Positions 1-64,000 of a stretch of DNA of 64,000 nucleotides are shown here, piece after piece. Origin of the DNA: Paenibacillus sp. W2I17. GTDB taxonomy: Bacteria > Bacillota > Bacilli > Paenibacillales > Paenibacillaceae. Where the stretch lies: assembly GCF_030815985.1 (NCBI RefSeq), contig NZ_JAUSXM010000001.1:1488001-1552000 (forward strand), read 5' to 3'. Position 1 is the stretch's first letter. Every line of letters starts with the position of its first letter. A model generated the notes under the pieces. It was not told where the DNA came from. It was given only the letters and a program-made list of their open reading frames with translations, and did no database searches. Made by a program: the position numbers and the translations under genes.

Positions 1-1
1 A

Positions 2-673
2 GGGTTGCTTATCATGATTCAGCCTTTGCGAAAGCTGCTGCCAGAGGGCACCTTAAGTGCCAGAAGAGGTTTACCGGCCACAATTGCTTCAAGAGGATTC
101 TTTGTTGCTAGTTATAATGCGACCGAGAGTTATGTTGTCCTCGCTTTGACAGATGTTAAAAAGCTTCCTGCAGATATGGCAGGATTAATTGTAGCCGCTG
201 GTGCATTAAGCTGGTCAGCGGCTGCCTGGCTTCAGTCCAGGTTTGATGCTAAAGATCATGGGATGGGCCGAAAAAAACGGGTAACCATTGGTATTGGATT
301 TATGATCATTGGTGTTGCTGCGGTCATTCTCGCTGTTGGCCTCCCCGAAGGAGGGATCGTATTTGCAGTGATTTCACAGCTTTTCACTGGATTCGGCATC
401 GGTTTGGCACATCCTACGACTGGAGCGATTGCACTACAGCATATAAAAACAGGTGAAGAAGGTGAGATCTCCGCCAGCCTTCAGTTTACAGATGCATTTA
501 GCCCAGGGGTAAGCATTGGCGTCGGCGGAGCCCTTATTGCCGTTAGTCAGTCACTAAATTTGGGGTTGTTGACGGGGATTATATTGGCTCTGTCTCTTCA
601 ATTACTTCTCGTTCTCTTGAGCTTTACGATTTCCTTTCGCATCAAGCAGGCAAAAGCCTCGGCGGAGAACTGA
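2..673 (+). CDS. MFS transporter, C-terminal half (cut by window edge)
   Basis: The reading frame is already open at the first base of the window, so the true start lies upstream. The visible roughly 220 residues contain about six hydrophobic segments, a basic cytoplasmic loop with GMGRKKR between two of them, and glycine-rich helices typical of the C-terminal six-helix bundle of a major facilitator transporter. It is an integral membrane carrier. The substrate cannot be read from this half; drug/proton antiporters of the DHA1 type and sugar exporters are both possible. A strong hairpin terminator follows 40 bp after the stop, so it ends its transcription unit, convergent with the serine hydrolase gene. 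Confidence 0.8.
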   Translation, partial: GLLIMIQPLRKLLPEGTLSARRGLPATIASRGFFVASYNATESYVVLALTDVKKLPADMAGLIVAAGALSWSAAAWLQSRFDAKDHGMGRKKRVTIGIGFMIIGVAAVILAVGLPEGGIVFAVISQLFTGFGIGLAHPTTGAIALQHIKTGEEGEISASLQFTDAFSPGVSIGVGGALIAVSQSLNLGLLTGIILALSLQLLLVLLSFTISFRIKQAKASAEN

Positions 674-713
674 TACCGTCCTGAATTCGGAAAATTAAAT
701 ATTCCCTACATTG

Positions 714-763
714 ACATACCAAAACCTTCCCCACGTCATGGAGAACGCTTTGGTATGTTTTTT
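714..763 (+). terminator. Intrinsic terminator of the MFS gene
   Basis: A perfect 10-bp stem (ACATACCAAA at 714-723 with TTTGGTATGT at 749-758) is followed by a T run on the plus strand. There is no matching A run upstream, so it mainly serves the plus-strand MFS gene. It lies between two convergent genes. Confidence 0.8.
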
Positions 764-779
764 AAATACATTCATTTTA

Positions 780-2867
780 CTATTTCAATGAAATTTCAAA
801 TGTGGAATCCACGTCACCTGCAAATACAATGCGGCCGTTTTCTGGTAAAACAACCTCATTCTTACCGCTGACCACGGTGTGATTAATACAAATACCGTTC
901 TGATCATATACGGCAAAGGCGCCAGTTGCAGGCATTTTAACCGTCATGACTTTTCCTTTCACCGTTGCTGGTATCGAAAACCATCTGGCATATCCGTCTG
1001 CTTGAATCGTTGCTAGAGATTGTTTACCCGAATATAGTGGTTGTACCATTTCCTCACTGGCGTATATGCTACCAACGGCTGTAATGTACTCTACTCCGTT
1101 CTTTTTAGCAAAATAAATCTCCTTTGTATCACGTCCAGCCAGGCCAGGGATTTGCAGCTCCGTGACTGCTTCGTTTGCTCCAATAATCTTAGTATTGGAT
1201 ATATATCCCGGGGTCTCTTTGTCCAAATGAATAGGGAGAATTGGTGCCGAATTGAGATAAACCGTTGATGTATATTTCTCATTCACCAGGTAATATTTTT
1301 TTCCTTCACGCTGCTCCCATGAGGCCGTAATATCCTGGGATAATTCATTGGCTTCCAGCTTCTCCATTTTATATTCGGAGAAAGCCAATTGTCCAAGTCC
1401 TGGCAAGGATATATAAGATCGATACCACAGATAAGTCCTTCCATTCTTCTCCTTAACAAATTTCAACTTTTCCGTGCCTTCATCGTTAACAAAAGTACCA
1501 TCTGCTGTATAGGTGTATTTTTGAGCCGGATCACTTGGAGCTGCGGGTGTGGATACAGTCATTTGTCCAGCAGTATTCATTTCGATCTTCTTAACCGAAT
1601 TATTGCCGCCATATATACCTGCATTCGTGGCTATTTCTTTAGGTATATCTGCCTTCAGGGGCACACCAAACGATTTTTCCGGCTTCCGTTCTGTAATAAT
1701 CCCCTTTTCCTCAAGTGCGCTGAGTAATAATTCACTCGCAATGAACTGATCTTTGGCACTTGTCCCACCTGATGAGGTAACGGCTGCAGCCAGATTATAT
1801 TCCGGCAGTACGACTAATGATGAGTGGTACGATATGGTATCTCCACCTTTTGTTACTGCCTTGATACCGTATTCACTGAATGGGTACAGATTTACACTAT
1901 CCCACCCTAAACCGTAAGATATAGACGTATCGCCATCCTCTGGCCACATGCCTCTTTTATATTCTTCTTGCGCCATGGCTTCTACAGACTTATCGGTAAG
2001 AATGCCTTGGACCTCTCCCGTGAAGATTTGTGAAAACTTCGCAAGATCTTCAGCGGTGGAATAAATGCCTCCAGTAGCGATAACATTATAATTCTCTTGT
2101 GGAAGCTGACCCTCATACAATGGAGAATAGATTCCCGCCATTGCTGCCGTGTCAACCACATCCTGTGGTGTTTTGGTATGTTTCATGTCCAAAGGTTCCG
2201 TAAAATATTGGTGTATAAAAGCTGTAAAACTCATGCCGCTAACACGTTCAACCATAATTTCGGATAACGTAAACCCATCGTTACTATACACGGAGAATGC
2301 GCCGGGATCTGCCTTCAGGTTTTGACTCGCCAATTGCTCGAGAAACGTATCATGTGAGTACGTATCATTATCCCCGTACAATGTGGCATTGCTGCCAGTG
2401 CTGCCCAGCAGACCGGAAGAATGATTCAACAGCATGCGCGGTGTGATTTGTTTGTAGCGATGATCTTTCATCTGAAAATCAGGTATATAGTTCACAACAG
2501 GCAGATCCAAATCCACCTTGCCTTCGTCAACTAACTTCATAACAGAAGCTGTGAGGAACATTTTACTCGTTGATCCTATGCCATAGATTGTATCCGGCGT
2601 AAGAGGCACCTTGTTGTTTTTATCGTTTTTACCCGTCTGACCGGACACCACAATCTCGCCACCATCGATAAGGGCATATTGCAGGCTTGTGATTCCATGT
2701 TTCTCGGTGAGTAACTTGGCTTTCTCCATCACCGTTTTCTTGGTTGGTTCATACGTAAAATCACTGCTACTTGTAGCAGGCGCGGCCATTGCAGACATTG
2801 GAGCTAACATCGTTAATACCAGCGTTAACACGGCGATTGAAGTTCGTTTTCCCTTTTGTCGTCCCAT
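780..2867 (-). CDS. Secreted serine hydrolase, class C beta-lactamase / D,D-peptidase fold
   Basis: A 695-residue protein with a basic N-terminus, a hydrophobic core and an AMAAP-like cleavage region near residue 29, so it is exported. The penicillin-binding fold shows its motifs: STSK at 99-102 (nucleophile Ser99, Lys102), YSN at 194-196, and a KGGDT stretch in the position of the third motif. Family members hydrolyse D-amino-acid peptides or esters rather than necessarily beta-lactams. About 300 further residues follow the roughly 370-residue catalytic domain and look like beta-rich accessory domains seen in long Bacillus/Paenibacillus members of this family. A GGAG site sits 9 bp before the ATG. 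It lies 32 bp after the PAF-acetylhydrolase-like gene and is probably the last gene of a four-hydrolase unit. Confidence 0.85.
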
Positions 2868-2899
2868 TCACATCATCTCCAGAATTTTAAGTGTTTTGG

Positions 2900-4357
2900 T
2901 TATTTGATTTCTTCTGGGTCTACAAATTTCACCTCCGGATACAAGTCATTTGGTCCCTGAATCAGATCTCCACCCGTTCCTTTCAGTTGCTTGTTAAAGA
3001 AATCGAGTACATATTGATTTACGATGTTTGATCCTCTTTTACCATTGATATCTCCTGTGATACCGGACAGTTTAACCAGCTCTGAATAGAACTGAAGGTC
3101 CGTGAAATTGAAGTGCTGGGTTCCTTCTACATAGATCACTTTTCCCCCATGATTCATAACATTTTTCATAATGTGCAGCTCATCTGAAAGAGATTTAGTT
3201 ACTTCATCCTCCGAATTTCTATCTATTTCAAAGTTGGCGAACCAGTCTTCAAAACTTCCCGATCGGATGAACATAAACGGCTTGTTTATATCATCTCTAT
3301 TTTCCACTTCATATAGTGACCCATCCATATTAACCCCGGCCTTGATTCTCTGATCTAAATACGTTGCATTAAACGCGGTTGCACCCCCAAAAGAATGCCC
3401 CATCGCGCCGATGTGATCTAGATCGATTTTCCCTTTAAACTGACTTTCGATTGCACCTGAATTCAGCTTTTCGATTTGATCGATTACAAACTCCACATCT
3501 TTCGTCCATATACTCCCTGTTTTTGTACGTTCATCTAGTGTAGTCGTGCTTTTTTTATAATCCGTTACACGGCCATCTGGAAAAAGAGTAGCAAAGGTGC
3601 TATACGTATGATCGATGGTGACCACGATATACCCATGACTGGCCAGATTCTCGGCCTGTGATACATGTAGAACTCTACTGGTTCCCATACCATGAGATAG
3701 TAGTACCACGGGATAAGGACTTGTAGAAGGTAATATTTCAACATTTTCATAAGAGTTGGTTTGACTATACTTCAAGTAGTCGAGCAAAAATTCGGGCAGT
3801 TTTAAAGAATTAGAGAAGCTCTGAATATACTTTTTGAACATTTCTTTATCTTTTGGAAACAGCGTGTCACGCTTGTTATTATTGCTGTTTTCAGTTGGGT
3901 ACCAAACTTGAACCATTAGTTCTCTCTTATCGCTTTGATCTTCAGTGAAGATTTCGTCTCTGTTCTGATCTGTTAAATGAAATGTTTGAGTACCCACCTT
4001 CTCTGGACCATCAAGCTTCGGCAGATTAAAAACAGGTAAGTATACAGACAAGACGGTAGAACCAACAAGCAGAATAACGATTAAGGAAGATAAACTATAT
4101 TTCAAGAACTTCCCTATTTTAAGGTTCATCATCTTTTCGGAATGTCTGAATAAAACGATGATTATGAATAGAGCCGTCATGATATATACCACAAGCAACT
4201 GCCATCTGTATCCCTCAACAAACAATTGAACTAATAATATAACGCTACTTCCTATACCCAAACCCAAGCCTATTTTCTTTGCACTTCTTTTAATAAATAG
4301 TAGGTCTATGAGTAACGCGAAACAGGATAGAACTAACAGTATCTCAAATAATCTCAA
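2900..4357 (-). CDS. Membrane-anchored alpha/beta hydrolase, PAF-acetylhydrolase II-like
   Basis: This 485-residue protein starts at a TTG preceded by AGAGGA. The first 110 residues carry about four hydrophobic segments, so the enzyme is membrane anchored. The remainder is an alpha/beta hydrolase: an oxyanion region LLSHGMG near 219-225, the nucleophile elbow GHSFGG with Ser322, a probable acid in NMDGS (Asp345) and a probable His415 in TQHFNF. This order matches the platelet-activating-factor acetylhydrolase isoform II family, which cleaves short acyl esters. The physiological substrate is not known. It sits 39 bp downstream of the two hydrolase paralogues and 32 bp upstream of the serine hydrolase, consistent with cotranscription. 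Confidence 0.8.
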   Translation of the reverse strand: MRLFEILLVLSCFALLIDLLFIKRSAKKIGLGLGIGSSVILLVQLFVEGYRWQLLVVYIMTALFIIIVLFRHSEKMMNLKIGKFLKYSLSSLIVILLVGSTVLSVYLPVFNLPKLDGPEKVGTQTFHLTDQNRDEIFTEDQSDKRELMVQVWYPTENSNNNKRDTLFPKDKEMFKKYIQSFSNSLKLPEFLLDYLKYSQTNSYENVEILPSTSPYPVVLLSHGMGTSRVLHVSQAENLASHGYIVVTIDHTYSTFATLFPDGRVTDYKKSTTTLDERTKTGSIWTKDVEFVIDQIEKLNSGAIESQFKGKIDLDHIGAMGHSFGGATAFNATYLDQRIKAGVNMDGSLYEVENRDDINKPFMFIRSGSFEDWFANFEIDRNSEDEVTKSLSDELHIMKNVMNHGGKVIYVEGTQHFNFTDLQFYSELVKLSGITGDINGKRGSNIVNQYVLDFFNKQLKGTGGDLIQGPNDLYPEVKFVDPEEIK

Positions 4358-4396
4358 TTGAATTCCTCTCTCTCAGCACGGACTTTTACAGAATTT

Positions 4397-5380
4397 TTAC
4401 TTCGCTTCGTTCATGAATGCTCTAACATCTTCAGCTATTTCTTTGAATAACGTATGATGCAAGTAATGTTCGCCATCCATGGTGATTACTTTCCCATGTA
4501 CTGAATCTTTGATCTGCCCTTCATGCAGCGGTATCCATCCTTCTACACCTTCATTATTAGCTTGTACAAAGAGAAGAAGTGGAAGGTCTTTAGGGAAGGT
4601 TAATCCTTGGGCTCCTTTAAAATTGGAAGCAATATGGTCCATTTCATTCAAAGTCGTGGAACTGTTCGAGTTTTTATTCGACAGCATTTTCATCTGTTCT
4701 ACGGTATGTTCATCAAATGGGAGTCCCGCATAAGGATCTTCACCAAATTTGACTACTAATCTTTGGAGACCTGATTTTTTAAGAAATGCGAACATTTTTG
4801 TAGGTAACTTGGCATCCATACCCGGTTGTGTTGAAACACTGCTATCAATTCCGACAAATGCCGTGACCTCATCCGGATATTTGTTCACATAATCAATGCC
4901 ATAAATGCCTGCAATGGAGTGACCCATGAGCATGTACTGATGAATATCGAGTTGCTGCAGAGCTTCATGAACTTCACTTACGATATTCTCTGTGGTTCGT
5001 TCTTTTTCAGTCTCATCACTCAATCCATAACCGAATGGTTCAACCGCCACAACTTTGTAATATGGTGATAGTTCGTCAATGAGCAGTTTAAAATCAAGCA
5101 CTGGTGCTGCTGTTCCAAAACCAGGCAGAAGTACAATCGTTTCCTCGCCTTCGCCTTGAATGAGTACATTCATATTTTTCCCGTCTACAGATACATGCTG
5201 ACCATAGGAATCTATTTTCTTGGCCTCTGAATTACTACTGATCACATTGGTGATATAAACAATACCTAGAAATAGAATAATGGCGATTACGATTGCTCCT
5301 ACTATTTTCAGTATCATGTTTCTCACTTTTTTGGCCTTTGATCTATTCTTTGTTTTCTTTTCCGCAGGCTGCGTCGTCAG
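4397..5380 (-). CDS. Membrane-anchored alpha/beta hydrolase, paralogue A (probable CTG start)
   Basis: An alpha/beta hydrolase with an N-terminal membrane anchor, a PGFGTAAP oxyanion region, nucleophile elbow GHSIAG, and a late GEHYLHH stretch providing the His. It is a close tandem paralogue of the gene at 5511-6497. The nearest conventional start, a GTG at 5326, has no Shine-Dalgarno. A CTG at 5380 is preceded by CAGGAG nine bases upstream and gives a 327-residue protein. Its extra residues, ending in KTKNRSKAKKV, line up with QSKSKTKKV of the 328-residue paralogue. I therefore place the start at CTG. If CTG is not used, the protein would be 309 residues from the GTG. The substrate is unknown; the lipase/esterase or peptidase fold alone does not decide it. 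Confidence 0.75.
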   Translation of the reverse strand: MTTQPAEKKTKNRSKAKKVRNMILKIVGAIVIAIILFLGIVYITNVISSNSEAKKIDSYGQHVSVDGKNMNVLIQGEGEETIVLLPGFGTAAPVLDFKLLIDELSPYYKVVAVEPFGYGLSDETEKERTTENIVSEVHEALQQLDIHQYMLMGHSIAGIYGIDYVNKYPDEVTAFVGIDSSVSTQPGMDAKLPTKMFAFLKKSGLQRLVVKFGEDPYAGLPFDEHTVEQMKMLSNKNSNSSTTLNEMDHIASNFKGAQGLTFPKDLPLLLFVQANNEGVEGWIPLHEGQIKDSVHGKVITMDGEHYLHHTLFKEIAEDVRAFMNEAK

Positions 5381-5462
5381 TGTTATCTTCTCCTGTCTTG
5401 AACTGATAGTTCGATTGTCTTTTTTGCTGCTAATGAAATCTTATCCAATGAAAATGTACTCC

Positions 5463-5491
5463 CCGTGACGTCAATATGAACTGAATATGAA
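5463..5491 (-). promoter_or_regulatory. Three 11-bp-spaced half-sites upstream of hydrolase A
   Basis: Read on the minus strand, TTCATAT begins at 5491, TTCATAT at 5480 and GTCAC at 5469, an exact 11-bp period, followed by GGGGAGTACAT. The same arrangement stands before the paralogue. Direct repeats of about 7 bp every 11 bp are the known binding geometry of OmpR/PhoB-family regulators. Assignment to the nearby regulator (8082-8756) is inference. A TAAGAT hexamer further downstream could be the -10 box. Confidence 0.6.
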
Positions 5492-5510
5492 CAAGCCAAT
5501 TCATTTATCT

Positions 5511-6497
5511 TTACTGCTGCGTCATAAATCCCCTGAATTTTTCAGCAATTTCTTTGGGATGGGAACGATACAAATAATGATTTGCTTCCAGCAGCACCAC
5601 TTCACCACGCACAGATTTCTCTATTAATTTCTCGTGTTCCGGAACCCAATTGTCTGCTGCCGGATGATTCTTTTGAACAAAGAAAAGAACCGGGAGATTG
5701 ACAGGCAGCGTCAGCTGTTCAGCTGTTTTAAAGTTGGCATACATACTCTCTGCCTCATTTAATTGAGTGGTATTATACATATTTTTGCGTATCAGAATGT
5801 TCAATTGTTCTTTTGTTTGCTCATCATAAGGCAGTCCATCATAAGGGTCAGCACTCAGTTTCAGTTGCACTCGGGCGAAGCCTAAGTTGCGGAACCATTT
5901 AATCGGTTGTGTATCTGAGGAATCAATCTTCTGTTCACTTATCGCTGGAACACTGCTATCCAGCCCAACATATGCACTTATTTCATCTGCATACTTGTTC
6001 ACGTAATCCAGGCTATAGATCCCCGAAATGGAATGACCCATGAGGATATAACGATCAATATGTAGACGCTGTAACGCTTCATGAATTTCACTGACGATAT
6101 TTGCTGTGCTACGTTCCTTTTCGGTCTGATCACTCAATCCGTAACCAAAGGGCTCAACAACGACAACTTTATAATATGGAGATAACTCGGAGATAAGAGG
6201 TTTAAAATCAAGCGCTGGTGCCGCTGTTCCAAAACCAGGCAGAAGCACAATCGTTTCCTCGCCTTTGCCTTGAATGAACACATTCATATTTTTTCCGTCT
6301 ACGGATACATGTTGACCATATGGTTCCATTCTTTTTTGCTCCGAATAACTGCTGATTTTATTGACGGTATATACGATAGCTACAAAAAGTAAGATTGCTA
6401 CAATGATTGCGCAAAGTACTTTAAACAAAATGTTTAACACTTTCTTGGTTTTGCTTTTACTCTGGACTTCTTTGTCTGCTTGTAGTTTCACATTCAT
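5511..6497 (-). CDS. Membrane-anchored alpha/beta hydrolase, paralogue B
   Basis: A 328-residue protein with a short basic N-terminus, one membrane-spanning segment at about 22-46, and an alpha/beta hydrolase domain outside or at the membrane. Visible motifs are PGFGTAAP (oxyanion side), the nucleophile elbow GHSISG, and EANHYLYRSHP near the C-terminus supplying the catalytic His. Long stretches are identical to paralogue A, for example the VSVDGKNMNV region, so the pair arose by tandem duplication that included the promoter region. The ATG has GGAG four to five bases upstream. The substrate is not evident. It is likely the first gene of the hydrolase operon, 73 bp downstream of its own regulator half-sites. 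Confidence 0.85.
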   Translation of the reverse strand: MNVKLQADKEVQSKSKTKKVLNILFKVLCAIIVAILLFVAIVYTVNKISSYSEQKRMEPYGQHVSVDGKNMNVFIQGKGEETIVLLPGFGTAAPALDFKPLISELSPYYKVVVVEPFGYGLSDQTEKERSTANIVSEIHEALQRLHIDRYILMGHSISGIYSLDYVNKYADEISAYVGLDSSVPAISEQKIDSSDTQPIKWFRNLGFARVQLKLSADPYDGLPYDEQTKEQLNILIRKNMYNTTQLNEAESMYANFKTAEQLTLPVNLPVLFFVQKNHPAADNWVPEHEKLIEKSVRGEVVLLEANHYLYRSHPKEIAEKFRGFMTQQ

Positions 6498-6569
6498 CTG
6501 CTCCTATCCTCATCTGTATATTGGCCTGGCAGGCTGCTTAAGAAATCCTAATCAAGAAAGATGTACTCC

Positions 6570-6598
6570 CCATGACCGGAATATGAATGGAGTATGAA
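6570..6598 (-). promoter_or_regulatory. Three 11-bp-spaced half-sites upstream of hydrolase B
   Basis: Read on the minus strand, TTCATAC begins at 6598, TTCATAT at 6587 and GTCATGG at 6576, again an 11-bp period, then GGGGAGTACAT. It matches the block at 5463-5491 in spacing and in most bases. It is a probable binding site of an OmpR/PhoB-type response regulator, the adjacent two-component system being the obvious candidate. A TAGGAT hexamer lies downstream as a possible -10. Confidence 0.6.
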
Positions 6599-6603
6599 CA
6601 AGC

Positions 6604-6656
6604 AAAAAAAATGTCCTATGTAACATACAAGGAAGCTTGCATGTTACATAGGACAT
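6604..6656 (-). terminator. Intrinsic terminator of the two-component operon
   Basis: A perfect 16-bp inverted repeat (6611-6626 with 6641-6656, loop 14) is followed on the minus strand by a run of seven to eight T. It lies 58 bp below the histidine kinase stop and directly above the hydrolase B promoter block, so the two-component genes and the hydrolases are separate transcription units. Confidence 0.9.
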
Positions 6657-6714
6657 GAACATTCGGTTTAGATAATCCGATGGATATTCTATTCATTGAC
6701 CCTATCCTGTGAGC

Positions 6715-8085
6715 CTAACTATCCGTTGGTGGATGGATGGGCAACGTGACAATAAAGGTCGTGCCTTGACCAGGTTCGCTTTCCACTCGGATGTCACCCT
6801 GATGAAGGGACACGATCTGTTTAACGATAGCAAGTCCCATACCACTCCCGTCATATTTGCGGCTGTGGGAACGATCTGCCTTGAAAAAACGGTCGAATAT
6901 ACGCTTCTGATCTTCCAGGGGAATTCCAATGCCCGTGTCGGATATTCGAACAGTCACATTTTTGAAGTCCTCTTCGATACTGACTTTAATCATACCGCCA
7001 TCCTCGGAAAACTTGATGCTATTTCCGATGATGTTTGTCCATACCTGATTTAACTGATCGTGATCAGCCGTTACCTTCACGTTCTCCAAATCAAGCTCGA
7101 AATGAATGTTGCGCCCAGACCATTGAGGCTGAAGCGCAACGATGACCCGCCTGATCTGTTCATCAAGGCTTAAGGTGGTGAGCCGTAGTTGCTGTGACTG
7201 CGATTCAAGCAAACTCAGCTTGAGCAGGCTATCGCTCATTTTGGACATTCTTTTTGCTTCTGAGATGATAATATCCAGGTAACGGTTTCGCTCTTGTTCT
7301 GAGAGATTTACTTGCTTCAGTGCCGAAGCGTAACCGGATATCGAGGTGAGCGGAGACTGAACCTCATGCGAAACATTGGTAACGAATTCCCTGCGCATCT
7401 GCTCCAGCTGCTGCAGATCATGCATCATTTCTTCAAAGCTGCGGGCCAATGTACCAATCTCCGTCGTTTGTTTAATGTTCAGCTTGACGTTGAAATCTCC
7501 AGCTGCAATCCGTTTGGTCGCTTTGGTCAATTTTTTGATCGGTCTAACCAGATATACAGAAGCAACCAGGATTAACAAACTTCCTGTCATCAACGAACAG
7601 GTTGCAAAGATTAAGCCCCATTTGACCACAAAAGTGGCTGAGGGTGGTGAGAGTATTTCCAAAAACATCGCTTTTGTTCCCATCTCCGTCTTCAACGGTA
7701 ACCCCAAGAGCACTGTACCAATCCCATCCCTGGTGTCTTGTACAACGCCTCCAGCTAATACTTTCTTTAGTTGCTCACTCGTCACAACAGCCGACTTATG
7801 TCCGTTAGTCTTTCCATAGGTTGTGAACTGTCCCGTAGCTTCGTAAATTCGAATATGATAGGAATTGAGCTGCTTCATTCCACTTACATACAAGTCCGCT
7901 TCACGTAAAGGCAGGGTCTTATAGATCTGCACAACGTCTTGGCCAAAATTACGCAAGTTAATTTGAGCGTTTTGGTTCAATTTGTCCTCAAATATCCAGG
8001 TAGACAAAAAAAATGAAATGACCGTACCAGCGATAACAGACCCCAGAAAGGTCAGAACCACACGAATATATATGGATCGGATCAT
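6715..8085 (-). CDS. Sensor histidine kinase (HAMP, HisKA, HATPase_c)
   Basis: This 456-residue kinase has two membrane segments (about 8-30 and 153-178) that frame an extracytoplasmic sensor region of about 120 residues. A HAMP domain follows (about 180-232), then the dimerisation and phosphoacceptor helix with His240 in NVSHEVQSPL, an N box (NQVWTNIIGNS), a G1 box (DTGIGIP) and a G2 box (GSGMGLA). It autophosphorylates His240 and passes the phosphate to the partner regulator. Its start overlaps the regulator stop by 4 bp (ATGA), so the pair is translationally coupled. The signal is unknown; the sensor domain has no obvious cofactor motif. The neighbouring exported hydrolases suggest an envelope or extracellular signal, which is inference. 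Confidence 0.92.
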   Translation of the reverse strand: MIRSIYIRVVLTFLGSVIAGTVISFFLSTWIFEDKLNQNAQINLRNFGQDVVQIYKTLPLREADLYVSGMKQLNSYHIRIYEATGQFTTYGKTNGHKSAVVTSEQLKKVLAGGVVQDTRDGIGTVLLGLPLKTEMGTKAMFLEILSPPSATFVVKWGLIFATCSLMTGSLLILVASVYLVRPIKKLTKATKRIAAGDFNVKLNIKQTTEIGTLARSFEEMMHDLQQLEQMRREFVTNVSHEVQSPLTSISGYASALKQVNLSEQERNRYLDIIISEAKRMSKMSDSLLKLSLLESQSQQLRLTTLSLDEQIRRVIVALQPQWSGRNIHFELDLENVKVTADHDQLNQVWTNIIGNSIKFSEDGGMIKVSIEEDFKNVTVRISDTGIGIPLEDQKRIFDRFFKADRSHSRKYDGSGMGLAIVKQIVSLHQGDIRVESEPGQGTTFIVTLPIHPPTDS

Positions 8086-8756
8086 TCATAGACCTCAAGT
8101 CTGTACCCTAGCCCACGCACCGTTTCAATCCGAAAATCAGGTGTTGTCGCGAATCGTTCGCGCAGGCGTTTAATATGTACGTCTATTGTTCGATCATCTC
8201 CCGCGTAATCAATACCCCATATCTGATCGATTAATTGCTCACGTGTATAGACTTGTCCTGGTGTTCCAGCAAGCTTATACAGCAATTCGAACTCCTTAAG
8301 TGGTAACGTAAGCGACTCCGTGCCTCTCATCACCTTATACGTCTGACGGTCCAGAATGACGTTGCCAAACTGGATTGTATGTGTGGAGCCGATTTTGTAT
8401 CGTTTCAGTAATGCTCGGACACGAGCGGTCAGCTCTAATGGATCAAACGGTTTGGTCAAATAATCATCCGTACCCAGTTCGAACCCTTTAACCTTCTCCC
8501 AAGTCTCTCCTCTCGCCGTCAGCATGAGTAACGGGAGGTCGGGATTGGCTCTTCGGAGTTCTTTGCACAGTGCCCAACCGTCCATGACAGGCATCATAAT
8601 ATCAAGGACGACCAGATCTACTGGAGTTTCGCCATATATAGTGAGAGCTTCCTTACCGTCCGCAGCTTCCACTGTTGTGAATCCATCGTTTTTGAGAAAT
8701 AGACAGACGAGTTCACGAATGTTCGCATCGTCGTCTGCAACGAGTATAGTAGCCAT
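8082..8756 (-). CDS. Two-component response regulator, OmpR/PhoB family
   Basis: The 224-residue protein has a receiver domain with the acidic pocket DDD at 8-10, phosphoacceptor Asp52 in VVLDIMMP, a conserved Thr (MLTARG) and Lys (LTKPFDP). A winged-helix DNA-binding domain follows, with the recognition helix region DRTIDVHIKRLRERF near the C-terminus. Phosphorylated dimers of this family bind direct repeats spaced 11 bp. Such repeats stand before both hydrolase paralogues at 6570-6598 and 5463-5491, but not evidently before this gene. The ATG follows GGAGAGGA. It is the first gene of the two-gene operon. Confidence 0.93.
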   Translation of the reverse strand: MATILVADDDANIRELVCLFLKNDGFTTVEAADGKEALTIYGETPVDLVVLDIMMPVMDGWALCKELRRANPDLPLLMLTARGETWEKVKGFELGTDDYLTKPFDPLELTARVRALLKRYKIGSTHTIQFGNVILDRQTYKVMRGTESLTLPLKEFELLYKLAGTPGQVYTREQLIDQIWGIDYAGDDRTIDVHIKRLRERFATTPDFRIETVRGLGYRLEVYE

Positions 8757-8829
8757 ATGTTTTTTCTGTCCTCTCCGTTACGTTTAAATATATAGTCCAA
8801 CTAGTATAGTAAATATTAAAACATCTTGC

Positions 8830-9084
8830 TTATAGTATATCCACAGCAAACATCGTATGTTCTTTCAACGTTCCCTGGATTGGCACAGGCTGTGACCCAT
8901 TCTCCTTGAAACCTGCTTTTTGAAGGACACGGATGGAACCTGTATTATCGGGCACAGCGCCAGCTTCGATTCGAGTAATTTCAGTTTCGTGTTTGGCAAA
9001 TTCCAGTATAAGATCCAGAAGCAATGCGGCATCATCCACATTCCAAAATCTCACATAGATACGTTCTGCACTATATTTCATCAC
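8830..9084 (-). pseudogene. Acetyltransferase (GNAT, RimJ/RimL-like) remnant with internal deletion
   Basis: The 84-residue frame joins an N-terminal GNAT beginning (ERIYVRFWNVDDAALLLDL) directly to the C-terminal end of a RimJ/RimL-type acetyltransferase, with RIEAGAVPDNTGSIRVL and KAGF followed by LKEHTMFAVDIL. Intact family members are about 175-190 residues and carry the acetyl-CoA loop (motif A) between these parts. That loop is missing here, so the product cannot be an active N-acetyltransferase in the usual way. The frame is still open, which points to a single in-frame deletion of roughly 90-100 codons rather than slow decay. It stands alone between the response regulator and a TetR gene. 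Confidence 0.65.
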
Positions 9085-9126
9085 ATTATCCCTCCTCTAT
9101 TAACGTTAGGTGCAATTGTAGCATGA

Positions 9127-9732
9127 TTATATCAAGTCATTATAAGAGTACGAGCGAATCAACGAGAATTGTTTCGCCAGGAAATGTGGTGAATATGGCA
9201 TATCATTACGCAACCAGGCAACGATGGTTCCAATAAGGGCCGAAGAACCGTACCAGATTGCAATCTCTTTGTGAATGCCGGATTCTTCGAGTTCATCTTC
9301 CATCTCTACCCGATCAATTTTGGCTTTCACCAGCGTACTTAACAATTTGAGCAGTCGTTCGGTAAAAATCGGTGTGCGTTTTGTAGCAAGAACCACCTGA
9401 TAGAACGAGGCGTTCTCTGCAAAATGCTCCAGTAACTTGACTAGAACAGGCCAAGCCTCTTCCGTTCTTTGCTTCTCAAAATGAGGGGCATATTCATCCA
9501 CGATCCGTTCAATATTCTCAATCATCTCATCCGCCATCTTCTCCATCATATCCGTAATATCACGATAGTGCAGGTAGAAGGTTACCCGATTGATCGTCGC
9601 TCGTTCGGCAATTTTGTTGACTGACAACTTCTCAATATCCATTTCCTGCAGCAATTCAACAAATGCACCTCGAATTAACTGACGTGTTCGCAATATTCTT
9701 GGGTCCACGGCTGATTTCTTCTCGTCTTTCAC
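9127..9732 (-). CDS. TetR-family transcriptional repressor
   Basis: The N-terminal helix-turn-helix is typical (LSVNKIAERATINRVTFYLHYRD), followed by an all-helical ligand-binding domain with the C-terminal pattern of the TetR_C_7/8 group. I start it at GTG 9732, because GGGAGGG lies six bases upstream. A TTG at 9750 would put that site inside the gene. The product is then 201 residues. It is divergent from a DHA2 efflux transporter, the standard arrangement for a drug-responsive repressor of that pump. Nested inverted repeats fill the shared intergenic region. Confidence 0.88.
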   Translation of the reverse strand: MKDEKKSAVDPRILRTRQLIRGAFVELLQEMDIEKLSVNKIAERATINRVTFYLHYRDITDMMEKMADEMIENIERIVDEYAPHFEKQRTEEAWPVLVKLLEHFAENASFYQVVLATKRTPIFTERLLKLLSTLVKAKIDRVEMEDELEESGIHKEIAIWYGSSALIGTIVAWLRNDMPYSPHFLAKQFSLIRSYSYNDLI

Positions 9733-9760
9733 GTGTATCCCTCCCATCAAATTTTAAACA

Positions 9761-9860
9761 TTACAATTTTAAACAAACAGTCGTTTATTTTTGATTTACA
9801 CAACAAATTCATTTTATTTGTAAAATAAACGACGAAAACACGTCATAACGTAAATTGTAA
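9761..9860. promoter_or_regulatory. Nested inverted repeats between tetR and the efflux gene
   Basis: Two inverted repeats share one centre. The outer pair is TTACAATTT (9761-9769) with AAATTGTAA (9852-9860). The inner pair is GTCGTTTATTTT (9780-9791) with AAAATAAACGAC (9832-9843), a perfect 12-bp match. The outer right arm overlaps the -35 box of the pump promoter. They could be two operators bound by repressor dimers on each promoter. Confidence 0.5.
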
Positions 9861-9918
9861 TCTGTCCGAATATGTATATAATTCAATAAATACAATGTAA
9901 ACTATACAACACGTTGTA
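9855..9918 (+). promoter_or_regulatory. Promoter of the DHA2 efflux gene with operator-like palindrome
   Basis: TTGTAA (9855-9860), a 16-bp spacer and TATAAT (9877-9882) form a good vegetative promoter. The palindrome TACAAC-AC-GTTGTA (9905-9918) lies just downstream of the likely transcription start, a typical TetR blocking position. Confidence 0.6.
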
Positions 9919-9954
9919 AATTTAGTCACGTGTGGATTGAAAGGATGAAAAGGA

Positions 9955-11454
9955 TTGAGTCAGGCTAGAGTTCAAGAAGAATTATCTGTAAAGAAAGGCC
10001 CCATCCTGTTTATCATGATTTTGGGAGCCTTCCTTGCAACGTTGAATCAAACGATCATGAGTGTCGCTACACCGGAACTGATGGGTGATTTTAACATCTC
10101 CGCCGCAACAGCACAATGGTTAACGACAGGTTACATGCTGGTGAACGGGGTGCTTATCCCCATTACGGCTTACTTCATGCAACGCTTTTCAACCAAGCAA
10201 TTATTCCAAGCTTCCATGTTTATTTTCCTGATTGGTACCATCGTATCTGCTCTTGCAGATAACTTTGGCACATTGCTGACAGGACGTATGATTCAAGCAG
10301 CGGGTGCCGGCATTATCATGCCGCTCTTGATGCACGTTATTTTGACCTTGTTTGCTCCTGAAAAACGAGGATCTGCAATGGGTATGGTTGGTTTTGCCAT
10401 CATTTTTGCCCCTGCAATCGGGCCTACCCTTGCCGGTTATATCCTCGAGAACTACTCTTGGCAAACGATGTTCTACGGCATGATTCCATTAACTCTTATT
10501 GTCATTGCCTTTGCGTTTGTATACCTGAAGAATGTATCCGAACGGGTCAACACAAAGTTCGACACAATCAGTGTGGTGCTCTCCACGATCGGATTTGGCG
10601 CATTGCTCTATGGTTTCAGCAGAGCAGGAAGTCTGGGATGGTCAAGTGCAGAAGTTCTTATCTGTATTGCGGCTGGAATTGTTTCTCTTGCCCTGTTTAC
10701 ATGGCGTCAGCTCGTTTCTGAAACTCCGCTGCTTGATCTGCGGGCTTTCAAGTACAATATGTTCTCCCTGACCACGGTCATCAGTATCGCGATTACAATG
10801 ATCATGTATGCTGACATGATGTTGCTTCCCTTGTATCTCCAGAACGCACGTGGTTACACTGCACTGGAGTCCGGATTATTGCTTCTGCCAGGTGCACTTG
10901 TCATGGGCTTCCTGATGCCAGTAGCCGGAAAATTGTTTGACCGTTTTGGAGCGAAATGGCTCGCTGTTATCGGGATGGTGATCACCATCGTAACCACAAT
11001 TGGTTTCATCGACTTAACGGATTCAACCAGTTATGGATACCTGGTATTGATGTCTACCGGCCGCCGAATTGGTATGGCTCTGCTCATGATGCCGATTCAG
11101 ACTGCGGGACTTAACCAACTGCCACCAAGACTTGGTGCACACGGTACAGCTATCTCCAACACCGTCAGACAAGTGGCTGGCGCTGTAGGTACTTCATTAC
11201 TCGTAAGTGTCATGACCTCCCGTACAACGGCACACGTACAGGATATGATGGCGACTGGTGCAGCCAATGGTCTCAGTCAAAAACAGCTTGCTACAGAATC
11301 CATGATCCAGGGTATCAATGATGCTTATGTTGTTATCATCGGTATCGCTGTTGTGGGATTGGTCCTTTCCTTCTTTATCAAACGCACCAAACAAGCCAAA
11401 GAGGAAGAAATCAAACAGGTGGTAAGACAAAAAGTTTCTATGAATTCAAATTAA
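9955..11454 (+). CDS. DHA2-family multidrug efflux MFS transporter (EmrB/QacA type)
   Basis: A 499-residue membrane protein with about 14 hydrophobic segments. The first segment and loop carry the DHA2 signatures (LATLNQTIMSVATPEL, then QWLTTGYML), and GPTLAGYI in the fifth helix is antiporter motif C. Such pumps exchange protons for lipophilic drugs or cations. The start is a TTG. An ATG ten bases upstream is out of frame and stops quickly. AAAGGA lies nine bases before the TTG. The gene is divergent from its likely TetR repressor and ends in a strong bidirectional terminator. Confidence 0.9.
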   Translation: MSQARVQEELSVKKGPILFIMILGAFLATLNQTIMSVATPELMGDFNISAATAQWLTTGYMLVNGVLIPITAYFMQRFSTKQLFQASMFIFLIGTIVSALADNFGTLLTGRMIQAAGAGIIMPLLMHVILTLFAPEKRGSAMGMVGFAIIFAPAIGPTLAGYILENYSWQTMFYGMIPLTLIVIAFAFVYLKNVSERVNTKFDTISVVLSTIGFGALLYGFSRAGSLGWSSAEVLICIAAGIVSLALFTWRQLVSETPLLDLRAFKYNMFSLTTVISIAITMIMYADMMLLPLYLQNARGYTALESGLLLLPGALVMGFLMPVAGKLFDRFGAKWLAVIGMVITIVTTIGFIDLTDSTSYGYLVLMSTGRRIGMALLMMPIQTAGLNQLPPRLGAHGTAISNTVRQVAGAVGTSLLVSVMTSRTTAHVQDMMATGAANGLSQKQLATESMIQGINDAYVVIIGIAVVGLVLSFFIKRTKQAKEEEIKQVVRQKVSMNSN

Positions 11455-11484
11455 GGTGTCCAGCCTCATACTTGCTTGCATAAC

Positions 11485-11527
11485 AAAGCGGCAGATCAAG
11501 ACGTTTACGTCTGATCTGCCGCTTTTT
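11485..11527. terminator. Bidirectional terminator between efflux and P450 genes
   Basis: A perfect 14-bp stem (AAAGCGGCAGATCA at 11485-11498 with its complement at 11512-11525) is extended by the GACG...CGTC inner stem and followed by T5. It separates two convergent genes and could serve both. Confidence 0.85.
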
Positions 11528-11552
11528 AGGTTGTGTCCCGTATGATTCCTTC

Positions 11553-12788
11553 TCACTCCGCAACGATCTTCACTGGCAGATGGGTCAATGACTGTCCCGG
11601 AGCTGAAGTGGCCAGATTATTCTCCAGATCAAAGGACTCCACCGGTTCAATCCGAGCAATCTTCTCCACAAATGCAGTCAAGGCAATGCTGAGTTCCATT
11701 CTTGCCAGCGGGGCACCCAGACAAAAGTGTGGGCCATTGCCAAAGGTAAGATGTCTTTTGTTATTCCGACGATGAATATTCAGCTCAAAGGGGTCTTCAA
11801 ACATTTGCTCATCCATATTGGCTGCACTCATCCAGGAGATGACAACATCTCCTTTTTTCAAATCCACTCCGAGCAGTTGGTTATCCTGCTTCACTGTCCG
11901 ATGTCGTTTGGCATTATGGAACCGATAACGAAGCATTTCTTCCACTGCGAGCGGAACCCATTCGGGATTCTGTCTTAGTTGATCATACAGACTCGGGTCA
12001 TCGTAGAGAAAGGAATAGAACGTATTTGAAACCATATGACTCGTTGTCTCTATACCGGCTCCAAGCAGAAGCATGGTCGTGCGAACAACCTCATCCTCCG
12101 TGAACTTCTCACCTTCAACATCGACATTTAACAGATCCGTAATGATATCCTCACCAGGATGAGTCCGTTTATGAACCACAATAGGATACAGGAATTGATA
12201 ATACTCTTGAGCGGCAGTTTGCTTTTTCAGTTCACTTTCCTCAGCCGTCTTTGGATTGGTGGGTTGAAACAGAATATCTACCCAGTTCTTGAAGCGATGG
12301 CTGTCTGTAAGAGGGATCCCAAGCAGATCGGCCATAACCATCGAAGGCAGCGGAGCGGCCAACGCTTGAACAATATCAATCGTCGTATTTGGCTCAATAT
12401 CTGCTACCAGTTGCTCTGCAATGTTGCGAATTCGTGGCTCCCAGTTTTTCAGACTACGCGGTGTAAAAGCAGCAGATAACAACGAACGACTTTTTTGATG
12501 ACGAGGAGGATCGATACTTGATATGTTTAATTTGTCTGGAGGTGTGCCTTCATTGTTCTTTGCTCCAACGGCAATTGTCGTCCGGGTTCCTTCGGCCGAA
12601 AAATATTCATGATTACTCAGAACCTGCTTCACATCATCGTATCTGAACACATTCCAGGTGTCTGTATCTTCGTGATAGTACACAGGATGCTCGGACAGCA
12701 TTTTTCGAAACCAGTGAAGTGGGAAAAACTCTTCAGATCTGGACTGAAACCCCGTGATGTCCTCAACACGTATCACTTCTTTATACAT
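11553..12788 (-). CDS. Cytochrome P450 (bacterial class I, CYP107-like)
   Basis: A soluble monooxygenase of 411 residues when started at the second Met (12788), which has AGAGGTGG seven bases upstream. The Met at 12809 lacks a site. The heme-binding loop FGNGPHFCLGAP gives the thiolate cysteine (residue 356). The I-helix oxygen-activating motif is LLGAGIETTSH, and the K-helix ExxR is EEMLRYR. Members hydroxylate fatty acids, macrolides or terpenes using external ferredoxin and reductase partners, none of which is next door. The substrate is unknown. Confidence 0.9.
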   Translation of the reverse strand: MYKEVIRVEDITGFQSRSEEFFPLHWFRKMLSEHPVYYHEDTDTWNVFRYDDVKQVLSNHEYFSAEGTRTTIAVGAKNNEGTPPDKLNISSIDPPRHQKSRSLLSAAFTPRSLKNWEPRIRNIAEQLVADIEPNTTIDIVQALAAPLPSMVMADLLGIPLTDSHRFKNWVDILFQPTNPKTAEESELKKQTAAQEYYQFLYPIVVHKRTHPGEDIITDLLNVDVEGEKFTEDEVVRTTMLLLGAGIETTSHMVSNTFYSFLYDDPSLYDQLRQNPEWVPLAVEEMLRYRFHNAKRHRTVKQDNQLLGVDLKKGDVVISWMSAANMDEQMFEDPFELNIHRRNNKRHLTFGNGPHFCLGAPLARMELSIALTAFVEKIARIEPVESFDLENNLATSAPGQSLTHLPVKIVAE

Positions 12789-12914
12789 TTGGAATCCACC
12801 TCTCAGCATAGTTTCGTGATTGGTTACATGGCTACCTGAATTGACAGTTCAGCACCTGACTCCATTTTATACCATACGTTCATTTATTGATATAAACCAT
12901 TTGAACTAAATCAT

Positions 12915-12941
12915 AAAAACCCCTTAATATAAGGGGTTTTT
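12915..12941. terminator. Terminator below the FAD oxidoreductase / coiled-coil pair
   Basis: A perfect 12-bp stem AAAAACCCCTTA with TAAGGGGTTTTT and a three-base loop, with A and T runs on either side. It ends the minus-strand operon at 13004-14430 and insulates the P450 promoter region. Confidence 0.85.
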
Positions 12942-13003
12942 GTTTTATACGCATCGTATATTAGTTCTGCCGGCATTTCAGAAAGATAAGCCATACGAGC
13001 TGA

Positions 13004-13291
13004 TCAATCGCCTAGTTTCGCTAATCCTTCCTGTAGTTGCTCCAGTTGTTCAGACAGGGTCTCAATCAAGTTCTTCGTTTGGCTTGCCTTCTCCATTAAG
13101 ATTTGCTCTTCAGAACTGTCTTCCGATGCATTCCTGATTGGTGAGGACTTCAGTTCCGACAATTCGCTTTTGTATGTTTCTTGTTTCTCCAAGGCTATTT
13201 GCAGTTCTTCTTTTGTCATACCAATCTGATGCTCCAGATATACGATATCGGACGAGTTCGCTCCATCGGATAAACGTTGTGAATATGTCAT
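13004..13291 (-). CDS. Small coiled-coil protein of unknown function
   Basis: A 95-residue acidic, Glu/Gln/Leu-rich protein with no signal peptide, membrane segment or cysteine. Heptad-like leucine spacing across residues 18-95 predicts one or two long coiled coils. Its ATG overlaps the stop of the upstream FAD oxidoreductase (ATGA), so it is translated with that enzyme. A structural or regulatory partner role is only inference. I do not recognise a family. Confidence 0.7.
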   Translation of the reverse strand: MTYSQRLSDGANSSDIVYLEHQIGMTKEELQIALEKQETYKSELSELKSSPIRNASEDSSEEQILMEKASQTKNLIETLSEQLEQLQEGLAKLGD

Positions 13292-14430
13292 GACTCACCT
13301 CTTTTAATTTCATCCATTGCTTTGCCAACAGTGTAGGGCTCAATATCGATATCCAGCTCCATATCGAGAGCTAGTTTCGCCAGTTGACTCCCGATAAAAG
13401 GACCCATGGTCAATCCAGAGGCTCCAAGTCCATTCGCTGCAATCAGACCTTGCCAGCCTGGGACAGCCCCCATTACTGGCAGAAAGCCAGGTGTGAACGG
13501 ACGGAACCCAACTCTTACTTCCTGGAATGTGCTATTGGCTAGCCCCGGCGCCAGTTCCAGACCTTTATTCAAAACTTCCTGCATGCCCCCTGCAGTTACT
13601 CTTGTATCATAACCCTCCACATCATTTTCATGAGTGGCACCAATCACAATCTTCTGTTGATCAAAGGCCAGGAGATATTGATCAGAAGGTGGCATGATCA
13701 CAGGCCAGCGGCCTGTATCCTCCCCATCCGTGACATGTAGATGCATAATTTGTGCCTTTTGATAATGCACTTTAAAGTGTATGCCGAGCGGCATCAACAG
13801 TTCGTTGGCCCATGCACCTGCACAGACAACGACTTCATCTGCCAGGAAACTCTGATCATTAACACTCACACCAATGACCCGATCCGCTTCGAATTGAAGC
13901 GTGGCGTCTCCATGGATCACTTCCGCTCCATTTCGCTGTGCAGACCGGATCAAGGCATCGCGCAGCGCTCTTCCATCTATACGTGCAGCACCGCTGATAT
14001 GTACCGATTGATAACGTTCATCCAGCAATGGAAAACGTTCACGGGTTTCTTTGTCATCCAGAGGTGTAATGTCGCCAATCTCCGGTGCATCTGCTTTGCG
14101 AAGATGGGCCCGCTCTTCCATCTTGTTGATTTTGTCCACGTCCGTATGAATACTAAGCGCGCCCACTTGAGCATAACCGGTTTCCGTTTCTCCTTCGCCT
14201 TCAAGCTCCGCTATGATGCCAGGATAGAACCGCGCACCAGCCTTGGCGAGCTGATACCAGTCCTGATTGCGACGCTGTGACAGCCATGGACAGATGATAC
14301 CGGCAGCTGCATCCGTTGCCTGTCCTATATCTTTTCGATCTATGATGATGACCTCTGCGCCATGTTTGGCTAATTGATAGGCTGTTGATGCCCCCAGAAT
14401 ACCCGATCCGACTACGATGACTTTCTTCAT
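13288..14430 (-). CDS. FAD-dependent amine/D-amino acid oxidoreductase (DAO family)
   Basis: The N-terminal Rossmann motif VVGSGILGASTAYQLA with the acidic IIIDRK strand end binds the FAD adenosine. The later GASGLTMGPFIGSQLA stretch is the C-terminal FAD contact of the DAO family (DadA, glycine oxidase, sarcosine oxidase). These oxidise amino acids or secondary amines to imines. The start is the Met at 14430 (380 residues), because GAAAGGG lies eight bases upstream. The earlier ATG at 14454 would bury that site. It is followed with a 4-bp overlap by the coiled-coil gene. The exact substrate cannot be assigned. Confidence 0.85.
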   Translation of the reverse strand: MKKVIVVGSGILGASTAYQLAKHGAEVIIIDRKDIGQATDAAAGIICPWLSQRRNQDWYQLAKAGARFYPGIIAELEGEGETETGYAQVGALSIHTDVDKINKMEERAHLRKADAPEIGDITPLDDKETRERFPLLDERYQSVHISGAARIDGRALRDALIRSAQRNGAEVIHGDATLQFEADRVIGVSVNDQSFLADEVVVCAGAWANELLMPLGIHFKVHYQKAQIMHLHVTDGEDTGRWPVIMPPSDQYLLAFDQQKIVIGATHENDVEGYDTRVTAGGMQEVLNKGLELAPGLANSTFQEVRVGFRPFTPGFLPVMGAVPGWQGLIAANGLGASGLTMGPFIGSQLAKLALDMELDIDIEPYTVGKAMDEIKRGES

Positions 14431-14586
14431 GTTTGCATCCCTTTCTTTAATCACTCATTCCTTATAGCGTATACCGTTTCGCATTCTGTTGGCAAGGCAG
14501 GCCTTACTTTTAGATCCATAAATAGAGGCTGATCAGACTACATTTCATACTCATTCATCCAATAAATAATTGTTGAAGCATTTATA

Positions 14587-14600
14587 TGAAAACGTTTTAT
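14587..14600. promoter_or_regulatory. Candidate catabolite-responsive element (cre)
   Basis: TGAAAACGTTTTAT matches the CcpA consensus TGWAANCGNTNNCA at 12 of 14 positions, with a perfect AAAACGTTTT core. It stands between the divergent FAD oxidoreductase and AraC genes. CcpA binding is inferred only from the motif. Confidence 0.4.
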
Positions 14601-14726
14601 ATATTGCCCGTCATTCAATTAAATTTATTCCATTTATGTAATATAATTCTTTCTAGGTTTCTTTTAACTCTGTAACCACGCCACTTACGCACATGATCCT
14701 TTAACGAAAAGAGGAATAACACAACG

Positions 14727-15542
14727 ATGCCGAAACCTAGCATGGGGAATCCGCTGGATACCGATATGCCGCTCATGATTACAGGGCAAAACCAGTTGAC
14801 CGTTGATGAATTGATGAATTGGAGCGACCATTCACGGGATTACAGCATAGTACAGTGCATCGGAGGAACAGGGCGAATCGCAGCAAAGAATCATGAATTT
14901 TCGATCAAAAAAGGGACCGCTCTCATTTTGTTCCCGGAGGTAACCTACCGTTACCACAATCTGAGTGATTCATTACGATTTGATTGTCTGTCTTTCAATG
15001 GCTATTTGTTGCCACGGTTCTTGCATACCTTGCAGATCGGGGAGCTGCGCGCCTTCAAGCCGGATGGAATGCTTCATATCCTGTTGCGTGAAATTACGTT
15101 GGCGCTGCAGTCCCGGCACAAGGATCAGATCTGGCACGTCTCCGCATTACTGTACATGCTTTTGGTCAGATTAACCATTGAAGGTGAACGCTATAGTGCT
15201 TACGAACGTTCTGATGCCCGATTAAGATTGGATGAACTCATTACTTTTATCAAACAAAATTATCATCAGGATATCTCTCTCCCCATGTTGGCTGAGCAGA
15301 TGGACGTTACCGAGCAGCACCTGAATCGGATATTCAAAAAAGAATTTCAAATGACTCCACTGGAGTATCTGATGCGATATCGGCTGTTGAAAGCCAAGGA
15401 AATGCTCATCGAAAATAACGCTACTACCGCTCATGAAATAGCCAAAGCCGTTGGTTTCAACAGTGCCAGTTACTTTGGATCAGTGTTCAAAAAATACGAA
15501 GGGATCTCCCCTATCGAGCTACGCAAGCAGTATCTGGATTAA
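14727..15542 (+). CDS. AraC-family transcriptional regulator
   Basis: The 271-residue protein has an N-terminal cupin-like sensing domain (about 15-150) and a C-terminal double helix-turn-helix (about 170-268), with AEQMDVTEQHLNRIFKKEF in the first and AVGFNSASYFGSVFKK in the second. Such proteins usually activate sugar genes on binding a ligand in the cupin. GAGGA stands 12 bases before the ATG. Its stop overlaps that of the convergent HAD gene by 4 bp. The divergent FAD oxidoreductase may be a target, but no direct evidence shows it. Confidence 0.88.
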   Translation: MPKPSMGNPLDTDMPLMITGQNQLTVDELMNWSDHSRDYSIVQCIGGTGRIAAKNHEFSIKKGTALILFPEVTYRYHNLSDSLRFDCLSFNGYLLPRFLHTLQIGELRAFKPDGMLHILLREITLALQSRHKDQIWHVSALLYMLLVRLTIEGERYSAYERSDARLRLDELITFIKQNYHQDISLPMLAEQMDVTEQHLNRIFKKEFQMTPLEYLMRYRLLKAKEMLIENNATTAHEIAKAVGFNSASYFGSVFKKYEGISPIELRKQYLD

Positions 15543-16180
15543 AGCGCCTCCATATCGATCTCGGCCAGCGAGGATAACCGAAGTTCATGCATGGCGAATT
15601 CCAGACCACGCGTTACCTCGTTAGGCACGATGATACACCGAATACCTGCTGCATTGGCTGCCTTCAAGCCATTAGGTGAGTCTTCGAACACAATCGCTTC
15701 GGAAGCCTCGATCCCAAGACTCTGGAGAGCAAGAAGGTACAGTTCAGGGTCCGGTTTCACTCGCTTCACATCCTCGGATGTATGAACGACTGTGAAATAA
15801 TCAAAAATGCCTAATTTCTGCAAGTAACCATGCACCCAGTCCCGTGTGGAGCTGGAAGCAACCGCAAGCTGAATCCCCTTCTCCCTCGCAGACTGAAGCA
15901 ATTCATGCACCCCCGGAAGAATGGCGGCCTGTCCCAAATAGACTTCGTATTTCTGTTCAGAGAGAAGTTTGATATGATCATGATCTATCTTTTTTTGGAG
16001 CGCCTGCTCTAGATATAGATATGGATGAAACTCCTCAAAGGATGTCCCCACATTTTTCGACCAAAGCTCCAGACCAAGTTCCACTCCGTGCTCTTCATAA
16101 ATATCGCGAAATGCATAATACCAGGGCGTCTCTGTATCCACAATGAGTCCATCAAAATCAAATATAAATGCTTTTACCAT
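15539..16180 (-). CDS. HAD-superfamily phosphatase / beta-phosphoglucomutase-like
   Basis: This 213-residue protein shows all HAD motifs: I, DFDGLIVDTE, with the nucleophile Asp9 and acid Asp11; II, VASSST; the Lys in KRVKPDPELY; and IV, VFEDSPNGL. The helical cap after motif I is of the C1 type found in beta-phosphoglucomutase and sugar-phosphate phosphatases. It most likely dephosphorylates a sugar phosphate or a related metabolite. It follows the DUF1349 gene by 39 bp and probably shares its transcript. GGAGGGA precedes the ATG. Confidence 0.87.
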   Translation of the reverse strand: MVKAFIFDFDGLIVDTETPWYYAFRDIYEEHGVELGLELWSKNVGTSFEEFHPYLYLEQALQKKIDHDHIKLLSEQKYEVYLGQAAILPGVHELLQSAREKGIQLAVASSSTRDWVHGYLQKLGIFDYFTVVHTSEDVKRVKPDPELYLLALQSLGIEASEAIVFEDSPNGLKAANAAGIRCIIVPNEVTRGLEFAMHELRLSSLAEIDMEAL

Positions 16181-16219
16181 GAACCTGTTCTCCCTCCAAT
16201 GATCGGCCGGGGAAGCGGA

Positions 16220-16813
16220 TTAGAAACGTGCGGTCAAGTCCGGATGAGTAACGTTCACGGATAAAAAGTGACACGTACAGCCCGTTCCAGTCGGCGACTG
16301 AACAACTAATCCAGCTCGAAGTTCCCCTTGTATCGGCATACCGAAATAACGAATTAGTTTCCACTCTTCCCCATCGGGTGAATAAAAGAATGATATGCAG
16401 CCCTCTACTTTGCGTATACGCAGATAGGGATTAGGTACGGAGACTTCAATCGAATTGCAATCATCCGATGAACCATCACGTGTCACCACCGACACGATGG
16501 TAGGCACTTTTCCATCATACTCAAAACAAATTTTGCACCAGTTAAGATCATCCGCCATCACCATCAGGCATCCGGAATCATATTGATTTTTCATATCAAC
16601 GGTTAATTGGGTTGTGATTTCGAAATCGCCAGGCACAGGCATGGACAAGAAAGGAGCAGTTGCACGAATATGCTTGCCCGCTGGATCTTGGAAAAAGTCG
16701 GTGTCCGCCTTCGCTTCCACCAGCACACCTCCCTGATCGGTATAGGACCAGGTTTCGGGCTCGTTCATCCAGCTCCATTGCTTCCGTGCTTCTGTTGTCA
16801 TTACGTTAGTCAT
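16220..16813 (-). CDS. DUF1349 protein, concanavalin-like fold
   Basis: A 197-residue soluble protein with no signal peptide. The pattern (GVLVEAKADTDFFQD, then CLMVMADDLNWCKICFEYDG, then the C-terminal GLVVQSPTGTGCTCHF) is that of the DUF1349 family, a beta-sandwich related to concanavalin-type lectins and glycosidase domains. Members often stand near sugar genes, and a carbohydrate-related role is suspected, not shown. GGGAGG lies about ten bases before the ATG. It is upstream of the HAD phosphatase, and downstream of a MITE-like element that separates it from the MFS gene. Confidence 0.8.
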   Translation of the reverse strand: MTNVMTTEARKQWSWMNEPETWSYTDQGGVLVEAKADTDFFQDPAGKHIRATAPFLSMPVPGDFEITTQLTVDMKNQYDSGCLMVMADDLNWCKICFEYDGKVPTIVSVVTRDGSSDDCNSIEVSVPNPYLRIRKVEGCISFFYSPDGEEWKLIRYFGMPIQGELRAGLVVQSPTGTGCTCHFLSVNVTHPDLTARF

Positions 16814-16853
16814 TTGTTAGCAGCCTCCCAAGTTAAAATATGTTCTAGAGGTA

Positions 16854-17019
16854 GTTCAAAAAGTCCGCTTTTGATTACGAAGGATGCCTAGTGGCATCAT
16901 CAGCATCGAATATGGCATTCAGCCGAAATGTCCGTTGCTCACGTAGTTTTCCTACGCTCCGCTACTCCATTTCTAGCTTCATCCCATCTTCTTGGTACTG
17001 AAAACCGCTCTTTTTGAAC
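16854..17019. mobile_element. MITE-like 166-bp repeat element with terminal inverted repeats
   Basis: The ends form imperfect inverted repeats: GTTCAAAAAGTCCGCTTTT at 16854-16872 against the reverse complement of 17001-17019, GTTCAAAAAGAGCGGTTTT. The inside (GATTACGAAGGATGCC, CCGTTGCTCACG and so on) has no convincing reading frame. From memory, very similar elements recur in Paenibacillus intergenic regions; this is not checked here. It sits between an MFS gene and a DUF1349 gene and may carry transcription signals. Confidence 0.6.
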
Positions 17020-17079
17020 ATGCATTTACTAGTTTTTTCTGTACTACATATTCGCTCAAGATACAGTAAACCCCTTTTT

Positions 17080-18324
17080 CTACATATTTTTGTAAGGTTC
17101 CAGCACTTGGGAGTGCTTTTGCGGATCTGGCAGGAAGAACATGATGACCATAAGAACGACGTATAGACCAAGAATGACACTGAATAACAGTGTTGGATTG
17201 TGATGGTAGAGCAGGCCCGTCAGGTAACCGGATGGAATGGCTGTAAGCGTCATGACGGTCTGCACGGCCGAGAACATATCGGCTTTCTCATGCGTACCCA
17301 ATCGGTTCATCAGCAGGGAATCCCGGTACGTCTGCAAAATGAAGTTACCCGCAGCGAGTACGATTAGCGTGAGAAACAACATTCCTATATTTCCCACAGG
17401 GATTAATAGAAACAGAATGGCTCCGGCTGTGCTTAGCACGATGGAAAAACCAACATACTTTTCTTCCGAACGCCGTTTCAGTCGCGGAATGATAACCAGA
17501 TAGAGCAGCATGACGGTTACCGCAGTCACTACTGGGATAAACGAAATGACACGGTCATCAAACTTCAACTGTTCCTTGAAGAAAATGACCTGAAAGAAAT
17601 TCAGCTGCAAGATCAGATTGGACAACACCGTGATCAGAATAATCGGAAAAAGTCTCCGTTTGTAGAACGATTTGCCAAACAGGCGCAGACTGGAACCCAA
17701 GCTCTGAAGCACGCGGGTTTTACTATGCAATCCCATAAGTTCCTTGCCGACCTCGGTCTCATCCGTGTATCGGTTACGAATGAAAAACATGGCGGTCATC
17801 AGGATGCCCCCGACAAAGTAAATGCTGGCGAGTGTAGGCACAATACCATAATCAGCAATGACTACCCCGGCAATAGGTGTTAATACCCCGGCTCCTGTAA
17901 TGATCATGTTGAGAATGGCAAACACCTTCGATCGTTTGTGTTCCTCCACATCCTCTATGATCAGACAGTTAAAGGCGACCGTTACAAACTTGGATGTTGC
18001 ATTTAGTAAATAGGCGATTAGAAACAACCAGAAGTTCTGAGAGAAGGCCCAGATGAACATGGGAACACTCCAGGCAAGCAGATCAAAGATCAGCGTTGTT
18101 CGTTTCCGGCCCAGCTTATTCGTAATGGAACCCGCAAACAATTGAAAGATAAAGGCAAAATAAAGATTTACCGAATTGATTAAACCGATTTCAATGTCCG
18201 AAAGTCCGGCTTCCTTCATATATAAAGGAGCATAGAAGAGAACGATCGTGCCCGGAATGGCCCATACCGGTTCGAGTAAAATGGAGTAGCGTGGATTCTT
18301 CGGCAAATCTTGAAGCAATTTCAA
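17080..18324 (-). CDS. MFS transporter, last gene of the glycosyltransferase operon
   Basis: About 12 hydrophobic segments and the MFS loop 2-3 motif (GSITNKLGRKRT) mark a major facilitator carrier. I place the start at TTG 18324 (414 residues, KLLQDLPKN), because GAAGGGA lies seven bases upstream. The longer frame to 18384 adds a charged stretch without a site. It follows the zinc dehydrogenase and the aminotransferase on the same strand, so it may export their product or import a precursor. No substrate motif is recognised. Confidence 0.82.
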   Translation of the reverse strand: MKLLQDLPKNPRYSILLEPVWAIPGTIVLFYAPLYMKEAGLSDIEIGLINSVNLYFAFIFQLFAGSITNKLGRKRTTLIFDLLAWSVPMFIWAFSQNFWLFLIAYLLNATSKFVTVAFNCLIIEDVEEHKRSKVFAILNMIITGAGVLTPIAGVVIADYGIVPTLASIYFVGGILMTAMFFIRNRYTDETEVGKELMGLHSKTRVLQSLGSSLRLFGKSFYKRRLFPIILITVLSNLILQLNFFQVIFFKEQLKFDDRVISFIPVVTAVTVMLLYLVIIPRLKRRSEEKYVGFSIVLSTAGAILFLLIPVGNIGMLFLTLIVLAAGNFILQTYRDSLLMNRLGTHEKADMFSAVQTVMTLTAIPSGYLTGLLYHHNPTLLFSVILGLYVVLMVIMFFLPDPQKHSQVLEPYKNM

Positions 18325-18416
18325 TCGATATCCCTTCCTTCTGCGGTTTTCACCGCTGCGAATTCCAACTTCTCGCAGCGGCAAACCCGCTAATGTCTAC
18401 ATGCTTATAGTACCTC

Positions 18417-19448
18417 TTATAGGATAAGAGCTGTTTTGACCGAATTCATCGGCAACTTCTCTCCAGTATGCATGTCATAACCAATCGTTCCATTAAAGGC
18501 CTGTTCATAATCACTCAGCAGTTCCTTGGCTGTCACCATTTGCTCCAGTTCCGGGATGCTTTGGGCAAATTTCAGTGCCGTACTGATCATTGAGTGATTA
18601 GCAACTGCACCGATGATACTAATGCCATCATTAATCACGGCTGTTGATTTGAACGTCACCTCATAGCTGTCGTCATATCCCATAGGAATAATTTTGCCGC
18701 CTTTGGCAATCAGCTCAAACCCTACATGAAGCTGGTTACCAACCGCGTCCACTACAATATCAAACTTTTTGTTATTATTGATCTCGTATACTTTATCCAG
18801 CGTCAGATCCTGAGGATAAAACACATGATCCGCGATCCCTGAAGCGAACTCTTTGCGGTATGGATCAACTTCCGTGCCTACAGTAAGCCTTGCCAATCGT
18901 TTGCTCACAAGCTGACACAGGGAACCGATGGCACCAGAACCGAGGACCAGTACAGAGTCACTTGGCTTAGTCCCTGCTTTCATGAACGTCTGAAGTACAC
19001 ATCCCAGTGGTTCGATCATCATGGCCGTTTCCCAACTCATGGAATCCGGGATGGCATAGATATACTTTTCGTCCCCAACAAAATATTCAGCAAAGGTTCC
19101 GTGTGTCGTCATCCCTACTTGATAGTCATCAAAATTCTCGCAGTAGATGAACAGACCCTCACGGCAGTATGAGCAGGTACCGCAAGATTGCGTGGGATCA
19201 ACCAATACCCGATCACCGATCTTGAAACCACGAACTTCGTTGCCCACCTCAACCACTGTGCCTACGCCTTCATGACCAATGATCGTTCCTTTATTCGCCG
19301 GCACTTTGCCTTTGACAATATTCAGATCTGTACCGCAGATGCCGGAACCATAGATTTTAATTTTTACCTGGTTTGGCTTTTGAATGGTTGGCTCCTCGAT
19401 CTCCTGGTAAGTCACCTGTTTGAGATCCTGATATACGAGTGCTTTCAT
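18417..19448 (-). CDS. Zinc-dependent medium-chain dehydrogenase
   Basis: The 343-residue enzyme has catalytic zinc ligands in ICGTD (Cys38) and GHEGVG (His59, Glu60), and a structural zinc lobe of four cysteines at 89, 92, 95 and 103 (CGTCSYCREGLFIYC). The nucleotide-binding motif is VLGSGAIGSLC near 170, followed by EVDPYR, an acidic residue preferring NAD(H). Relatives include sorbitol and threonine dehydrogenases and amino-sugar pathway oxidoreductases. AGGAGGA precedes the ATG. It lies 42 bp below the aminotransferase, which may act on the ketone it makes (inference). Confidence 0.9.
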   Translation of the reverse strand: MKALVYQDLKQVTYQEIEEPTIQKPNQVKIKIYGSGICGTDLNIVKGKVPANKGTIIGHEGVGTVVEVGNEVRGFKIGDRVLVDPTQSCGTCSYCREGLFIYCENFDDYQVGMTTHGTFAEYFVGDEKYIYAIPDSMSWETAMMIEPLGCVLQTFMKAGTKPSDSVLVLGSGAIGSLCQLVSKRLARLTVGTEVDPYRKEFASGIADHVFYPQDLTLDKVYEINNNKKFDIVVDAVGNQLHVGFELIAKGGKIIPMGYDDSYEVTFKSTAVINDGISIIGAVANHSMISTALKFAQSIPELEQMVTAKELLSDYEQAFNGTIGYDMHTGEKLPMNSVKTALIL

Positions 19449-19490
19449 TGAATAATTCCTCCTAGTCGATTATCGATTATGATCTATGGA

Positions 19491-20798
19491 TTAAGCTTCA
19501 AACGTTTTCGAAAGTTGCATCGCATGAAGATGTTCCTGCTTCTGAATCTCTTTCCAGTCTGACAGGATCTGTAACAGAGCTTCCTCGACCCACAGCAATT
19601 CTTCCCGTGTATGAGCATCAGAGAAAATAAAGTAACCTTTGGTGAAAATGCCAAAGTGAGCCATTCTCTTCACCATGAACTCGCGGAAAGGATCGGTTTG
19701 GAAGTTATCTTCAGCCAAGGATTGAATGCAGAAGCTTGCATACGTCCCTCTCACTTCCAATTGATCCGTCAATCCTAGTAACACAAGTTCGGATTCCAGA
19801 CGATCCATAATCCGGGTTGCCGGATCACGCCAAGTCGGCCATACTTTCACATTTTTCATTAATCGTTCACAGGCAATGGCTGCCGCGAGCGCTGTCGTTT
19901 CGCTGGAATGGGCATTACTGAATCTGACCTGTCCTGACAAAGACATCAAGTGCTCCGGACCCATAACCGCTGCGAGCGGTAACCCGTTGGCCATACCTTT
20001 AGAGATACAGAGCAGATCAGGCCAGATGTCATATTCTCCTGCTGTAGCCTGCTTGCCCATTCGAATACCGGAAGTTACCTCATCGAATATGATAATGATG
20101 TCCAGAGACCGACACAGGTTTACGGCTTCCTCCAGCGCGTCCTTTTTCCACTCGTTGGGGCATAGAACAATACATGCGATATCCTCGGGAGATGAGGTAA
20201 TCTGGGCCTCAATTCGCTCCACAGTAGGTTTGTTGATCCAGATTGTTGAACGCTCGATATCCACTGGAATGCCCCGTTCTTTCGTCTGGCCACCATAATA
20301 ACCGTAGGCAGACCAATCGTGCCACCCATGGTAAGCTGTCGCAATAACCTTGCTTTTGCCACTAGCGGCACGGGCCAGACGCACGGCCCCACTCACTGCA
20401 TCGGCACCACTCTTGGTGAAGCGCAGCGATGGATAACGACCCTCGAACCGCTCCAAAATCAACTCGGCGCATTCAAGCTCAATGTCGGCAGGCAAAGAAA
20501 AGCTTGTCCCTTTTTTCAACTGGTGAATGACGGTTAGTTGGACTTCATGTCTGGCATGGCCCCATGGCGCCGTACCCATGGCCATTTCGCAATCCAGCCA
20601 TTCATTTCCGTCGATATCTGTAAATCGGGAGTTATAAGCCTCTGCACAACATACGGGGGTATGCCCCGGAAATAAACGTTCAGGTGCTTTGGCTAAAGTG
20701 CTGCATCCGCTCGGAATTACCTTTTCGACTTGTTCCAACCACTCCAGATTACGGGTAAATCTTACGGCACGATCGAGCGTGCTCTCTTTTTCTTTCAC
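19491..20798 (-). CDS. Class III PLP aminotransferase, glutamate-1-semialdehyde mutase-like
   Basis: The fold-type I PLP enzyme shows the phosphate-binding SGADAVSGAVRLAR, the cofactor Asp in FDEVTSGIR and the Schiff-base Lys in CISKGMANG (residue 267 from the chosen start). I start at GTG 20798 with AAGGAGGT seven bases upstream, giving 435 residues. The longer frame to 20867 adds residues before this site. Relatives include glutamate-1-semialdehyde aminomutase and sugar aminotransferases of aminoglycoside pathways. No heme genes stand nearby, so the dedicated heme role is unlikely. With its neighbours it may aminate a carbonyl on a sugar or small metabolite. Confidence 0.85.
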   Translation of the reverse strand: MKEKESTLDRAVRFTRNLEWLEQVEKVIPSGCSTLAKAPERLFPGHTPVCCAEAYNSRFTDIDGNEWLDCEMAMGTAPWGHARHEVQLTVIHQLKKGTSFSLPADIELECAELILERFEGRYPSLRFTKSGADAVSGAVRLARAASGKSKVIATAYHGWHDWSAYGYYGGQTKERGIPVDIERSTIWINKPTVERIEAQITSSPEDIACIVLCPNEWKKDALEEAVNLCRSLDIIIIFDEVTSGIRMGKQATAGEYDIWPDLLCISKGMANGLPLAAVMGPEHLMSLSGQVRFSNAHSSETTALAAAIACERLMKNVKVWPTWRDPATRIMDRLESELVLLGLTDQLEVRGTYASFCIQSLAEDNFQTDPFREFMVKRMAHFGIFTKGYFIFSDAHTREELLWVEEALLQILSDWKEIQKQEHLHAMQLSKTFEA

Positions 20799-20835
20799 CT
20801 TAAGTACCTCCTTGTTTATTTTCGTTGTGAGTGAA

Positions 20836-21990
20836 TTACCGAACTTTGGTTCCAGGCCAGCATCCATCGTAGATGCGATCCATCGTGATCACATTGCCAT
20901 ACAGATCAATGATCAGATCCTTGGCTCGATGAGCATGTCTCATCTCAATCCAGTAGCGGTTCTCCAGCAAACGGGCGAAATTGTCCACCAAAAACAGTAA
21001 CCGGTTCTCACTATGAATCAACTCCTTGCCCAGTACCTGCGGCAGCCAGATGGCTCCGTTGGAATTAAAGCGGTTTGAATAGTCACGTACTTCGGCTACA
21101 TTTGCAAATTCGGCTTCCTCCAGCTTAGTCCAGAATGTATCGGCATCACTTCGAACCTCGGCAAGGTCAATCCCTACAATCGGCAGATGCTGGTATTCCT
21201 CTTGGCTTTCCAGCTGTGCTTTCAGATGACTGAAAACGAATGGCCACACATCCGCCTCGATTTGACCGCCCCACTTTTTCCAGAAGCGTGCCAGATTATT
21301 CTTGCGGTTGAAGTTGCGGTGAATGCCGCTGCTGCGTTCCCAGTGATATGCTTGAATATTCGGGTTAATAACCGTATCGTATCCGGCAGCTCGTGCCCGC
21401 ATCTGATAATCAAAGTCCTCGTATCCGTTAAAGAACTTCTCATCGAGGTTGCCGATGGTCTCATACACCTCCCGCTTCATGCCAAACATGGCGAACACCA
21501 CCAGTTGAACAGAAAAAGTTTCTTTTGGGATATCATCAGGAGATGCGTTCAGGAACAGGTGTCGGCCGATGGTGTCCGCAAAAGCAATGCCGCAATGCTG
21601 CACGCCTCCTGTTTGCGGATACAACAGAACCCCTCCAATCATGCCGATTGTAATATCGCTATCCAGTGTCTCTTTCATCATCGGTTGCCAGTTCGGTTGA
21701 AGAATGGTGTCAGAATCCAGGAAGAAAATGTACTCTCCCTTGGCTAGACTCAGTGCGCTATTAATCGACACGGCGCAACCGAGTGGAAAATCATGCTGAA
21801 GAATCTCGATGGTCACACCTTCTCTTACTTCTTGCTTCAGTTTATCCAGATGTTGAAAGACTGCTGAGCCGGAACCATCGTTGATGAAAATAATCTGAGT
21901 GGATGGACTTACCGTCCGGAGCAACGAATCTGTGAACAGGTTCAAAATGTTATAGTCCTGGTTGACTGGCACAATAATGGTGTAAAGCAT
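20836..21990 (-). CDS. Family 2 glycosyltransferase, first gene of the unrecognised operon
   Basis: GT-A fold: the N-terminal IIVPVNQDYN nucleotide strand, a FLDSD metal-binding DxD at about 105, and GYEDFDYQMRARAAGY as the acceptor-side motif. AGGAGGGA sits six bases before the Met at 21990 (384 residues); the earlier ATG at 22050 has none. It has no membrane segment. A C-terminal domain of about 110 residues (from about 275) is beyond the usual GT2 core and is not recognised. It leads the minus-strand order glycosyltransferase, aminotransferase, dehydrogenase, MFS, with gaps of 37, 42 and 92 bp. Donor and acceptor are unknown. Confidence 0.85.
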   Translation of the reverse strand: MLYTIIVPVNQDYNILNLFTDSLLRTVSPSTQIIFINDGSGSAVFQHLDKLKQEVREGVTIEILQHDFPLGCAVSINSALSLAKGEYIFFLDSDTILQPNWQPMMKETLDSDITIGMIGGVLLYPQTGGVQHCGIAFADTIGRHLFLNASPDDIPKETFSVQLVVFAMFGMKREVYETIGNLDEKFFNGYEDFDYQMRARAAGYDTVINPNIQAYHWERSSGIHRNFNRKNNLARFWKKWGGQIEADVWPFVFSHLKAQLESQEEYQHLPIVGIDLAEVRSDADTFWTKLEEAEFANVAEVRDYSNRFNSNGAIWLPQVLGKELIHSENRLLFLVDNFARLLENRYWIEMRHAHRAKDLIIDLYGNVITMDRIYDGCWPGTKVR

Positions 21991-22247
21991 GGAATCCCTC
22001 CTGATTTGGGTTGATGGAATGAGTACATAAGCTGATTTTGAACTGCACAATTGCAGGTATTTCTGCCCGGCCCCCTCGTTTGAATATTTTGTCTTTATTT
22101 GGTAATGATTTGAATCTACTAGAAATTTATATCATTTTTTGTAAACTGGAAATCTTAAATTCTGAACTCTGTTAATATTTGAATATGTGAGAAAATCAAG
22201 TCTTTGCAGCTTGCGCGCTGAGAAACGCTGTTGTGAACGCAAAAAAA
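21991..22247. other. Upstream region of the glycosyltransferase operon
   Basis: This stretch, with the hairpin at 22248-22298, separates the TetR gene from the glycosyltransferase operon. It is AT-rich and must carry the operon promoter on the minus strand (a TTTACA hexamer lies at about 22140). I see no clear -10 match, no small gene and no operator palindrome that I would defend. Confidence 0.4.
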
Positions 22248-22298
22248 CACCCTCAAAGAGTCTGTGTATCTAACGATACAGTCGACTTTTTTTGGGTG
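22248..22298 (-). terminator. Rod-shaped terminator below the TetR gene
   Basis: CACCC (22248-22252) pairs with GGGTG (22294-22298) around an inner stem TGTATC/GATACA. On the minus strand this is followed by seven T. It ends the TetR transcript. Confidence 0.7.
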
Positions 22299-22342
22299 CT
22301 TTCGTATTAAAATCTATTGTTTTTCGCTGAATTAACCTTTAG

Positions 22343-22909
22343 CTATCTCTGCTTAAATCCATGATAAAACGTGTCTACTACAAGCGCAGGGGCTGCTTTT
22401 CTCGCGATATGACCACTTACAACCTGCTGCCACGTCAGGAACATGATGGAATACAGCACATCGACAATCCAGGTTTTATCGAGATCGGAGCGGAAATAAC
22501 CTTTCTGTTGTAACAGACCGACCGCATGCAATACAGGTTCTCTCAGTTTCAGATCTGCTCCCTCAATCTCGGGATTATAGTTAATGGTGGTGTCATGAGC
22601 CAGAAAATATATTTTGTCGCCTAATGGAATAAGCGCCTCGATTAGTTCAGGTATGTACTTTTCACAGTGCTCCTCATCCAGTTGAATTTGTTGCATGGTC
22701 TCACTGACCACCTCGATTGCGCGTAATCCCAGATGAACCATGAGCTGTTCGCGGCTTTCCACGTATCGATGTAACGTGGCAATCCCGATTTTTGCAGATT
22801 CTGCAATTTCATTCATGGAAGCATTCGGTTTTTCAATCAGCAACTTGGTGGCCTCGTCCAAAATGGAATGAAGCCTGGTTTGTTTGATTGTAGTCATTTC
22901 TTTTTTCAT
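22343..22909 (-). CDS. TetR-family transcriptional regulator
   Basis: A 188-residue regulator with the N-terminal helix-turn-helix ASMNEIAESAKIGIATLHRYVES and a helical ligand-binding domain. GAGGTG stands seven bases before the ATG. It lies on the same strand between the ABC-F gene and the glycosyltransferase operon, each separated by a terminator, so it has its own promoter. A palindrome at 22932-22944 may be its own operator. Its target could be itself plus a neighbour, but nothing shows which. Confidence 0.87.
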   Translation of the reverse strand: MKKEMTTIKQTRLHSILDEATKLLIEKPNASMNEIAESAKIGIATLHRYVESREQLMVHLGLRAIEVVSETMQQIQLDEEHCEKYIPELIEALIPLGDKIYFLAHDTTINYNPEIEGADLKLREPVLHAVGLLQQKGYFRSDLDKTWIVDVLYSIMFLTWQQVVSGHIARKAAPALVVDTFYHGFKQR

Positions 22910-22931
22910 TGTATTACACCTCTTGGCGAGT

Positions 22932-22944
22932 ATTGTTCAACAAT
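22932..22944. promoter_or_regulatory. Palindrome upstream of TetR, possible operator
   Basis: ATTGTT-C-AACAAT is a perfect 13-bp palindrome 23-35 bp above the TetR start, where an autoregulating repressor would bind. Confidence 0.4.
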
Positions 22945-23013
22945 TGATCTGATCATCCATCATATGATTGGATTAGACTATAAAATTATAGCATACTTCC
23001 TCACAAGTAATAC

Positions 23014-23038
23014 TAAAAGCCGCCATTTGGCGGCTCTT
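23014..23038 (-). terminator. Terminator of the ABC-F gene
   Basis: AGCCGCC (23018-23024) pairs with GGCGGCT (23029-23035) around ATTT, followed on the minus strand by a T4 run. It lies 24 bp below the ABC-F stop. Confidence 0.75.
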
Positions 23039-23061
23039 AGCATGGTTATCTTTCCCGTTGC

Positions 23062-24540
23062 TTACAGTTCGATGATTCTCGTTGCAATATTTGTACAAAA
23101 TTCACGATCATGCTCTACAAAAAGCAGGGTTGGCGAGTATTCCAGCAGTAAATCTTCGATCTGCATACGTGAAATGACATCTACAAAGTTGAGTGGTTCA
23201 TCCCAAATGTGCAGATGAGCTTTCTCACTCAGACTTTTGGCAATGAGCACTTTCTTTTTTTGACCTGCGCTAAACGTCGAGATATCTTTGTCCAATTGCA
23301 GTCTGGAAAAATCCAACTTTCGAAGTATCGATTTAAACAGGCTTTCATCTATCCTCTGTGTGGCCGCATACTCAGATAAATGCCCTCCGAGATCGGACGT
23401 GTCCTGCGATACATACGAGATTTTAAGCTGATGATCCTTTTGGAAAAGACCTGTATAAGCAATATCTTCACCACAGATCAGTTTAAGAATGCTTGATTTG
23501 CCAGATCCATTTTTACCGTACAGGGCAATACGATCCCCTTTTTCAACCGTGATACTGACATTCTTACACACCGTATTGGAGCCGTATGATATCGACACAT
23601 GTTCCAATTCAACAAGTTCCTGCTTGTGAAAATCCAGCTGATGAATCTGTAAACGTTCTGCACTCTCGATGTTTTTGAGAAGTTTGGATTTCTCTTGAAT
23701 CGCAGATTGCTGCCTTTGTTCGATATTTTTGGAACGTTTCATCATTTTGGCAGCCTTATGCCCAATATATCCTTTATCCACCTTGGAGCCGGAATTTCTC
23801 GTACCATTTTTGGTTTTTTCAACTTCATGCGACCATCCACCGGTCCGTTTGGCTGAATCGGATAAACGCTTGATATCCTTTATTAATTTCTCATTACTCG
23901 CAAGTTCAAACTGATCTTGCCTTCTTTTATTTTCCCACCAAGCGGAGAAATTGCCTTTCTGAATCTCGATGTTACTCTTATTGATGGAAAGGATATGGTC
24001 CACGCTGTGATCCAGAAACGCCCGATCGTGTGATACCAAAATAAATCCACTCTTGCTGCCAAGATATTTACTGACGATTTGTCTTGCATGAAGATCAAGA
24101 TGATTGGTAGGTTCATCAATGAGCAGAAACCGATTATCCTTCAGGAACAAAGCAGCCAGCATCACCTTTGTTTGTTCTCCGTTGGATAACGTATCAAAAG
24201 GCCGATACAACACATCTTCTGACACTTTTAACAGGTTAAACTCGCGCACAACTTGCCAGTGCAGATATTCAGGATGAATCTCGCCGATGACATCAACGGT
24301 CATGACTCCCTTATTCTCTACCTGGTACGGAAAGTACTCAAAGCTAACATTCGCAGAGATATGTCCGCTGTATTCATATTTGCCGAGCAACAGATTGAGG
24401 AATGTCGTTTTGCCCCTGCCGTTCCTTCCGGTAAAACCCAATTTCCAATCGGAGTCCAACTGAAAACTAACATTTTCAAATATATTATCGTAACTGCCTT
24501 CATAGGCAAAGGTCAGATTGGTAATGTTGATTAAAGACAT
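23062..24540 (-). CDS. ABC-F ribosome protection ATPase, Lsa-like
   Basis: Two ABC domains in one 492-residue soluble chain with no membrane segments: Walker A GRNGRGKTT and GKNGSGKSS, signatures LSNGEQTK and FSAGQKKK, Walker B IDEPTNHLD and WDEPLNFVD. A basic linker between the domains (about 215-300) is the arm that reaches the ribosomal P site and peptidyl-transferase centre. The N-terminal run SLINITNLTFAYEGSYDNIF resembles Lsa-type proteins that protect against lincosamides, streptogramin A and pleuromutilins. The start is the Met at 24540 behind AAAAAGG; a longer frame runs to 24618 without a site. A leader peptide and hairpin upstream suggest drug-induced attenuation. Confidence 0.85.
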   Translation of the reverse strand: MSLINITNLTFAYEGSYDNIFENVSFQLDSDWKLGFTGRNGRGKTTFLNLLLGKYEYSGHISANVSFEYFPYQVENKGVMTVDVIGEIHPEYLHWQVVREFNLLKVSEDVLYRPFDTLSNGEQTKVMLAALFLKDNRFLLIDEPTNHLDLHARQIVSKYLGSKSGFILVSHDRAFLDHSVDHILSINKSNIEIQKGNFSAWWENKRRQDQFELASNEKLIKDIKRLSDSAKRTGGWSHEVEKTKNGTRNSGSKVDKGYIGHKAAKMMKRSKNIEQRQQSAIQEKSKLLKNIESAERLQIHQLDFHKQELVELEHVSISYGSNTVCKNVSITVEKGDRIALYGKNGSGKSSILKLICGEDIAYTGLFQKDHQLKISYVSQDTSDLGGHLSEYAATQRIDESLFKSILRKLDFSRLQLDKDISTFSAGQKKKVLIAKSLSEKAHLHIWDEPLNFVDVISRMQIEDLLLEYSPTLLFVEHDREFCTNIATRIIEL

Positions 24541-24671
24541 GCAGATCATCCTTTTTATGTGAAATATAAAAGTAAACTGACGGGATTTCACCATCGAACA
24601 TGGCATGGATTCCCTCACTTTAATATTTGAACATAATCAGAATTTAGATTCGCTTATACAATAAAGAAACC

Positions 24672-24694
24672 TGGCGATAAATCATTCAGCGCCA
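24672..24694 (-). promoter_or_regulatory. Hairpin overlapping the end of the leader peptide (attenuator-like)
   Basis: On the minus strand, TGGCG (24694-24690) pairs with CGCCA (24676-24672), followed by GGTTTCTTTATTG. The left arm consists of the last codons (Trp41 and part of Arg42) of the small frame above, so a ribosome stalled there would open the hairpin. The stem is short, and termination strength is uncertain. Confidence 0.4.
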
Positions 24695-24814
24695 AGTAGA
24701 TCTATGCATAGGAGGACAAAGTGTCGGATTCTGATTAGTAATATTGTGAACCATGCCATTGTTCATATTCGTTGACAGGTCCACATAAACATCCACAACC
24801 TCTAATTCAGTCAT
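24686..24814 (-). CDS. 42-residue leader peptide or small protein upstream of ABC-F
   Basis: A short frame with ATG at 24814 and a very strong ribosome site (AAAGGGGGG, eight bases upstream), ending at 24686. It begins MTELEVVDVYVDL and ends CPPMHRSTWR. It has no signal peptide or membrane segment and one cysteine. It stands 145 bp above the ABC-F start on the same strand, where genes of this class (vmlR, lsa-type) are known to be preceded by attenuating leader frames. It could equally be an independent small protein. No family is recognised. Confidence 0.5.
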   Translation of the reverse strand: MTELEVVDVYVDLSTNMNNGMVHNITNQNPTLCPPMHRSTWR

Positions 24815-25056
24815 GACTCTATCCCCCCTTTGAAAGTTCAAAATTTATTACAGAAAACTTAACATGGAATACGACATGGGTCAAGGCAGTGCAGCCTAGA
24901 TCTCATCTTCCCATCCCCGTACCGTTAAACCATCGTGTTTTCTGGCTTACACACCTCTACGTAAATTTTAATGATGTACTCATCGGGATTACTTTCTGCG
25001 AAATAAGTGAGCACTTTGATATGCCTGATAACCGAAGCTTACCACCATGCGGCACC

Positions 25057-25440
25057 TCACGGAAGGTAGGCATCCTGTACCTCAACTTTTCGTTCATTCC
25101 CTATCGCAATGTATCTTACGTTAATGACATTTCCTTTCTGAAAGTGGGGAATATGTGTGATTGGAATATAAGTCTCTACAATTGTTGGGAAGGTGCGGCC
25201 GTCAACTTGGGTTACAGTCAGATCCAATCGCACGCCTGGCCTTCCATCCATACTGGATGAAGTCTGTACAATATCATGAATTATCGCTTCTGCTGGAATT
25301 CCGTCCATCAGAATGCTCTTGCGAAGATGCTGATTCTCTTTATTGTTACGTAGCAGTTTAAATGCCATAATCGTAGTAATCGTGCCTGTTATAAGCCCAA
25401 AGACAATAACAGCAACAAAAATAATTAATGTGACGGTCAT
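25057..25440 (-). CDS. Small membrane protein of unknown function
   Basis: A 127-residue protein with one N-terminal hydrophobic segment (about 3-27) and a beta-rich soluble domain after it (GVRLDLTVTQVDGR, then YIPITHIPHFQKGNVINVRY). That second pattern resembles DUF3592-like domains, though I would not insist. AAGGAGG lies six bases before the ATG. The next gene downstream on this strand is the ABC-F leader, but 240 bp separate them, so it is probably monocistronic. Confidence 0.75.
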   Translation of the reverse strand: MTVTLIIFVAVIVFGLITGTITTIMAFKLLRNNKENQHLRKSILMDGIPAEAIIHDIVQTSSSMDGRPGVRLDLTVTQVDGRTFPTIVETYIPITHIPHFQKGNVINVRYIAIGNERKVEVQDAYLP

Positions 25441-25538
25441 GATAACCTCCTTTTAGTTGAAACTTATGTTAACTACTTCTTGTTTAGTTCTCTTATTCCT
25501 GCCAATTTGCTTCGAATTGGGAAAGCTTTAACGTCAAA

Positions 25539-25560
25539 AAAGCCGCCTCAAGGGCGGCTT
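25539..25560 (-). terminator. Terminator of the pentapeptide-repeat gene
   Basis: AAGCCGCC (25540-25547) pairs with GGCGGCTT (25553-25560), followed by T6 on the minus strand, 20 bp below the stop. Confidence 0.85.
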
Positions 25561-25579
25561 ACTGCTGTGTATGTTCAAC

Positions 25580-26185
25580 TCAATCTACTTTCGCACCATA
25601 CGAGCGTACAAACAGAACAGCTTGTTCACGATCCAAACGTACGCCTTTGATATCCAGCGATTTCAGATCGATTCCTTCCAGATTAGCCCCTCTAAGATCG
25701 GCCCCTTGCAGCTTGGCTCTGCTTAATACAACTCTGGTAAGATCACAGTCTCTCAAATCCGCTTTGGTGAAATCCGTGTCCGTAAAGTCAGCCTCAAAGA
25801 AACGAATTCCTCGCAGATCCTGTTTCCCCAAACGTGTATGTCTCAGATTGGTATAGGACCAATCGCCGTGACTTAGGGTGATGCCATCCATTTGCGCACC
25901 TGAAAAGTCTGAGCCTGTCATCTTGCAGGAGCTGAATTTGGAAGCAAAGAGATTCGCACCACCGAAGGTGCAGTTTTCAAAAGCTGATTCCGTATGAATC
26001 GAACCATTCATGGAAGCCCCTTTGAAGTCACACTCGATAAAACGACAGTTACTCGTTTCGATTTCTTCCATAGAAGCGTTCATAAATGTACACTGCTTGA
26101 AAACACAGCTTATGAGTTCTCCATAGCGCAGATCACGTCCCTCAAAATGTACTGCTTCATATTCCTGATCCTTATATTGATACAC
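25580..26185 (-). CDS. Pentapeptide-repeat protein
   Basis: The 201-residue chain is built of A(D/N)LxX-type five-residue repeats, clear in FTDTDFTKADLRDCDLTR and ADLRGANLEGIDL, which fold into a right-handed square beta-helix. It ends in RLDREQAVLFVRSYGA, a tail common in soluble Bacillus pentapeptide proteins. Qnr and MfpA use this fold to mimic DNA against gyrase, but most members have no known role and no Qnr-specific loop is seen. The start is GTG with GGGGTG six bases upstream. It stands alone, ending in a strong terminator. Confidence 0.85.
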   Translation of the reverse strand: MYQYKDQEYEAVHFEGRDLRYGELISCVFKQCTFMNASMEEIETSNCRFIECDFKGASMNGSIHTESAFENCTFGGANLFASKFSSCKMTGSDFSGAQMDGITLSHGDWSYTNLRHTRLGKQDLRGIRFFEADFTDTDFTKADLRDCDLTRVVLSRAKLQGADLRGANLEGIDLKSLDIKGVRLDREQAVLFVRSYGAKVD

Positions 26186-26438
26186 TGGTTACACCCCACA
26201 TAGTATATTTCTCGGTCTTTCTTCATTAAAAGAACTTTTTTATACTATACCACAACCCTGTCAAGTACCTGCTTAATCACACACAAAAGTCAAGTTATTT
26301 TTTTATAAGAAAAATCTGAAAACTAAAAAAGGAACGCATAAAGCGCCCAATCCAGCTCACACTTTTAACTGTTCCAATGTGGGCTTATATATGTTGAACT
26401 CTCCAGTTAGCTGCTTGTTCTGTTCCTATCAGAAAGCA

Positions 26439-27047
26439 TTACACCAGTTTTTTTGACATCCTGTACAGGGATAACGAAGGTTTATTGATTTCCCCTACTC
26501 TCTGGTATCCCAAACGCTCGTAGAGTTTAATAGCTAGTAGATTTTCCTTTTTAACCGTAAGTGAAGATTTGGACAGACCTTGTGTTATAGCTTGCTCCTC
26601 AGCAAAATGAATGAGCTGTGTCCCTACACCAAGACCTCTGCTTTCAGGCAACGTAGCCAATGTCCCGATGTGGTACTCGTCGTACTCCGCTTCTTTTAAT
26701 GTCACCATGGAGTAGAACTCTTTCCAGTGTTGGAGATTATACTTAATCAGGTTCCATTTACGAAGTTCAAACAGTTTGGAGAACGTTGGCAAAGCAAGTT
26801 TGTTCATTATAGTGGTCGGATAACACATGATCATGCCCAGCGTTTGGTTATCCATTTTGGCTTCATAAGCATATTGGTGACTGAATCGGTTCTGATTCGA
26901 ACGCCATAACTTGTTAAATGTTTTCTCTATAATGCCTTTATCCTTGGTACCTGCAAGCGAATAGGCCATATATTCAAGTGCCATCTGATTTAGCTGCCCG
27001 CCGACTAATGATTGTGGACTGGCTTTTGATATGGAAATCTTATTCAT
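26439..27047 (-). CDS. GNAT-family N-acetyltransferase
   Basis: The C-terminal half has the acetyl-CoA-binding core: strand 4 with IGTLATLPESRGLGVGTQLI (the RGLGVG pyrophosphate loop) and the following KKENLLAIKLYERLGY helix of motif B. The N-terminal half is less typical, with a helical stretch before the core. I start at the Met at 27047, whose AGAGGAG site lies upstream; the earlier GTG at 27056 sits within that site. Length is then 202 residues. The amine substrate is unknown. Confidence 0.85.
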   Translation of the reverse strand: MNKISISKASPQSLVGGQLNQMALEYMAYSLAGTKDKGIIEKTFNKLWRSNQNRFSHQYAYEAKMDNQTLGMIMCYPTTIMNKLALPTFSKLFELRKWNLIKYNLQHWKEFYSMVTLKEAEYDEYHIGTLATLPESRGLGVGTQLIHFAEEQAITQGLSKSSLTVKKENLLAIKLYERLGYQRVGEINKPSLSLYRMSKKLV

Positions 27048-27079
27048 CGCTGTCACTCCTCTAGGTAGCTGAAATTGGA

Positions 27080-27442
27080 TTAAATCTTGGCAGCAGGTTG
27101 GTTGAATGATAATCCCTCAACGATCACATTCACCGTATCAATGGTTAATCCGGTCAGCTGTTCCACATGCAATCTCACATTGTTTTGCAATTCCCTGCAG
27201 ACTTCATGCACTTTCGTTCCATAACAAACGACAACCTTTAAGTTTATCTCCAGTCTTGATTCTACCTTGCGAATATCTATGCCATTTTGCAGACTTTTCC
27301 CGCTCCACTTTTTGGTGACCCCTTCTATAAGTCCTGTCGACATGGAGGAAATCTCACTGGTAGTATTCGCGATCTTGCCGACAATTTTGGAGATCACATC
27401 ATCCGATATTTGAATTTTTCCCAAAACATTTTGAATGGACAT
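27080..27442 (-). CDS. Asp23/Gls24-family envelope stress protein
   Basis: A 120-residue soluble protein with the Asp23/Gls24 pattern: IQISDDVISKIVGKIANTT at the start and VVVCYGTKVHEVCRELQNNV followed by VNVIVEG at the end. Members include YloU and YqhY; Staphylococcus Asp23 is a cell-envelope associated protein induced by alkaline and cell-wall stress. AGGGGGA lies eight bases before the ATG. It lies 32 bp above the GNAT gene on the same strand and may be cotranscribed with it. Confidence 0.85.
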   Translation of the reverse strand: MSIQNVLGKIQISDDVISKIVGKIANTTSEISSMSTGLIEGVTKKWSGKSLQNGIDIRKVESRLEINLKVVVCYGTKVHEVCRELQNNVRLHVEQLTGLTIDTVNVIVEGLSFNQPAAKI

Positions 27443-27570
27443 CCTAGGTCCCCCTCTTTATACCTGCATTTTTTGATAGATTAAAATATCATTTAATATA
27501 AATATAAATCATGCAGAGTCCGATTTCAATTTTTGAATTTAGTCATCCTCATTTCTACCTGTACATAGAA

Positions 27571-27592
27571 AAAAACCGCGATCATCGCGGCT
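27571..27592 (-). terminator. Terminator of the peptide-scavenging operon
   Basis: CCGCGA (27576-27581) pairs with TCGCGG (27585-27590), followed by a T7 run on the minus strand, 15 bp below the last gene. Confidence 0.8.
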
Positions 27593-27605
27593 TCTTCTAG
27601 TCATA

Positions 27606-28082
27606 CTATGGGAATTTCAATTGAATACGGACAGGAATGTGAGAGGATGACTCGCTCTCTGTTCTGCCTTCTGCTGCCGCCTCTGTTTCTTCTGGTTGTA
27701 CGATCCACTGCCTGCCAATTAATGATTGTAGCAGTTCAATCTCTTCTGCGGTCAGTTGAATATGCTTCAGAGACAACTCATCTTGAACGTAATCCCGATC
27801 CACCTTACGGTCAAACCGGAAATCGAGCAATCGTTTCAACCCGTTAATATGCAAAAACTTGAACTCATAACCTTGACGTATCGCCTTTTCCCAATCGTCT
27901 CCGTTATCAGCTGCTGTCTGTAGTCTTTCATCAAAATCCATCGCGGATTCCTTAACCAGAGGCAACAAACGGGAATAGTCTCGACGTTGTAAACATTCAA
28001 TAATCACTTCTTTTGATTCTCCACTTGTCAGTACATTTTCTACAAGAAGCCCTACAGGAATGGACAGCTGAGTTCGACTCAT
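27606..28082 (-). CDS. Small acidic protein at the end of the peptide operon, unknown function
   Basis: The 158-residue soluble protein has no signal peptide and no recognised motif; Glu and Asp are abundant. Its helices (EVIIECLQRRDYSRLLPLV and ITAEEIELLQ-like LTAEEIELLQSL) suggest an all-alpha fold, and the Glu/Ala-rich C-terminal tail is probably disordered. Its ATG overlaps the S9 peptidase stop (ATGA), with GAGGAGG upstream, so it is translated with that peptidase. The last gene of the operon. A partner or regulatory role in peptide breakdown is only context-based. Confidence 0.7.
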   Translation of the reverse strand: MSRTQLSIPVGLLVENVLTSGESKEVIIECLQRRDYSRLLPLVKESAMDFDERLQTAADNGDDWEKAIRQGYEFKFLHINGLKRLLDFRFDRKVDRDYVQDELSLKHIQLTAEEIELLQSLIGRQWIVQPEETEAAAEGRTESESSSHIPVRIQLKFP

Positions 28083-30088
28083 TGCTCGCCCTCCTCATTC
28101 CCGAGGTACTGATTGAACCAGGCATTCACCTGTTCGAAGCTATCGATACGTAATGAAGGTTTACCGCTTTTCAGCAAACTGTGGTTGGAACCCGGGTAAC
28201 GAATCAGTTTGGTCTTTTTGCCGTATCGTTTTAGCGTAGTATATAATTCCTCCGCTTGCGCAATCGGTGTCCGATAGTCCTGCTCTCCGTGCATGATCAG
28301 AAGTGGCGTCTCAATGTGGTGTGCATGAGCAAGAGGTGAGCGGGACCACAGGAATTCAGCGTTTTCCGCCGGATTACCACCAATGACTCCTTCGACATAG
28401 GAAATTCCAATATCGCTCGTTCCATACATGGACAACCAGTTGGAGATGCATCGCTGGGTTACAGCCGCCTTGAAACGGTGGGTATGCCCTACGATCCAAT
28501 TCGTCATCACTCCACCATAACTGCCACCGGCTACACCCAGACGTGATTCATCAAGAAAATCATAGGTAGCCAGGGCATAATCAACAGCTTCCATCAGATC
28601 CCGATAATCACCTCCGGCAAAGTCACCACGGCATGCTCTGGCAAACTCCTGACCGTATCCCATACTTCCACGAGGATTGACCCATAACACAGCGTACCCT
28701 TGTGCAACGAGTGTCTGCATTTCATGACTGAATGTTCCCGTATACATCGCATGAGGTCCGCCATGAATCTGCAAAATCAGTGGGAGCTTCCCATTGGATG
28801 AACGTACTGCCGGTGTGGCTAACCAACCTTGAATCGGCCATCCATCTGAAGATGTAAACTCAACACGAACAGGCACATTTATGGCTAATTCGGTCATGAA
28901 TTCGTCATTTCGGCGGGTGAGTCTGAACATTTCACCACTGTTGATATCCACGCGGTATAACTCTCCAGGATGTTCAGCGGTCAAGGCAGCGATAACAAGC
29001 GACGTACCATCTGATGTTAAGGTATACTGATACACATCCTTCTCACCATCGCCCGTAACGGATTTACACTCTCCATTATCTTGAATATGATACACATCCA
29101 CATTCCCGTTCTGTGTCCCAAGTACATATACACCAAGTTCCGAATGCTTATTATCCGTGAGTGGAGAAGGAGAAGCAGCTGCTGACTTCATATCACCAAG
29201 CGCCGCGTTACCAAGCTGCATATCTACTTGAGGTGCGATTGGCCTGGGTATACCTCGATGAACGGGGACTGCATATAATCTGTTGTGACTCCCACTTCCG
29301 TATTTGCGATCACTCGCGATCAGAATCAACTGTTGTCCATCGGGTGAATAGGAGAACTGGCTTACCACCAGGCTGGAATCCGTCACTTTGAAGAGATCAC
29401 TTTCTCCCAATCGAATGCTGTATACATCGGTAAAGTGCAGCAGATCCGCATCGAGTTCCTCATCCTCCACTTGCTTGGATATGAAGGAAAGGCTCTGGCT
29501 ATCTGGCGACCACGCCGGAGCACTGATATTCCATAGCCCGGAAGTCACCTGCGTGATCTTCCCGCTTTCGATCTCATATACAAACAAATGGCTGTATTGA
29601 CCATCCCACCATCCGGAACCTTCCGCCTTCGGCGTTGTTCGTTCGAAGACCTTACCTCGCACTTGATGCACTTCAGCCTTATTCTGTTGCTCCTCGGGTT
29701 GAACTTTACTGGTGAAAGCAATGTAATTCCCATTCGGAGACCAGATATAACTCAATATTTTACGTGCAAAAGGTATCAGCATGACAGGCTCTTTTTTATC
29801 TGAATCGAGCGTCCATAGTCCTTTACCCCCATCCTCTGAGCGAATGAATGTGAGCTGTGTCCCATCCGGCGACCACGCAGGCGAGGAATCTTTCGTGCCA
29901 TCTGAAAGTGCAATATCTTCATCACCATCGAGGGAGATTCCCCGAATCTGTGTGTTATATTCGTTTTTATCCTGATCTATGGTCTGTTCCACATAAGCCA
30001 CTCGTCCGTTCGGACTGATCACTGGCTGACTGATCCAACGATAGTGACGCAGATCCTCCGGCATAATTGGTCTTTGGTTCATGTTCAT
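28079..30088 (-). CDS. S9-family serine peptidase (acylaminoacyl-peptidase / DPP-like)
   Basis: A 669-residue cytosolic enzyme. Residues 1-400 form a beta-propeller with repeated WSPDG-type blades (PAWSPDG, YIWSPNG, PAWSPDS, FSYSPDG). Residues 410-669 are the alpha/beta hydrolase: GGSYGG with Ser523, Asp604 in GEQDYRTP and His636 in GSNHS. Such oligopeptidases cut short peptides, often releasing dipeptides or acylated residues from the N-terminus. The first start has AAGGGAG upstream. It follows the peptide permeases by 15 bp and probably digests imported peptides. Confidence 0.92.
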   Translation of the reverse strand: MNMNQRPIMPEDLRHYRWISQPVISPNGRVAYVEQTIDQDKNEYNTQIRGISLDGDEDIALSDGTKDSSPAWSPDGTQLTFIRSEDGGKGLWTLDSDKKEPVMLIPFARKILSYIWSPNGNYIAFTSKVQPEEQQNKAEVHQVRGKVFERTTPKAEGSGWWDGQYSHLFVYEIESGKITQVTSGLWNISAPAWSPDSQSLSFISKQVEDEELDADLLHFTDVYSIRLGESDLFKVTDSSLVVSQFSYSPDGQQLILIASDRKYGSGSHNRLYAVPVHRGIPRPIAPQVDMQLGNAALGDMKSAAASPSPLTDNKHSELGVYVLGTQNGNVDVYHIQDNGECKSVTGDGEKDVYQYTLTSDGTSLVIAALTAEHPGELYRVDINSGEMFRLTRRNDEFMTELAINVPVRVEFTSSDGWPIQGWLATPAVRSSNGKLPLILQIHGGPHAMYTGTFSHEMQTLVAQGYAVLWVNPRGSMGYGQEFARACRGDFAGGDYRDLMEAVDYALATYDFLDESRLGVAGGSYGGVMTNWIVGHTHRFKAAVTQRCISNWLSMYGTSDIGISYVEGVIGGNPAENAEFLWSRSPLAHAHHIETPLLIMHGEQDYRTPIAQAEELYTTLKRYGKKTKLIRYPGSNHSLLKSGKPSLRIDSFEQVNAWFNQYLGNEEGEQ

Positions 30089-30103
30089 GGCTCCCTTCTC
30101 CGT

Positions 30104-31033
30104 TTATTTATGAGTTGTCTCCGTACGTGGATCAAGCACATCACGTAACCAATCTCCAAGGAAAATAACACCGAGTACGGTAAATGTAATGGCTAGTCCC
30201 GGGAATGTAGCGACCCACCAGCTTGTTGCAACGTATTGTCTGCCATCACTGAGCATGCCTCCCCAGGACACATCGGGTGGTTTGATACCCAGACCCAGGA
30301 AACTGAGTGAAGCTTCCATTATTATCGTCGTGCCGACATTCATACCGCAGATTACGATAAAGGATGAAAGGATATTCGGGAGAATGTGTTTCAGAATCAG
30401 TCTTCCGTTCTTGGCTCCAATCGATCTGGCCGCATGAACAAAATCACGCTCTTTGATACTTAGAACCTCACTTCTCACCACACGGGTGAATGGAACCCAG
30501 TTCGTCACACCGATCACAAAGATCAGCGTCGTAATACCTGGGCCAACAATCGCCATTACCACAAGCATGAACAGAATGGTTGGAATTGCCATGAATGCGT
30601 CTCCTACACGCATGATGACGGCATCCAGCCATTTCCCATAGAATCCGGATACCAGCCCCAGAATTGCGCCAATTATTCCTGACACAATCACCGCACCCAT
30701 ACCCACAATTAAGGAAACCCGGGCACCATATACAATTCGGCTCCACATGTCTCTGCCCAGATTATCTGTTCCCAGCCAGTATTCAGCCGTTCCGCCCTCA
30801 AGCCATGCAGGCGGTTTAAGACGGTTGAGCGGATTAACTGCTGCCGGATCATGACTCGTCAGTAGAGGTGCACCTATGGCAATTAACACAACCAACAATA
30901 CAAGCACAGCACCAAACATTCCGGTCTTGCTGATGATCAGTTGTTGCCAGATATAACGAAATCCCGTTGGTGCACGCCCATTGTCTTGTTCCTGTTCTGT
31001 ACCCGGAATTGGCATTTCATTGCTGCCTGTCAT
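30104..31033 (-). CDS. Peptide ABC transporter permease, DppC/OppC type
   Basis: A cytoplasmic N-terminus leads to a first membrane segment, then five further segments. The EAA loop (EVLSIKERDFVHAARSIGAKNGRLILKH is its region) has the conserved Gly that contacts the ATPase. The typical C-type N-terminal extension matches DppC/OppC. The start is the Met at 31033 with AGGAGGTG nine bases upstream, giving 309 residues; the longer frame to 31075 lies over the DppB stop. No ATPase genes are in this operon, so the importer must use ATPases encoded elsewhere. Confidence 0.9.
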   Translation of the reverse strand: MTGSNEMPIPGTEQEQDNGRAPTGFRYIWQQLIISKTGMFGAVLVLLVVLIAIGAPLLTSHDPAAVNPLNRLKPPAWLEGGTAEYWLGTDNLGRDMWSRIVYGARVSLIVGMGAVIVSGIIGAILGLVSGFYGKWLDAVIMRVGDAFMAIPTILFMLVVMAIVGPGITTLIFVIGVTNWVPFTRVVRSEVLSIKERDFVHAARSIGAKNGRLILKHILPNILSSFIVICGMNVGTTIIMEASLSFLGLGIKPPDVSWGGMLSDGRQYVATSWWVATFPGLAITFTVLGVIFLGDWLRDVLDPRTETTHK

Positions 31034-31049
31034 ATGATTGCACCTCCTT

Positions 31050-31967
31050 CTAGTCGTATTTGATGCGCGGATCAAGTAGCCTGTAGGCTACATCCGTCAA
31101 GATGTTGGTTACTACAACGATAACCGCAATGACAAACACTGCTGCTTGTACAATCGCCATATCATGTGTGTTGACTGCAACGACCAGCAATTGACCCAGT
31201 CCAGGCCAGGAGAATACCGTTTCCGTAATCAAGGTTCCCCCGATCAGACTTGTAAACTGCAAACTCATAATTGTCACGACCGGAATCAATCCATTGCGAA
31301 ACGCATGTTTTACAATGACAACCATCCGGCCAAGCCCCTTGCTGCGGGCTGTTCGAATATAGTCCTGGTTCAGAATCTCCAGCATGCTGGAGCGAATCAG
31401 CCGGGTCATCTGCGCAGCCAGCCCGACGCCAAGCGTGAATGCCGGCAAGATCAGATGTGACAATCCTCCACGACCTGAGACTGGCAATACACCCAACATG
31501 ACGGAGAACAAGAGGATAAGCATAATCCCCATCCAGAAGTTCGGCATCGCCTTACCAATAACGGATATTCCTGAAATAATGAGATCGGTAAATGTATTGC
31601 GTTTGACAGCTGAAATGACACCAAGTGGAACAGCCATTAGCACGGCAAAAAACATAGCCGCTACCGCCAGTTCAAAGCTGGCAGGCAACCTCTCCAGCAC
31701 AAGCTCTAATGCAGGCTGATTGTAGCGAAAAGATTGACCAAAGTCTCCCTGTATTGCACTGCCCAGAAACTTCACGTATTGCGTATATAAAGGCTGGTCC
31801 AAACCAAGTGCCTGTGTCAAAACAGCACGATCTTCAGCGGTAGCCGTTTCAGGCAACATTAGCGCAACCGGATCACCGGTAACTCGAACCAATATGAACA
31901 CAATTAATGAAACAATGAACAGTACCGGAATGATCTGCAGTAATGACTTAAGTACGTATTTGCCCAT
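31050..31967 (-). CDS. Peptide ABC transporter permease, DppB/OppB type
   Basis: The 305-residue protein has an N-terminal hydrophobic segment followed by a periplasm-side loop and five more segments. The EAA loop near ILNQDYIRTARSKGLGR is diagnostic. DppB-type features include the N-terminal LLQIIPVLFIVSLIVFIL segment and the ending RLLDPRIKYD. GGGAGGTGAACAAGGA precedes the ATG. It pairs with the DppC-type permease 16 bp downstream and with the binding protein upstream; an internal terminator at 31989-32030 lies between the binding protein and this gene. Confidence 0.9.
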   Translation of the reverse strand: MGKYVLKSLLQIIPVLFIVSLIVFILVRVTGDPVALMLPETATAEDRAVLTQALGLDQPLYTQYVKFLGSAIQGDFGQSFRYNQPALELVLERLPASFELAVAAMFFAVLMAVPLGVISAVKRNTFTDLIISGISVIGKAMPNFWMGIMLILLFSVMLGVLPVSGRGGLSHLILPAFTLGVGLAAQMTRLIRSSMLEILNQDYIRTARSKGLGRMVVIVKHAFRNGLIPVVTIMSLQFTSLIGGTLITETVFSWPGLGQLLVVAVNTHDMAIVQAAVFVIAVIVVVTNILTDVAYRLLDPRIKYD

Positions 31968-31988
31968 TCCTTGTTCACCTCCCTTATT

Positions 31989-32030
31989 AAAAAGAACGGC
32001 AGGAACATGGTTATCCAGTCCCTGCCGTTC
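31989..32030 (-). terminator. Intercistronic terminator after the peptide-binding protein
   Basis: GAACGGCAGGAAC (31994-32006) pairs with GTCCCTGCCGTTC (32018-32030) with one mismatch, and is followed by T5 on the minus strand. Partial read-through would give more binding protein than permease, a common arrangement. Confidence 0.8.
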
Positions 32031-32068
32031 ACGGCCTATCTTTTCAATGACCGGTGTTATACCCGATG

Positions 32069-33634
32069 TTACTGTGCAACAGGTGTAATCTCGTCAGCAT
32101 AGAACATCTCGTCACTGCGCGGCGCGAAGTTCACTTTAGCATTTGTTCCATATACACCTTCCATTTGGTACAGATAAACGGCTGGACGCTCTTCAGAGAA
32201 AATCTGCTGTACATGCTGATACTCTTTCTCACGAGACGCAGGGTCCATGTTTACCAATGCAGATTGAAGCAGTTTCTCTACTTCAGGATTGTTGTAATCC
32301 GACTCGCCTTTTGCTTCTTCCAACATATAACGATTGTAGTTATTCGAAGCATCGAACAAGGAGTTGCCGATACCGATCATGAAGATTTCTTTGAATGATT
32401 TGGAGCTGTAACGTTCACTGAATGCACTTGCTTCCAGGACATCCAGATTGATTTTGAATCCGGCTTGTTCCAGCATGGCTGCAACAACTTCAGCTTGTTC
32501 TTTGTACTGTGCAGAAACGGAGATGGTCATCTCTGCTTCACCTTCTGCATAGCCAGCTTCTTGCAGGAGCTGTTTGGCTTTTTCCTGGTCATAGAGTGAC
32601 GTTTTGTACAATGAAGGATCAGCACCGAAGTTGCCCGGAGTTACAGACGTGCGGGTTACGATACCTGCTCCGCCGGCAATGCTGTCCACAATGCCTTGTT
32701 TGTCGATAGCCAGGTCAATTGCTTCACGAACTTTTGGATCAGCCGTGATGCTGCCTTCTGTCTGGCGGAAGATCAACTGAAGCACACGCTGGATTGGCGC
32801 TTTGACAATCTTCTTGTCTGCTTCGCCTTCGATCCGTGCAATGTCAGTGGATGGAATGGAAGACGCAACATCTACACCACCAGCAAGCAATTCGGATACA
32901 CGAGTGGAGGCTTCAGGAATAACGCGGAATACCACTTCATTCCATTTTGGTTCACCGTCAAAGTAGTTCTCGTTTTTCACCAGTTCCACACGATCATCTT
33001 TGGTCCATTTACTGAACTTGTAAGGGCCTGTGCCTACCGGTTGTTTCAGGAAAGCATCAAACCCGTTGTCTGCAATATATTTTGCTGGCAGAATGCCAGC
33101 TCCCATTTTGGACAAACGATTCAGGAGCAACGGATCTGGACCATCCGTGATAATATCTACGGTATAGTCATCCACCGCTTTAACTTCTACGATATTTTTG
33201 AAATAACTATTTTGTTTCAGTGTCTCGTCCTTGGCTACGCGCTCCAGCGTGTATTTTACATCTGCTGAAGTGAATGGATCGCCATTGTGGAAGGTAACAC
33301 CTTCACGCAACTTAAATCTCCATGTTGTATCATCGACCTGATCCCATGATGTCGCAAGTCCCGCAACTTTCTTCTGTTCACTGTCATTTTTGATTAGATA
33401 ATCAAAAACGTTGACCAGAACCGCCTCACTGGAGGTGTTGTTGTTGTTGTGCGGATCGAAACTCTCAATATCTGTTGCTGCAGCAATGGTCAGTGTTGTA
33501 CTTGCGCTTCCACTGCCCGTTCCTTCTGTTGCGGAACTATCATTTGTGCTTGTCGATTTTCCTCCGCAAGCGCTGAGTACCATTACAACTGCCAGTAACG
33601 TGATCCACAAGCCTGTCCATTGTCTTTTTTTCAT
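32069..33634 (-). CDS. Peptide ABC transporter substrate-binding lipoprotein (family 5)
   Basis: A 521-residue lipoprotein: basic MKKRQW, a hydrophobic segment, then lipobox LSAC with the lipidated Cys23. The family 5 solute-binding pattern is clear (DIESFDPHNNNN, then TWRFKLREGVTFHNGDPFTSADVKYT). Family members bind di- or oligopeptides, nickel or glutathione. It overlaps the M20 amidohydrolase by 4 bp and precedes the permeases, so peptides or acylated amino acids are likely ligands. GAGGGGGAG is upstream of the ATG. Confidence 0.92.
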   Translation of the reverse strand: MKKRQWTGLWITLLAVVMVLSACGGKSTSTNDSSATEGTGSGSASTTLTIAAATDIESFDPHNNNNTSSEAVLVNVFDYLIKNDSEQKKVAGLATSWDQVDDTTWRFKLREGVTFHNGDPFTSADVKYTLERVAKDETLKQNSYFKNIVEVKAVDDYTVDIITDGPDPLLLNRLSKMGAGILPAKYIADNGFDAFLKQPVGTGPYKFSKWTKDDRVELVKNENYFDGEPKWNEVVFRVIPEASTRVSELLAGGVDVASSIPSTDIARIEGEADKKIVKAPIQRVLQLIFRQTEGSITADPKVREAIDLAIDKQGIVDSIAGGAGIVTRTSVTPGNFGADPSLYKTSLYDQEKAKQLLQEAGYAEGEAEMTISVSAQYKEQAEVVAAMLEQAGFKINLDVLEASAFSERYSSKSFKEIFMIGIGNSLFDASNNYNRYMLEEAKGESDYNNPEVEKLLQSALVNMDPASREKEYQHVQQIFSEERPAVYLYQMEGVYGTNAKVNFAPRSDEMFYADEITPVAQ

Positions 33635-34842
33635 TGTGATTGCTCCCCCTCAGAAGTTGTATTCCTTGCCAAAAATTCAAGTGCTACTGCAGACAACATG
33701 CCCACACCATAAGGCATCGCTGTCTCATCAAGATCAAACATGGGATGGTGGAGTGGATAGCGAGTACGTTCCTCATCATTCCCAGATCCTAGTCTGAAGA
33801 ACACACCCGGAATCTGTTCACAATAAAACGCAAAGTCCTCGCCCCCTGTGGAGGGTTTGATATAGCTCCATCCCTTCTCCGCATTAACCTGATCACAAGT
33901 CTCTGTTAGCAGGTCAACCATACCGAGATCATTCACGACAACAGGGTATCCATCGCCGTAGATGACTTCGCATCCTGCTCCAAAAGAATCGCAGACCCCT
34001 TTAACAACCTGCTGGATCAAAGCTGGCATCCGCTCACGAATGGCAGGTGAGAGTGTACGAACCGTGCCGATCATCTCCACTTCCGGGGCGATGGCTGTTC
34101 CCATATAACCTCCCGTGATTTTGCCAATGGTGACCACAGCCGGTTCAAGCGGATCGACCATGCGACTGACGATATTTTGCAATGCGGTGATGACCTGAGC
34201 GGATACCGCAATCGCGTCAATGCCCTCATGCGGACGAGCTGCGTGGCCACCCTTGCCAAACACCTTGATAATCAAGGGATCAGCTGAAGCGAACGCAACG
34301 CCTTGACTTACACCCAAGGTTCCCGTGTTCTGTCCAGGTGTCATGTGTAATCCTGCGATGGCATCAACCTTCGGATTCTCCAGAACACCGTCCTTGATCA
34401 TGGCTCTTGCTCCTGCAAGTCCCTCTTCTGCTGGCTGGAAAATAAATTTGATATTGCCCGATTTCGGTCTTCCAAGACCAGTAAGCAGTTGGGCGGCTCC
34501 CATTAGGATGGAGGTGTGAGCGTCATGTCCACACAGATGCGCTTTGCCTTCCACTTGCGAGCGGTATTCCACCGCTTTCTGATCTTGGATTGGCAGAGCA
34601 TCCATATCTGCGCGCAAGGCAAAGGTTGGTCCATCAGTCTCTCCGCGAAGCAGGCCTGTAACCCCGGTCTGTCCGACATTGCGTGTAACTTCCAACCCCA
34701 GGCTTTCCAGATGCTCAGCTACGATAGCGGATGTGCGATGCTCCTCATAGCCGATTTCCGGATGCTGATGTAAATCTCTGCGCCAAGCACTTAACTGGGC
34801 TTGTAGTGGCTGAGCCAGCTGTATTAGTTCTGAACGATTCAT
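33631..34842 (-). CDS. M20-family amidohydrolase (IAA-amino acid hydrolase/hippurate hydrolase-like)
   Basis: The 403-residue soluble metalloenzyme has the metal motif [11 protein letters not shown] at about 105, EEGLAGA with the catalytic Glu, and GGEDFAFY near the C-terminus, matching the M20D subgroup. Two metal ions hydrolyse N-acyl amino acids or aminoacyl conjugates. Its ATG overlaps the GntR stop (ATGA) and its stop overlaps the binding protein start in the same way, so three genes are coupled. It probably releases amino acids from the imported compound. Confidence 0.92.
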
Positions 34843-35591
34843 TCGCTGTCATTCCCTTCATTTTTGTCCGATTCAGAAACCAAACGGGCATAGATTGCAT
34901 CCGCCGAGAATTCGATATGCCTTTTCATCGTCTCCTTAGACTTGATGCTATCATGGGCTTTCAATGCTTCAAGAATCTCCATATGTACACCGTGGTTGAC
35001 GGTACGAATCCGGTCATCATAAGGCATCAAGTCGAGCGCCGGATTAATTTTCGTCCGGATCTGTCTGACGGCTCTCTCGCAGTATGGATTCCCCGACGCT
35101 TTGGCGATGGCCAGATGAAATTTCACATCCAGCGCCCTGAACCATTCCCTTGTGCAGTCTGGCTCTATACTTTGTTCCATATAGCCCTCAAGCAGCTCCA
35201 GTTCGCCTGCGGTGATCCGCTCAGCAGCGAGAAAAGCTCCCTCCGGCTCGATAATGGTTCGATATTCAAACACCTTCAGCATCTGTGACCAATCCCGTTT
35301 AATTTCTTCTCTGGTCCGTTTATGCGAATTGGCTGTCAGAGGCAGTACAAATGTTCCACCTTTGGCACCCACCCTTTTCTCAATCAAGCCTTTCTCTTCC
35401 AGTGAAGAGAGTGCCTCACGAACGGTAATGCGGCTTACGTTAAAAATCTCTGCCAGATCTCGCTCGGCTGGAAGCTGTTCTTCACTCATCAATTCTTTCA
35501 AAATAATGGCTTCTTCCAGTTGTTCCCTAATGAATTCACTAACCTTTTTGGTGGATACTTTCTCAAAACGAAATGAAAACGTACTGGACAT
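34839..35591 (-). CDS. GntR-family regulator, FadR subfamily
   Basis: A 250-residue protein with a GntR winged helix ([34 protein letters not shown]) at about 40-75 and a helical FCD ligand domain ([17 protein letters not shown]). Members bind small acids or amino acids and usually repress their own operon. It is the first gene of the peptide operon, with overlapping coupling into the M20 enzyme. A palindrome at its promoter is the probable operator. The start codon has a weak site; the next in-frame starts are not better placed. Confidence 0.9.
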
Positions 35592-35609
35592 CTAAACACT
35601 CCGATCTGT

Positions 35610-35632
35610 ATATGGTCTAGACCTTATACCAT
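35610..35632. promoter_or_regulatory. GntR operator and promoter region
   Basis: GGTCTAGACC (35614-35623) is a perfect palindrome within TATGGTCTAGACCTTATACC. It overlaps a minus-strand -10-like TATAAG and lies about 20-40 bp before the GntR start. FadR-type operators share a GGT...ACC core. Confidence 0.55.
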
Positions 35633-35723
35633 TAATATAATTCCGACTAAACTTATATGCAATACTTTTTTCAAGTAAATTCATATTTTTTTCTCACCAC
35701 CTCCAAATTGAAGCATTTTGGCA

Positions 35724-35758
35724 CAAAAAAGACGCATCTACACGCAGCAGATGCATCT
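35724..35758 (-). terminator. Terminator of the small glycosyltransferase gene
   Basis: AGACGCATCT (35730-35739) pairs with AGATGCATCT (35749-35758) and is followed by T6 on the minus strand. It lies between the glycosyltransferase and the GntR operon. The rest of 35592-35949 is the GntR promoter and a repeat copy. Confidence 0.75.
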
Positions 35759-35812
35759 TTGCTTTCGTTATTTGACGACACCCATGGGCACTACGATTAC
35801 AGAACAACCTTC

Positions 35813-35952
35813 CGATCACTGTTATCCCCGGATTTCTTTGAATCCCTTTTTGAAAGGGGAAAATTCGGGGATAGCGTATGCTTCCGATGTAGCTTTATTT
35901 TCAGGAAACGTTTAGGCGAATGCTCCGCTTCTCAGGTTAGCACTGTCCTCTA
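35813..35952. repeat. Intergenic repeat element, copy 1 (with 40-base extra segment)
   Basis: Shares CGATCACTGTTATCCCCG, then a T-rich stretch with GAATCC, GGAGAAAAT/GGGGAAAAT, CGGGGATA and GCGAA..CGCTTCT with the copy at 39972-40080. TTATCCCC and GGGGATA form a stem of about 50 bases. This copy has about 40 extra bases after GGGGATA. It ends at the glycosyltransferase stop. Confidence 0.75.
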
Positions 35953-36663
35953 CAACTTCTTATTGGCAAAGGGTCTGAAATCCTCCGTAACCGCGAGTTT
36001 TGTGCTTCCCTCCAAGTAAAAGCTGTCATCCGCTCTCCAGGTATGACTCTTTTTGTTTTGTCTGCGGTGATAGACATAATTATAAGGAGAGGTCGCGTAC
36101 GCTTTGAATCCTCTTTTCCTGCATTGTCTCAGGAAGGTCACATCTTCCCCTATTGAACGGTCCGTGAAGCGGACTTTTTTCAAGACCTCTCTTTTGAATA
36201 AAATAGTCCCCCCTTGTACAAATTCAACCGGTTTATTCTTTTCGGATGGAGATCTGACCAACAGTGTCTTGGACGCACCCAAGTAGACCAAGCACGAATG
36301 TTTACCCACAATATCACTTTTGGTCCGTCTCAGTTCTCTCACCTGTTCTGTTAAATAATACGGCGAGTAGTAGTCATCATCATCAAATTTGGCAATCAAC
36401 GAAAAACGAGCCCTGGTTATTCCGGCATTCAGGCTTTGTCCTAGCGAAATGCTCTCCGGAATTTTATATACATGAACATTCGCATATTTTCGAACCCGGT
36501 TTTGATATAATGCCAGATTCATACTGTCATGATTCAGGACAATGATCAGCTCTTTGCTTTGATAACGCTGGCGACTGTAATTTTGCAGGATGTTGTCAAA
36601 AAATTGCGGTCGATTGGTACACACAACAATGGAAACACCGTGACCCGTTTTTTGTTTAGTCAA
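35950..36663 (-). CDS. Family 2 glycosyltransferase, small
   Basis: A 237-residue GT-A protein: VSIVVCTNRP strand, then KFDDDDYYSP, with the metal-binding DxD, and GEDVTFLRQCRKRGF as the acceptor-side ED motif. It has no membrane segment. Proteins of this size occur in Bacillus and Paenibacillus spore-coat and exosporium loci. The start is TTG with GAGGG ten bases upstream. It stands alone with its own terminator, and its last codons touch the repeat at 35813-35952. Donor and acceptor are unknown. Confidence 0.82.
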   Translation of the reverse strand: MTKQKTGHGVSIVVCTNRPQFFDNILQNYSRQRYQSKELIIVLNHDSMNLALYQNRVRKYANVHVYKIPESISLGQSLNAGITRARFSLIAKFDDDDYYSPYYLTEQVRELRRTKSDIVGKHSCLVYLGASKTLLVRSPSEKNKPVEFVQGGTILFKREVLKKVRFTDRSIGEDVTFLRQCRKRGFKAYATSPYNYVYHRRQNKKSHTWRADDSFYLEGSTKLAVTEDFRPFANKKL

Positions 36664-36751
36664 GACATACCCTCTTTTCAGCTCATTTTTCTCTCATCAT
36701 ATGTGCCGAAATAGAGTATGGTATGGACCAATAGCTAGTATCCGCAACACC

Positions 36752-36788
36752 AAAAACCCTCTGTCCCCAATAACGGGACAAAGGGTTC
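36752..36788 (-). terminator. Terminator of the Gfo/Idh operon
   Basis: AACCCTCTGTCCC pairs with GGGACAAAGGGTT around a short loop, with a T5 run on the minus strand, 44 bp below the operon's last stop. Confidence 0.85.
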
Positions 36789-36831
36789 TGTACTCCGATG
36801 CAATTAAATCTATCCTTTTTTTATGTCTGTT

Positions 36832-37929
36832 CTATGCTTCGCTACCGTTATTCAAGTACACAGCCTTGCCTGTACGAGCAGATTCATAGAGTGCTTCCAG
36901 GATCTGAGATACAACCAGCGCTTGTTTCGGTGTGACCACCGGCTCCTGATCGTTCTCAATCGCTTCAATCCACTTTCTCATCTCAACATCCGGTGCGCTC
37001 TCGCTCTTACCATCGTAAAAAGCTACCCCGCCCGCACTCAGTTCAATCTCATTGGTGTATAGACGGCTGAATTTCTCACCATTGATGCGCAGTCCGTTCT
37101 TCATGTCCGCACCCGCTTCGCTACCGCTCAAGCTACATTTCGCCTCATCCACATCCAGTGAGTTCAGTGCCCAACTGGATTCCAGCATGATCGTTGCTCC
37201 ATTCTCCATCACAATCATGCCAAAGGCCGAGTCTTCTACGGAGAATTGTTTCGGGTCCCACGGGCCCCAGGCATTGGCCGCATTTTCACGTTGCGAAAGC
37301 TCATGATAGGTCGTACCCAGCACAACTTTTGGTTGATAGTTATCCATCATCCAGAGCGTCAGATCAAGTGCGTGCGTACCAATATCAATCAGCGGACCGC
37401 CACCTTGCTTCTCTTCATCCAGGAAAACACCCCATGTTGGTACTGCTCTACGTCTAATCGCATGTGCTTTGGCAAAATAAATATTACCCAGGTCACCCGC
37501 TTCGCACACCTTCTTCAAGTACTGACTGTCTTCTCTGAAGCGGTTGTTGTATCCGATGGTCAGTTTTTTACCGGTACGTTCTGCCGCTTCCAACATGAGC
37601 TGTGCTTCAGCAGATGTCTTCGCCATTGGCTTTTCACACATGACATGTTTTCCCGCTTCCAGGGCAGCAATGGAAATCTCGGCATGAGAAATATTCGGCG
37701 TAAGTACATGCACAATGTCCAAAGACTCATCCTTGAGCAATTCCTGATAATCCGTGTAGACTTCAGCATCAGTAGAGCCATATTTCTGCTTAGCTTCATC
37801 TGCACGTTCCTGAACGATATCACAGAAAGCCACCAGTTCAACATTATCCAGTTTACTCAGACTCGGCAGATGTTTACCATTCGCGATTCCACCACAGCCA
37901 ATTATTCCGATACGATATACTTTACTCAT
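36832..37929 (-). CDS. Gfo/Idh/MocA-family NAD(P)-dependent oxidoreductase
   Basis: The 365-residue enzyme starts with a Rossmann motif (GIIGCGGIANGKHLPSL) and has the family's EKPMAKT dinucleotide and catalytic Lys motif near residue 97 and DIGTHALDL with the catalytic His. Relatives oxidise sugars, inositols or sugar lactones. It is the third gene of a 39894-36832 operon, 12 bp below an AraC regulator. With a second oxidoreductase two genes up, the pair may work in sequence on one sugar or its epimer. Confidence 0.9.
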   Translation of the reverse strand: MSKVYRIGIIGCGGIANGKHLPSLSKLDNVELVAFCDIVQERADEAKQKYGSTDAEVYTDYQELLKDESLDIVHVLTPNISHAEISIAALEAGKHVMCEKPMAKTSAEAQLMLEAAERTGKKLTIGYNNRFREDSQYLKKVCEAGDLGNIYFAKAHAIRRRAVPTWGVFLDEEKQGGGPLIDIGTHALDLTLWMMDNYQPKVVLGTTYHELSQRENAANAWGPWDPKQFSVEDSAFGMIVMENGATIMLESSWALNSLDVDEAKCSLSGSEAGADMKNGLRINGEKFSRLYTNEIELSAGGVAFYDGKSESAPDVEMRKWIEAIENDQEPVVTPKQALVVSQILEALYESARTGKAVYLNNGSEA

Positions 37930-37941
37930 ATATATTCACCC

Positions 37942-38865
37942 TCACTTAAGTATTGGTTGTTTCATTTTACGAAAAGCCGACGGGGTCATCCCCAGACGTT
38001 TACGAAATACAGCATGCAGATAGTTGGCATTATTGAAGCCTGAAGCAAGAGCAATCTGTTCAATGGATACGTTACTTTCCTCCAGATTGCGGCACACGGC
38101 GCGCAGACGAATATCCTCCAGTACGCGGCTGAACGGCATCTCCGGCTGTACTTGGTAGAAGATTCGCTGCAATTGTCTGCTGCTAATATGAAGTTTCTCT
38201 GCCACATGCTCCAGCGTGACCACTGTAGGGTGATTCGCTTCCATATACTGCACTGCATACTCATAGCGATACACCGACATATCCCGCACAGGGGCTTCCG
38301 GTCGATTCCCCCCGGTGTCGTATGCTCGCACGGTTTTGAGTAATATGCTGATAACCAGTTGCTTGATCGACGTATAATAACCTAACAATTTCTGATCACA
38401 TGCCTCATAGGCTTCCAAAAAACAATGCATTGCCCGATGATAATCATTCACCGGAGTAAGCGGAAGCGTTCTCAGCTTTTCAATCGTTTCCTCGGATTCT
38501 GCTGCTTCCCAAGGATCAACATGTTCCCTTGGCTTGTGAACGATATCCACATGAAGACATAATTCATCCATATCCTCTTTGGCATCAGCCTCCTGATAAT
38601 GAACGACACCCGGTCCAGTCAAATAAAGCATACCTTCCGAGAGTGCATGTGTCTGATCATCCAGAATAACTTTGCCTTTACCTCTCGGGATAAAATGAAA
38701 CTCAAACTCCGCATGATTATGGAAATCCACAACTCGGCCCGCTGGAAAAGAAGTCAGATGAAATCGCATCACGCGAATCTCATAATGTCCCCAAACCATT
38801 GAAATATCCAGTCTCTCCAGGAGATCCTGCCGTTCAAGCATTTTCTCATAAGGATACAGGCTCAA
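37942..38865 (-). CDS. AraC-family regulator between two Gfo/Idh genes
   Basis: The 307-residue protein begins at TTG with AAGGAGGTG nine bases upstream. An N-terminal cupin (FHNHAEFEFHFIPRGKG) is followed by a C-terminal double helix-turn-helix, with AEKLHISSRQLQRIFYQ and ALASGFNNANYLHAVFRKRLG. It is the middle gene of the operon, 24 bp below one oxidoreductase and 12 bp above the other, so it likely regulates its own operon in response to a sugar. No operator is clear. Confidence 0.9.
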   Translation of the reverse strand: MSLYPYEKMLERQDLLERLDISMVWGHYEIRVMRFHLTSFPAGRVVDFHNHAEFEFHFIPRGKGKVILDDQTHALSEGMLYLTGPGVVHYQEADAKEDMDELCLHVDIVHKPREHVDPWEAAESEETIEKLRTLPLTPVNDYHRAMHCFLEAYEACDQKLLGYYTSIKQLVISILLKTVRAYDTGGNRPEAPVRDMSVYRYEYAVQYMEANHPTVVTLEHVAEKLHISSRQLQRIFYQVQPEMPFSRVLEDIRLRAVCRNLEESNVSIEQIALASGFNNANYLHAVFRKRLGMTPSAFRKMKQPILK

Positions 38866-38889
38866 GATTGCACACCTCCTTAATAAAAC

Positions 38890-39894
38890 CTAACCCTTCA
38901 ACTCATTCAGAGTGATTCTGCGCCCTTCTTTGGCGGAGAGATTTGCAGCTTCCATCAATCGGGTTAACTCCATAGCGATCTGCACGTTTTCAGTTGCATC
39001 TGTATCATTCTGTATATGTGCAACCCATTGATTGAATGCGCTTTCTCTTTGGTCTGCCAAAGGAAGTTCAGTCCAGTCATCATATTGTCCCTGTGCTGCT
39101 TTCGTACGAATCAATAGCTTTTCTTCGGGTGTTCCGTACAGAAGTGTACCTTCCGTACCATGAACCTCAATCGTAAACGGAGAATGGCTGTTCACAAAAC
39201 CAGCTTCAACAACGCCCACTGCTCCAGAATCCGTAAATAAGGTTGCAACGGCATTATCTTCCACTTCTTTGCCTGTAATATATCCAAAGTTCGCATTAAC
39301 CGCTGTTACTTCCTGACCCAGAAACAGTTTGGCGAGATACATTGGATGGCAGCCCAGATCAATCAGTGCACCGCCCTGACAATCCTTCAGATCATAGAAG
39401 TGTTCAGGTAACCAGTTGGAAATCGCTCCATCATGTGATAAACGCGCTCTAACATAAGTCACTTTGCCAAGTAATCCTTGGTTAAGTACATCCTGAATCG
39501 TTAACGTATACCCTGCATTCAGACGTGGTAAGGATACTGTCATTTTGACTTTGTTTGCCTTTACCTCATTAAGGATTCTGTTGGATTCCGCCTGTGTCGA
39601 TGCAATAACCTTCTCCGTGAAGATGTGTTTACCTGCTTTTGCAGCTGCGGTGATCACTTCTTCATGGATGCGGGTTGGCGCATCTACAATAACGGCATCG
39701 ATGTCATCCTTGGCCAGCATTTCTTCGAGTGAAGCATAGAATGGTACGTTTAAACGTTCAGCCGCTTCCTGCCCCCGCTTGGCATCTTCATCCCAAACAG
39801 CTGCGATGACTGTATCCTCATGTTCTTGTGCCTGCTTGATGTAATCCCATGCGTGAACATGCCACAAGCTAATTTTTCCAATTCGAATAGTCAC
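38890..39894 (-). CDS. Gfo/Idh/MocA-family oxidoreductase, operon leader
   Basis: A 334-residue protein. Its Rossmann start (IRIGKISLWHVHAWDYIKQA) has lost the standard GxGxxG and keeps an HVHAWDY stretch instead, as in some atypical members. The EKVIAST region replaces the usual EKP. DLGCHPMYLAKL has the catalytic-position His. GTG start with GGAGGT nine bases upstream. It leads the three-gene operon. The altered motifs suggest weakened or different cofactor use, which is worth noting. Confidence 0.82.
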   Translation of the reverse strand: MTIRIGKISLWHVHAWDYIKQAQEHEDTVIAAVWDEDAKRGQEAAERLNVPFYASLEEMLAKDDIDAVIVDAPTRIHEEVITAAAKAGKHIFTEKVIASTQAESNRILNEVKANKVKMTVSLPRLNAGYTLTIQDVLNQGLLGKVTYVRARLSHDGAISNWLPEHFYDLKDCQGGALIDLGCHPMYLAKLFLGQEVTAVNANFGYITGKEVEDNAVATLFTDSGAVGVVEAGFVNSHSPFTIEVHGTEGTLLYGTPEEKLLIRTKAAQGQYDDWTELPLADQRESAFNQWVAHIQNDTDATENVQIAMELTRLMEAANLSAKEGRRITLNELKG

Positions 39895-39971
39895 TGTTGT
39901 CTTACCTCCATAGGATATAAGGTGAATCTGTAAAATTTACACTCAGCCACTCCGATTGCAGTACCATCTTA

Positions 39972-40080
39972 CGATCACTGTTATCCCCGTATTTTTTGAA
40001 TCCTTTCTTAATGGAGAAAATCCGGGGATAAAGGCGAACGCTTCGCTTCTACAGATTGGTTCTGCACTCTTCGTTTGCGT
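39972..40080. repeat. Intergenic repeat element, copy 2
   Basis: CGATCACTGTTATCCCCG is identical to copy 1, then GAATCC, GGAGAAAAT, CCGGGGATA and GCGAACGCTTCGCTTCT. TTATCCCCG pairs with CGGGGATAA, and GCGAA with TTCGC. It lies in the upstream region of the Gfo/Idh operon. The rest of 39895-40325 is AT-rich and holds the operon promoter (exact boxes unclear) and a terminator. Confidence 0.75.
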
Positions 40081-40260
40081 GTAAATGTTACATTCATCTT
40101 ATATAATATTCTGACATTTATCTATAAGTTATCACAGACTTAATCTATTTTTAATAGAAACTCGCGACAATAAATGTATAAAATCACGACATGAATGTTA
40201 TTAGACATTTATACACTTGCCCAAATCCCTGATATATTTTACATAACGAGGTCGCATAAC

Positions 40261-40298
40261 AAAAACCTCCTGTCCACACTACCGTGAACAGGAGGTTT
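40261..40298 (-). terminator. Terminator of the mannoside operon
   Basis: AAACCTCCTGT (40263-40273) pairs with ACAGGAGGTTT (40288-40298), followed by T5 on the minus strand, 27 bp below the GH38 stop. Confidence 0.85.
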
Positions 40299-40325
40299 CT
40301 ATAGTTATGATGTTCAATAATCAAC

Positions 40326-43128
40326 TCAACGTAACACGTACCCTTGTGTAACAATCTTGTACCCAGATACCATCTGACTGTGCCCCTCCAACGTGTCCTT
40401 AACCCGTTCCAGCACATCGCTCTCATAAACGGAGGCAGTTTCGAATCCAATTTGCACGTTCAATTCAACGGGTTCGGAGTTCAGATTATACCAGCGAGCA
40501 ATTAAATCTCCTGTTTCCTCTGCGATCTTCAGTGTGGAGAATGCCAGTGTCGAACCTTGCGAATTCCACGCTAACCATTGCTTCGATAGAGGTAATTCAA
40601 CCTTCTGCCCATTAGCTCCGGCATGACCTTCTTGCTCAAATGTATACGCAAGTGCTCCTAGCTGCACAGTCGTCCACGGAATCGGATACGCATATGCAGA
40701 CGCACATGCACCTGACTGTGCGGCATCGCCCGCAAATGGAATAATCGCATATTCCACACTTTTATGTCCCAGGCATTGGGCTTCCGGTGTTTCAAACACA
40801 CCCCAATCTCCCAGTTCCGAAGAGGCACGCAGTAGCGTAACCGCAATCGTACTACCTTCTTCATGCTGTAAAATCTCGTATTCATTCAGCCCTTTGTTTG
40901 CAATCATCAAGCCATGGTCACCATCGGTCACATGTACAAATGCTTGCTGATGCTGCGCATTACTCGGATTCACCCATTCTTTTGCCGATGTATTGGAACG
41001 TCTGGCAATTTCAAAGATGGAATCTGCATAATGATCCTCTGTCACCAGTCCTGATGGAAAGAGTGCACGCAGTCGATGATCCTTGGCCTGATTGTTAAAT
41101 TCAGACTTTACTTTGACCATATTACTGCCTGCTTCCAACGTATACGTTGTCGTAATCGCCAGCGGAACGGTGTTCTTAACTCGCTGTGCCTTCCGTTCTG
41201 TAAAAGGAACCATTTGGCGCTTCTCCAGCTCGAACAGTTCGTCTGCTTCAGCAGGAATATCCCAGCGTAATACACTTTCCATAACTGCCCGGTACGGAGA
41301 CTGCTCCACAATCCGCAGGTCTGCCTTCAGATGCTCTGTGGTCAGCGTTGTCTCTCCCTCCGGTTGACGGTAGACATATTCATTACCAATATCACCGGTA
41401 TTTTCATATGAATTCAATCCCCTGTATACAGCACCGGAGACCTTATCTTCAATCGTTGCCGTACCATTCTCTTCAACCGTCACTCGCAATTGACCGTTCT
41501 CCATCATCATTCCCTGAACCTCGATGACTTCGCACGTATCTGGCACTTCAACAGTCTCAGCAATCTCTGCTTGTTTCTCTACTGGAATGAGAGCATATGT
41601 CTTATAACCCAGCGAAGGTACATCCACCGCCTGGAAAGTCACTCTTACTTTACGAGCCATATAAGGCTGTCGGAAGCGATCCTTCGGAAGTTCATAGCCA
41701 AAATGTGCACCCAGATCCTTGATTTCTGCCGAATACATGTGTCCATCCGAATCGATCAGCTGATACGCTGGTAGTGTATCTTTTTCCACCTTCTGTGCAA
41801 GTGCCTGAGGGTTAGGACCCTCTGGGAAAAATGCTTTGTCCACAATCAGATCCATCTCAATGATTCCATTTCGATTCCATCCACTCGTGTTGAACACAGT
41901 GAACGGCACAGCTTCCTCTCCCCAAGTCTCAGCAGATTGCACATGAATGGACTCGGCAATCGCCTGCGCGCTCTGGGAAACCAATTTCTCTGCAAGCTGT
42001 CTGCTCTTGGCGAAGCGGGTCACCATCTCACGGTGAACCTCATCGACACTGCATCCGCAGATGCTATCATGTGGGTGGTTCTGCATCAGCATCTTCCATG
42101 CATGTGTCAACAGATGGTGCGGATAATCCTTTACCCCGGCTATATGCGCCATGGCAGCGAGTGGTTCGGCTACTTTTTCAAGCAACGTCTGCCCCTGCTG
42201 ATTCATCTGTTTCAGATACACCCGGGCGGATGCCGTATTCACCAGTGTTCCCCAACCATCCGTGTGCTGACTGCGAAGCTCGCCCTCAATGCTCGCCAGA
42301 TGCTCAGGCACTTCCTTCGTAACTGCCTCAATGTAATCGTCAAAATTGGAGTGAATAAATTCCACATCAGGATACAACGCAGCTGCTGTGCGTAAAGCCT
42401 CTGGCAGATCCGTCTGGATCGGCTGGTGATCACAACCATTCATGAACAACAGATGTGGAGTCGAGGCAAACTTCTCGGCATCCTCCAGATTTTTTATCCC
42501 AATATATTCGGGCTTTCTCCGGATCAACCGGAACTTCCATCCCATTACAGTACCAGTTCGCGAACAAAATGCCGAGCACTTCCGAACCATCCGGCGAACG
42601 CCAGATCATCTCGGAATAGGGAGATTCGTAACTGTCTGCATCAACCACCGCATTATTGAATCCGGTGGGCTTTACCCCACGCCCAAAGATCGCATTATGA
42701 ATGTCCGCCTGTTGCAGGATCTGCGGTGCCTGTCCCATATTTCCGAACGAGTCTGGGAAGTATCCCGTCTTGGATATCACACCCAAAGGTCGAGCATCAC
42801 GATGACCGATGAGCAGATTACGCAAGTTGGCCTCACTGCTAGTCAGAAACTCATCCTGTAACACATACCATGGACCAAAATGGATGCGTCCTTCGCGGAT
42901 ATAACGGTCGAGCCTCTCCTGTTGGTCGGGCCGAACCTGCAAATAATCTTCACGAATAATCGTCTGCCCATCCAGATGGAAATAGCGATATTCCGGGTCC
43001 TGATCGAGCGTATCCAGCAGTTTATCCATCAGCTCAATGAGCAGTACATGATGGTGTTCATAAGGCATATACCATTCGCGGTCCCAATGGGTATGCGAGA
43101 TGAGATGTGCCGTCTTTTTGGTTGTCAT
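40326..43128 (-). pseudogene. Alpha-mannosidase GH38, split by a one-base frameshift in an A6 run
   Basis: Two frames make one GH38 enzyme. Residues 1-210 or so (start 43128) carry the zinc motif HTHWDREWY (His14, Asp16) and the nucleophile Asp126 in YFPDSFG. The C-terminal part in the next frame continues with NLEDAEKFASTP and MNGCDHQP, the later zinc ligand region HDSICGCSVDEVH and the beta-rich C-terminal domains. They meet at an A6 run (T6 on the plus strand at 42490-42495). Removing one A reads GATAAAAATCTG, restoring DKNLEDAEKF and a 933-residue protein, the normal GH38 length. It could be a sequencing error, a real inactivation or transcriptional slippage. Last gene of the mannoside operon. 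Confidence 0.85.
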
Positions 43129-43146
43129 GTTGCGTACCTCCTGTCA

Positions 43147-43971
43147 TTAACCTTTGGTTGCTCCGCCCATGCTGAATCCTTTGGACATGTAACGCTGGGA
43201 GAAGATATATAGCACAACCGAAGGCATCGTATAAAGTAGTGAAAATGCAGCCAATCTACCGTATTCAACCATACCGTGGCTGCCAAAGAATTGATAAATT
43301 GTGACCGATGCCGGAAGTTTCTCCGGTGTCTGGAGCAGGATGTATGGCACGAAGAAGTTGCCCCAACTTCCCGAAAACGTAAATATCGCTATCGTTGCAA
43401 TACCAGGCAACATCAATGGCGCCACGATTCGTCTCAAACTACTCCACACGGACGCTCCGTCAATCCATGCCGATTCTTCCAAATCGATTGGCACCGAATC
43501 CATGAAGTTTTTCATCATCCAGATGCCGTAAGGAAGTGAGGATGCAGTCAGGAACAGCATCGTGGCAATGATGCTATTTTGCATTTTGAAGAACAGAAAC
43601 ATTTGAAATACCGGAACCATCACGGCAGTAATCGGAAGAGCTGTCATGAACAAAATGGATAACAGAAAGCTTTTTTTGAATCTCATTTCATAACGGGATA
43701 AAGGATAAGCAGCAAGAACAGATACCAGTACAACCAATATCGCTTGCCCTCCCGACAGAATCAGGCCTACACCGAATGAACGAAGATTGCTCGAATCCCC
43801 GAGTACATCCTTGAAATTTTGAATGGTCCAGGTACTGGGCATTTTGATGCCCTGTTGCGCGTTCGGGTCAAATGAAGCCAGAATGATCCAGAGCAGCGGC
43901 AATAAAAAACAGAGCCCTAGAAAGACTAGAATCCCGTACTGGATTTTGCGTTGAAGCCCATGTTTGACCAT
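43147..43971 (-). CDS. Sugar ABC transporter permease, MalG type
   Basis: Six membrane segments in 274 residues, with the EAA loop DSVPIDLEESAWIDGASVW (EAA...G-type, contacts the ATPase) before the last two. MalG-type features are the short N-terminus and the C-terminal YMSKGFSMGGATKG. AAGGAGG precedes the ATG. It lies 18 bp above GH38 and 22 bp below its partner permease. No ATPase gene is present, so a shared MsmX/UgpC-type ATPase encoded elsewhere is needed. Confidence 0.9.
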   Translation of the reverse strand: MVKHGLQRKIQYGILVFLGLCFLLPLLWIILASFDPNAQQGIKMPSTWTIQNFKDVLGDSSNLRSFGVGLILSGGQAILVVLVSVLAAYPLSRYEMRFKKSFLLSILFMTALPITAVMVPVFQMFLFFKMQNSIIATMLFLTASSLPYGIWMMKNFMDSVPIDLEESAWIDGASVWSSLRRIVAPLMLPGIATIAIFTFSGSWGNFFVPYILLQTPEKLPASVTIYQFFGSHGMVEYGRLAAFSLLYTMPSVVLYIFSQRYMSKGFSMGGATKG

Positions 43972-43993
43972 AGGGATCGAACCTCCTTCATGG

Positions 43994-44860
43994 TTACACT
44001 TTCACTTTCATGGATCGCATGTAGAACAGGCTGGCGATAATACCGATGAACAACAGAACCAGAGATATGGCTGTGCCGTATCCAAACTGATAGTTCACAA
44101 AAGCCTGGTTGTACATGAAGATCGGTAAGGTTTGTGTTGAAGTACCCGGGCCACCACCGGTCATCGTATAGATCAGCGTGAACACACCCAGTGTCTGTAG
44201 GGTAACCAACATCATGTTGGTTACGATGGACCCTTTTACCATTGGAATCGTAATGTGTCTGACAATCTGGAACCCGGTGGCACTGTCAATAATCGCAGCT
44301 TCTTCAACTTCCTTCGGGATATCATCCAGTGCCGACTGATAGACCATCATCGAAAAGGCTGTGCCGTGCCAGATATTCGCGATAATGACACTCACCATAG
44401 GGAAACTGAACAACCAGGAGACTGGATTCGCTCCAAACCAGCCGAGGATCTGATTCAATGAACCATTGTCACTGAAAAAGGCAACCATACAGAATGCCAC
44501 GACAATCTCGGGTGTCACCCAACCGGCAATGACGATGATCCCGATGACCCGGCGGAACGTCACATTTTTCTCTTTCATTAGAAGGGCCAGAATGAACCCA
44601 AGCAACACCTGACCAATCACTGCGGAGAAGATGAGAAAGACCAGCGTGCGCCAGACACTAATCCGGAAGTCCGGATCATGGAACATATTAATGAAATTCT
44701 GGAATCCAACGAACTCCAAACTCTTGGCTGCCGCACCGGTCAGAGCCATATTCGTAAAGGCAAAACAGATCGTCAGAATGATGGGAACAATGAAAAACAC
44801 AAGTAATAACAGTACGGAAGGCATGAGAAACAGAAATGAACCTGGTGCTTTCCTTTTCAT
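43994..44860 (-). CDS. Sugar ABC transporter permease, MalF/UgpA type
   Basis: The 288-residue membrane protein has six hydrophobic segments and the EAA motif DDIPKEVEEAAIIDSATGFQ before the fifth. Start Met with GGAGAG upstream. It forms the transmembrane channel with the MalG-type partner immediately below, and takes mannosides from the binding protein above. An internal hairpin at 44884-44907 lies between the binding protein and this gene. Confidence 0.9.
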   Translation of the reverse strand: MKRKAPGSFLFLMPSVLLLLVFFIVPIILTICFAFTNMALTGAAAKSLEFVGFQNFINMFHDPDFRISVWRTLVFLIFSAVIGQVLLGFILALLMKEKNVTFRRVIGIIVIAGWVTPEIVVAFCMVAFFSDNGSLNQILGWFGANPVSWLFSFPMVSVIIANIWHGTAFSMMVYQSALDDIPKEVEEAAIIDSATGFQIVRHITIPMVKGSIVTNMMLVTLQTLGVFTLIYTMTGGGPGTSTQTLPIFMYNQAFVNYQFGYGTAISLVLLFIGIIASLFYMRSMKVKV

Positions 44861-44883
44861 AAGTCACTCTCCATTCGAACCGG

Positions 44884-44907
44884 AAAAAGGGGAGATTGTG
44901 CCTCCCC
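44884..44907 (-). terminator. Intercistronic hairpin after the mannoside-binding protein
   Basis: GGGGAG (44889-44894) pairs with CTCCCC (44902-44907), followed by T5 on the minus strand. As after the other binding protein in this window, it likely reduces permease expression. Confidence 0.6.
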
Positions 44908-44927
44908 CTCCGAATATATCGATATCC

Positions 44928-46307
44928 TTATTTCTCTTCGATGCTGTCAGCGCCAAGGGAACGGGATACGTTGTCCTTTAATTGCGTAACTCCCTCTTCC
45001 GGCGTCAGCTTGCCAGAGGCAATACTCTCAACAATGCTTTGCAATTGTGCGGATACCGCTGCATATTGATCGTTCGCTGGACGGAAGTGCGCCACATTCA
45101 AGAGTTCCTGTGCTTCTTTGGTATATGGACGCTCCGTATAACCTTCAACTTCTGTGGAATCATTACGTGGGCTGAGGCTGCCTTCCGCTACTACGCGTGC
45201 AGTCGCATTTTCCTTATTCATCAGAAACTCGATAAATTTCCAAGCTGCTTCCTTGTTCTTCGCCTGTGCAGGAACAGACCAGGCCCATCCTCCAGACATT
45301 GTAGTTGCTCCAGGTTCTTCCCCATTTTGTGTCGGGAATGGTGCAAAGCCTATTTTTTCTTCAACGTTGGCGATTGGAGCAGCACCGTTCTCGGCCCATG
45401 TCGAACCTGCCCAGCTACCATCTACAGCCATCGCCAGTTTGTCTTGCGGGAACTGTTGCTGGAATGCAATACTGCCAGCTTGTCCATTCAGGGCAACCTG
45501 CATGGTTGGACCTGTTTTATCCGTGTTAAACACTTGATCTATGAATTTGAAGGAATCCAGCAGCCCCGGGCTGTTAACGACCCATTTCTTGCTGGTGTCG
45601 TTATACAGCGTATCCGCCGTACCATACAGCAGCATTTCTAGCGTTTGCATGGTAACACCTTCACCGTTCGCTTTGCCCACGATCATATTAAGTGGCGTCA
45701 CACCCGGCAGTTTTTGCTTGATGGTACGTGCTGCTTCGAGTACTTCTGCCCAGCTTGCAGGTTTGAACGGAACTTCAAGTCCCGCCTGTTGAAACAGTTC
45801 CTTGTTGTACCAGATTCCGCGTGTATCCGAAGTAGCCGGAACGCCGTATACCTTTCCGTCTTCACCTGTAACCCCCGCCTTCAGGTTGTCGATGATGTGT
45901 TCTTCCCAATCGGACCATCCCTGAACCTGTGTATCCAGCGGCTCCAGATATCCCGCAGCAGCATCGGATTTGATGATGGATGTATCTTCAGCAATGACAT
46001 CTGGCGCCGTATCCGGGGATTTCATTTGCAGAACCATTTTGGACGTATAATCACCCTCACTTGCCAGTACAGGCGCAATGTTGATTTTGATATCCGGATT
46101 TTCTTTCTCGAATTGATCCACCAAACCTGATTGGAAAAACTTCGTAAGTGTATCTTCAGAGCCTGAAGAACGGAACGATACAGTTACTTCCTTCTTGCCG
46201 TCACTGGTTATGCCTGTGCTTGAGCTTCCGCCCGAACAGGCTGTAGTAAGAATGAGCAAGGATGTCATAACTGCTGCTACCGGCATTTTCAATGATATTT
46301 TTCTCAT
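44928..46307 (-). CDS. Extracellular sugar-binding lipoprotein of the mannoside ABC importer
   Basis: This 459-residue lipoprotein has a hydrophobic signal and the lipobox LTTAC (Cys24). Family 1 solute-binding features include IKINIAPV, PATSDTRGIWYNKELF and GGWAWSVPAQAKNKEAAWKFIEFL, the last a strong family mark. GAGGAGAG stands before the ATG. It lies 78 bp below GH125 and leads the importer. The ligand is probably an alpha-mannose-containing oligosaccharide, inferred from the two flanking mannosidases. Confidence 0.9.
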   Translation of the reverse strand: MRKISLKMPVAAVMTSLLILTTACSGGSSSTGITSDGKKEVTVSFRSSGSEDTLTKFFQSGLVDQFEKENPDIKINIAPVLASEGDYTSKMVLQMKSPDTAPDVIAEDTSIIKSDAAAGYLEPLDTQVQGWSDWEEHIIDNLKAGVTGEDGKVYGVPATSDTRGIWYNKELFQQAGLEVPFKPASWAEVLEAARTIKQKLPGVTPLNMIVGKANGEGVTMQTLEMLLYGTADTLYNDTSKKWVVNSPGLLDSFKFIDQVFNTDKTGPTMQVALNGQAGSIAFQQQFPQDKLAMAVDGSWAGSTWAENGAAPIANVEEKIGFAPFPTQNGEEPGATTMSGGWAWSVPAQAKNKEAAWKFIEFLMNKENATARVVAEGSLSPRNDSTEVEGYTERPYTKEAQELLNVAHFRPANDQYAAVSAQLQSIVESIASGKLTPEEGVTQLKDNVSRSLGADSIEEK

Positions 46308-46385
46308 GATTCGCTCTCCTCTTGTCGGAATTCAACGAACTCCGAACGTTATGATGTACTCGCAGGTTATCTCTTGCTTCCCTAT

Positions 46386-47687
46386 CTATTTCTGTACGCG
46401 GAATCCGCAATAATCCATAATCAGTTCACTAAAGAGCATGTTGGACCATGAAAACCATGGACGTGTATATTCATGTGGATTGTTGGCCGAAAAGCCTTCA
46501 TGGGTCAGTCCGGTATCCGCATCCGTCTTATGGATGAGCTGAAGCAATCGTAGTTTTTCATTGCGATCCTCTGTAGTCAGCCCCTGCATCGATAAAGCGA
46601 TATGCCAGATGTACCCTTCCGGTGTATGCGGACTCCCGATTCCTGCTGCTGCTGTTCCCTCATAAAAATACGGGTTGTGCGAGGAAAGAATGAAACGGCG
46701 TGTATTCTGATACACCTCGTCGTTCTCCTCTACATATCCGAGATAAGGTAAAGACAGCAGGCTCGGCACATTGGCATCATCCATCAGATTGTGATTTCCT
46801 TTCCCATCCGTTTCGTACGCATATATGGTTCCATATTCCGGATGTTCAACGGTGCCATAATCCTGAATACCTTTGTTGATCTCTTGCTCCAACTGCTTAG
46901 CAGTCGCTGCCAGCGTTTCATCCTCGAACACCGCTTCAGCAATTTCCTGAAGATATCGAAGCGCCACAACAGCGAACATATTGGATGGAATCAGATAACC
47001 ATATTCACAACGATCGTCGCTGGGACGGAATCCCGACCAGGTCATGCCTGTATAGACTGTTTCAGTACCTCGTCCCTCTCGGGTGAGCGTATCGGTTTCG
47101 GGAGCATCCAGACGTTGGAACGTGTAGGGTGATTTCGTCTCATGATGTTGCTCCACTTGCCATAACTGCATGATGATCTGGGATGCTTTACGGAACGTAT
47201 CATTGAATTGAGTTGTTCTTCCCGTGTTCTTCCACAAGAGATAACTGAGCTGAATCGGATAAGCCAGTGAGTCGATCTCATACTTCCGTTCCCAGATCCA
47301 ATCATTCATCTGCGTCAGGTCTTCCTGATGTCCTTTTCCACTCTCCGTCTCATTAAAAGCGTTTGCATAAGGGTCCAGGAGAATATATTTCAGTTGACGT
47401 TCAACCAGTCCAGCGATCATGTCGGCAATATCTTCATCCTCTGAAGCGAGAAGCAGATAAGGTCTGACCTGAGCGGCAGAATCACGTAACCACATGGCAG
47501 GAATATCTCCCGTAATCACAAAAGTTGTTCCATCTTCTTTGCGCTGAATTGTAGTCGCCATCGTATTGGTAAAACAATTTTTGAACATTTGGTTGAGTTC
47601 CGGATGGTCCGGCATACGTTGCTTAACCTGATCAATCATGTCGTATATCGAGGGGGAAATTTCTTGATTATCTCTGGGTTTCAGCAT
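46386..47687 (-). CDS. GH125 exo-alpha-1,6-mannosidase
   Basis: A 433-residue soluble enzyme with the GH125 pattern: GDIPAMWLRDSAAQVRPYL near 75, ETVYTGMTWSGFRPSDDRCEYGY, and later HNPYFYEGTAAAGIGSPHTP. GH125 enzymes are metal-independent inverting exo-alpha-1,6-mannosidases acting on N-glycans or yeast mannan side chains. AAGGAGGA precedes the ATG. It is the first gene of the operon and acts with GH38 inside the cell on imported mannosides. No signal peptide is present. Confidence 0.9.
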   Translation of the reverse strand: MLKPRDNQEISPSIYDMIDQVKQRMPDHPELNQMFKNCFTNTMATTIQRKEDGTTFVITGDIPAMWLRDSAAQVRPYLLLASEDEDIADMIAGLVERQLKYILLDPYANAFNETESGKGHQEDLTQMNDWIWERKYEIDSLAYPIQLSYLLWKNTGRTTQFNDTFRKASQIIMQLWQVEQHHETKSPYTFQRLDAPETDTLTREGRGTETVYTGMTWSGFRPSDDRCEYGYLIPSNMFAVVALRYLQEIAEAVFEDETLAATAKQLEQEINKGIQDYGTVEHPEYGTIYAYETDGKGNHNLMDDANVPSLLSLPYLGYVEENDEVYQNTRRFILSSHNPYFYEGTAAAGIGSPHTPEGYIWHIALSMQGLTTEDRNEKLRLLQLIHKTDADTGLTHEGFSANNPHEYTRPWFSWSNMLFSELIMDYCGFRVQK

Positions 47688-47713
47688 GTTGTCCTCCTTA
47701 TGTAATCCAGTTT

Positions 47714-47758
47714 ATTAACCGCTTTCATCATCCTAAAACGAATATAATGTTATGTCAA
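47714..47758 (-). promoter_or_regulatory. Promoter of the mannoside operon with cre-like site
   Basis: On the minus strand TTGACA (47758-47753), a 17-bp spacer and TAGGAT (47735-47730) form a good vegetative promoter. A cre-like TGAAAGCGGTTAAT lies just downstream (47727-47714), where CcpA could block transcription. The second half of that site is imperfect. Confidence 0.6.
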
Positions 47759-47770
47759 TATATTTATTTG

Positions 47771-47790
47771 TATATTAGCATGTTATTTTA
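47771..47790. promoter_or_regulatory. Candidate operator in the mannoside promoter
   Basis: TATATTAGCATGTTATTTTA shares CATGTTAT with the palindrome before the regulator gene at 49122-49137 and lies just upstream of the -35 box. Symmetry is weak; assignment to the GntR/LacI regulator is tentative. Confidence 0.35.
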
Positions 47791-47848
47791 ATTTAAAGAC
47801 ACCAAATAATATACCATTTAAAGCAATTCTCCCCATTTTATCCGCACC

Positions 47849-47877
47849 AAAAAGAGGCCTCGTTTATACGAAGCCCC
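47849..47877 (-). terminator. Terminator of the GntR/LacI regulator gene
   Basis: GGCCTCGT (47856-47863) pairs with ACGAAGCC (47868-47875) with one mismatch, then T5 on the minus strand. It separates the regulator from the GH125 operon. Confidence 0.75.
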
Positions 47878-47910
47878 TGATTGAACACAATGAATATTAA
47901 GTTGTTATAA

Positions 47911-49074
47911 TTAACCCTTTTGTTTCACCATACTCGTTGACTTACCCTTCACCAATCGGGCAGGTAAAACAACTCTGTTCACTGTCATTTCGTTGTTCTG
48001 CATACTTTGAAGCACCATCTCGAACGCCTGTTTTCCCATATCAAACTGGCTTTGTCTCATATGTGTTACACGGCTTCCTTCGGCAGCGTTTGGACTGTCA
48101 AAGCAAATGATGGACATATCTTCCGGGATCCTCAGACCAAGCCGATCCGCTGCCTGTTCTGCAAGTAAAGCAATATGATACTCCGCAGCAAAGAGTGCAG
48201 TAATCTGGGGGTATTTCTGTAAATGTTCCACCAATGTCTCCACATCACGTACCTCGACTTGAGGATCGAACACACTTGGCAGTGTCGAAAGAAAAGATTC
48301 TAACCACAGTTCCCTGTTCACCAGCACCCCTTGATCGTGATGAGACTCAATGATTCCTTCAATTCGTTCTTCAATCGGTGTAGTGTTCGCCGGAGGCTGC
48401 GTCAGAAAAGCGATATGTCGGTGACCTAGATCGAACAAATAATTCATCCCTTCTCGCGCCGCGCCTACATTATCCGTACTGACAGATGAAGCCGGAATTC
48501 CTTTCAAGTACCGGTCAATCAGGACAAATGGGAATTTGTTAACGACCAGTTTAAGAATCTCATCGCTGAAATATTCACCCTGTGCCGGGAAAATAATCAA
48601 TCCATCCACACCCAGTTCCAGCAGTTCCTGAATGCTCTGTTCCTCCTGCTCGGGAATCCCGAAGGAACGTCTAAGTACGAGAAAACAATCATGCTCTCGC
48701 GAAGCTTCTTCCATACCATATAACAGTTCTGTACCATACATATCACTGAAATTAGTAATGACCAGACCAATGAGCAGCTTCTTCTCTGGATCTTTAACCG
48801 AAGCACGCGGAGCAGGTCTGTTAGGTCTTTCCTGTAACATATCTGCTGTGTCGGCTACAAAGGAACCCCGTCCCGGCTGACGAACAATTAATTGTTCACT
48901 CGCCAGCATCTCAAGTGCTTTTTTAGTTGTAATCCGGCTCACTCCGAATTCATCACATAATTCCTTCTCCGAAGGAACACGCTCACCCACTTGATATTGA
49001 TGAAGCTGTATCCGTTCGCGCAAGGATTCAAAGATCTGTTCATACATCGGCTTGGATGCCGAATCTTTCCCCAA
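47911..49074 (-). CDS. GntR/LacI-type hybrid sugar regulator (AraR-like)
   Basis: The N-terminal GntR winged helix (VPSEKELCDEFGVSRITTKKALEML, about 40-70) is fused to a LacI-type periplasmic-binding fold (IGLVITNFSDMYGTELLYG, then GIPASSVSTDNVGAAREGM, then LGLRIPEDMSIICFD). This is the layout of AraR. I place the start at TTG 49074, six bases below GGAGGTG, giving 387 residues; the ATG at 49089 overlaps that site. The protein probably represses the mannoside operon until a sugar binds. It is upstream and on the same strand, with its own terminator. Confidence 0.88.
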   Translation of the reverse strand: MGKDSASKPMYEQIFESLRERIQLHQYQVGERVPSEKELCDEFGVSRITTKKALEMLASEQLIVRQPGRGSFVADTADMLQERPNRPAPRASVKDPEKKLLIGLVITNFSDMYGTELLYGMEEASREHDCFLVLRRSFGIPEQEEQSIQELLELGVDGLIIFPAQGEYFSDEILKLVVNKFPFVLIDRYLKGIPASSVSTDNVGAAREGMNYLFDLGHRHIAFLTQPPANTTPIEERIEGIIESHHDQGVLVNRELWLESFLSTLPSVFDPQVEVRDVETLVEHLQKYPQITALFAAEYHIALLAEQAADRLGLRIPEDMSIICFDSPNAAEGSRVTHMRQSQFDMGKQAFEMVLQSMQNNEMTVNRVVLPARLVKGKSTSMVKQKG

Positions 49075-49121
49075 TACAAGCACCTCCATAAATACCCATA
49101 CTTCTCATGTTCTACATCCTA

Positions 49122-49137
49122 ATATATCATGTTATAT
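49122..49137. promoter_or_regulatory. Palindrome upstream of the GntR/LacI regulator, possible operator
   Basis: ATATATCATGTTATAT is symmetric at 14 of 16 positions, about 50 bp before the start, and shares CATGTTAT with the mannoside promoter. Confidence 0.4.
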
Positions 49138-49250
49138 CATTAATGTGAAGAAAGAGGCAACTCACCTGCTGTCATATGAGAGCAAAAGAAAAAGCATCCC
49201 AATAGATGCATCAGTAATCTTAGGCGTCAGATGTGAATCGAGATACAACA

Positions 49251-49288
49251 AAAAGCCGACAAGCCCTGATACCTTGGCTTATCGGCTT
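49251..49288 (-). terminator. Terminator of the large subtilase gene
   Basis: AAGCCGACAAGCC (49253-49265) pairs with GGCTTATCGGCTT (49276-49288) with one mismatch, followed by a T4 run on the minus strand, about 50 bp below the stop. Confidence 0.8.
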
Positions 49289-49339
49289 CTTGCTTAGATG
49301 GTCAAAATGTAGTAATCATCCATATCATACTTCGAATAA

Positions 49340-52300
49340 TTAAGGTTGCAGACCCTCAGCGGACGGTGGACTCACTTCCGTTCCATTCTCTTCAGGGCTC
49401 GAATCTGGTTCTGGAACGGATTGTTCTTGTGCTGCGCTGACGAACAATCGTCCAGCTGCTTCCGACTCTACTTTGTTGCCTGCTGCATCCTGAGCACGAA
49501 TCACAATGACTCCACCCTCAAGAACAAGGGATGAAGGTGTTGTGTACGTACCTGTGTAACGACCAGGTTCAGTCTCCACCAATGGAACCTCTCCTGCCCC
49601 CTGGGCATTCAGATTCAGCGGTAACTGAATACGGAAAGATGCTTGCAGACCAGGTTTACTGTCAAATGAAACGGTAACACTCTCCCCTGATGTGATTCGA
49701 ACATCCTCAGCCGGAGTAATATTCGTAAGTTCTGGCAACGCCGTTTCCACATAGACGGTGCGGGTTACCGTTGTTTTGTTGCCAGCGAGATCGGTTGCTG
49801 TAATGGTAATCGTGTTCTCGCCTTCGTTAACCAATACGCGATGACTGAAACTTCTGTCTTTGCCCACTTGTACGGTTTGTCCGTTAACAGTCAACTTATC
49901 GAGGAATTGTTCCACGACATTACCCGTTACGTGAACAACTTCCGCATTGATGCGATCTCCTTGAGTTGGCGTAACAATGGTCAACTGCGGTTTGGTCTGA
50001 TCCAGAATAATGACGACGGGGAGTGAGCGGTCGGTCGTTTTCCCGTCCACCACTGCCTCGGCAGTAATCGCATTAATGCCAGAACGGAGTTTCACACCGT
50101 ATGAGAACTTCCCATTTGCCACCGTTGTAGTGCCAGCGAGATCTTTGCCGTTGTAAAACTTGATCTGAGCGCCGGATGCCGGAGACGTTCCCGACACAGT
50201 GAAGGTTGATTGATTCGTATACGTGTTCGCAGGTGCTGTGAGCACAGGTGCATTGACCGGATATCTCACAACTGCACGAATCATGTAGTTACCTTCTTCA
50301 TCAGGTGAAGTGCTCCACGCTCCACCTACTCGCTGCCAGCTTCGACCTGCATTTGGACCATCCTCATCGGTAGCGAGTCCCGGAGCGCTAGTTCCAGCTA
50401 AACTCTGTACATACACGATATAGAAATCACCCGTTACAATGACCGGTTCCGGGAATTCAACAGTTGTCCATTGATCGTTACGAAGTGCAGTACCGTCAAA
50501 TGGTCCAGCCAGTTGTCGTCCCGGAGCTCCGCCCGCACCCGAAGCATCATATACGGCATATTGGAACGCTGTGCCTCCAGGTACAGGCCATTCGGTGTTC
50601 CAGAATCGGAACGATGCACCTGTCAGTTGAGCGGTCTCCAGCTCTGGTGTCATTCGAACTGCCCAAGCATTATCCGCAGCATTAAAAGCTCGTGCGTTCT
50701 CTGCTGTTCCATCATCATAAGCAATTTCTCCAGGGAAACCGATGAACGGCTTCAAGGCAACATTCGCCTCTGCCGTACCATTACCAGGTACAGTCACAGT
50801 GACGGTTTTACTGTAATAATCAGCCGCCCGGATGGATAGAGTGTAGCTTCCTTCTAATACCTGAATCACGAAGCTGCCATCTGAACCTGTGCGAACTTCA
50901 CCTACATTGGCATCTTCGACCACGAGAACGGAAGCATCAGCCAGTGGTTGTCCTGTCCGCTCATCCGTTACTACACCTTCAATCTGCCCATGCGGAATTG
51001 CCTCCAGATTAAAGTTGGCTTTGGCTCCACCGCCATCGGTGATCGTTACCTGCTGAGTTCGAGGATAATATCCATATGCCTCAGCTTTTAACGTGTAATC
51101 ACCTGCTACGTGTGTGAAGCTATACTTGCCTGTAGCTGAATCTGTCTTCACCGAACGTCCGGTTTCCAGTACGGTAACCGTTGCACTTGCAGGCAGGCTT
51201 TGTGGATTAACCGAACCTGTTTCTGGTTTTTCAACTTCCGGTTGTTGCTGTTTCGTTTTGTTAAATTCCGCTTTGTCAGTCCGCGAAATTTTGTACCATG
51301 GATTATCATAGGACGGTTTTGGTTTGTCATTGTTAAGCACAACCGCACTATCCTCCGTTACCGTCTCCGCAGCAACTCCCAGTACACGGAAATCATCAAT
51401 GAACCAGCCTGTCTTCACAACACTGTTATCTGAGGTCAGGCGGAACCGGAATTGAACTTCATTACCGGTAAGTGCATCCAGATCATAAAATACGGGTGTC
51501 CATTGTTTACCGTTTGTACTATGTGAGAATTTGCCCAGTTCTGACCATGTGGTTCCACCATCCTTGGTGACTTCCACATACCCGTAGTCGTATCCACTCT
51601 CAATCTCGTACCAATGATTAAACGTGAGCGTTCCTTCGGACACATCCGTCAAATCAATGACCGGAGATACGAGTGAATAGTTGGAGCCACTCTCGTACGT
51701 ATTGTCGAGATCAGTCGCCCAGACATTCGGTGGAGAAAACGCGCTGGCAGGTCCCGTTACCGGAATGCCGCGTTCCCACTCATCTTTGGTTCCTGAATGA
51801 GTCCAGCCATTATCATCACTGCCATCGAAATGATCAATGTAGATATCCTGAGGCACCTCTACTGTAATGGAGACCTCGTTCGATTTGTCACTTTCATTGC
51901 CACTATAATCAAGTGCGGCAACGGTATAGTAATACGTCGAATCTGTCACCGTAGCCGTATCTGTAAACGTTGTTCCTGTTGCAGTTCCAATGGATTCATA
52001 ACCTGCACCTGCGGTTGTGGAGCGATATACGATATAGGATTCGAGATCCTCATCGCTCGGACCCGTCCAGCTCAAGGCTACATTACCAAGAATATCGGCC
52101 GTCGCAGACAATCCGGCAGGAGCGCCCGGAGCAATCTCATCCAGTTCTTCTACAGCGAAATCATCAATGTACCAGCCAGCCTTTTGCAATGAATTATCGC
52201 TCGTCAGATTGAACTTGATGAACACCTGCTGTCCCGCGTATTCGCGAAGATCCACATATTGTGTCTTCCAATTGCCACCTGTACCCGTGAAGGTTAACAG

Positions 52301-54586
52301 CTCTTCGAACACATAATCGCTATCCTCGGAAGCGATGTATACCTTGCCGAAGTCGATGTTATTCTCCAAGTCATACCAGTGCTTGAAGGATAACAATGCC
52401 CCTTCGGGACTCTCGGTGAGATCAATTGGCGGCGCAAGCAGATAAGCATTGCTATTCGCCACATAAGTTCCTTGCAGATTGGTTGCAATTACCTTGTCAC
52501 CAGAGTATGCACTTCCAGGACCACTGCTTGGTGCTCCCCAAACCCAAGTACTTCCGGTTCCGCCAGTCGTGAAGCCCAGCTGATCTTCTTCAAAATTCTG
52601 AAGATATCCAGGCTGAACACCATTGGACACAGACACTTTATATACCTGACTTTCGAATCCGTTGTTGCCGTAATCATTCACGCGGATATAATACTCCACA
52701 CCTTGCGGTTCAATAAGAAAAGCAGGGATTGTCGCTGTATACGTCCCATCTTTGTTATCTCCAGCAATTCGATTCATCGGCAGATAGACGTACTGGTCGG
52801 TGCCTGTCGTTTTGGCAAAAGCCTCGACGGAGACTACCGCGACGTTATCTGTCACATGAGCGGTTAATGGTATATCAATGCCTGTAAAGGCTGAATTGAC
52901 AGGGGTATGTGCCAGTACTGGCTCTTCCAGATCATCTCCGGCTGTAACCACTCTGCCGGATACCGTGCCAATTCCTTCGAGTACAGAACCCACAGCATCA
53001 AGGGCATTAATAATGCCATGACCGTAGCCGTTATTAGGAGATGTCGGATACTGACTATCTGTTCTCGGCGTGGCTGTATCTGTAATGATCTGCTCCAGCT
53101 GATCCACCGTAAGGGAATGATTGGCCTGAAGCAGCAGTGCAGCAAGCGCAGTTGTATGCGGACCTGCCATGGACGTTCCGTTCCAGCCTCCCTCATATAC
53201 ACCGCCCGGAACTGCTGAACGGATATTCACACCAGGGGCAGATACTTCCGGTTTGATCTCCCCATATGGAGATGGACCCAGCAGCGAGAAGGAAGCCAGG
53301 TTACCATTTATATCTGTGGCTCCCGTGGCAAAACTTTCAGGGTAATTCGCAGGGTTCGCAACAGAGCCGGGACCACCCGGATTCGTCAGTCTTACATTAC
53401 CTGCGGAGAACTCGGGAAAGATCTGCGCGTCACGCCAAGCTTGGACCATAGGACGGAACCATTCATCCAATCCTGCGCCTCCGCCCCACGAGTTGTTAAC
53501 GACATCCGGTGCAAGTTCAGGATGCAGATTACCTTCCGCATCCACCGGAGCGATCAACCATTGTCCACCATCGAGAATAATGGCATCTGTTGTTTCCGGA
53601 TTGAATATCCGTACACCAATCCACTTCGCACCGGGAGCAACCCCGATCTGGTTGGTACCATCTGCTTCGGAGCCAACCATCGTACCCATCGTGTGAGTAC
53701 CATGTCCGTCTTCGTCCGCAGGAAGTGAAGCATTACTGTGTGGATCATACCAGCTTAGTTCGGGATCAACGATATTGCCCGAAGCATCCAGTCCCCGCCA
53801 TTTGCTGCGAAGCGCCGGGTGGGTATAATCTACACCACTGTCCAGATTGGCAACAACAATCCCTGTTCCATCGATGCCCCGATCCCACACGGCTGGTGCA
53901 TTGATGTAATCCAGGTTCCATTCCACGTTTTCTGTCGCAAGCTTGTCCTTGGCAGCAGGCTCCTTGTCTTTGACTCCGACTGAAGAGTCTTTAGCTGGCG
54001 TTTGGACAGCATCTTTGCCTGATTCCGCATTCGCCGGTTCTTTACTCACTTCGGCTTTCTGTAAGTATCGTGTCTCATTTGGTAGAATCTTCTCCACCTC
54101 AGGCAGCAGCGCAATCTGTTCCATGACTTCTTTGGTACTCGTTACTGCCAATGAATTGACAATAAAATAGCTTTTATATTCTTTGACCTTACCCAGGTCA
54201 ACTTCCTTTTCCAGATAAGTTTCCAATGGATATTGTGTACGCGAGGCCGTTTCTCGCAGAGAGCTGACGACCGAATTACGAACGGACAGCTTTGTGGCTG
54301 AAGCCGTTTGTTTGGCGATGGTCGCCTTTTCAAGGGCCTGTTTGGAGACTGCTGCTGTATCCACCTGTTCCTTCATTTTCACCAGATAGGTAACATATTC
54401 ACTACCCTCAAATTCTTGGGTCAACTTGGCGTTAACTTTGGACTCCGTAACTTTGGCAAGTCCAGATTTCATATCCAATTTGGATGATGTGGAGTTTTCA
54501 GCTGAAACCGGATGAATGATCGAAAATGCAAGGAGAAGCGAGAGCCCCATGGAGATGGGCTTGCGTAACCGATTAATCTTTATCAA
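49340..54586 (-). CDS. Giant secreted subtilisin-like protease (S8), bacillopeptidase F type
   Basis: 1748 residues with a signal peptide (basic start, hydrophobic core, cleavage near VSAE at 30) and an I9-like propeptide (about 60-180). The catalytic domain has Asp249 (LDSGVDYTHP), His295 (DGHGTHTM) and Ser472 (GTSMAGPHT), as in bacillopeptidase F. Beyond it are two similar immune-inhibitor/MAM-like modules (about 660-800 and 920-1070), an FnIII module between them, two carboxypeptidase regulatory-like folds (about 1135-1285), a beta-sandwich module and Ig-like repeats to a Pro/Ser/Glu-rich end. The start is TTG with AAAAGGAG nine bases upstream. It is exported and likely degrades extracellular protein. 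No anchor motif is visible, so it is probably released or held by its modules. Confidence 0.92.
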   Translation of the reverse strand: MIKINRLRKPISMGLSLLLAFSIIHPVSAENSTSSKLDMKSGLAKVTESKVNAKLTQEFEGSEYVTYLVKMKEQVDTAAVSKQALEKATIAKQTASATKLSVRNSVVSSLRETASRTQYPLETYLEKEVDLGKVKEYKSYFIVNSLAVTSTKEVMEQIALLPEVEKILPNETRYLQKAEVSKEPANAESGKDAVQTPAKDSSVGVKDKEPAAKDKLATENVEWNLDYINAPAVWDRGIDGTGIVVANLDSGVDYTHPALRSKWRGLDASGNIVDPELSWYDPHSNASLPADEDGHGTHTMGTMVGSEADGTNQIGVAPGAKWIGVRIFNPETTDAIILDGGQWLIAPVDAEGNLHPELAPDVVNNSWGGGAGLDEWFRPMVQAWRDAQIFPEFSAGNVRLTNPGGPGSVANPANYPESFATGATDINGNLASFSLLGPSPYGEIKPEVSAPGVNIRSAVPGGVYEGGWNGTSMAGPHTTALAALLLQANHSLTVDQLEQIITDTATPRTDSQYPTSPNNGYGHGIINALDAVGSVLEGIGTVSGRVVTAGDDLEEPVLAHTPVNSAFTGIDIPLTAHVTDNVAVVSVEAFAKTTGTDQYVYLPMNRIAGDNKDGTYTATIPAFLIEPQGVEYYIRVNDYGNNGFESQVYKVSVSNGVQPGYLQNFEEDQLGFTTGGTGSTWVWGAPSSGPGSAYSGDKVIATNLQGTYVANSNAYLLAPPIDLTESPEGALLSFKHWYDLENNIDFGKVYIASEDSDYVFEELLTFTGTGGNWKTQYVDLREYAGQQVFIKFNLTSDNSLQKAGWYIDDFAVEELDEIAPGAPAGLSATADILGNVALSWTGPSDEDLESYIVYRSTTAGAGYESIGTATGTTFTDTATVTDSTYYYTVAALDYSGNESDKSNEVSITVEVPQDIYIDHFDGSDDNGWTHSGTKDEWERGIPVTGPASAFSPPNVWATDLDNTYESGSNYSLVSPVIDLTDVSEGTLTFNHWYEIESGYDYGYVEVTKDGGTTWSELGKFSHSTNGKQWTPVFYDLDALTGNEVQFRFRLTSDNSVVKTGWFIDDFRVLGVAAETVTEDSAVVLNNDKPKPSYDNPWYKISRTDKAEFNKTKQQQPEVEKPETGSVNPQSLPASATVTVLETGRSVKTDSATGKYSFTHVAGDYTLKAEAYGYYPRTQQVTITDGGGAKANFNLEAIPHGQIEGVVTDERTGQPLADASVLVVEDANVGEVRTGSDGSFVIQVLEGSYTLSIRAADYYSKTVTVTVPGNGTAEANVALKPFIGFPGEIAYDDGTAENARAFNAADNAWAVRMTPELETAQLTGASFRFWNTEWPVPGGTAFQYAVYDASGAGGAPGRQLAGPFDGTALRNDQWTTVEFPEPVIVTGDFYIVYVQSLAGTSAPGLATDEDGPNAGRSWQRVGGAWSTSPDEEGNYMIRAVVRYPVNAPVLTAPANTYTNQSTFTVSGTSPASGAQIKFYNGKDLAGTTTVANGKFSYGVKLRSGINAITAEAVVDGKTTDRSLPVVIILDQTKPQLTIVTPTQGDRINAEVVHVTGNVVEQFLDKLTVNGQTVQVGKDRSFSHRVLVNEGENTITITATDLAGNKTTVTRTVYVETALPELTNITPAEDVRITSGESVTVSFDSKPGLQASFRIQLPLNLNAQGAGEVPLVETEPGRYTGTYTTPSSLVLEGGVIVIRAQDAAGNKVESEAAGRLFVSAAQEQSVPEPDSSPEENGTEVSPPSAEGLQP

Positions 54587-55220
54587 ACTTTTCCACTCCT
54601 TTTACCCGGTTTTTTAATTTAGTCTGGTACATATGCCCTTCTCTGCAGAATAAAACGTTAAAATACCTTTATTGCGGACAAACAGATATCCTGGATTTCA
54701 CATAAAGCCTCACCTCCTTTACAGGTCTGGTTAGGGATCAATATGAGTCAGAAGAGATAACAGATCAGTCTATGTTTTTTACTTGGAAGTTTAGGAGATT
54801 GAATGAATCGGATTAAACCATGTGAGTGAATAGTTTGGGTGTTTGAATAATGCAATGAGAGTGAATGTCTGTAAGCATTCATGTGGAAGGGTAATCTGGA
54901 GCGTTAGCAGAACGCTTGCTAAGGAGTGGTGGTGGATATGACTTTCGATCGTGATTCGAGTGAGTAGTTAAACATTTTAATTACATATAATAGACGATTA
55001 GGAATTTAATTGGATTTTATTGGTATAGTATAAAATCATTATTCGATATATACAAGCACTTTATTGAAAAATATAGAAAATAAGTCTATTTAATGCTTTT
55101 ATGTGTCTCATGTCGCTTACACATTTCAGCTTATTTTTCGTATTCCTGCATGTTTTTGATGAATAATAGTTTGTAGTAGTTCTATATAACCAAGACCTGA
55201 TACTCAAAATTTCAAATCAA
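54587..55220. other. Long AT-rich upstream region of the subtilase gene, with isolated strong SD
   Basis: No convincing gene lies in these 630 bases. On the minus strand AAAGGAGGTG (54720-54711) is a near-perfect Shine-Dalgarno 125 bases above the protease, but it is followed by ATG TGA, a start next to a stop. A GTG frame after it gives only ten residues. Inverted repeats TGAATG...CATTCA (54862-54881) and AGCGTT...AACGCT (54900-54916) may bind regulators. The promoter itself is not clear. Confidence 0.5.
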
Positions 55221-55254
55221 GAAAAAGAACGACATGAGAACTCTCATGTCGTTC
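55221..55254 (-). terminator. Terminator of the collagen-like gene
   Basis: GAACGACATGAGA (55227-55239) pairs perfectly with TCTCATGTCGTTC (55242-55254) and is followed by T5 on the minus strand, 21 bp below the stop. Confidence 0.88.
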
Positions 55255-55274
55255 ATCTCAAAATTTATATCTCA

Positions 55275-56693
55275 TCATGTAATGTTCACGCCGCCACTTG
55301 CATAGCCAACAACGGTATTCACAAGACTAAGTCCAGTTGCCGTTGCGGAGAATACAAGCAGAAGACGTGTCTGTGCAGTCACAGGTATAGCCAATCCGGT
55401 TGTTATGCCATTGGAGATACTACCCAATGCAATAATACCGGTGAGTGGAGGTGCCAGTGTAACGACCGCCCCCGGAACCGCAGTAAATGCATTATTCGGA
55501 GTAGGTGAACTGAATAATTGCGCAGTGATGGTCACCGTTGAACCAACTAAGGCCAAGGCTGCTGTGGTACTGAAATAGGCAGCAATGGAAGTTATAACGC
55601 CATCTCGTGGAACAGAGAACGCAAAGTTAATGAGTGGTCCGACAATCGTTCCCGTTAAATCAATGGTGCCACCCAGAATGCTGACTCCTGTTGCCGAGCT
55701 GCCGAAACCGATAAGGCTTGTCGTTCCGACCAGTCCACCAAGAACCGTTGTTAATATGGCAGGTCCGCCAGAAGCAAACGGTATGATGGCGCCCGAACCC
55801 GTAGCTCCTGTAACACCAGTGCTGCCAGTTACTCCCGCAATCCCAGCTGCCCCGGTAGCCCCGGTGACTCCGGTGGCTCCTGCTACGCCAGGATCACCTG
55901 TTGCTCCTGTAACGCCAGCTGCCCCAACAGCTCCAGTGCTCCCCGTTGCACCTGTCGCTCCTGTTGCGCCACCTGCTGGGCCTGCCGCACCCGTTGCTCC
56001 GGTAACACCTGTTGCACCTGCTGGTCCCTGGGCACCAGCAGCTCCCGGTGTACCAGCTGGACCTACACCACCCTGAGAACCAGCAGCGCCAGCCGGGCCT
56101 TGTGGACCAGGTACGCCCTGAGGACCCGCTGGTCCTGCAGGTCCTGCCGGACCTTGACTCCCTATGTTTCTAAGCCCTGTTGTGATAGCCAATTCGGTCG
56201 CCCGGATCAAAATGACCAGTTGATCTTTCTGAGCCGAATCGATATTCCCCTGTAAAATGACAGATAGGAGCACATCCAGCAATTGCTGCAAATTGGTTCC
56301 CACACTGATCGGAGAAAATGGAACGGCCTCTGCAGATACAATGGTAAGCTCCAAGACCGCTTCGAGATCTGCCTTGGTTCCCTTTTTCAAATCCGAATGA
56401 TGAACCAAAGCCAGTAATTTACGCAGTACCTCAATCAGAAGTGAAACATTGTGAGGCGTGGGATTGGCAAAAACCTGTACAATTGCTCCCTTCAACTCAC
56501 CAATTAATTTGAGAAGCAATTCGGCTTCTTTGTCAAAACACTTATGATGGTGGGTATTGTGGTGATGATTGTGGTGGTTATGATGGTGCTCGTGGTGGTG
56601 TTCTTTGTGCTGCTCTTGGGGATGGTCACAGTCCTCAGCTTTTTTTTTCTTAAATCCGCTCCAACCATATCTGATGCGTTTCTTTGGTTTCAT
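55275..56693 (-). CDS. Collagen-like exosporium/spore-surface protein with His-rich N-terminus and BclB-type C-terminus
   Basis: The 472-residue protein starts with a basic stretch and a histidine-rich segment (residues 24-50, 17 His), then a helical region to about 175. Residues 178-300 are about 40 Gly-X-Y triplets ([13 protein letters not shown], then [13 protein letters not shown]), with one irregular Gly-Gly. The C-terminal roughly 170 residues (from [19 protein letters not shown]) match the BclB-type trimerising domain of exosporium glycoproteins. It likely forms a filament on the spore surface; threonines of the GAT triplets are glycosylation sites in homologues. AAGGAGG is upstream of the ATG. 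It stands alone with its own terminator. Confidence 0.88.
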
Positions 56694-56821
56694 CTTTTTT
56701 GCAGATCCTCCTTAGTGAGTCTCAATCATTCCATTACAGGCGAACATCACTGGTTTGATGATATCAGTATATTAGCAAGAAAGAATTTCGTGATTATTAT
56801 ATGAGTAGTAGCCCAACCAAA

Positions 56822-56866
56822 AGAGCGCTATCCGATGAGTACAATACTCCTGGATGCGCCCTTTTT
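56822..56866. terminator. Bidirectional terminator below the fucosidase
   Basis: GCGC-T-ATCC pairs with GGAT-G-CGC around AGTA...TACT, with T4 on the minus and T5 on the plus strand. Imperfect but long, 30 bp below the fucosidase stop. Confidence 0.65.
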
Positions 56867-56897
56867 ATATTTACAGTATTTAATTTATCTTTGTTGA

Positions 56898-58358
56898 TTA
56901 GTCCAATTTAATTTTGAAAACAATAGGCGCATTACTTTTCACAGTTGTCGTTGTGATCATCAGTGCGTCCGCTGTTCTCTCCCATTGCGGTTGTTCTTCA
57001 TAGCCAAGTACCTGAATATCTTGAATGACCCCTTGAAAATGGTGAGAATTTTCCTTCAGGGATTTAATCTGCACCACCCCGTTATCTGGATAGGCAAGAA
57101 CCGTGGCATACAGACTGCTTTCTTTTAACGTAAACCGTATATCTTCACTCGTAAATATCTTCGTATCCCCATCCGTGAATTGCCCTTCCTTCACCTCTGT
57201 CGGACCCTCGCCAAACGTACGCCAGAATGACGTGTCATAGATCGCTTCCCCATTCACTTCCAGCCACTTGCCAATGCTCAGCAAAATGTCACGATCTTCT
57301 TCCGGTATACTGCCGTCTGCTTTGGGTCCAATGTTCAGCAGTAAATTTCCGTTTTTGCTTACAATATCGACGAGATCCCGAATGATCTCCTCAGCCGTTT
57401 TATAGTTATTATTTTCCGTATAACACCATGAGTTTTTAGCGACAGCTGTATCCGTTTGCCAAAAATAGGGCTTAAGCTCAGCGAACTGTCCCCGCTCCAC
57501 ATCCGGAACGGCACTACCAAACATGTAGGCCTCATGTTTATAATTGATAGCTACAGGCACGCCCCACTCTTCGCCTTTGTTATAATAATAGGCAGCAAAT
57601 TTTTTAAGATAGGGTTTGAACGCAACCGTTTGAATCCACCAATCGAAATAAAAGACCTTTGGCTGATATTGATCGACCAGTTCACAGCAGCGAATCAACC
57701 AGTCCTCCAGATACTCCTCGGTTGGAGGTGAGTCATACAAGTCGAAGTGATCCTTAGGTTCAGGCATGGCAGGCCAATAGAAATCCCCACGCTCCAGGGG
57801 TTCCTTAATATCTGAATCAAACTCCTTCCCGTGAGACATGAAGAACCAGTGCTCGGCGCGGTGAGACGACACACATAAGGTCAGCCCCTGCTTCTCGTAT
57901 GCAACCTTCATCTCACCCAGAAGATCCCGTTTGGGGCCCATTTCATATGTGTTATAGTGAGAGATAGAGCTTTTGTACATCTGAAAACCATCATGGTGCT
58001 CAGCCACAGGCATAACATATCTCGCTCCAGCCTGTTTGAATAACGTTGCCCATTCGTCTGCATCGAACTTCTCTGCACGAAACATCGGAATGAAGTCTTT
58101 ATATCCAAAGTCCTTATGAGGTCCATATACCTCAAGGTGATGTTCATAAGCTTTGGTGCCTTGTATGTACATATTTCGCGAATACCATTCGCTATCATAG
58201 GCCGGTACAGAATATAGCCCCCAGTGAATGAATATGCCGAATTTCGCTTTTGGGTACCATTCAGGAACTTGGAAGGCGCTAAGCGAACTCCAGTTGTCCT
58301 TGAATTTACCGCTCTCAATCGTTGCTTCAATATGTTGCAAATATTCGTTTTTGTCCAT
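56898..58358 (-). CDS. Alpha-L-fucosidase, GH29
   Basis: 486 residues without a signal peptide. GH29 features are the WYPKAKFGIFIHWGLYSVPA strand near 35-53, the EHHDGF stretch and the nucleophile Asp239 in KVFYFDWW. A beta-sandwich domain follows from about 370. The enzyme releases alpha-L-fucose from oligosaccharides, here in the cytoplasm. It is divergent from an AraC regulator at 58481, which probably controls it. No transporter is next to it. Confidence 0.9.
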   Translation of the reverse strand: MDKNEYLQHIEATIESGKFKDNWSSLSAFQVPEWYPKAKFGIFIHWGLYSVPAYDSEWYSRNMYIQGTKAYEHHLEVYGPHKDFGYKDFIPMFRAEKFDADEWATLFKQAGARYVMPVAEHHDGFQMYKSSISHYNTYEMGPKRDLLGEMKVAYEKQGLTLCVSSHRAEHWFFMSHGKEFDSDIKEPLERGDFYWPAMPEPKDHFDLYDSPPTEEYLEDWLIRCCELVDQYQPKVFYFDWWIQTVAFKPYLKKFAAYYYNKGEEWGVPVAINYKHEAYMFGSAVPDVERGQFAELKPYFWQTDTAVAKNSWCYTENNNYKTAEEIIRDLVDIVSKNGNLLLNIGPKADGSIPEEDRDILLSIGKWLEVNGEAIYDTSFWRTFGEGPTEVKEGQFTDGDTKIFTSEDIRFTLKESSLYATVLAYPDNGVVQIKSLKENSHHFQGVIQDIQVLGYEEQPQWERTADALMITTTTVKSNAPIVFKIKLD

Positions 58359-58480
58359 GAGATGTTCTCATCCCTTCTGTTATTGTCTGTAGTTGTATTG
58401 TAGTGCTACGGCCGAAAGATAGACATGCAGAACACTAACTTTTAGATGGACAATAATAACCTTGTATGGAGATGAAAAGT

Positions 58481-59326
58481 ATGAATCATCAAACTTTGCT
58501 TACGAACTACCTGTCCAATCTCCAAGTCGAATTATTCATGGTCAATTACAATCGGTGCGATACGGATTGGCGGGATCTGGATTACACGCCCGATTACAGC
58601 AAGTTTTATTTCATATGCGAAGGTGAAGGTTGGCTCAAAATTGGGGATGAGGAGTATTATCCTGCGCCTAATCAACTTATTTTAATGCCAGAGGGGATCC
58701 AACAGTCATACTCTGCCATTAATGAAAGTCCTTTTCTCAAATATTGGTGTCACTTTAGCGCAAAGGTTGGGGGAATCAATTTGTTCCAAATTCTGAAATT
58801 CCCACACATCTGTACGATAGATCAACCTGAGTTGATTCAAGCAATCTTCAGCAGTATCCTTACATATGCAAAATCCGATGAAGTCTATGCCCATATGATG
58901 GCCAAGAGCAAACTGACCGAGTTACTGTCCCACTATCTAATGAATCTGGATCTGGATCAGATCTCTTTTATTAACGTTCCTGTCATGGAGAAACTGTCCA
59001 CCATTCTGGCTTATATTGATTCCAACATCGAAGAGAATATCTCGGTTCAGGATTTGGCCCAGATCGCCTACATGCATCCAAATTATTTCATTCGATTCTT
59101 CAAGCAGCAGATCGGAGTTCCTCCGATCCTCTATATTACTGGCAAAAAAATCGATAAGGCCAAGGAGTTGCTGGCCTGCACCCCAAACACAATCACTGCC
59201 ATCGCCGAGCATCTCGGTTTCAGTGATTTGTATTATTTCTCCAGACAGTTCAAAAAGCATACAGGGTTAACTCCAACGGAGTACCGCAAACAACAAACGG
59301 GACTTACAACGAAACATGGTCTATAA
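58481..59326 (+). CDS. AraC-family regulator divergent from the fucosidase
   Basis: The 281-residue product starts at the Met at 58481, nine bases below GGAG; the ATG at 58466 overlaps that site. The N-terminal cupin (RDLDYTPDYSKFYFICEGEG) would bind the sugar. The C-terminal double helix-turn-helix has AQIAYMHPNYFIRFFKQQIG and AEHLGFSDLYYFSRQFKKHTG. Divergent from the alpha-L-fucosidase, it is the likely activator of that gene in response to a fucoside. Confidence 0.9.
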   Translation: MNHQTLLTNYLSNLQVELFMVNYNRCDTDWRDLDYTPDYSKFYFICEGEGWLKIGDEEYYPAPNQLILMPEGIQQSYSAINESPFLKYWCHFSAKVGGINLFQILKFPHICTIDQPELIQAIFSSILTYAKSDEVYAHMMAKSKLTELLSHYLMNLDLDQISFINVPVMEKLSTILAYIDSNIEENISVQDLAQIAYMHPNYFIRFFKQQIGVPPILYITGKKIDKAKELLACTPNTITAIAEHLGFSDLYYFSRQFKKHTGLTPTEYRKQQTGLTTKHGL

Positions 59327-59352
59327 ATAAGCACAAAGCAGAGAGAGTTCCT

Positions 59353-60438
59353 TCATTCGGAACTCCCTCCTATTGACTTGTTTCTGTTTGATTCATGCTG
59401 AGTTACTTTCTTGAGTTCTCTCAAATAAGCATAACCATAGTTTTGATCCGGCTCAAGATAAGCCCCTTCCGCCCACTCGTTCCAGGCATTAACAAAAAGA
59501 TATTCACTTTTGTACAGCGTCCTCGCTCGTTCCATCTGTCTGGATAGATACAGCCCAAACTTCTCTGGGGTGGCCCCGAGCGTACTCTGTCCGTCAACGC
59601 CTCTCCGCGGTGTATTATCCCAATTGACAAAAGCACCTGGATAGACAATTTCTCCGTTACGGTGTGGTGTTCGTTCGAGAATGGAGGACCATACCTTGTC
59701 GTAATTCACAGCAATATGCTGCTGTCCCTTGATGTTCATTTCAATCCAGATTCCATTCATATGTCCATGTGCAAACGTATAATGCGGTTCAAATTCCATA
59801 CTCGCATCAAAGACCTGACGATTAAATGTAGGGAATCCACCAATGGTCTGCACAAAATGAATCCCTTTCAGGCCATGCTTCAAAGCCAATTCACGCCAAA
59901 ACTGAATCATTTCCTCACATTGCGGAATACTGGCTGGTCGATAGATCAGAAACAACGGCTTACCTTCCACTCGAATATATCGTTTGTCCTTAAATACTTT
60001 TACCAGATAATTAAAATGTTCTTCCCAATCCTCTCGATCCCCATAGTTCTGGGCCATGAGAATATCGGATTCTTGCCCATCCCATTTTCTTGTCCATGTC
60101 TCATTGGCCCAAGACAAACAAAAGGGAAAATCAGGCTCCCCACTATCCAAAATTTCATTCACCGGTTTTTCCAGCAAACGCTTGCCTTTGAACCAATAAT
60201 GATAATAACAAAATCCATAAATACCATGCTGTTTAGCCGTTTCCGCTTGCCACTTTCGTACATCTGGATCGGAAAGATCATAATATTTCCCCTGAAATGG
60301 CTGCTTAGGCTGATGATGACCCGAATATAAAGGCGCGGCTTTTTTTACATTCGTCCATTCGGTAAAACCGTCCCCCCACCATCGGTCGTTCTCCTCAATC
60401 CGGTGAAATTGAGGCAGATGCAGAGCAATTACCTTCAA
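59353..60438 (-). CDS. WbsX-like glycosyltransferase/glycosidase (GH99-like TIM barrel)
   Basis: The 361-residue soluble protein shows the WbsX pattern: IALHLPQFHRIEENDRWWG, GFTEWTNVKKAAPLYSGHHQP, YGFCYYHYWFKGKRLLE and FVNAWNEWAEGAYLEPD, a retaining TIM-barrel family related to GH99 that occurs in surface-polysaccharide loci. TTG start with GGAGGAG seven bases upstream. The gene directly above encodes a CgeB-like glycosyltransferase, 60 bp away, so the two probably act together on a surface glycan, perhaps of the spore. Confidence 0.85.
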   Translation of the reverse strand: MKVIALHLPQFHRIEENDRWWGDGFTEWTNVKKAAPLYSGHHQPKQPFQGKYYDLSDPDVRKWQAETAKQHGIYGFCYYHYWFKGKRLLEKPVNEILDSGEPDFPFCLSWANETWTRKWDGQESDILMAQNYGDREDWEEHFNYLVKVFKDKRYIRVEGKPLFLIYRPASIPQCEEMIQFWRELALKHGLKGIHFVQTIGGFPTFNRQVFDASMEFEPHYTFAHGHMNGIWIEMNIKGQQHIAVNYDKVWSSILERTPHRNGEIVYPGAFVNWDNTPRRGVDGQSTLGATPEKFGLYLSRQMERARTLYKSEYLFVNAWNEWAEGAYLEPDQNYGYAYLRELKKVTQHESNRNKSIGGSSE

Positions 60439-60499
60439 TCAGAACTCCTCCAATGCAGCAACATGATGCAGCCTACGCTCCTGTGATTTTTAGGATGAT

Positions 60500-61642
60500 T
60501 TATATGAAAATGATATCCAGCAGTCGCAATGTTTTTTGTAGATGGGATTGATTATATTTCATGTATGCCAGAGCATGGCTAGCGGCCAGTCTCCTTGCAT
60601 CAACACTCTGCCAGTAATATTCAAACTTCTGAGTGAGTTCTTCACAAGAGTTGTATTGTTGAAAGTTACTAAGGTCAATCCCGTTGCTCTGATTCACAGA
60701 TGGTCCTATGAGCTGAAACGTCCCACATGCGGCAATTTCCATCACGTTTTTGATTGATTCACCACTATGAATAACCAGTTTGCTTCCGTTATATAACATC
60801 TGACGAGCTTCATTCGTATGAACAGGATTGAAATCCCCGATTTGTGCCCAACCCTTTCCATCTACCCGAACCTTTTTGTTATCCAAAAGACCCGATGTTG
60901 CAATAGTGGTGACGATGCCATCCGGTTCTGCATCCCCGATGATATAAACATCCGATTCGTACTCTGGGGGAACAGCTTGCGGACAGAATAAATGTGGATC
61001 AGGTGGCATTAACAGTTCATGACTACAAGTGCTTCCCATATGATGCTGATCATCGCTTATTTGGGTTGAATGTTGTGTAAACACGTGATCAAAAATCGGT
61101 AGAATAGTTTCGCTTTGATTCACATGTTGATCGGCAGACAACCAGATGGCCTTCTTCACGGTGGATGTCCTTAATGCTGTAATATTCTCATCCGGCAAGT
61201 TTTCTTCGCTTCCGATGACCATAATCAGGTCAACATCATAGGAAGACAAACAGGCTGACACGGATTCGATATATTTAATCTCATTCACATTTCTCACGAG
61301 ATGTTTCAGACTCTGTTCAATCAGGACACAATGTGATGATATTTCTCGGTCATTACAAGGAGTAATAAGAAGCACATTTAACTCCTTATAGATCACTTTT
61401 GGCACTTCTTGGGCGGCAGGTATGCTTCCCACCTGCATCATTTTCAGCCATTGCTGATTCAGTTCCGATTGCTGTACTTCCATATGTTTACGCATGGATT
61501 TGAGTTTCCTGTTCAGAACCACATTCATCTGTCTCAGGAATAACCGGTTCGCATCATGAACTGAACGTTTCTTTTTCGTGGACTTAACCTGCGTTCTTGA
61601 CTTCTTTCGGATAACAAACCCTCCTGTTCCATGCGAAAACAT
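60500..61642 (-). CDS. CgeB-like glycosyltransferase (GT-B type) with basic N-terminus
   Basis: 380 residues from the ATG at 61642. The C-terminal half looks like the glycosyltransferase fold of spore maturation protein CgeB: NGSKLVIHSGESIKNVMEIAACGTFQLIG and a closing helical region. The N-terminus is strongly basic. The ATG has no clear Shine-Dalgarno. An in-frame ATC at 61612 has a perfect AGGAGGG six bases upstream and would start the protein as RKKSRTQVKS. I keep the ATG but note this alternative. It probably works with the WbsX-like enzyme on a spore or cell surface glycan. Confidence 0.7.
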   Translation of the reverse strand: MFSHGTGGFVIRKKSRTQVKSTKKKRSVHDANRLFLRQMNVVLNRKLKSMRKHMEVQQSELNQQWLKMMQVGSIPAAQEVPKVIYKELNVLLITPCNDREISSHCVLIEQSLKHLVRNVNEIKYIESVSACLSSYDVDLIMVIGSEENLPDENITALRTSTVKKAIWLSADQHVNQSETILPIFDHVFTQHSTQISDDQHHMGSTCSHELLMPPDPHLFCPQAVPPEYESDVYIIGDAEPDGIVTTIATSGLLDNKKVRVDGKGWAQIGDFNPVHTNEARQMLYNGSKLVIHSGESIKNVMEIAACGTFQLIGPSVNQSNGIDLSNFQQYNSCEELTQKFEYYWQSVDARRLAASHALAYMKYNQSHLQKTLRLLDIIFI

Positions 61643-61780
61643 TCTCTGCCTACAATATGCACGAAATAGTGTTTCGCTAACTCTTTTTTTGCAAAAGGGG
61701 CTTTATCCCAGGTATATAATGTGTGGCCACCCGGATCATTCCAGATCTTGTCCTCATAGAATATATGAATACTATATAGG
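61643..61780 (-). other. Coding-like stretch without a good start, upstream of the CgeB-like gene
   Basis: In one minus-strand frame this reads FYEDKIWNDPGGHTLYTW, then APFAKKELAKHYF and so on, with normal codon use. It continues in frame to 61534, overlapping the CgeB-like gene in a different frame. No ATG, GTG or TTG with a ribosome site starts it; further up it is antisense to the plus-strand gene at 61792. It could be a decayed gene, the end of a frameshifted one, or chance. Confidence 0.35.
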
Positions 61781-61791
61781 AGATGATATCT

Positions 61792-62190
61792 TTGCCAACA
61801 TTTGATAACATCCTTGTCACCGGCAATCAGACGATAAATCAAAATCTGCACGTTAATGGTAATCAAACCGTTGGTGTCGATCTAAACGTCAATGGCAGTC
61901 AGACCATAACAGGCAGCCTTCAAATCAACGCCAGCTCCTCGATTGTCAACCATTTGGGTGTAGGCGGAGTAATTGAAGCTGGAGATAGCGTAAAGGCCGC
62001 TACACAATTAATGGCACTCAATCAACCTACTCTTCCACTCTCCCTACCCGTTTTGCAACAACTCAGATATTACAATCCTGGTGTTGCAGGTCAACCCGGT
62101 TTGGTCTTAACAGGGACTGCTGGCAATCAATATATACTGTTCGTTGATGAAAGTAGTGGGACACCCCATCTCGCCATTCAACCCGTATAA
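61792..62190 (+). CDS. Small repeat protein, beta-helix-like (spore or tail-fibre type), unknown function
   Basis: Starting at TTG 61792, nine bases after GGAG, it has 132 residues. Residues 8-55 are four short repeats (NQTINQNLHVNG, NQTVGVDLNVNG, SQTITGSLQINA), a pattern that folds as a beta-helix or trimeric fibre in tail and spore-surface proteins. The C-terminal half ends in a beta-rich GQPGLVLTGTAGNQYIL. A TTGTCC/TACTAT pair upstream could be its promoter. It lies next to the surface-glycan genes, so an exosporium role is plausible but unproven. Confidence 0.65.
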   Translation: MPTFDNILVTGNQTINQNLHVNGNQTVGVDLNVNGSQTITGSLQINASSSIVNHLGVGGVIEAGDSVKAATQLMALNQPTLPLSLPVLQQLRYYNPGVAGQPGLVLTGTAGNQYILFVDESSGTPHLAIQPV

Positions 62191-62220
62191 TATAACCCTG
62201 AATCAGATGAATTTTACCAA

Positions 62221-62263
62221 AAGAAGCGATATCCGTGTACACTCCGGATATCGCTTCTTTTGG
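62221..62263. terminator. Bidirectional terminator between repeat protein and GH30
   Basis: AAGAAGCGATATCCG (62221-62235) pairs perfectly with CGGATATCGCTTCTT (62245-62259), flanked by A and T runs. It serves both convergent genes. Confidence 0.9.
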
Positions 62264-62300
62264 TTTTATTTCTGATGAAGCCTGGTTATAACTCATCCAT

Positions 62301-63650
62301 TTATAAATCTGTGATTAATACGGACAAGACACTCTTGCTTTCCAGCTGGAACCTCATCAATACATCGTCGCGCAGCTTAACCTGTATGTTGCCCGTCTCC
62401 TCCCCATCATTGAAGAGGACTAAAGCTACGGAACCATCGGCATTTTTAAAAGCCACAGAACAAATTCCATCATCACTGGATGTTGATTCGATCCGAACAG
62501 CCTTCGGGCGGATCACAGCACTGAAATGTGCCAGGGCATAATAATCAAGTGTATACGTAAGTTCCTTTGTTTGCTGATTCACCTGTACGATCCCACGACA
62601 CGTACTGCGGCCAAATCCCGGAACGGTTGGCCCGTTGTTCTCATCAAGTGCCATATTCCAAAGTACAAAGGACTTGCTGTAATTGCGAAGAATCTGAATT
62701 CCCGTTCGCATCACATTCGAGAAGGCTTGCTCAAATGGCGGGATCCACTCTCCACCCGAACCTTCAGTGAAATGCACTTCTTTCCCTGCAAAAGCTTCAT
62801 AAACCTTCGTTTGAGCAGAAGCATCGCCCCCGTACCAATGCCAGGCTACGCCATCCACTTCCTCTCCCGCTTGTTCAAGTACAGTCAGAGGATAGTCCGG
62901 TTGATCCCAGTTGTGATCGTAACAGAGAATCTTGGTTTGAATATCGGTTTGCACAAAGGCTGGTTTGAGATGGTTTTTGATAAAATCTGCTTGGGCCTCG
63001 GCTGGCATCAACATACCCGGATAGTGCCCTGGTTCATAAAGCGCCTCATTCTGTGGTGTGATGGCATGGATCGGTAATCCATGCTTGCCATACGCTTGAA
63101 TGTATTTCACGAAATATTCAGCATAAACGGGATACCATTCAGCCTTTAATTGTCCGGTAATCATCGATCCGCTCGTTTTCATCCATCCCGGTGCACTCCA
63201 TGGTGAAGCAAACAGCTTCAATTCAGGATTCAATGCCAACGCCTTTTGCGTTAAAGGGATAACGTCCCCTTCATCATGTGCAATGCTGAATTGGGTTAAT
63301 TCTGCGTCTGTCTGTTGTTCGGGCATATCGTTATAACTGTATACCGTTCTCGCATAGTCCGAAGCCCCCATTGGATTACGGATGACTGACAGCCCGATCC
63401 CTTTCTCCGGATGGAATAGTCGGGTCATGACCTCATCCCGTTGTTCATCATTCAAGATTTGGTTGATCAAATAGGCCGATGAATCGGTAAAAGAAGCACC
63501 AAATCCATCCATCTCCTGATACGTTAGCTGATCATCCAGATGGATGGTCGTTATCTCCTTATCAGCATCCAGTGGTTTCAATTGCTCTTGGGATAGAGAT
63601 ACGAATAAATCTTCTTCACCCGTAGATTTGTACATTTTGAATGTCGTCAT
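62301..63650 (-). CDS. GH30-family glycosidase (glucosylceramidase / beta-glucanase-like)
   Basis: 449 residues, no signal peptide, so cytosolic or released by lysis. The TIM barrel shows the acid/base Glu202 in TPQNEALYEPG and the nucleophile Glu296 in HFTEGSGGEW, and the strand GFGASFTDSSAYL at about 49 as in GH30. The C-terminal beta-sandwich starts near 365. It may remove beta-glucosyl units from glycolipids or beta-1,6-glucan. AAAGGAG precedes the ATG. It is 22 bp below a solute-binding protein gene, so it probably belongs to an ABC sugar operon. Confidence 0.9.
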   Translation of the reverse strand: MTTFKMYKSTGEEDLFVSLSQEQLKPLDADKEITTIHLDDQLTYQEMDGFGASFTDSSAYLINQILNDEQRDEVMTRLFHPEKGIGLSVIRNPMGASDYARTVYSYNDMPEQQTDAELTQFSIAHDEGDVIPLTQKALALNPELKLFASPWSAPGWMKTSGSMITGQLKAEWYPVYAEYFVKYIQAYGKHGLPIHAITPQNEALYEPGHYPGMLMPAEAQADFIKNHLKPAFVQTDIQTKILCYDHNWDQPDYPLTVLEQAGEEVDGVAWHWYGGDASAQTKVYEAFAGKEVHFTEGSGGEWIPPFEQAFSNVMRTGIQILRNYSKSFVLWNMALDENNGPTVPGFGRSTCRGIVQVNQQTKELTYTLDYYALAHFSAVIRPKAVRIESTSSDDGICSVAFKNADGSVALVLFNDGEETGNIQVKLRDDVLMRFQLESKSVLSVLITDL

Positions 63651-63672
63651 AGGATTCTCCTTTGTATTTCTA

Positions 63673-64000
63673 TTATTGAATGCCTAGTTTCTCTTTGTTC
63701 AATTTCATCTTTTCACTGCGTACCTTCACAATCTCTTCCCAACGATTCTCACCTAAAAATGACTTGTAAGAAGCCAGTGCATTGTCATACGAGGCATCAT
63801 CCTTGGAACGTACCATACTGACCAGTGTTGTATTCCACTTCGTATTGATTGCTGACAACGCACGAGCTTCAGGTGTGCCTTGATCCGGGCTAATATTCTC
63901 CAGAATAAAGTGTGGTTTCAGCTTGCCTTTGCCCCACTCCTGCATCTGTTTAATCGCTTCCGGAAAAGCATCTGCACTGAGTGCTTTGTGACGGTCATGA
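63673..64000 (-). CDS. ABC transporter solute-binding protein, LplA-like (cut by window edge)
   Basis: The frame is open past the last base, so only the C-terminal 109 residues are visible. They include DAFPEAIKQMQEWGKGKLKPHF and RWEEIVKVRSEKMKLNKEKLGIQ, the C-terminal pattern of LplA-type lipoproteins of Paenibacillus sugar and polysaccharide importers. The GH30 gene begins 22 bp downstream on the same strand, so they form one operon, and a beta-glucoside or similar sugar is a likely substrate. Confidence 0.8.
   Translation of the reverse strand, partial: HDRHKALSADAFPEAIKQMQEWGKGKLKPHFILENISPDQGTPEARALSAINTKWNTTLVSMVRSKDDASYDNALASYKSFLGENRWEEIVKVRSEKMKLNKEKLGIQ

Follow-up and report, generated by a model that had tools for sequence, protein, structure and literature searches.

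A shared direct-repeat operator precedes hydrolase genes beside a PhoB-type two-component system in Paenibacillus, with a probable role in lipopeptide degradation

The window under study, 64,000 nucleotides of Paenibacillus sp. W2I17, contains on its minus strand a two-component system followed by four genes for hydrolytic enzymes, two of which are directly preceded by closely similar repeat blocks. The features are, in the order of transcription:

8082..8756 (-), response regulator of the OmpR/PhoB type, 224 aa (PF00072, 103.7 bits; PF00486, 85.5 bits)
6715..8085 (-), sensor histidine kinase, 456 aa, whose sensor domain (about residues 30-152) is extracytoplasmic and PDC/PAS-like
6612..6655 (-), hairpin resembling an intrinsic terminator, past the 3' end of the kinase gene, with 20 counted pairs ahead of a T8 run
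6560..6598 (-), operator A, TTCATA-CTCCA-TTCATA-TTCCG-GTCATG-GGGAG-TACATC, four half-sites with 11-bp spacing, PWM 52.8 bits
6545..6550 (-), putative -10 box TAGGAT, 9 bp past operator A (offset 48-53)
5511..6497 (-), hydA, alpha/beta hydrolase (Pfam Abhydrolase_6/1) with an N-terminal membrane helix (identified by eye), 328 aa
5453..5491 (-), operator B, TTCATA-TTCAG-TTCATA-TTGAC-GTCACG-GGGAG-TACATT, PWM 62.8 bits
5438..5443 (-), putative -10 box TAAGAT, 9 bp past operator B (offset 48-53)
4397..5326 (-), hydB, alpha/beta hydrolase paralogue (Pfam), 57% identical to hydA
2900..4357 (-), PAF-acetylhydrolase-II-like hydrolase with N-terminal membrane helices, 485 aa (PF03403, E 1.3e-35)
780..2867 (-), SerH, secreted S12 (beta-lactamase-like) serine hydrolase, 695 aa (PF00144)

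The regulator combines a receiver domain with a Trans_reg_C winged helix, which places it in the OmpR/PhoB family, and the kinase ORF overlaps its end (8082-8085), the two genes being conserved as a pair. It scored below the equivalog cut-offs of both the phosphate regulator PhoB/PhoP (TIGR02154, 216.2 bits against 296.2) and WalR/YycF (NF040534, 192 bits against 340). Its DNA-binding domain matched RegX3 (2oqr) best, with chains of WalR/YycF and of PhoB (3t72 and 1gxp, for example) among those that came next. Its recognition helix, RT[IV]DVHIKRLRE, was found in 72 of the 81 regulator orthologues of named loci, with one or two changes in the other nine. A fold search with the sensor domain of the kinase returned a PDC/PAS-like fold and indicated no ligand for it, and the structure model of the full-length kinase was poor (pLDDT 68). 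The hairpin at 6612-6655 sits between the operon of the two-component system and the hydA promoter; the terminator scan that listed it found five such sites against 3.6 in shuffled sequences, this one having the longest stem (fold of -31.7 kcal/mol, z -9.9). The PAF-acetylhydrolase-like gene and SerH are probably co-transcribed with hydB, given the short gaps with which they follow it. The window enzymes probably act outside the membrane, since a reading of their N-termini by eye suggests membrane helices or a signal peptide. A role in anti-phage defence was considered and dropped, there being no PADLOC match for the four enzymes. The hydB frame stays open upstream of 5326, and translation may in fact begin at a CTG at 5380: at 5326-5401 (-) there is no ATG, GTG or TTG start where relatives use one, the in-frame CTG comes after an RBS-like AGGAG, and the listed GTG start at 5326 loses a Lys-rich N-terminus.

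The blocks ahead of both hydrolases had been predicted to carry TTCATA half-sites spaced by 11 bp, and TTCATA-N5-TTCATA is indeed present without mismatch at 5475-5491 and 6582-6598 of the minus strand. The spacing holds throughout both blocks, but the half-sites are four per block, over 39 bp, and not three as proposed. To describe the anatomy of the element, we collected 200 distinct operator contexts, 109 of them non-redundant, and scored a half-site model at each offset. It peaked at offsets 0, 11, 22 and 33 (10.6, 11.3, -0.5 and -1.3 bits in the 109 operators), the next best being offset 39 with -6.0 bits and the remaining ones not exceeding -11. Therefore, the GGGGAGTACAT continuation, which both blocks share as predicted, is itself the fourth half-site. 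These are head-to-tail direct repeats at 10-11 bp, as expected of an OmpR/PhoB-type operator, and the consensus is TTCATA-N5-TTCATA-N5-GTCAYG-N5-TACATY, ending 9 bp ahead of a TAnnnT -10 box. This box is recognisable through conservation alone (at offset 48, T 1.00, A 0.99 and last T 0.99 in the 109 non-redundant operators), and no -35 box was apparent at the operator-bearing promoters. Reading the blocks as ordinary sigma-70 promoters was rejected: a consensus scan of 4300-9100 gave no promoter-like site at the blocks, with 10 sites in all against 9.9 in shuffled sequences.

Within 64 kb, the two hexamers alone are weak evidence, since TTCATA-N5-TTCATA with at most one mismatch occurs only twice in the window (chance mean, 0.71) and 15 of 100 shuffles reach that number. 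The genome search for arrays put forward in the original prediction was more informative. In the 7.0-Mb genome, TTCATAYTCNNTTCATAYTCNNGTCA with at most three mismatches was found at four places, and the reversed pattern at none. In its full context, the operator is far beyond chance. A relaxed pattern, TTCATNNTCNNTTCATNNTNNNGTCA with three mismatches, gave 44 places against 18 for its reversed control; apart from the four operators, 26 of the 40 places were scored and all fell below 0 bits (the other 14 were not fetched), so that they were not retained as weaker operators. Besides A and B, the four comprise one before a third alpha/beta hydrolase paralogue (L002) and one before a secreted serine hydrolase (L004), itself a paralogue of the window's own gene at 780-2867. 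Of the alpha/beta hydrolases found in the genome, just the three with the operator exceed 50% identity to hydA, and the next has 29%.

In the pho box of Escherichia coli, the downstream repeat takes the place of the -35 box and ends about 10 bp ahead of the -10 box; the arrangement of the present operator with its -10 box resembles this placement. Common to the PhoB/pho-box system, Bacillus PhoP and the present case are the direct repeats, the 11-bp period and the winged-helix regulator, whereas the half-sites (TTCATA, GTCAYG and TACATY), their fixed number of four, the extracytoplasmic hydrolases as targets and a regulator score below the PhoB cut-off set the latter apart. The operator of Bacillus subtilis YclJ is also a direct repeat, TTCATANTTT, with the same core hexamer as here. 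PhoP of Mycobacterium tuberculosis is described as reading directly repeated 7-bp motifs that lie 4 bp apart (PMC4832192).

In the fetched loci, the 200 operators were tallied by what follows them: alpha/beta hydrolase sequence in 152 cases, S12 serine hydrolase sequence in 40, that of a PAF-acetylhydrolase-like protein in four, the regulator gene in one and none of these in three. Three hydrolase families thus account for 196 of the 200. It should be noted that this tally was made by sequence similarity and thus includes decayed targets (in L107, 32 SerH residues align), and that, with loci chosen by kinase or operator pattern, it may miss targets located elsewhere. The four operators without an obvious target are those of L224, L225, L252 and L266. 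The first two look like what is left of decayed or deleted SerH genes, and that of L252 (28.9 bits, with degenerate half-sites) looks like a relic leader. In two loci (L102, at 7937, from genome G015, and L208, at 10495), an orphan operator lies directly upstream of the hydB operator and hydA was not found; it is perhaps the promoter remaining after loss of the gene.

The distribution of the operator follows that of the two-component system. In a sample of 75 genomes of the genus, the regulator (at least 82% identity) and the kinase (at least 66%) were present in the same 51 genomes. An operator match (at most three mismatches) was found in all 51, against 8 of the 24 without the system. These eight had one match each, at three mismatches. 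Six were scored: two (L030 and L031, from G010 and G011) gave 53.3 bits and four (L038, L039, L040 and L043) fell below 0, those of G046 and G063 not having been fetched. In a wider sample of 295 genomes of the family, with the kinase called at E 1e-150 or better and the operator at up to two mismatches, the match was present in 125 of 130 genomes with the kinase versus 13 of 165 without it (odds ratio, about 290). The other five kinase-bearing genomes had no site within two mismatches. Eight of the 13 sites in kinase-less genomes were scored and seven of them, L143 and L149 included, did not exceed 20.5 bits; that of L149 adjoins a two-component system with 64% regulator identity. The eighth, L154, reached 58.3 bits, yet just 81 hydrolase residues align behind it. 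Part of the co-occurrence is linkage, yet the system and its targets are also unlinked in four genomes (G022, G034, G047 and G072; L105, L112, L122 and L139), where the surroundings of the system gave no target gene and the operator sits before hydrolases at other places (in G072, as judged from the coordinates of site and hydrolase). Two genomes with a hydrolase homologue (G018, 53%, and G023, 41%) lack the system and gave no operator match. The 11-bp repeats and this co-occurrence bear out the prediction of an OmpR/PhoB-type operator near such a regulator, although the distance of less than 2.3 kb given for it fits only the first block, about 1.5 kb away, the second being 2.6 kb away. Judging from these comparisons, control of the operator by the adjacent PhoB-type two-component system is very likely.

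As regards side observations, the full-length operator and -10 box of G010 and G011 (L096, about 9807 (-), and L097, about 4239 (+)) stand before a decayed hydrolase remnant, and the target gene may have decayed there after loss of the regulator. Four loci (L087, at 8979-14343, L103, L119 and L136) hold a second copy of the system a few kilobases from the first (regulator 85%, kinase about 71-72% identical), with its own operator, TTCATC...TTCATG, before a SerH. Co-divergence of this second copy with the variant operator was discarded, the recognition helix being identical. Since this identity was seen in L087, L103 and L119, cross-regulation between the two copies appears likely.

Beyond the genus sample, named genomes were scanned with the kinase only, giving 80 loci that cover the neighborhood of the system only, some of them from genomes that also contributed to PWM training. 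They belong mainly to Paenibacillus, and also to Cohnella, Lysinibacillus, Viridibacillus, Sporosarcina, Peribacillus, Cytobacillus and Fontibacillus. An operator of more than 28 bits was found in 77 of the 80 (the exceptions being L229, L232 and L258), and their 1.5 Mb contained 140 PWM hits above 8 bits against none for the reversed PWM. The PWM had been trained with 65 pattern-picked sites from 59 loci, most of which were selected for having sites, so operator counts in those loci are circular. In the genomes of the training loci, the pattern matches that were not fetched are five at three mismatches (G006, G044, G045, G050 and G060) and the two of G072. Outside the genus, operator counts cover mainly the neighborhood of the system.

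The nature of the regulated enzymes can be approached through SerH. Residues 38-694 of the window SerH align to residues 3-660 of PDB 9sn1 with 1019.6 bits, i.e., they are homologous over the full length. Over 306 compared residues, the 9sn1 chain is in turn 100% identical to a SerH of Paenibacillus sp. SZ31, encoded on contig L118 by an operator-bearing gene (180-2285 (-)). Its orthologue in the genome under study is the L004/L010 serine hydrolase (95%). Strain SZ31 (G040) holds the two-component system and five operator matches with at most three mismatches, which precede hydA, a PAF-acetylhydrolase-like gene with SerH, another SerH, hydC and the 9sn1 gene. Going by the strain and by an author's field, we take 9sn1 to be one of the DL-peptidases Lip3 and Lip7. 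SerH-type S12 enzymes would probably cleave DL-amide bonds of lipopeptides. Syringafactin induces Lip3 and Lip7 in SZ31, according to Zhang et al. 2021 and 2026 as relayed in PMC10928948 and PMC13188892. What this strain shares with the present locus is the system, the operators and the 9sn1 gene, while the regulator, the operator and the further members are proposed here. A possible parallel for the alpha/beta and PAF-acetylhydrolase-like members is provided by lipopeptide lactone hydrolases such as SfhA of Streptomyces Mg1, described as opening ester bonds of cyclic lipopeptides (PMC13188892, PMC4976088).

The 9sn1/SZ31 match and the syringafactin-induced DL-peptidases point to a lipopeptide-responsive regulon. 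Our main reading, to which we give a probability of roughly 0.6, is that the adjacent two-component system uses the blocks as activator operators, and that it would respond to lipopeptides and switch on extracytoplasmic hydrolases that degrade them. The kinase would sense an outside amphiphile through its PDC/PAS-like domain (a lipopeptide, or the effect that one has on the membrane, being the likeliest signal) and would phosphorylate the PhoB-type regulator, which would then bind the four 11-bp-spaced half-sites as tandem head-to-tail dimers. The upstream TTCATA sites are near-perfect, and the weaker downstream GTCAYG and TACATY would substitute for the absent -35 box. The enzymes turned on would be of the membrane-anchored alpha/beta, PAF-acetylhydrolase-like and S12 DL-peptidase types, together degrading lipopeptides at ester and DL-amide bonds. 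The sequences directly show the anatomy and conservation of the operator, the genes that follow it, its joint occurrence with the system and the match of 9sn1 to an operator-bearing gene of SZ31. Within this scheme, the binding, the activation, the inducer, the equation of 9sn1 with a published DL-peptidase and the substrates of the alpha/beta hydrolases are what we infer.

How a bacterium detects a lipopeptide from another species and induces its cleavage matters for microbial chemical ecology and for the uneven success of biocontrol. The analysis yields a candidate regulator, an operator consensus and a target list that can be read from many Bacillales genomes and that includes further probable lipopeptide-cleaving enzymes. 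We would put at about even odds the broader proposal that this Bacillales-wide system is a dedicated sensor of foreign lipopeptides, in which one rigid four-half-site operator runs a multi-enzyme regulon disarming or remodelling the lipopeptides of neighbors. If so, the system would be the regulatory step still missing from the syringafactin-Paenibacillus-amoeba interaction. A limited literature search did not find a published description of this operator or regulon. The interest lies in tying a conserved operator to probable lipopeptide-degrading enzymes, the device itself being of a known kind, the OmpR/PhoB-type direct-repeat operator.

The real signal could be membrane stress or a non-peptide ester. 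With the same operator and regulon, the system might answer general envelope or cell-wall stress, a non-lipopeptide ester or an antibiotic, the cleavage of lipopeptides being one use among others. This seems unlikely, although it deserves the most attention among the alternatives: the finding that all but four of the 200 operators from the fetched loci stand before sequence of three hydrolase families argues against it, and one of these families contains the enzyme solved as 9sn1, which comes from SZ31, a strain in which a lipopeptide induces peptidases.

It appears less probable still, and in our opinion improbable, that another OmpR/PhoB-type regulator reads the operator, alone or additionally, with the neighboring system linked to it by gene neighborhood only. 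There is no shortage of candidates (117 at first look in G000), and some genomes have the second copy of the whole system described above. Besides, in L102 (about 1010-4806) a TTCATA-TTCAG-TTCATA pair stands ahead of ABC transporter genes, and after these comes a paralogous two-component system (59% for the regulator, 41% for the kinase) whose recognition helix, RTIDVHIKRLRE, is identical. In L143 (about 1500-3025), from the kinase-less G299, TTCATA-TTCAG-TTCATA-N5-GTCATA precedes an ABC transporter gene. Related regulators may thus read similar repeats. However, with the four-half-site PWM, the L102 array scored below 14 bits and that of L143 did not exceed 11; operator presence follows this system across the 295 family genomes, also when unlinked; and in G010 and G011, which lack it, the sole operator found precedes a decayed hydrolase. 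The hexamer pair may be common to several related regulators, while the full 39-bp operator tracks this system. Matches of the TTCATATTCAGTTCATAATNNNGTCA type recur in G214, G227, G248, G275 and G299, and the TTCATA pairs before ABC transporter genes are perhaps a sister regulon for export.

Our preferred reading, operators under control of the adjacent system, also has to account for the likeness of the two blocks, which had been attributed to a duplication copying promoter and gene together. Such copying is not supported as the evident cause. Among the four promoters of the genome, pairwise identity is 0.72-0.82 over the 39-bp operator and 0.17-0.42 in the flanks, and the operator of the non-homologous serine hydrolase is about as similar to those of the hydrolases (0.72-0.77, with 0.77 to that of hydA) as these are to each other (0.77-0.82). 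Selection on the operator seems to explain the promoter likeness at least as well as copying and is the simpler reading, because the flanks diverge while the operator is kept even before a non-homologous gene. That a recent tandem duplication alone explains the blocks, the repeats having no regulatory role, is scarcely credible: hydA and hydB do adjoin and share 57% identity, but the flanking promoter sequence is near random, the operator recurs before non-homologous serine hydrolases and across several genera, and its conservation already contradicts the idea.

The last element of the original prediction, a small closed circuit, was not borne out. No operator lies upstream of the regulator gene itself (best PWM score, -33.9 bits), and the regulon has two further, unlinked members in the genome. 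An operator before the regulator gene was likewise absent in 80 of 81 relatives, contrary to what an autoregulated circuit would require. In the remaining one, L225 of Paenibacillus lautus, a SerH operator at 8103 lies 227 bp from the start of the regulator gene, and a remnant of a serine hydrolase C-terminus comes after the operator. This arrangement looks like a deletion scar, by which the system of this strain could have become autoregulated.
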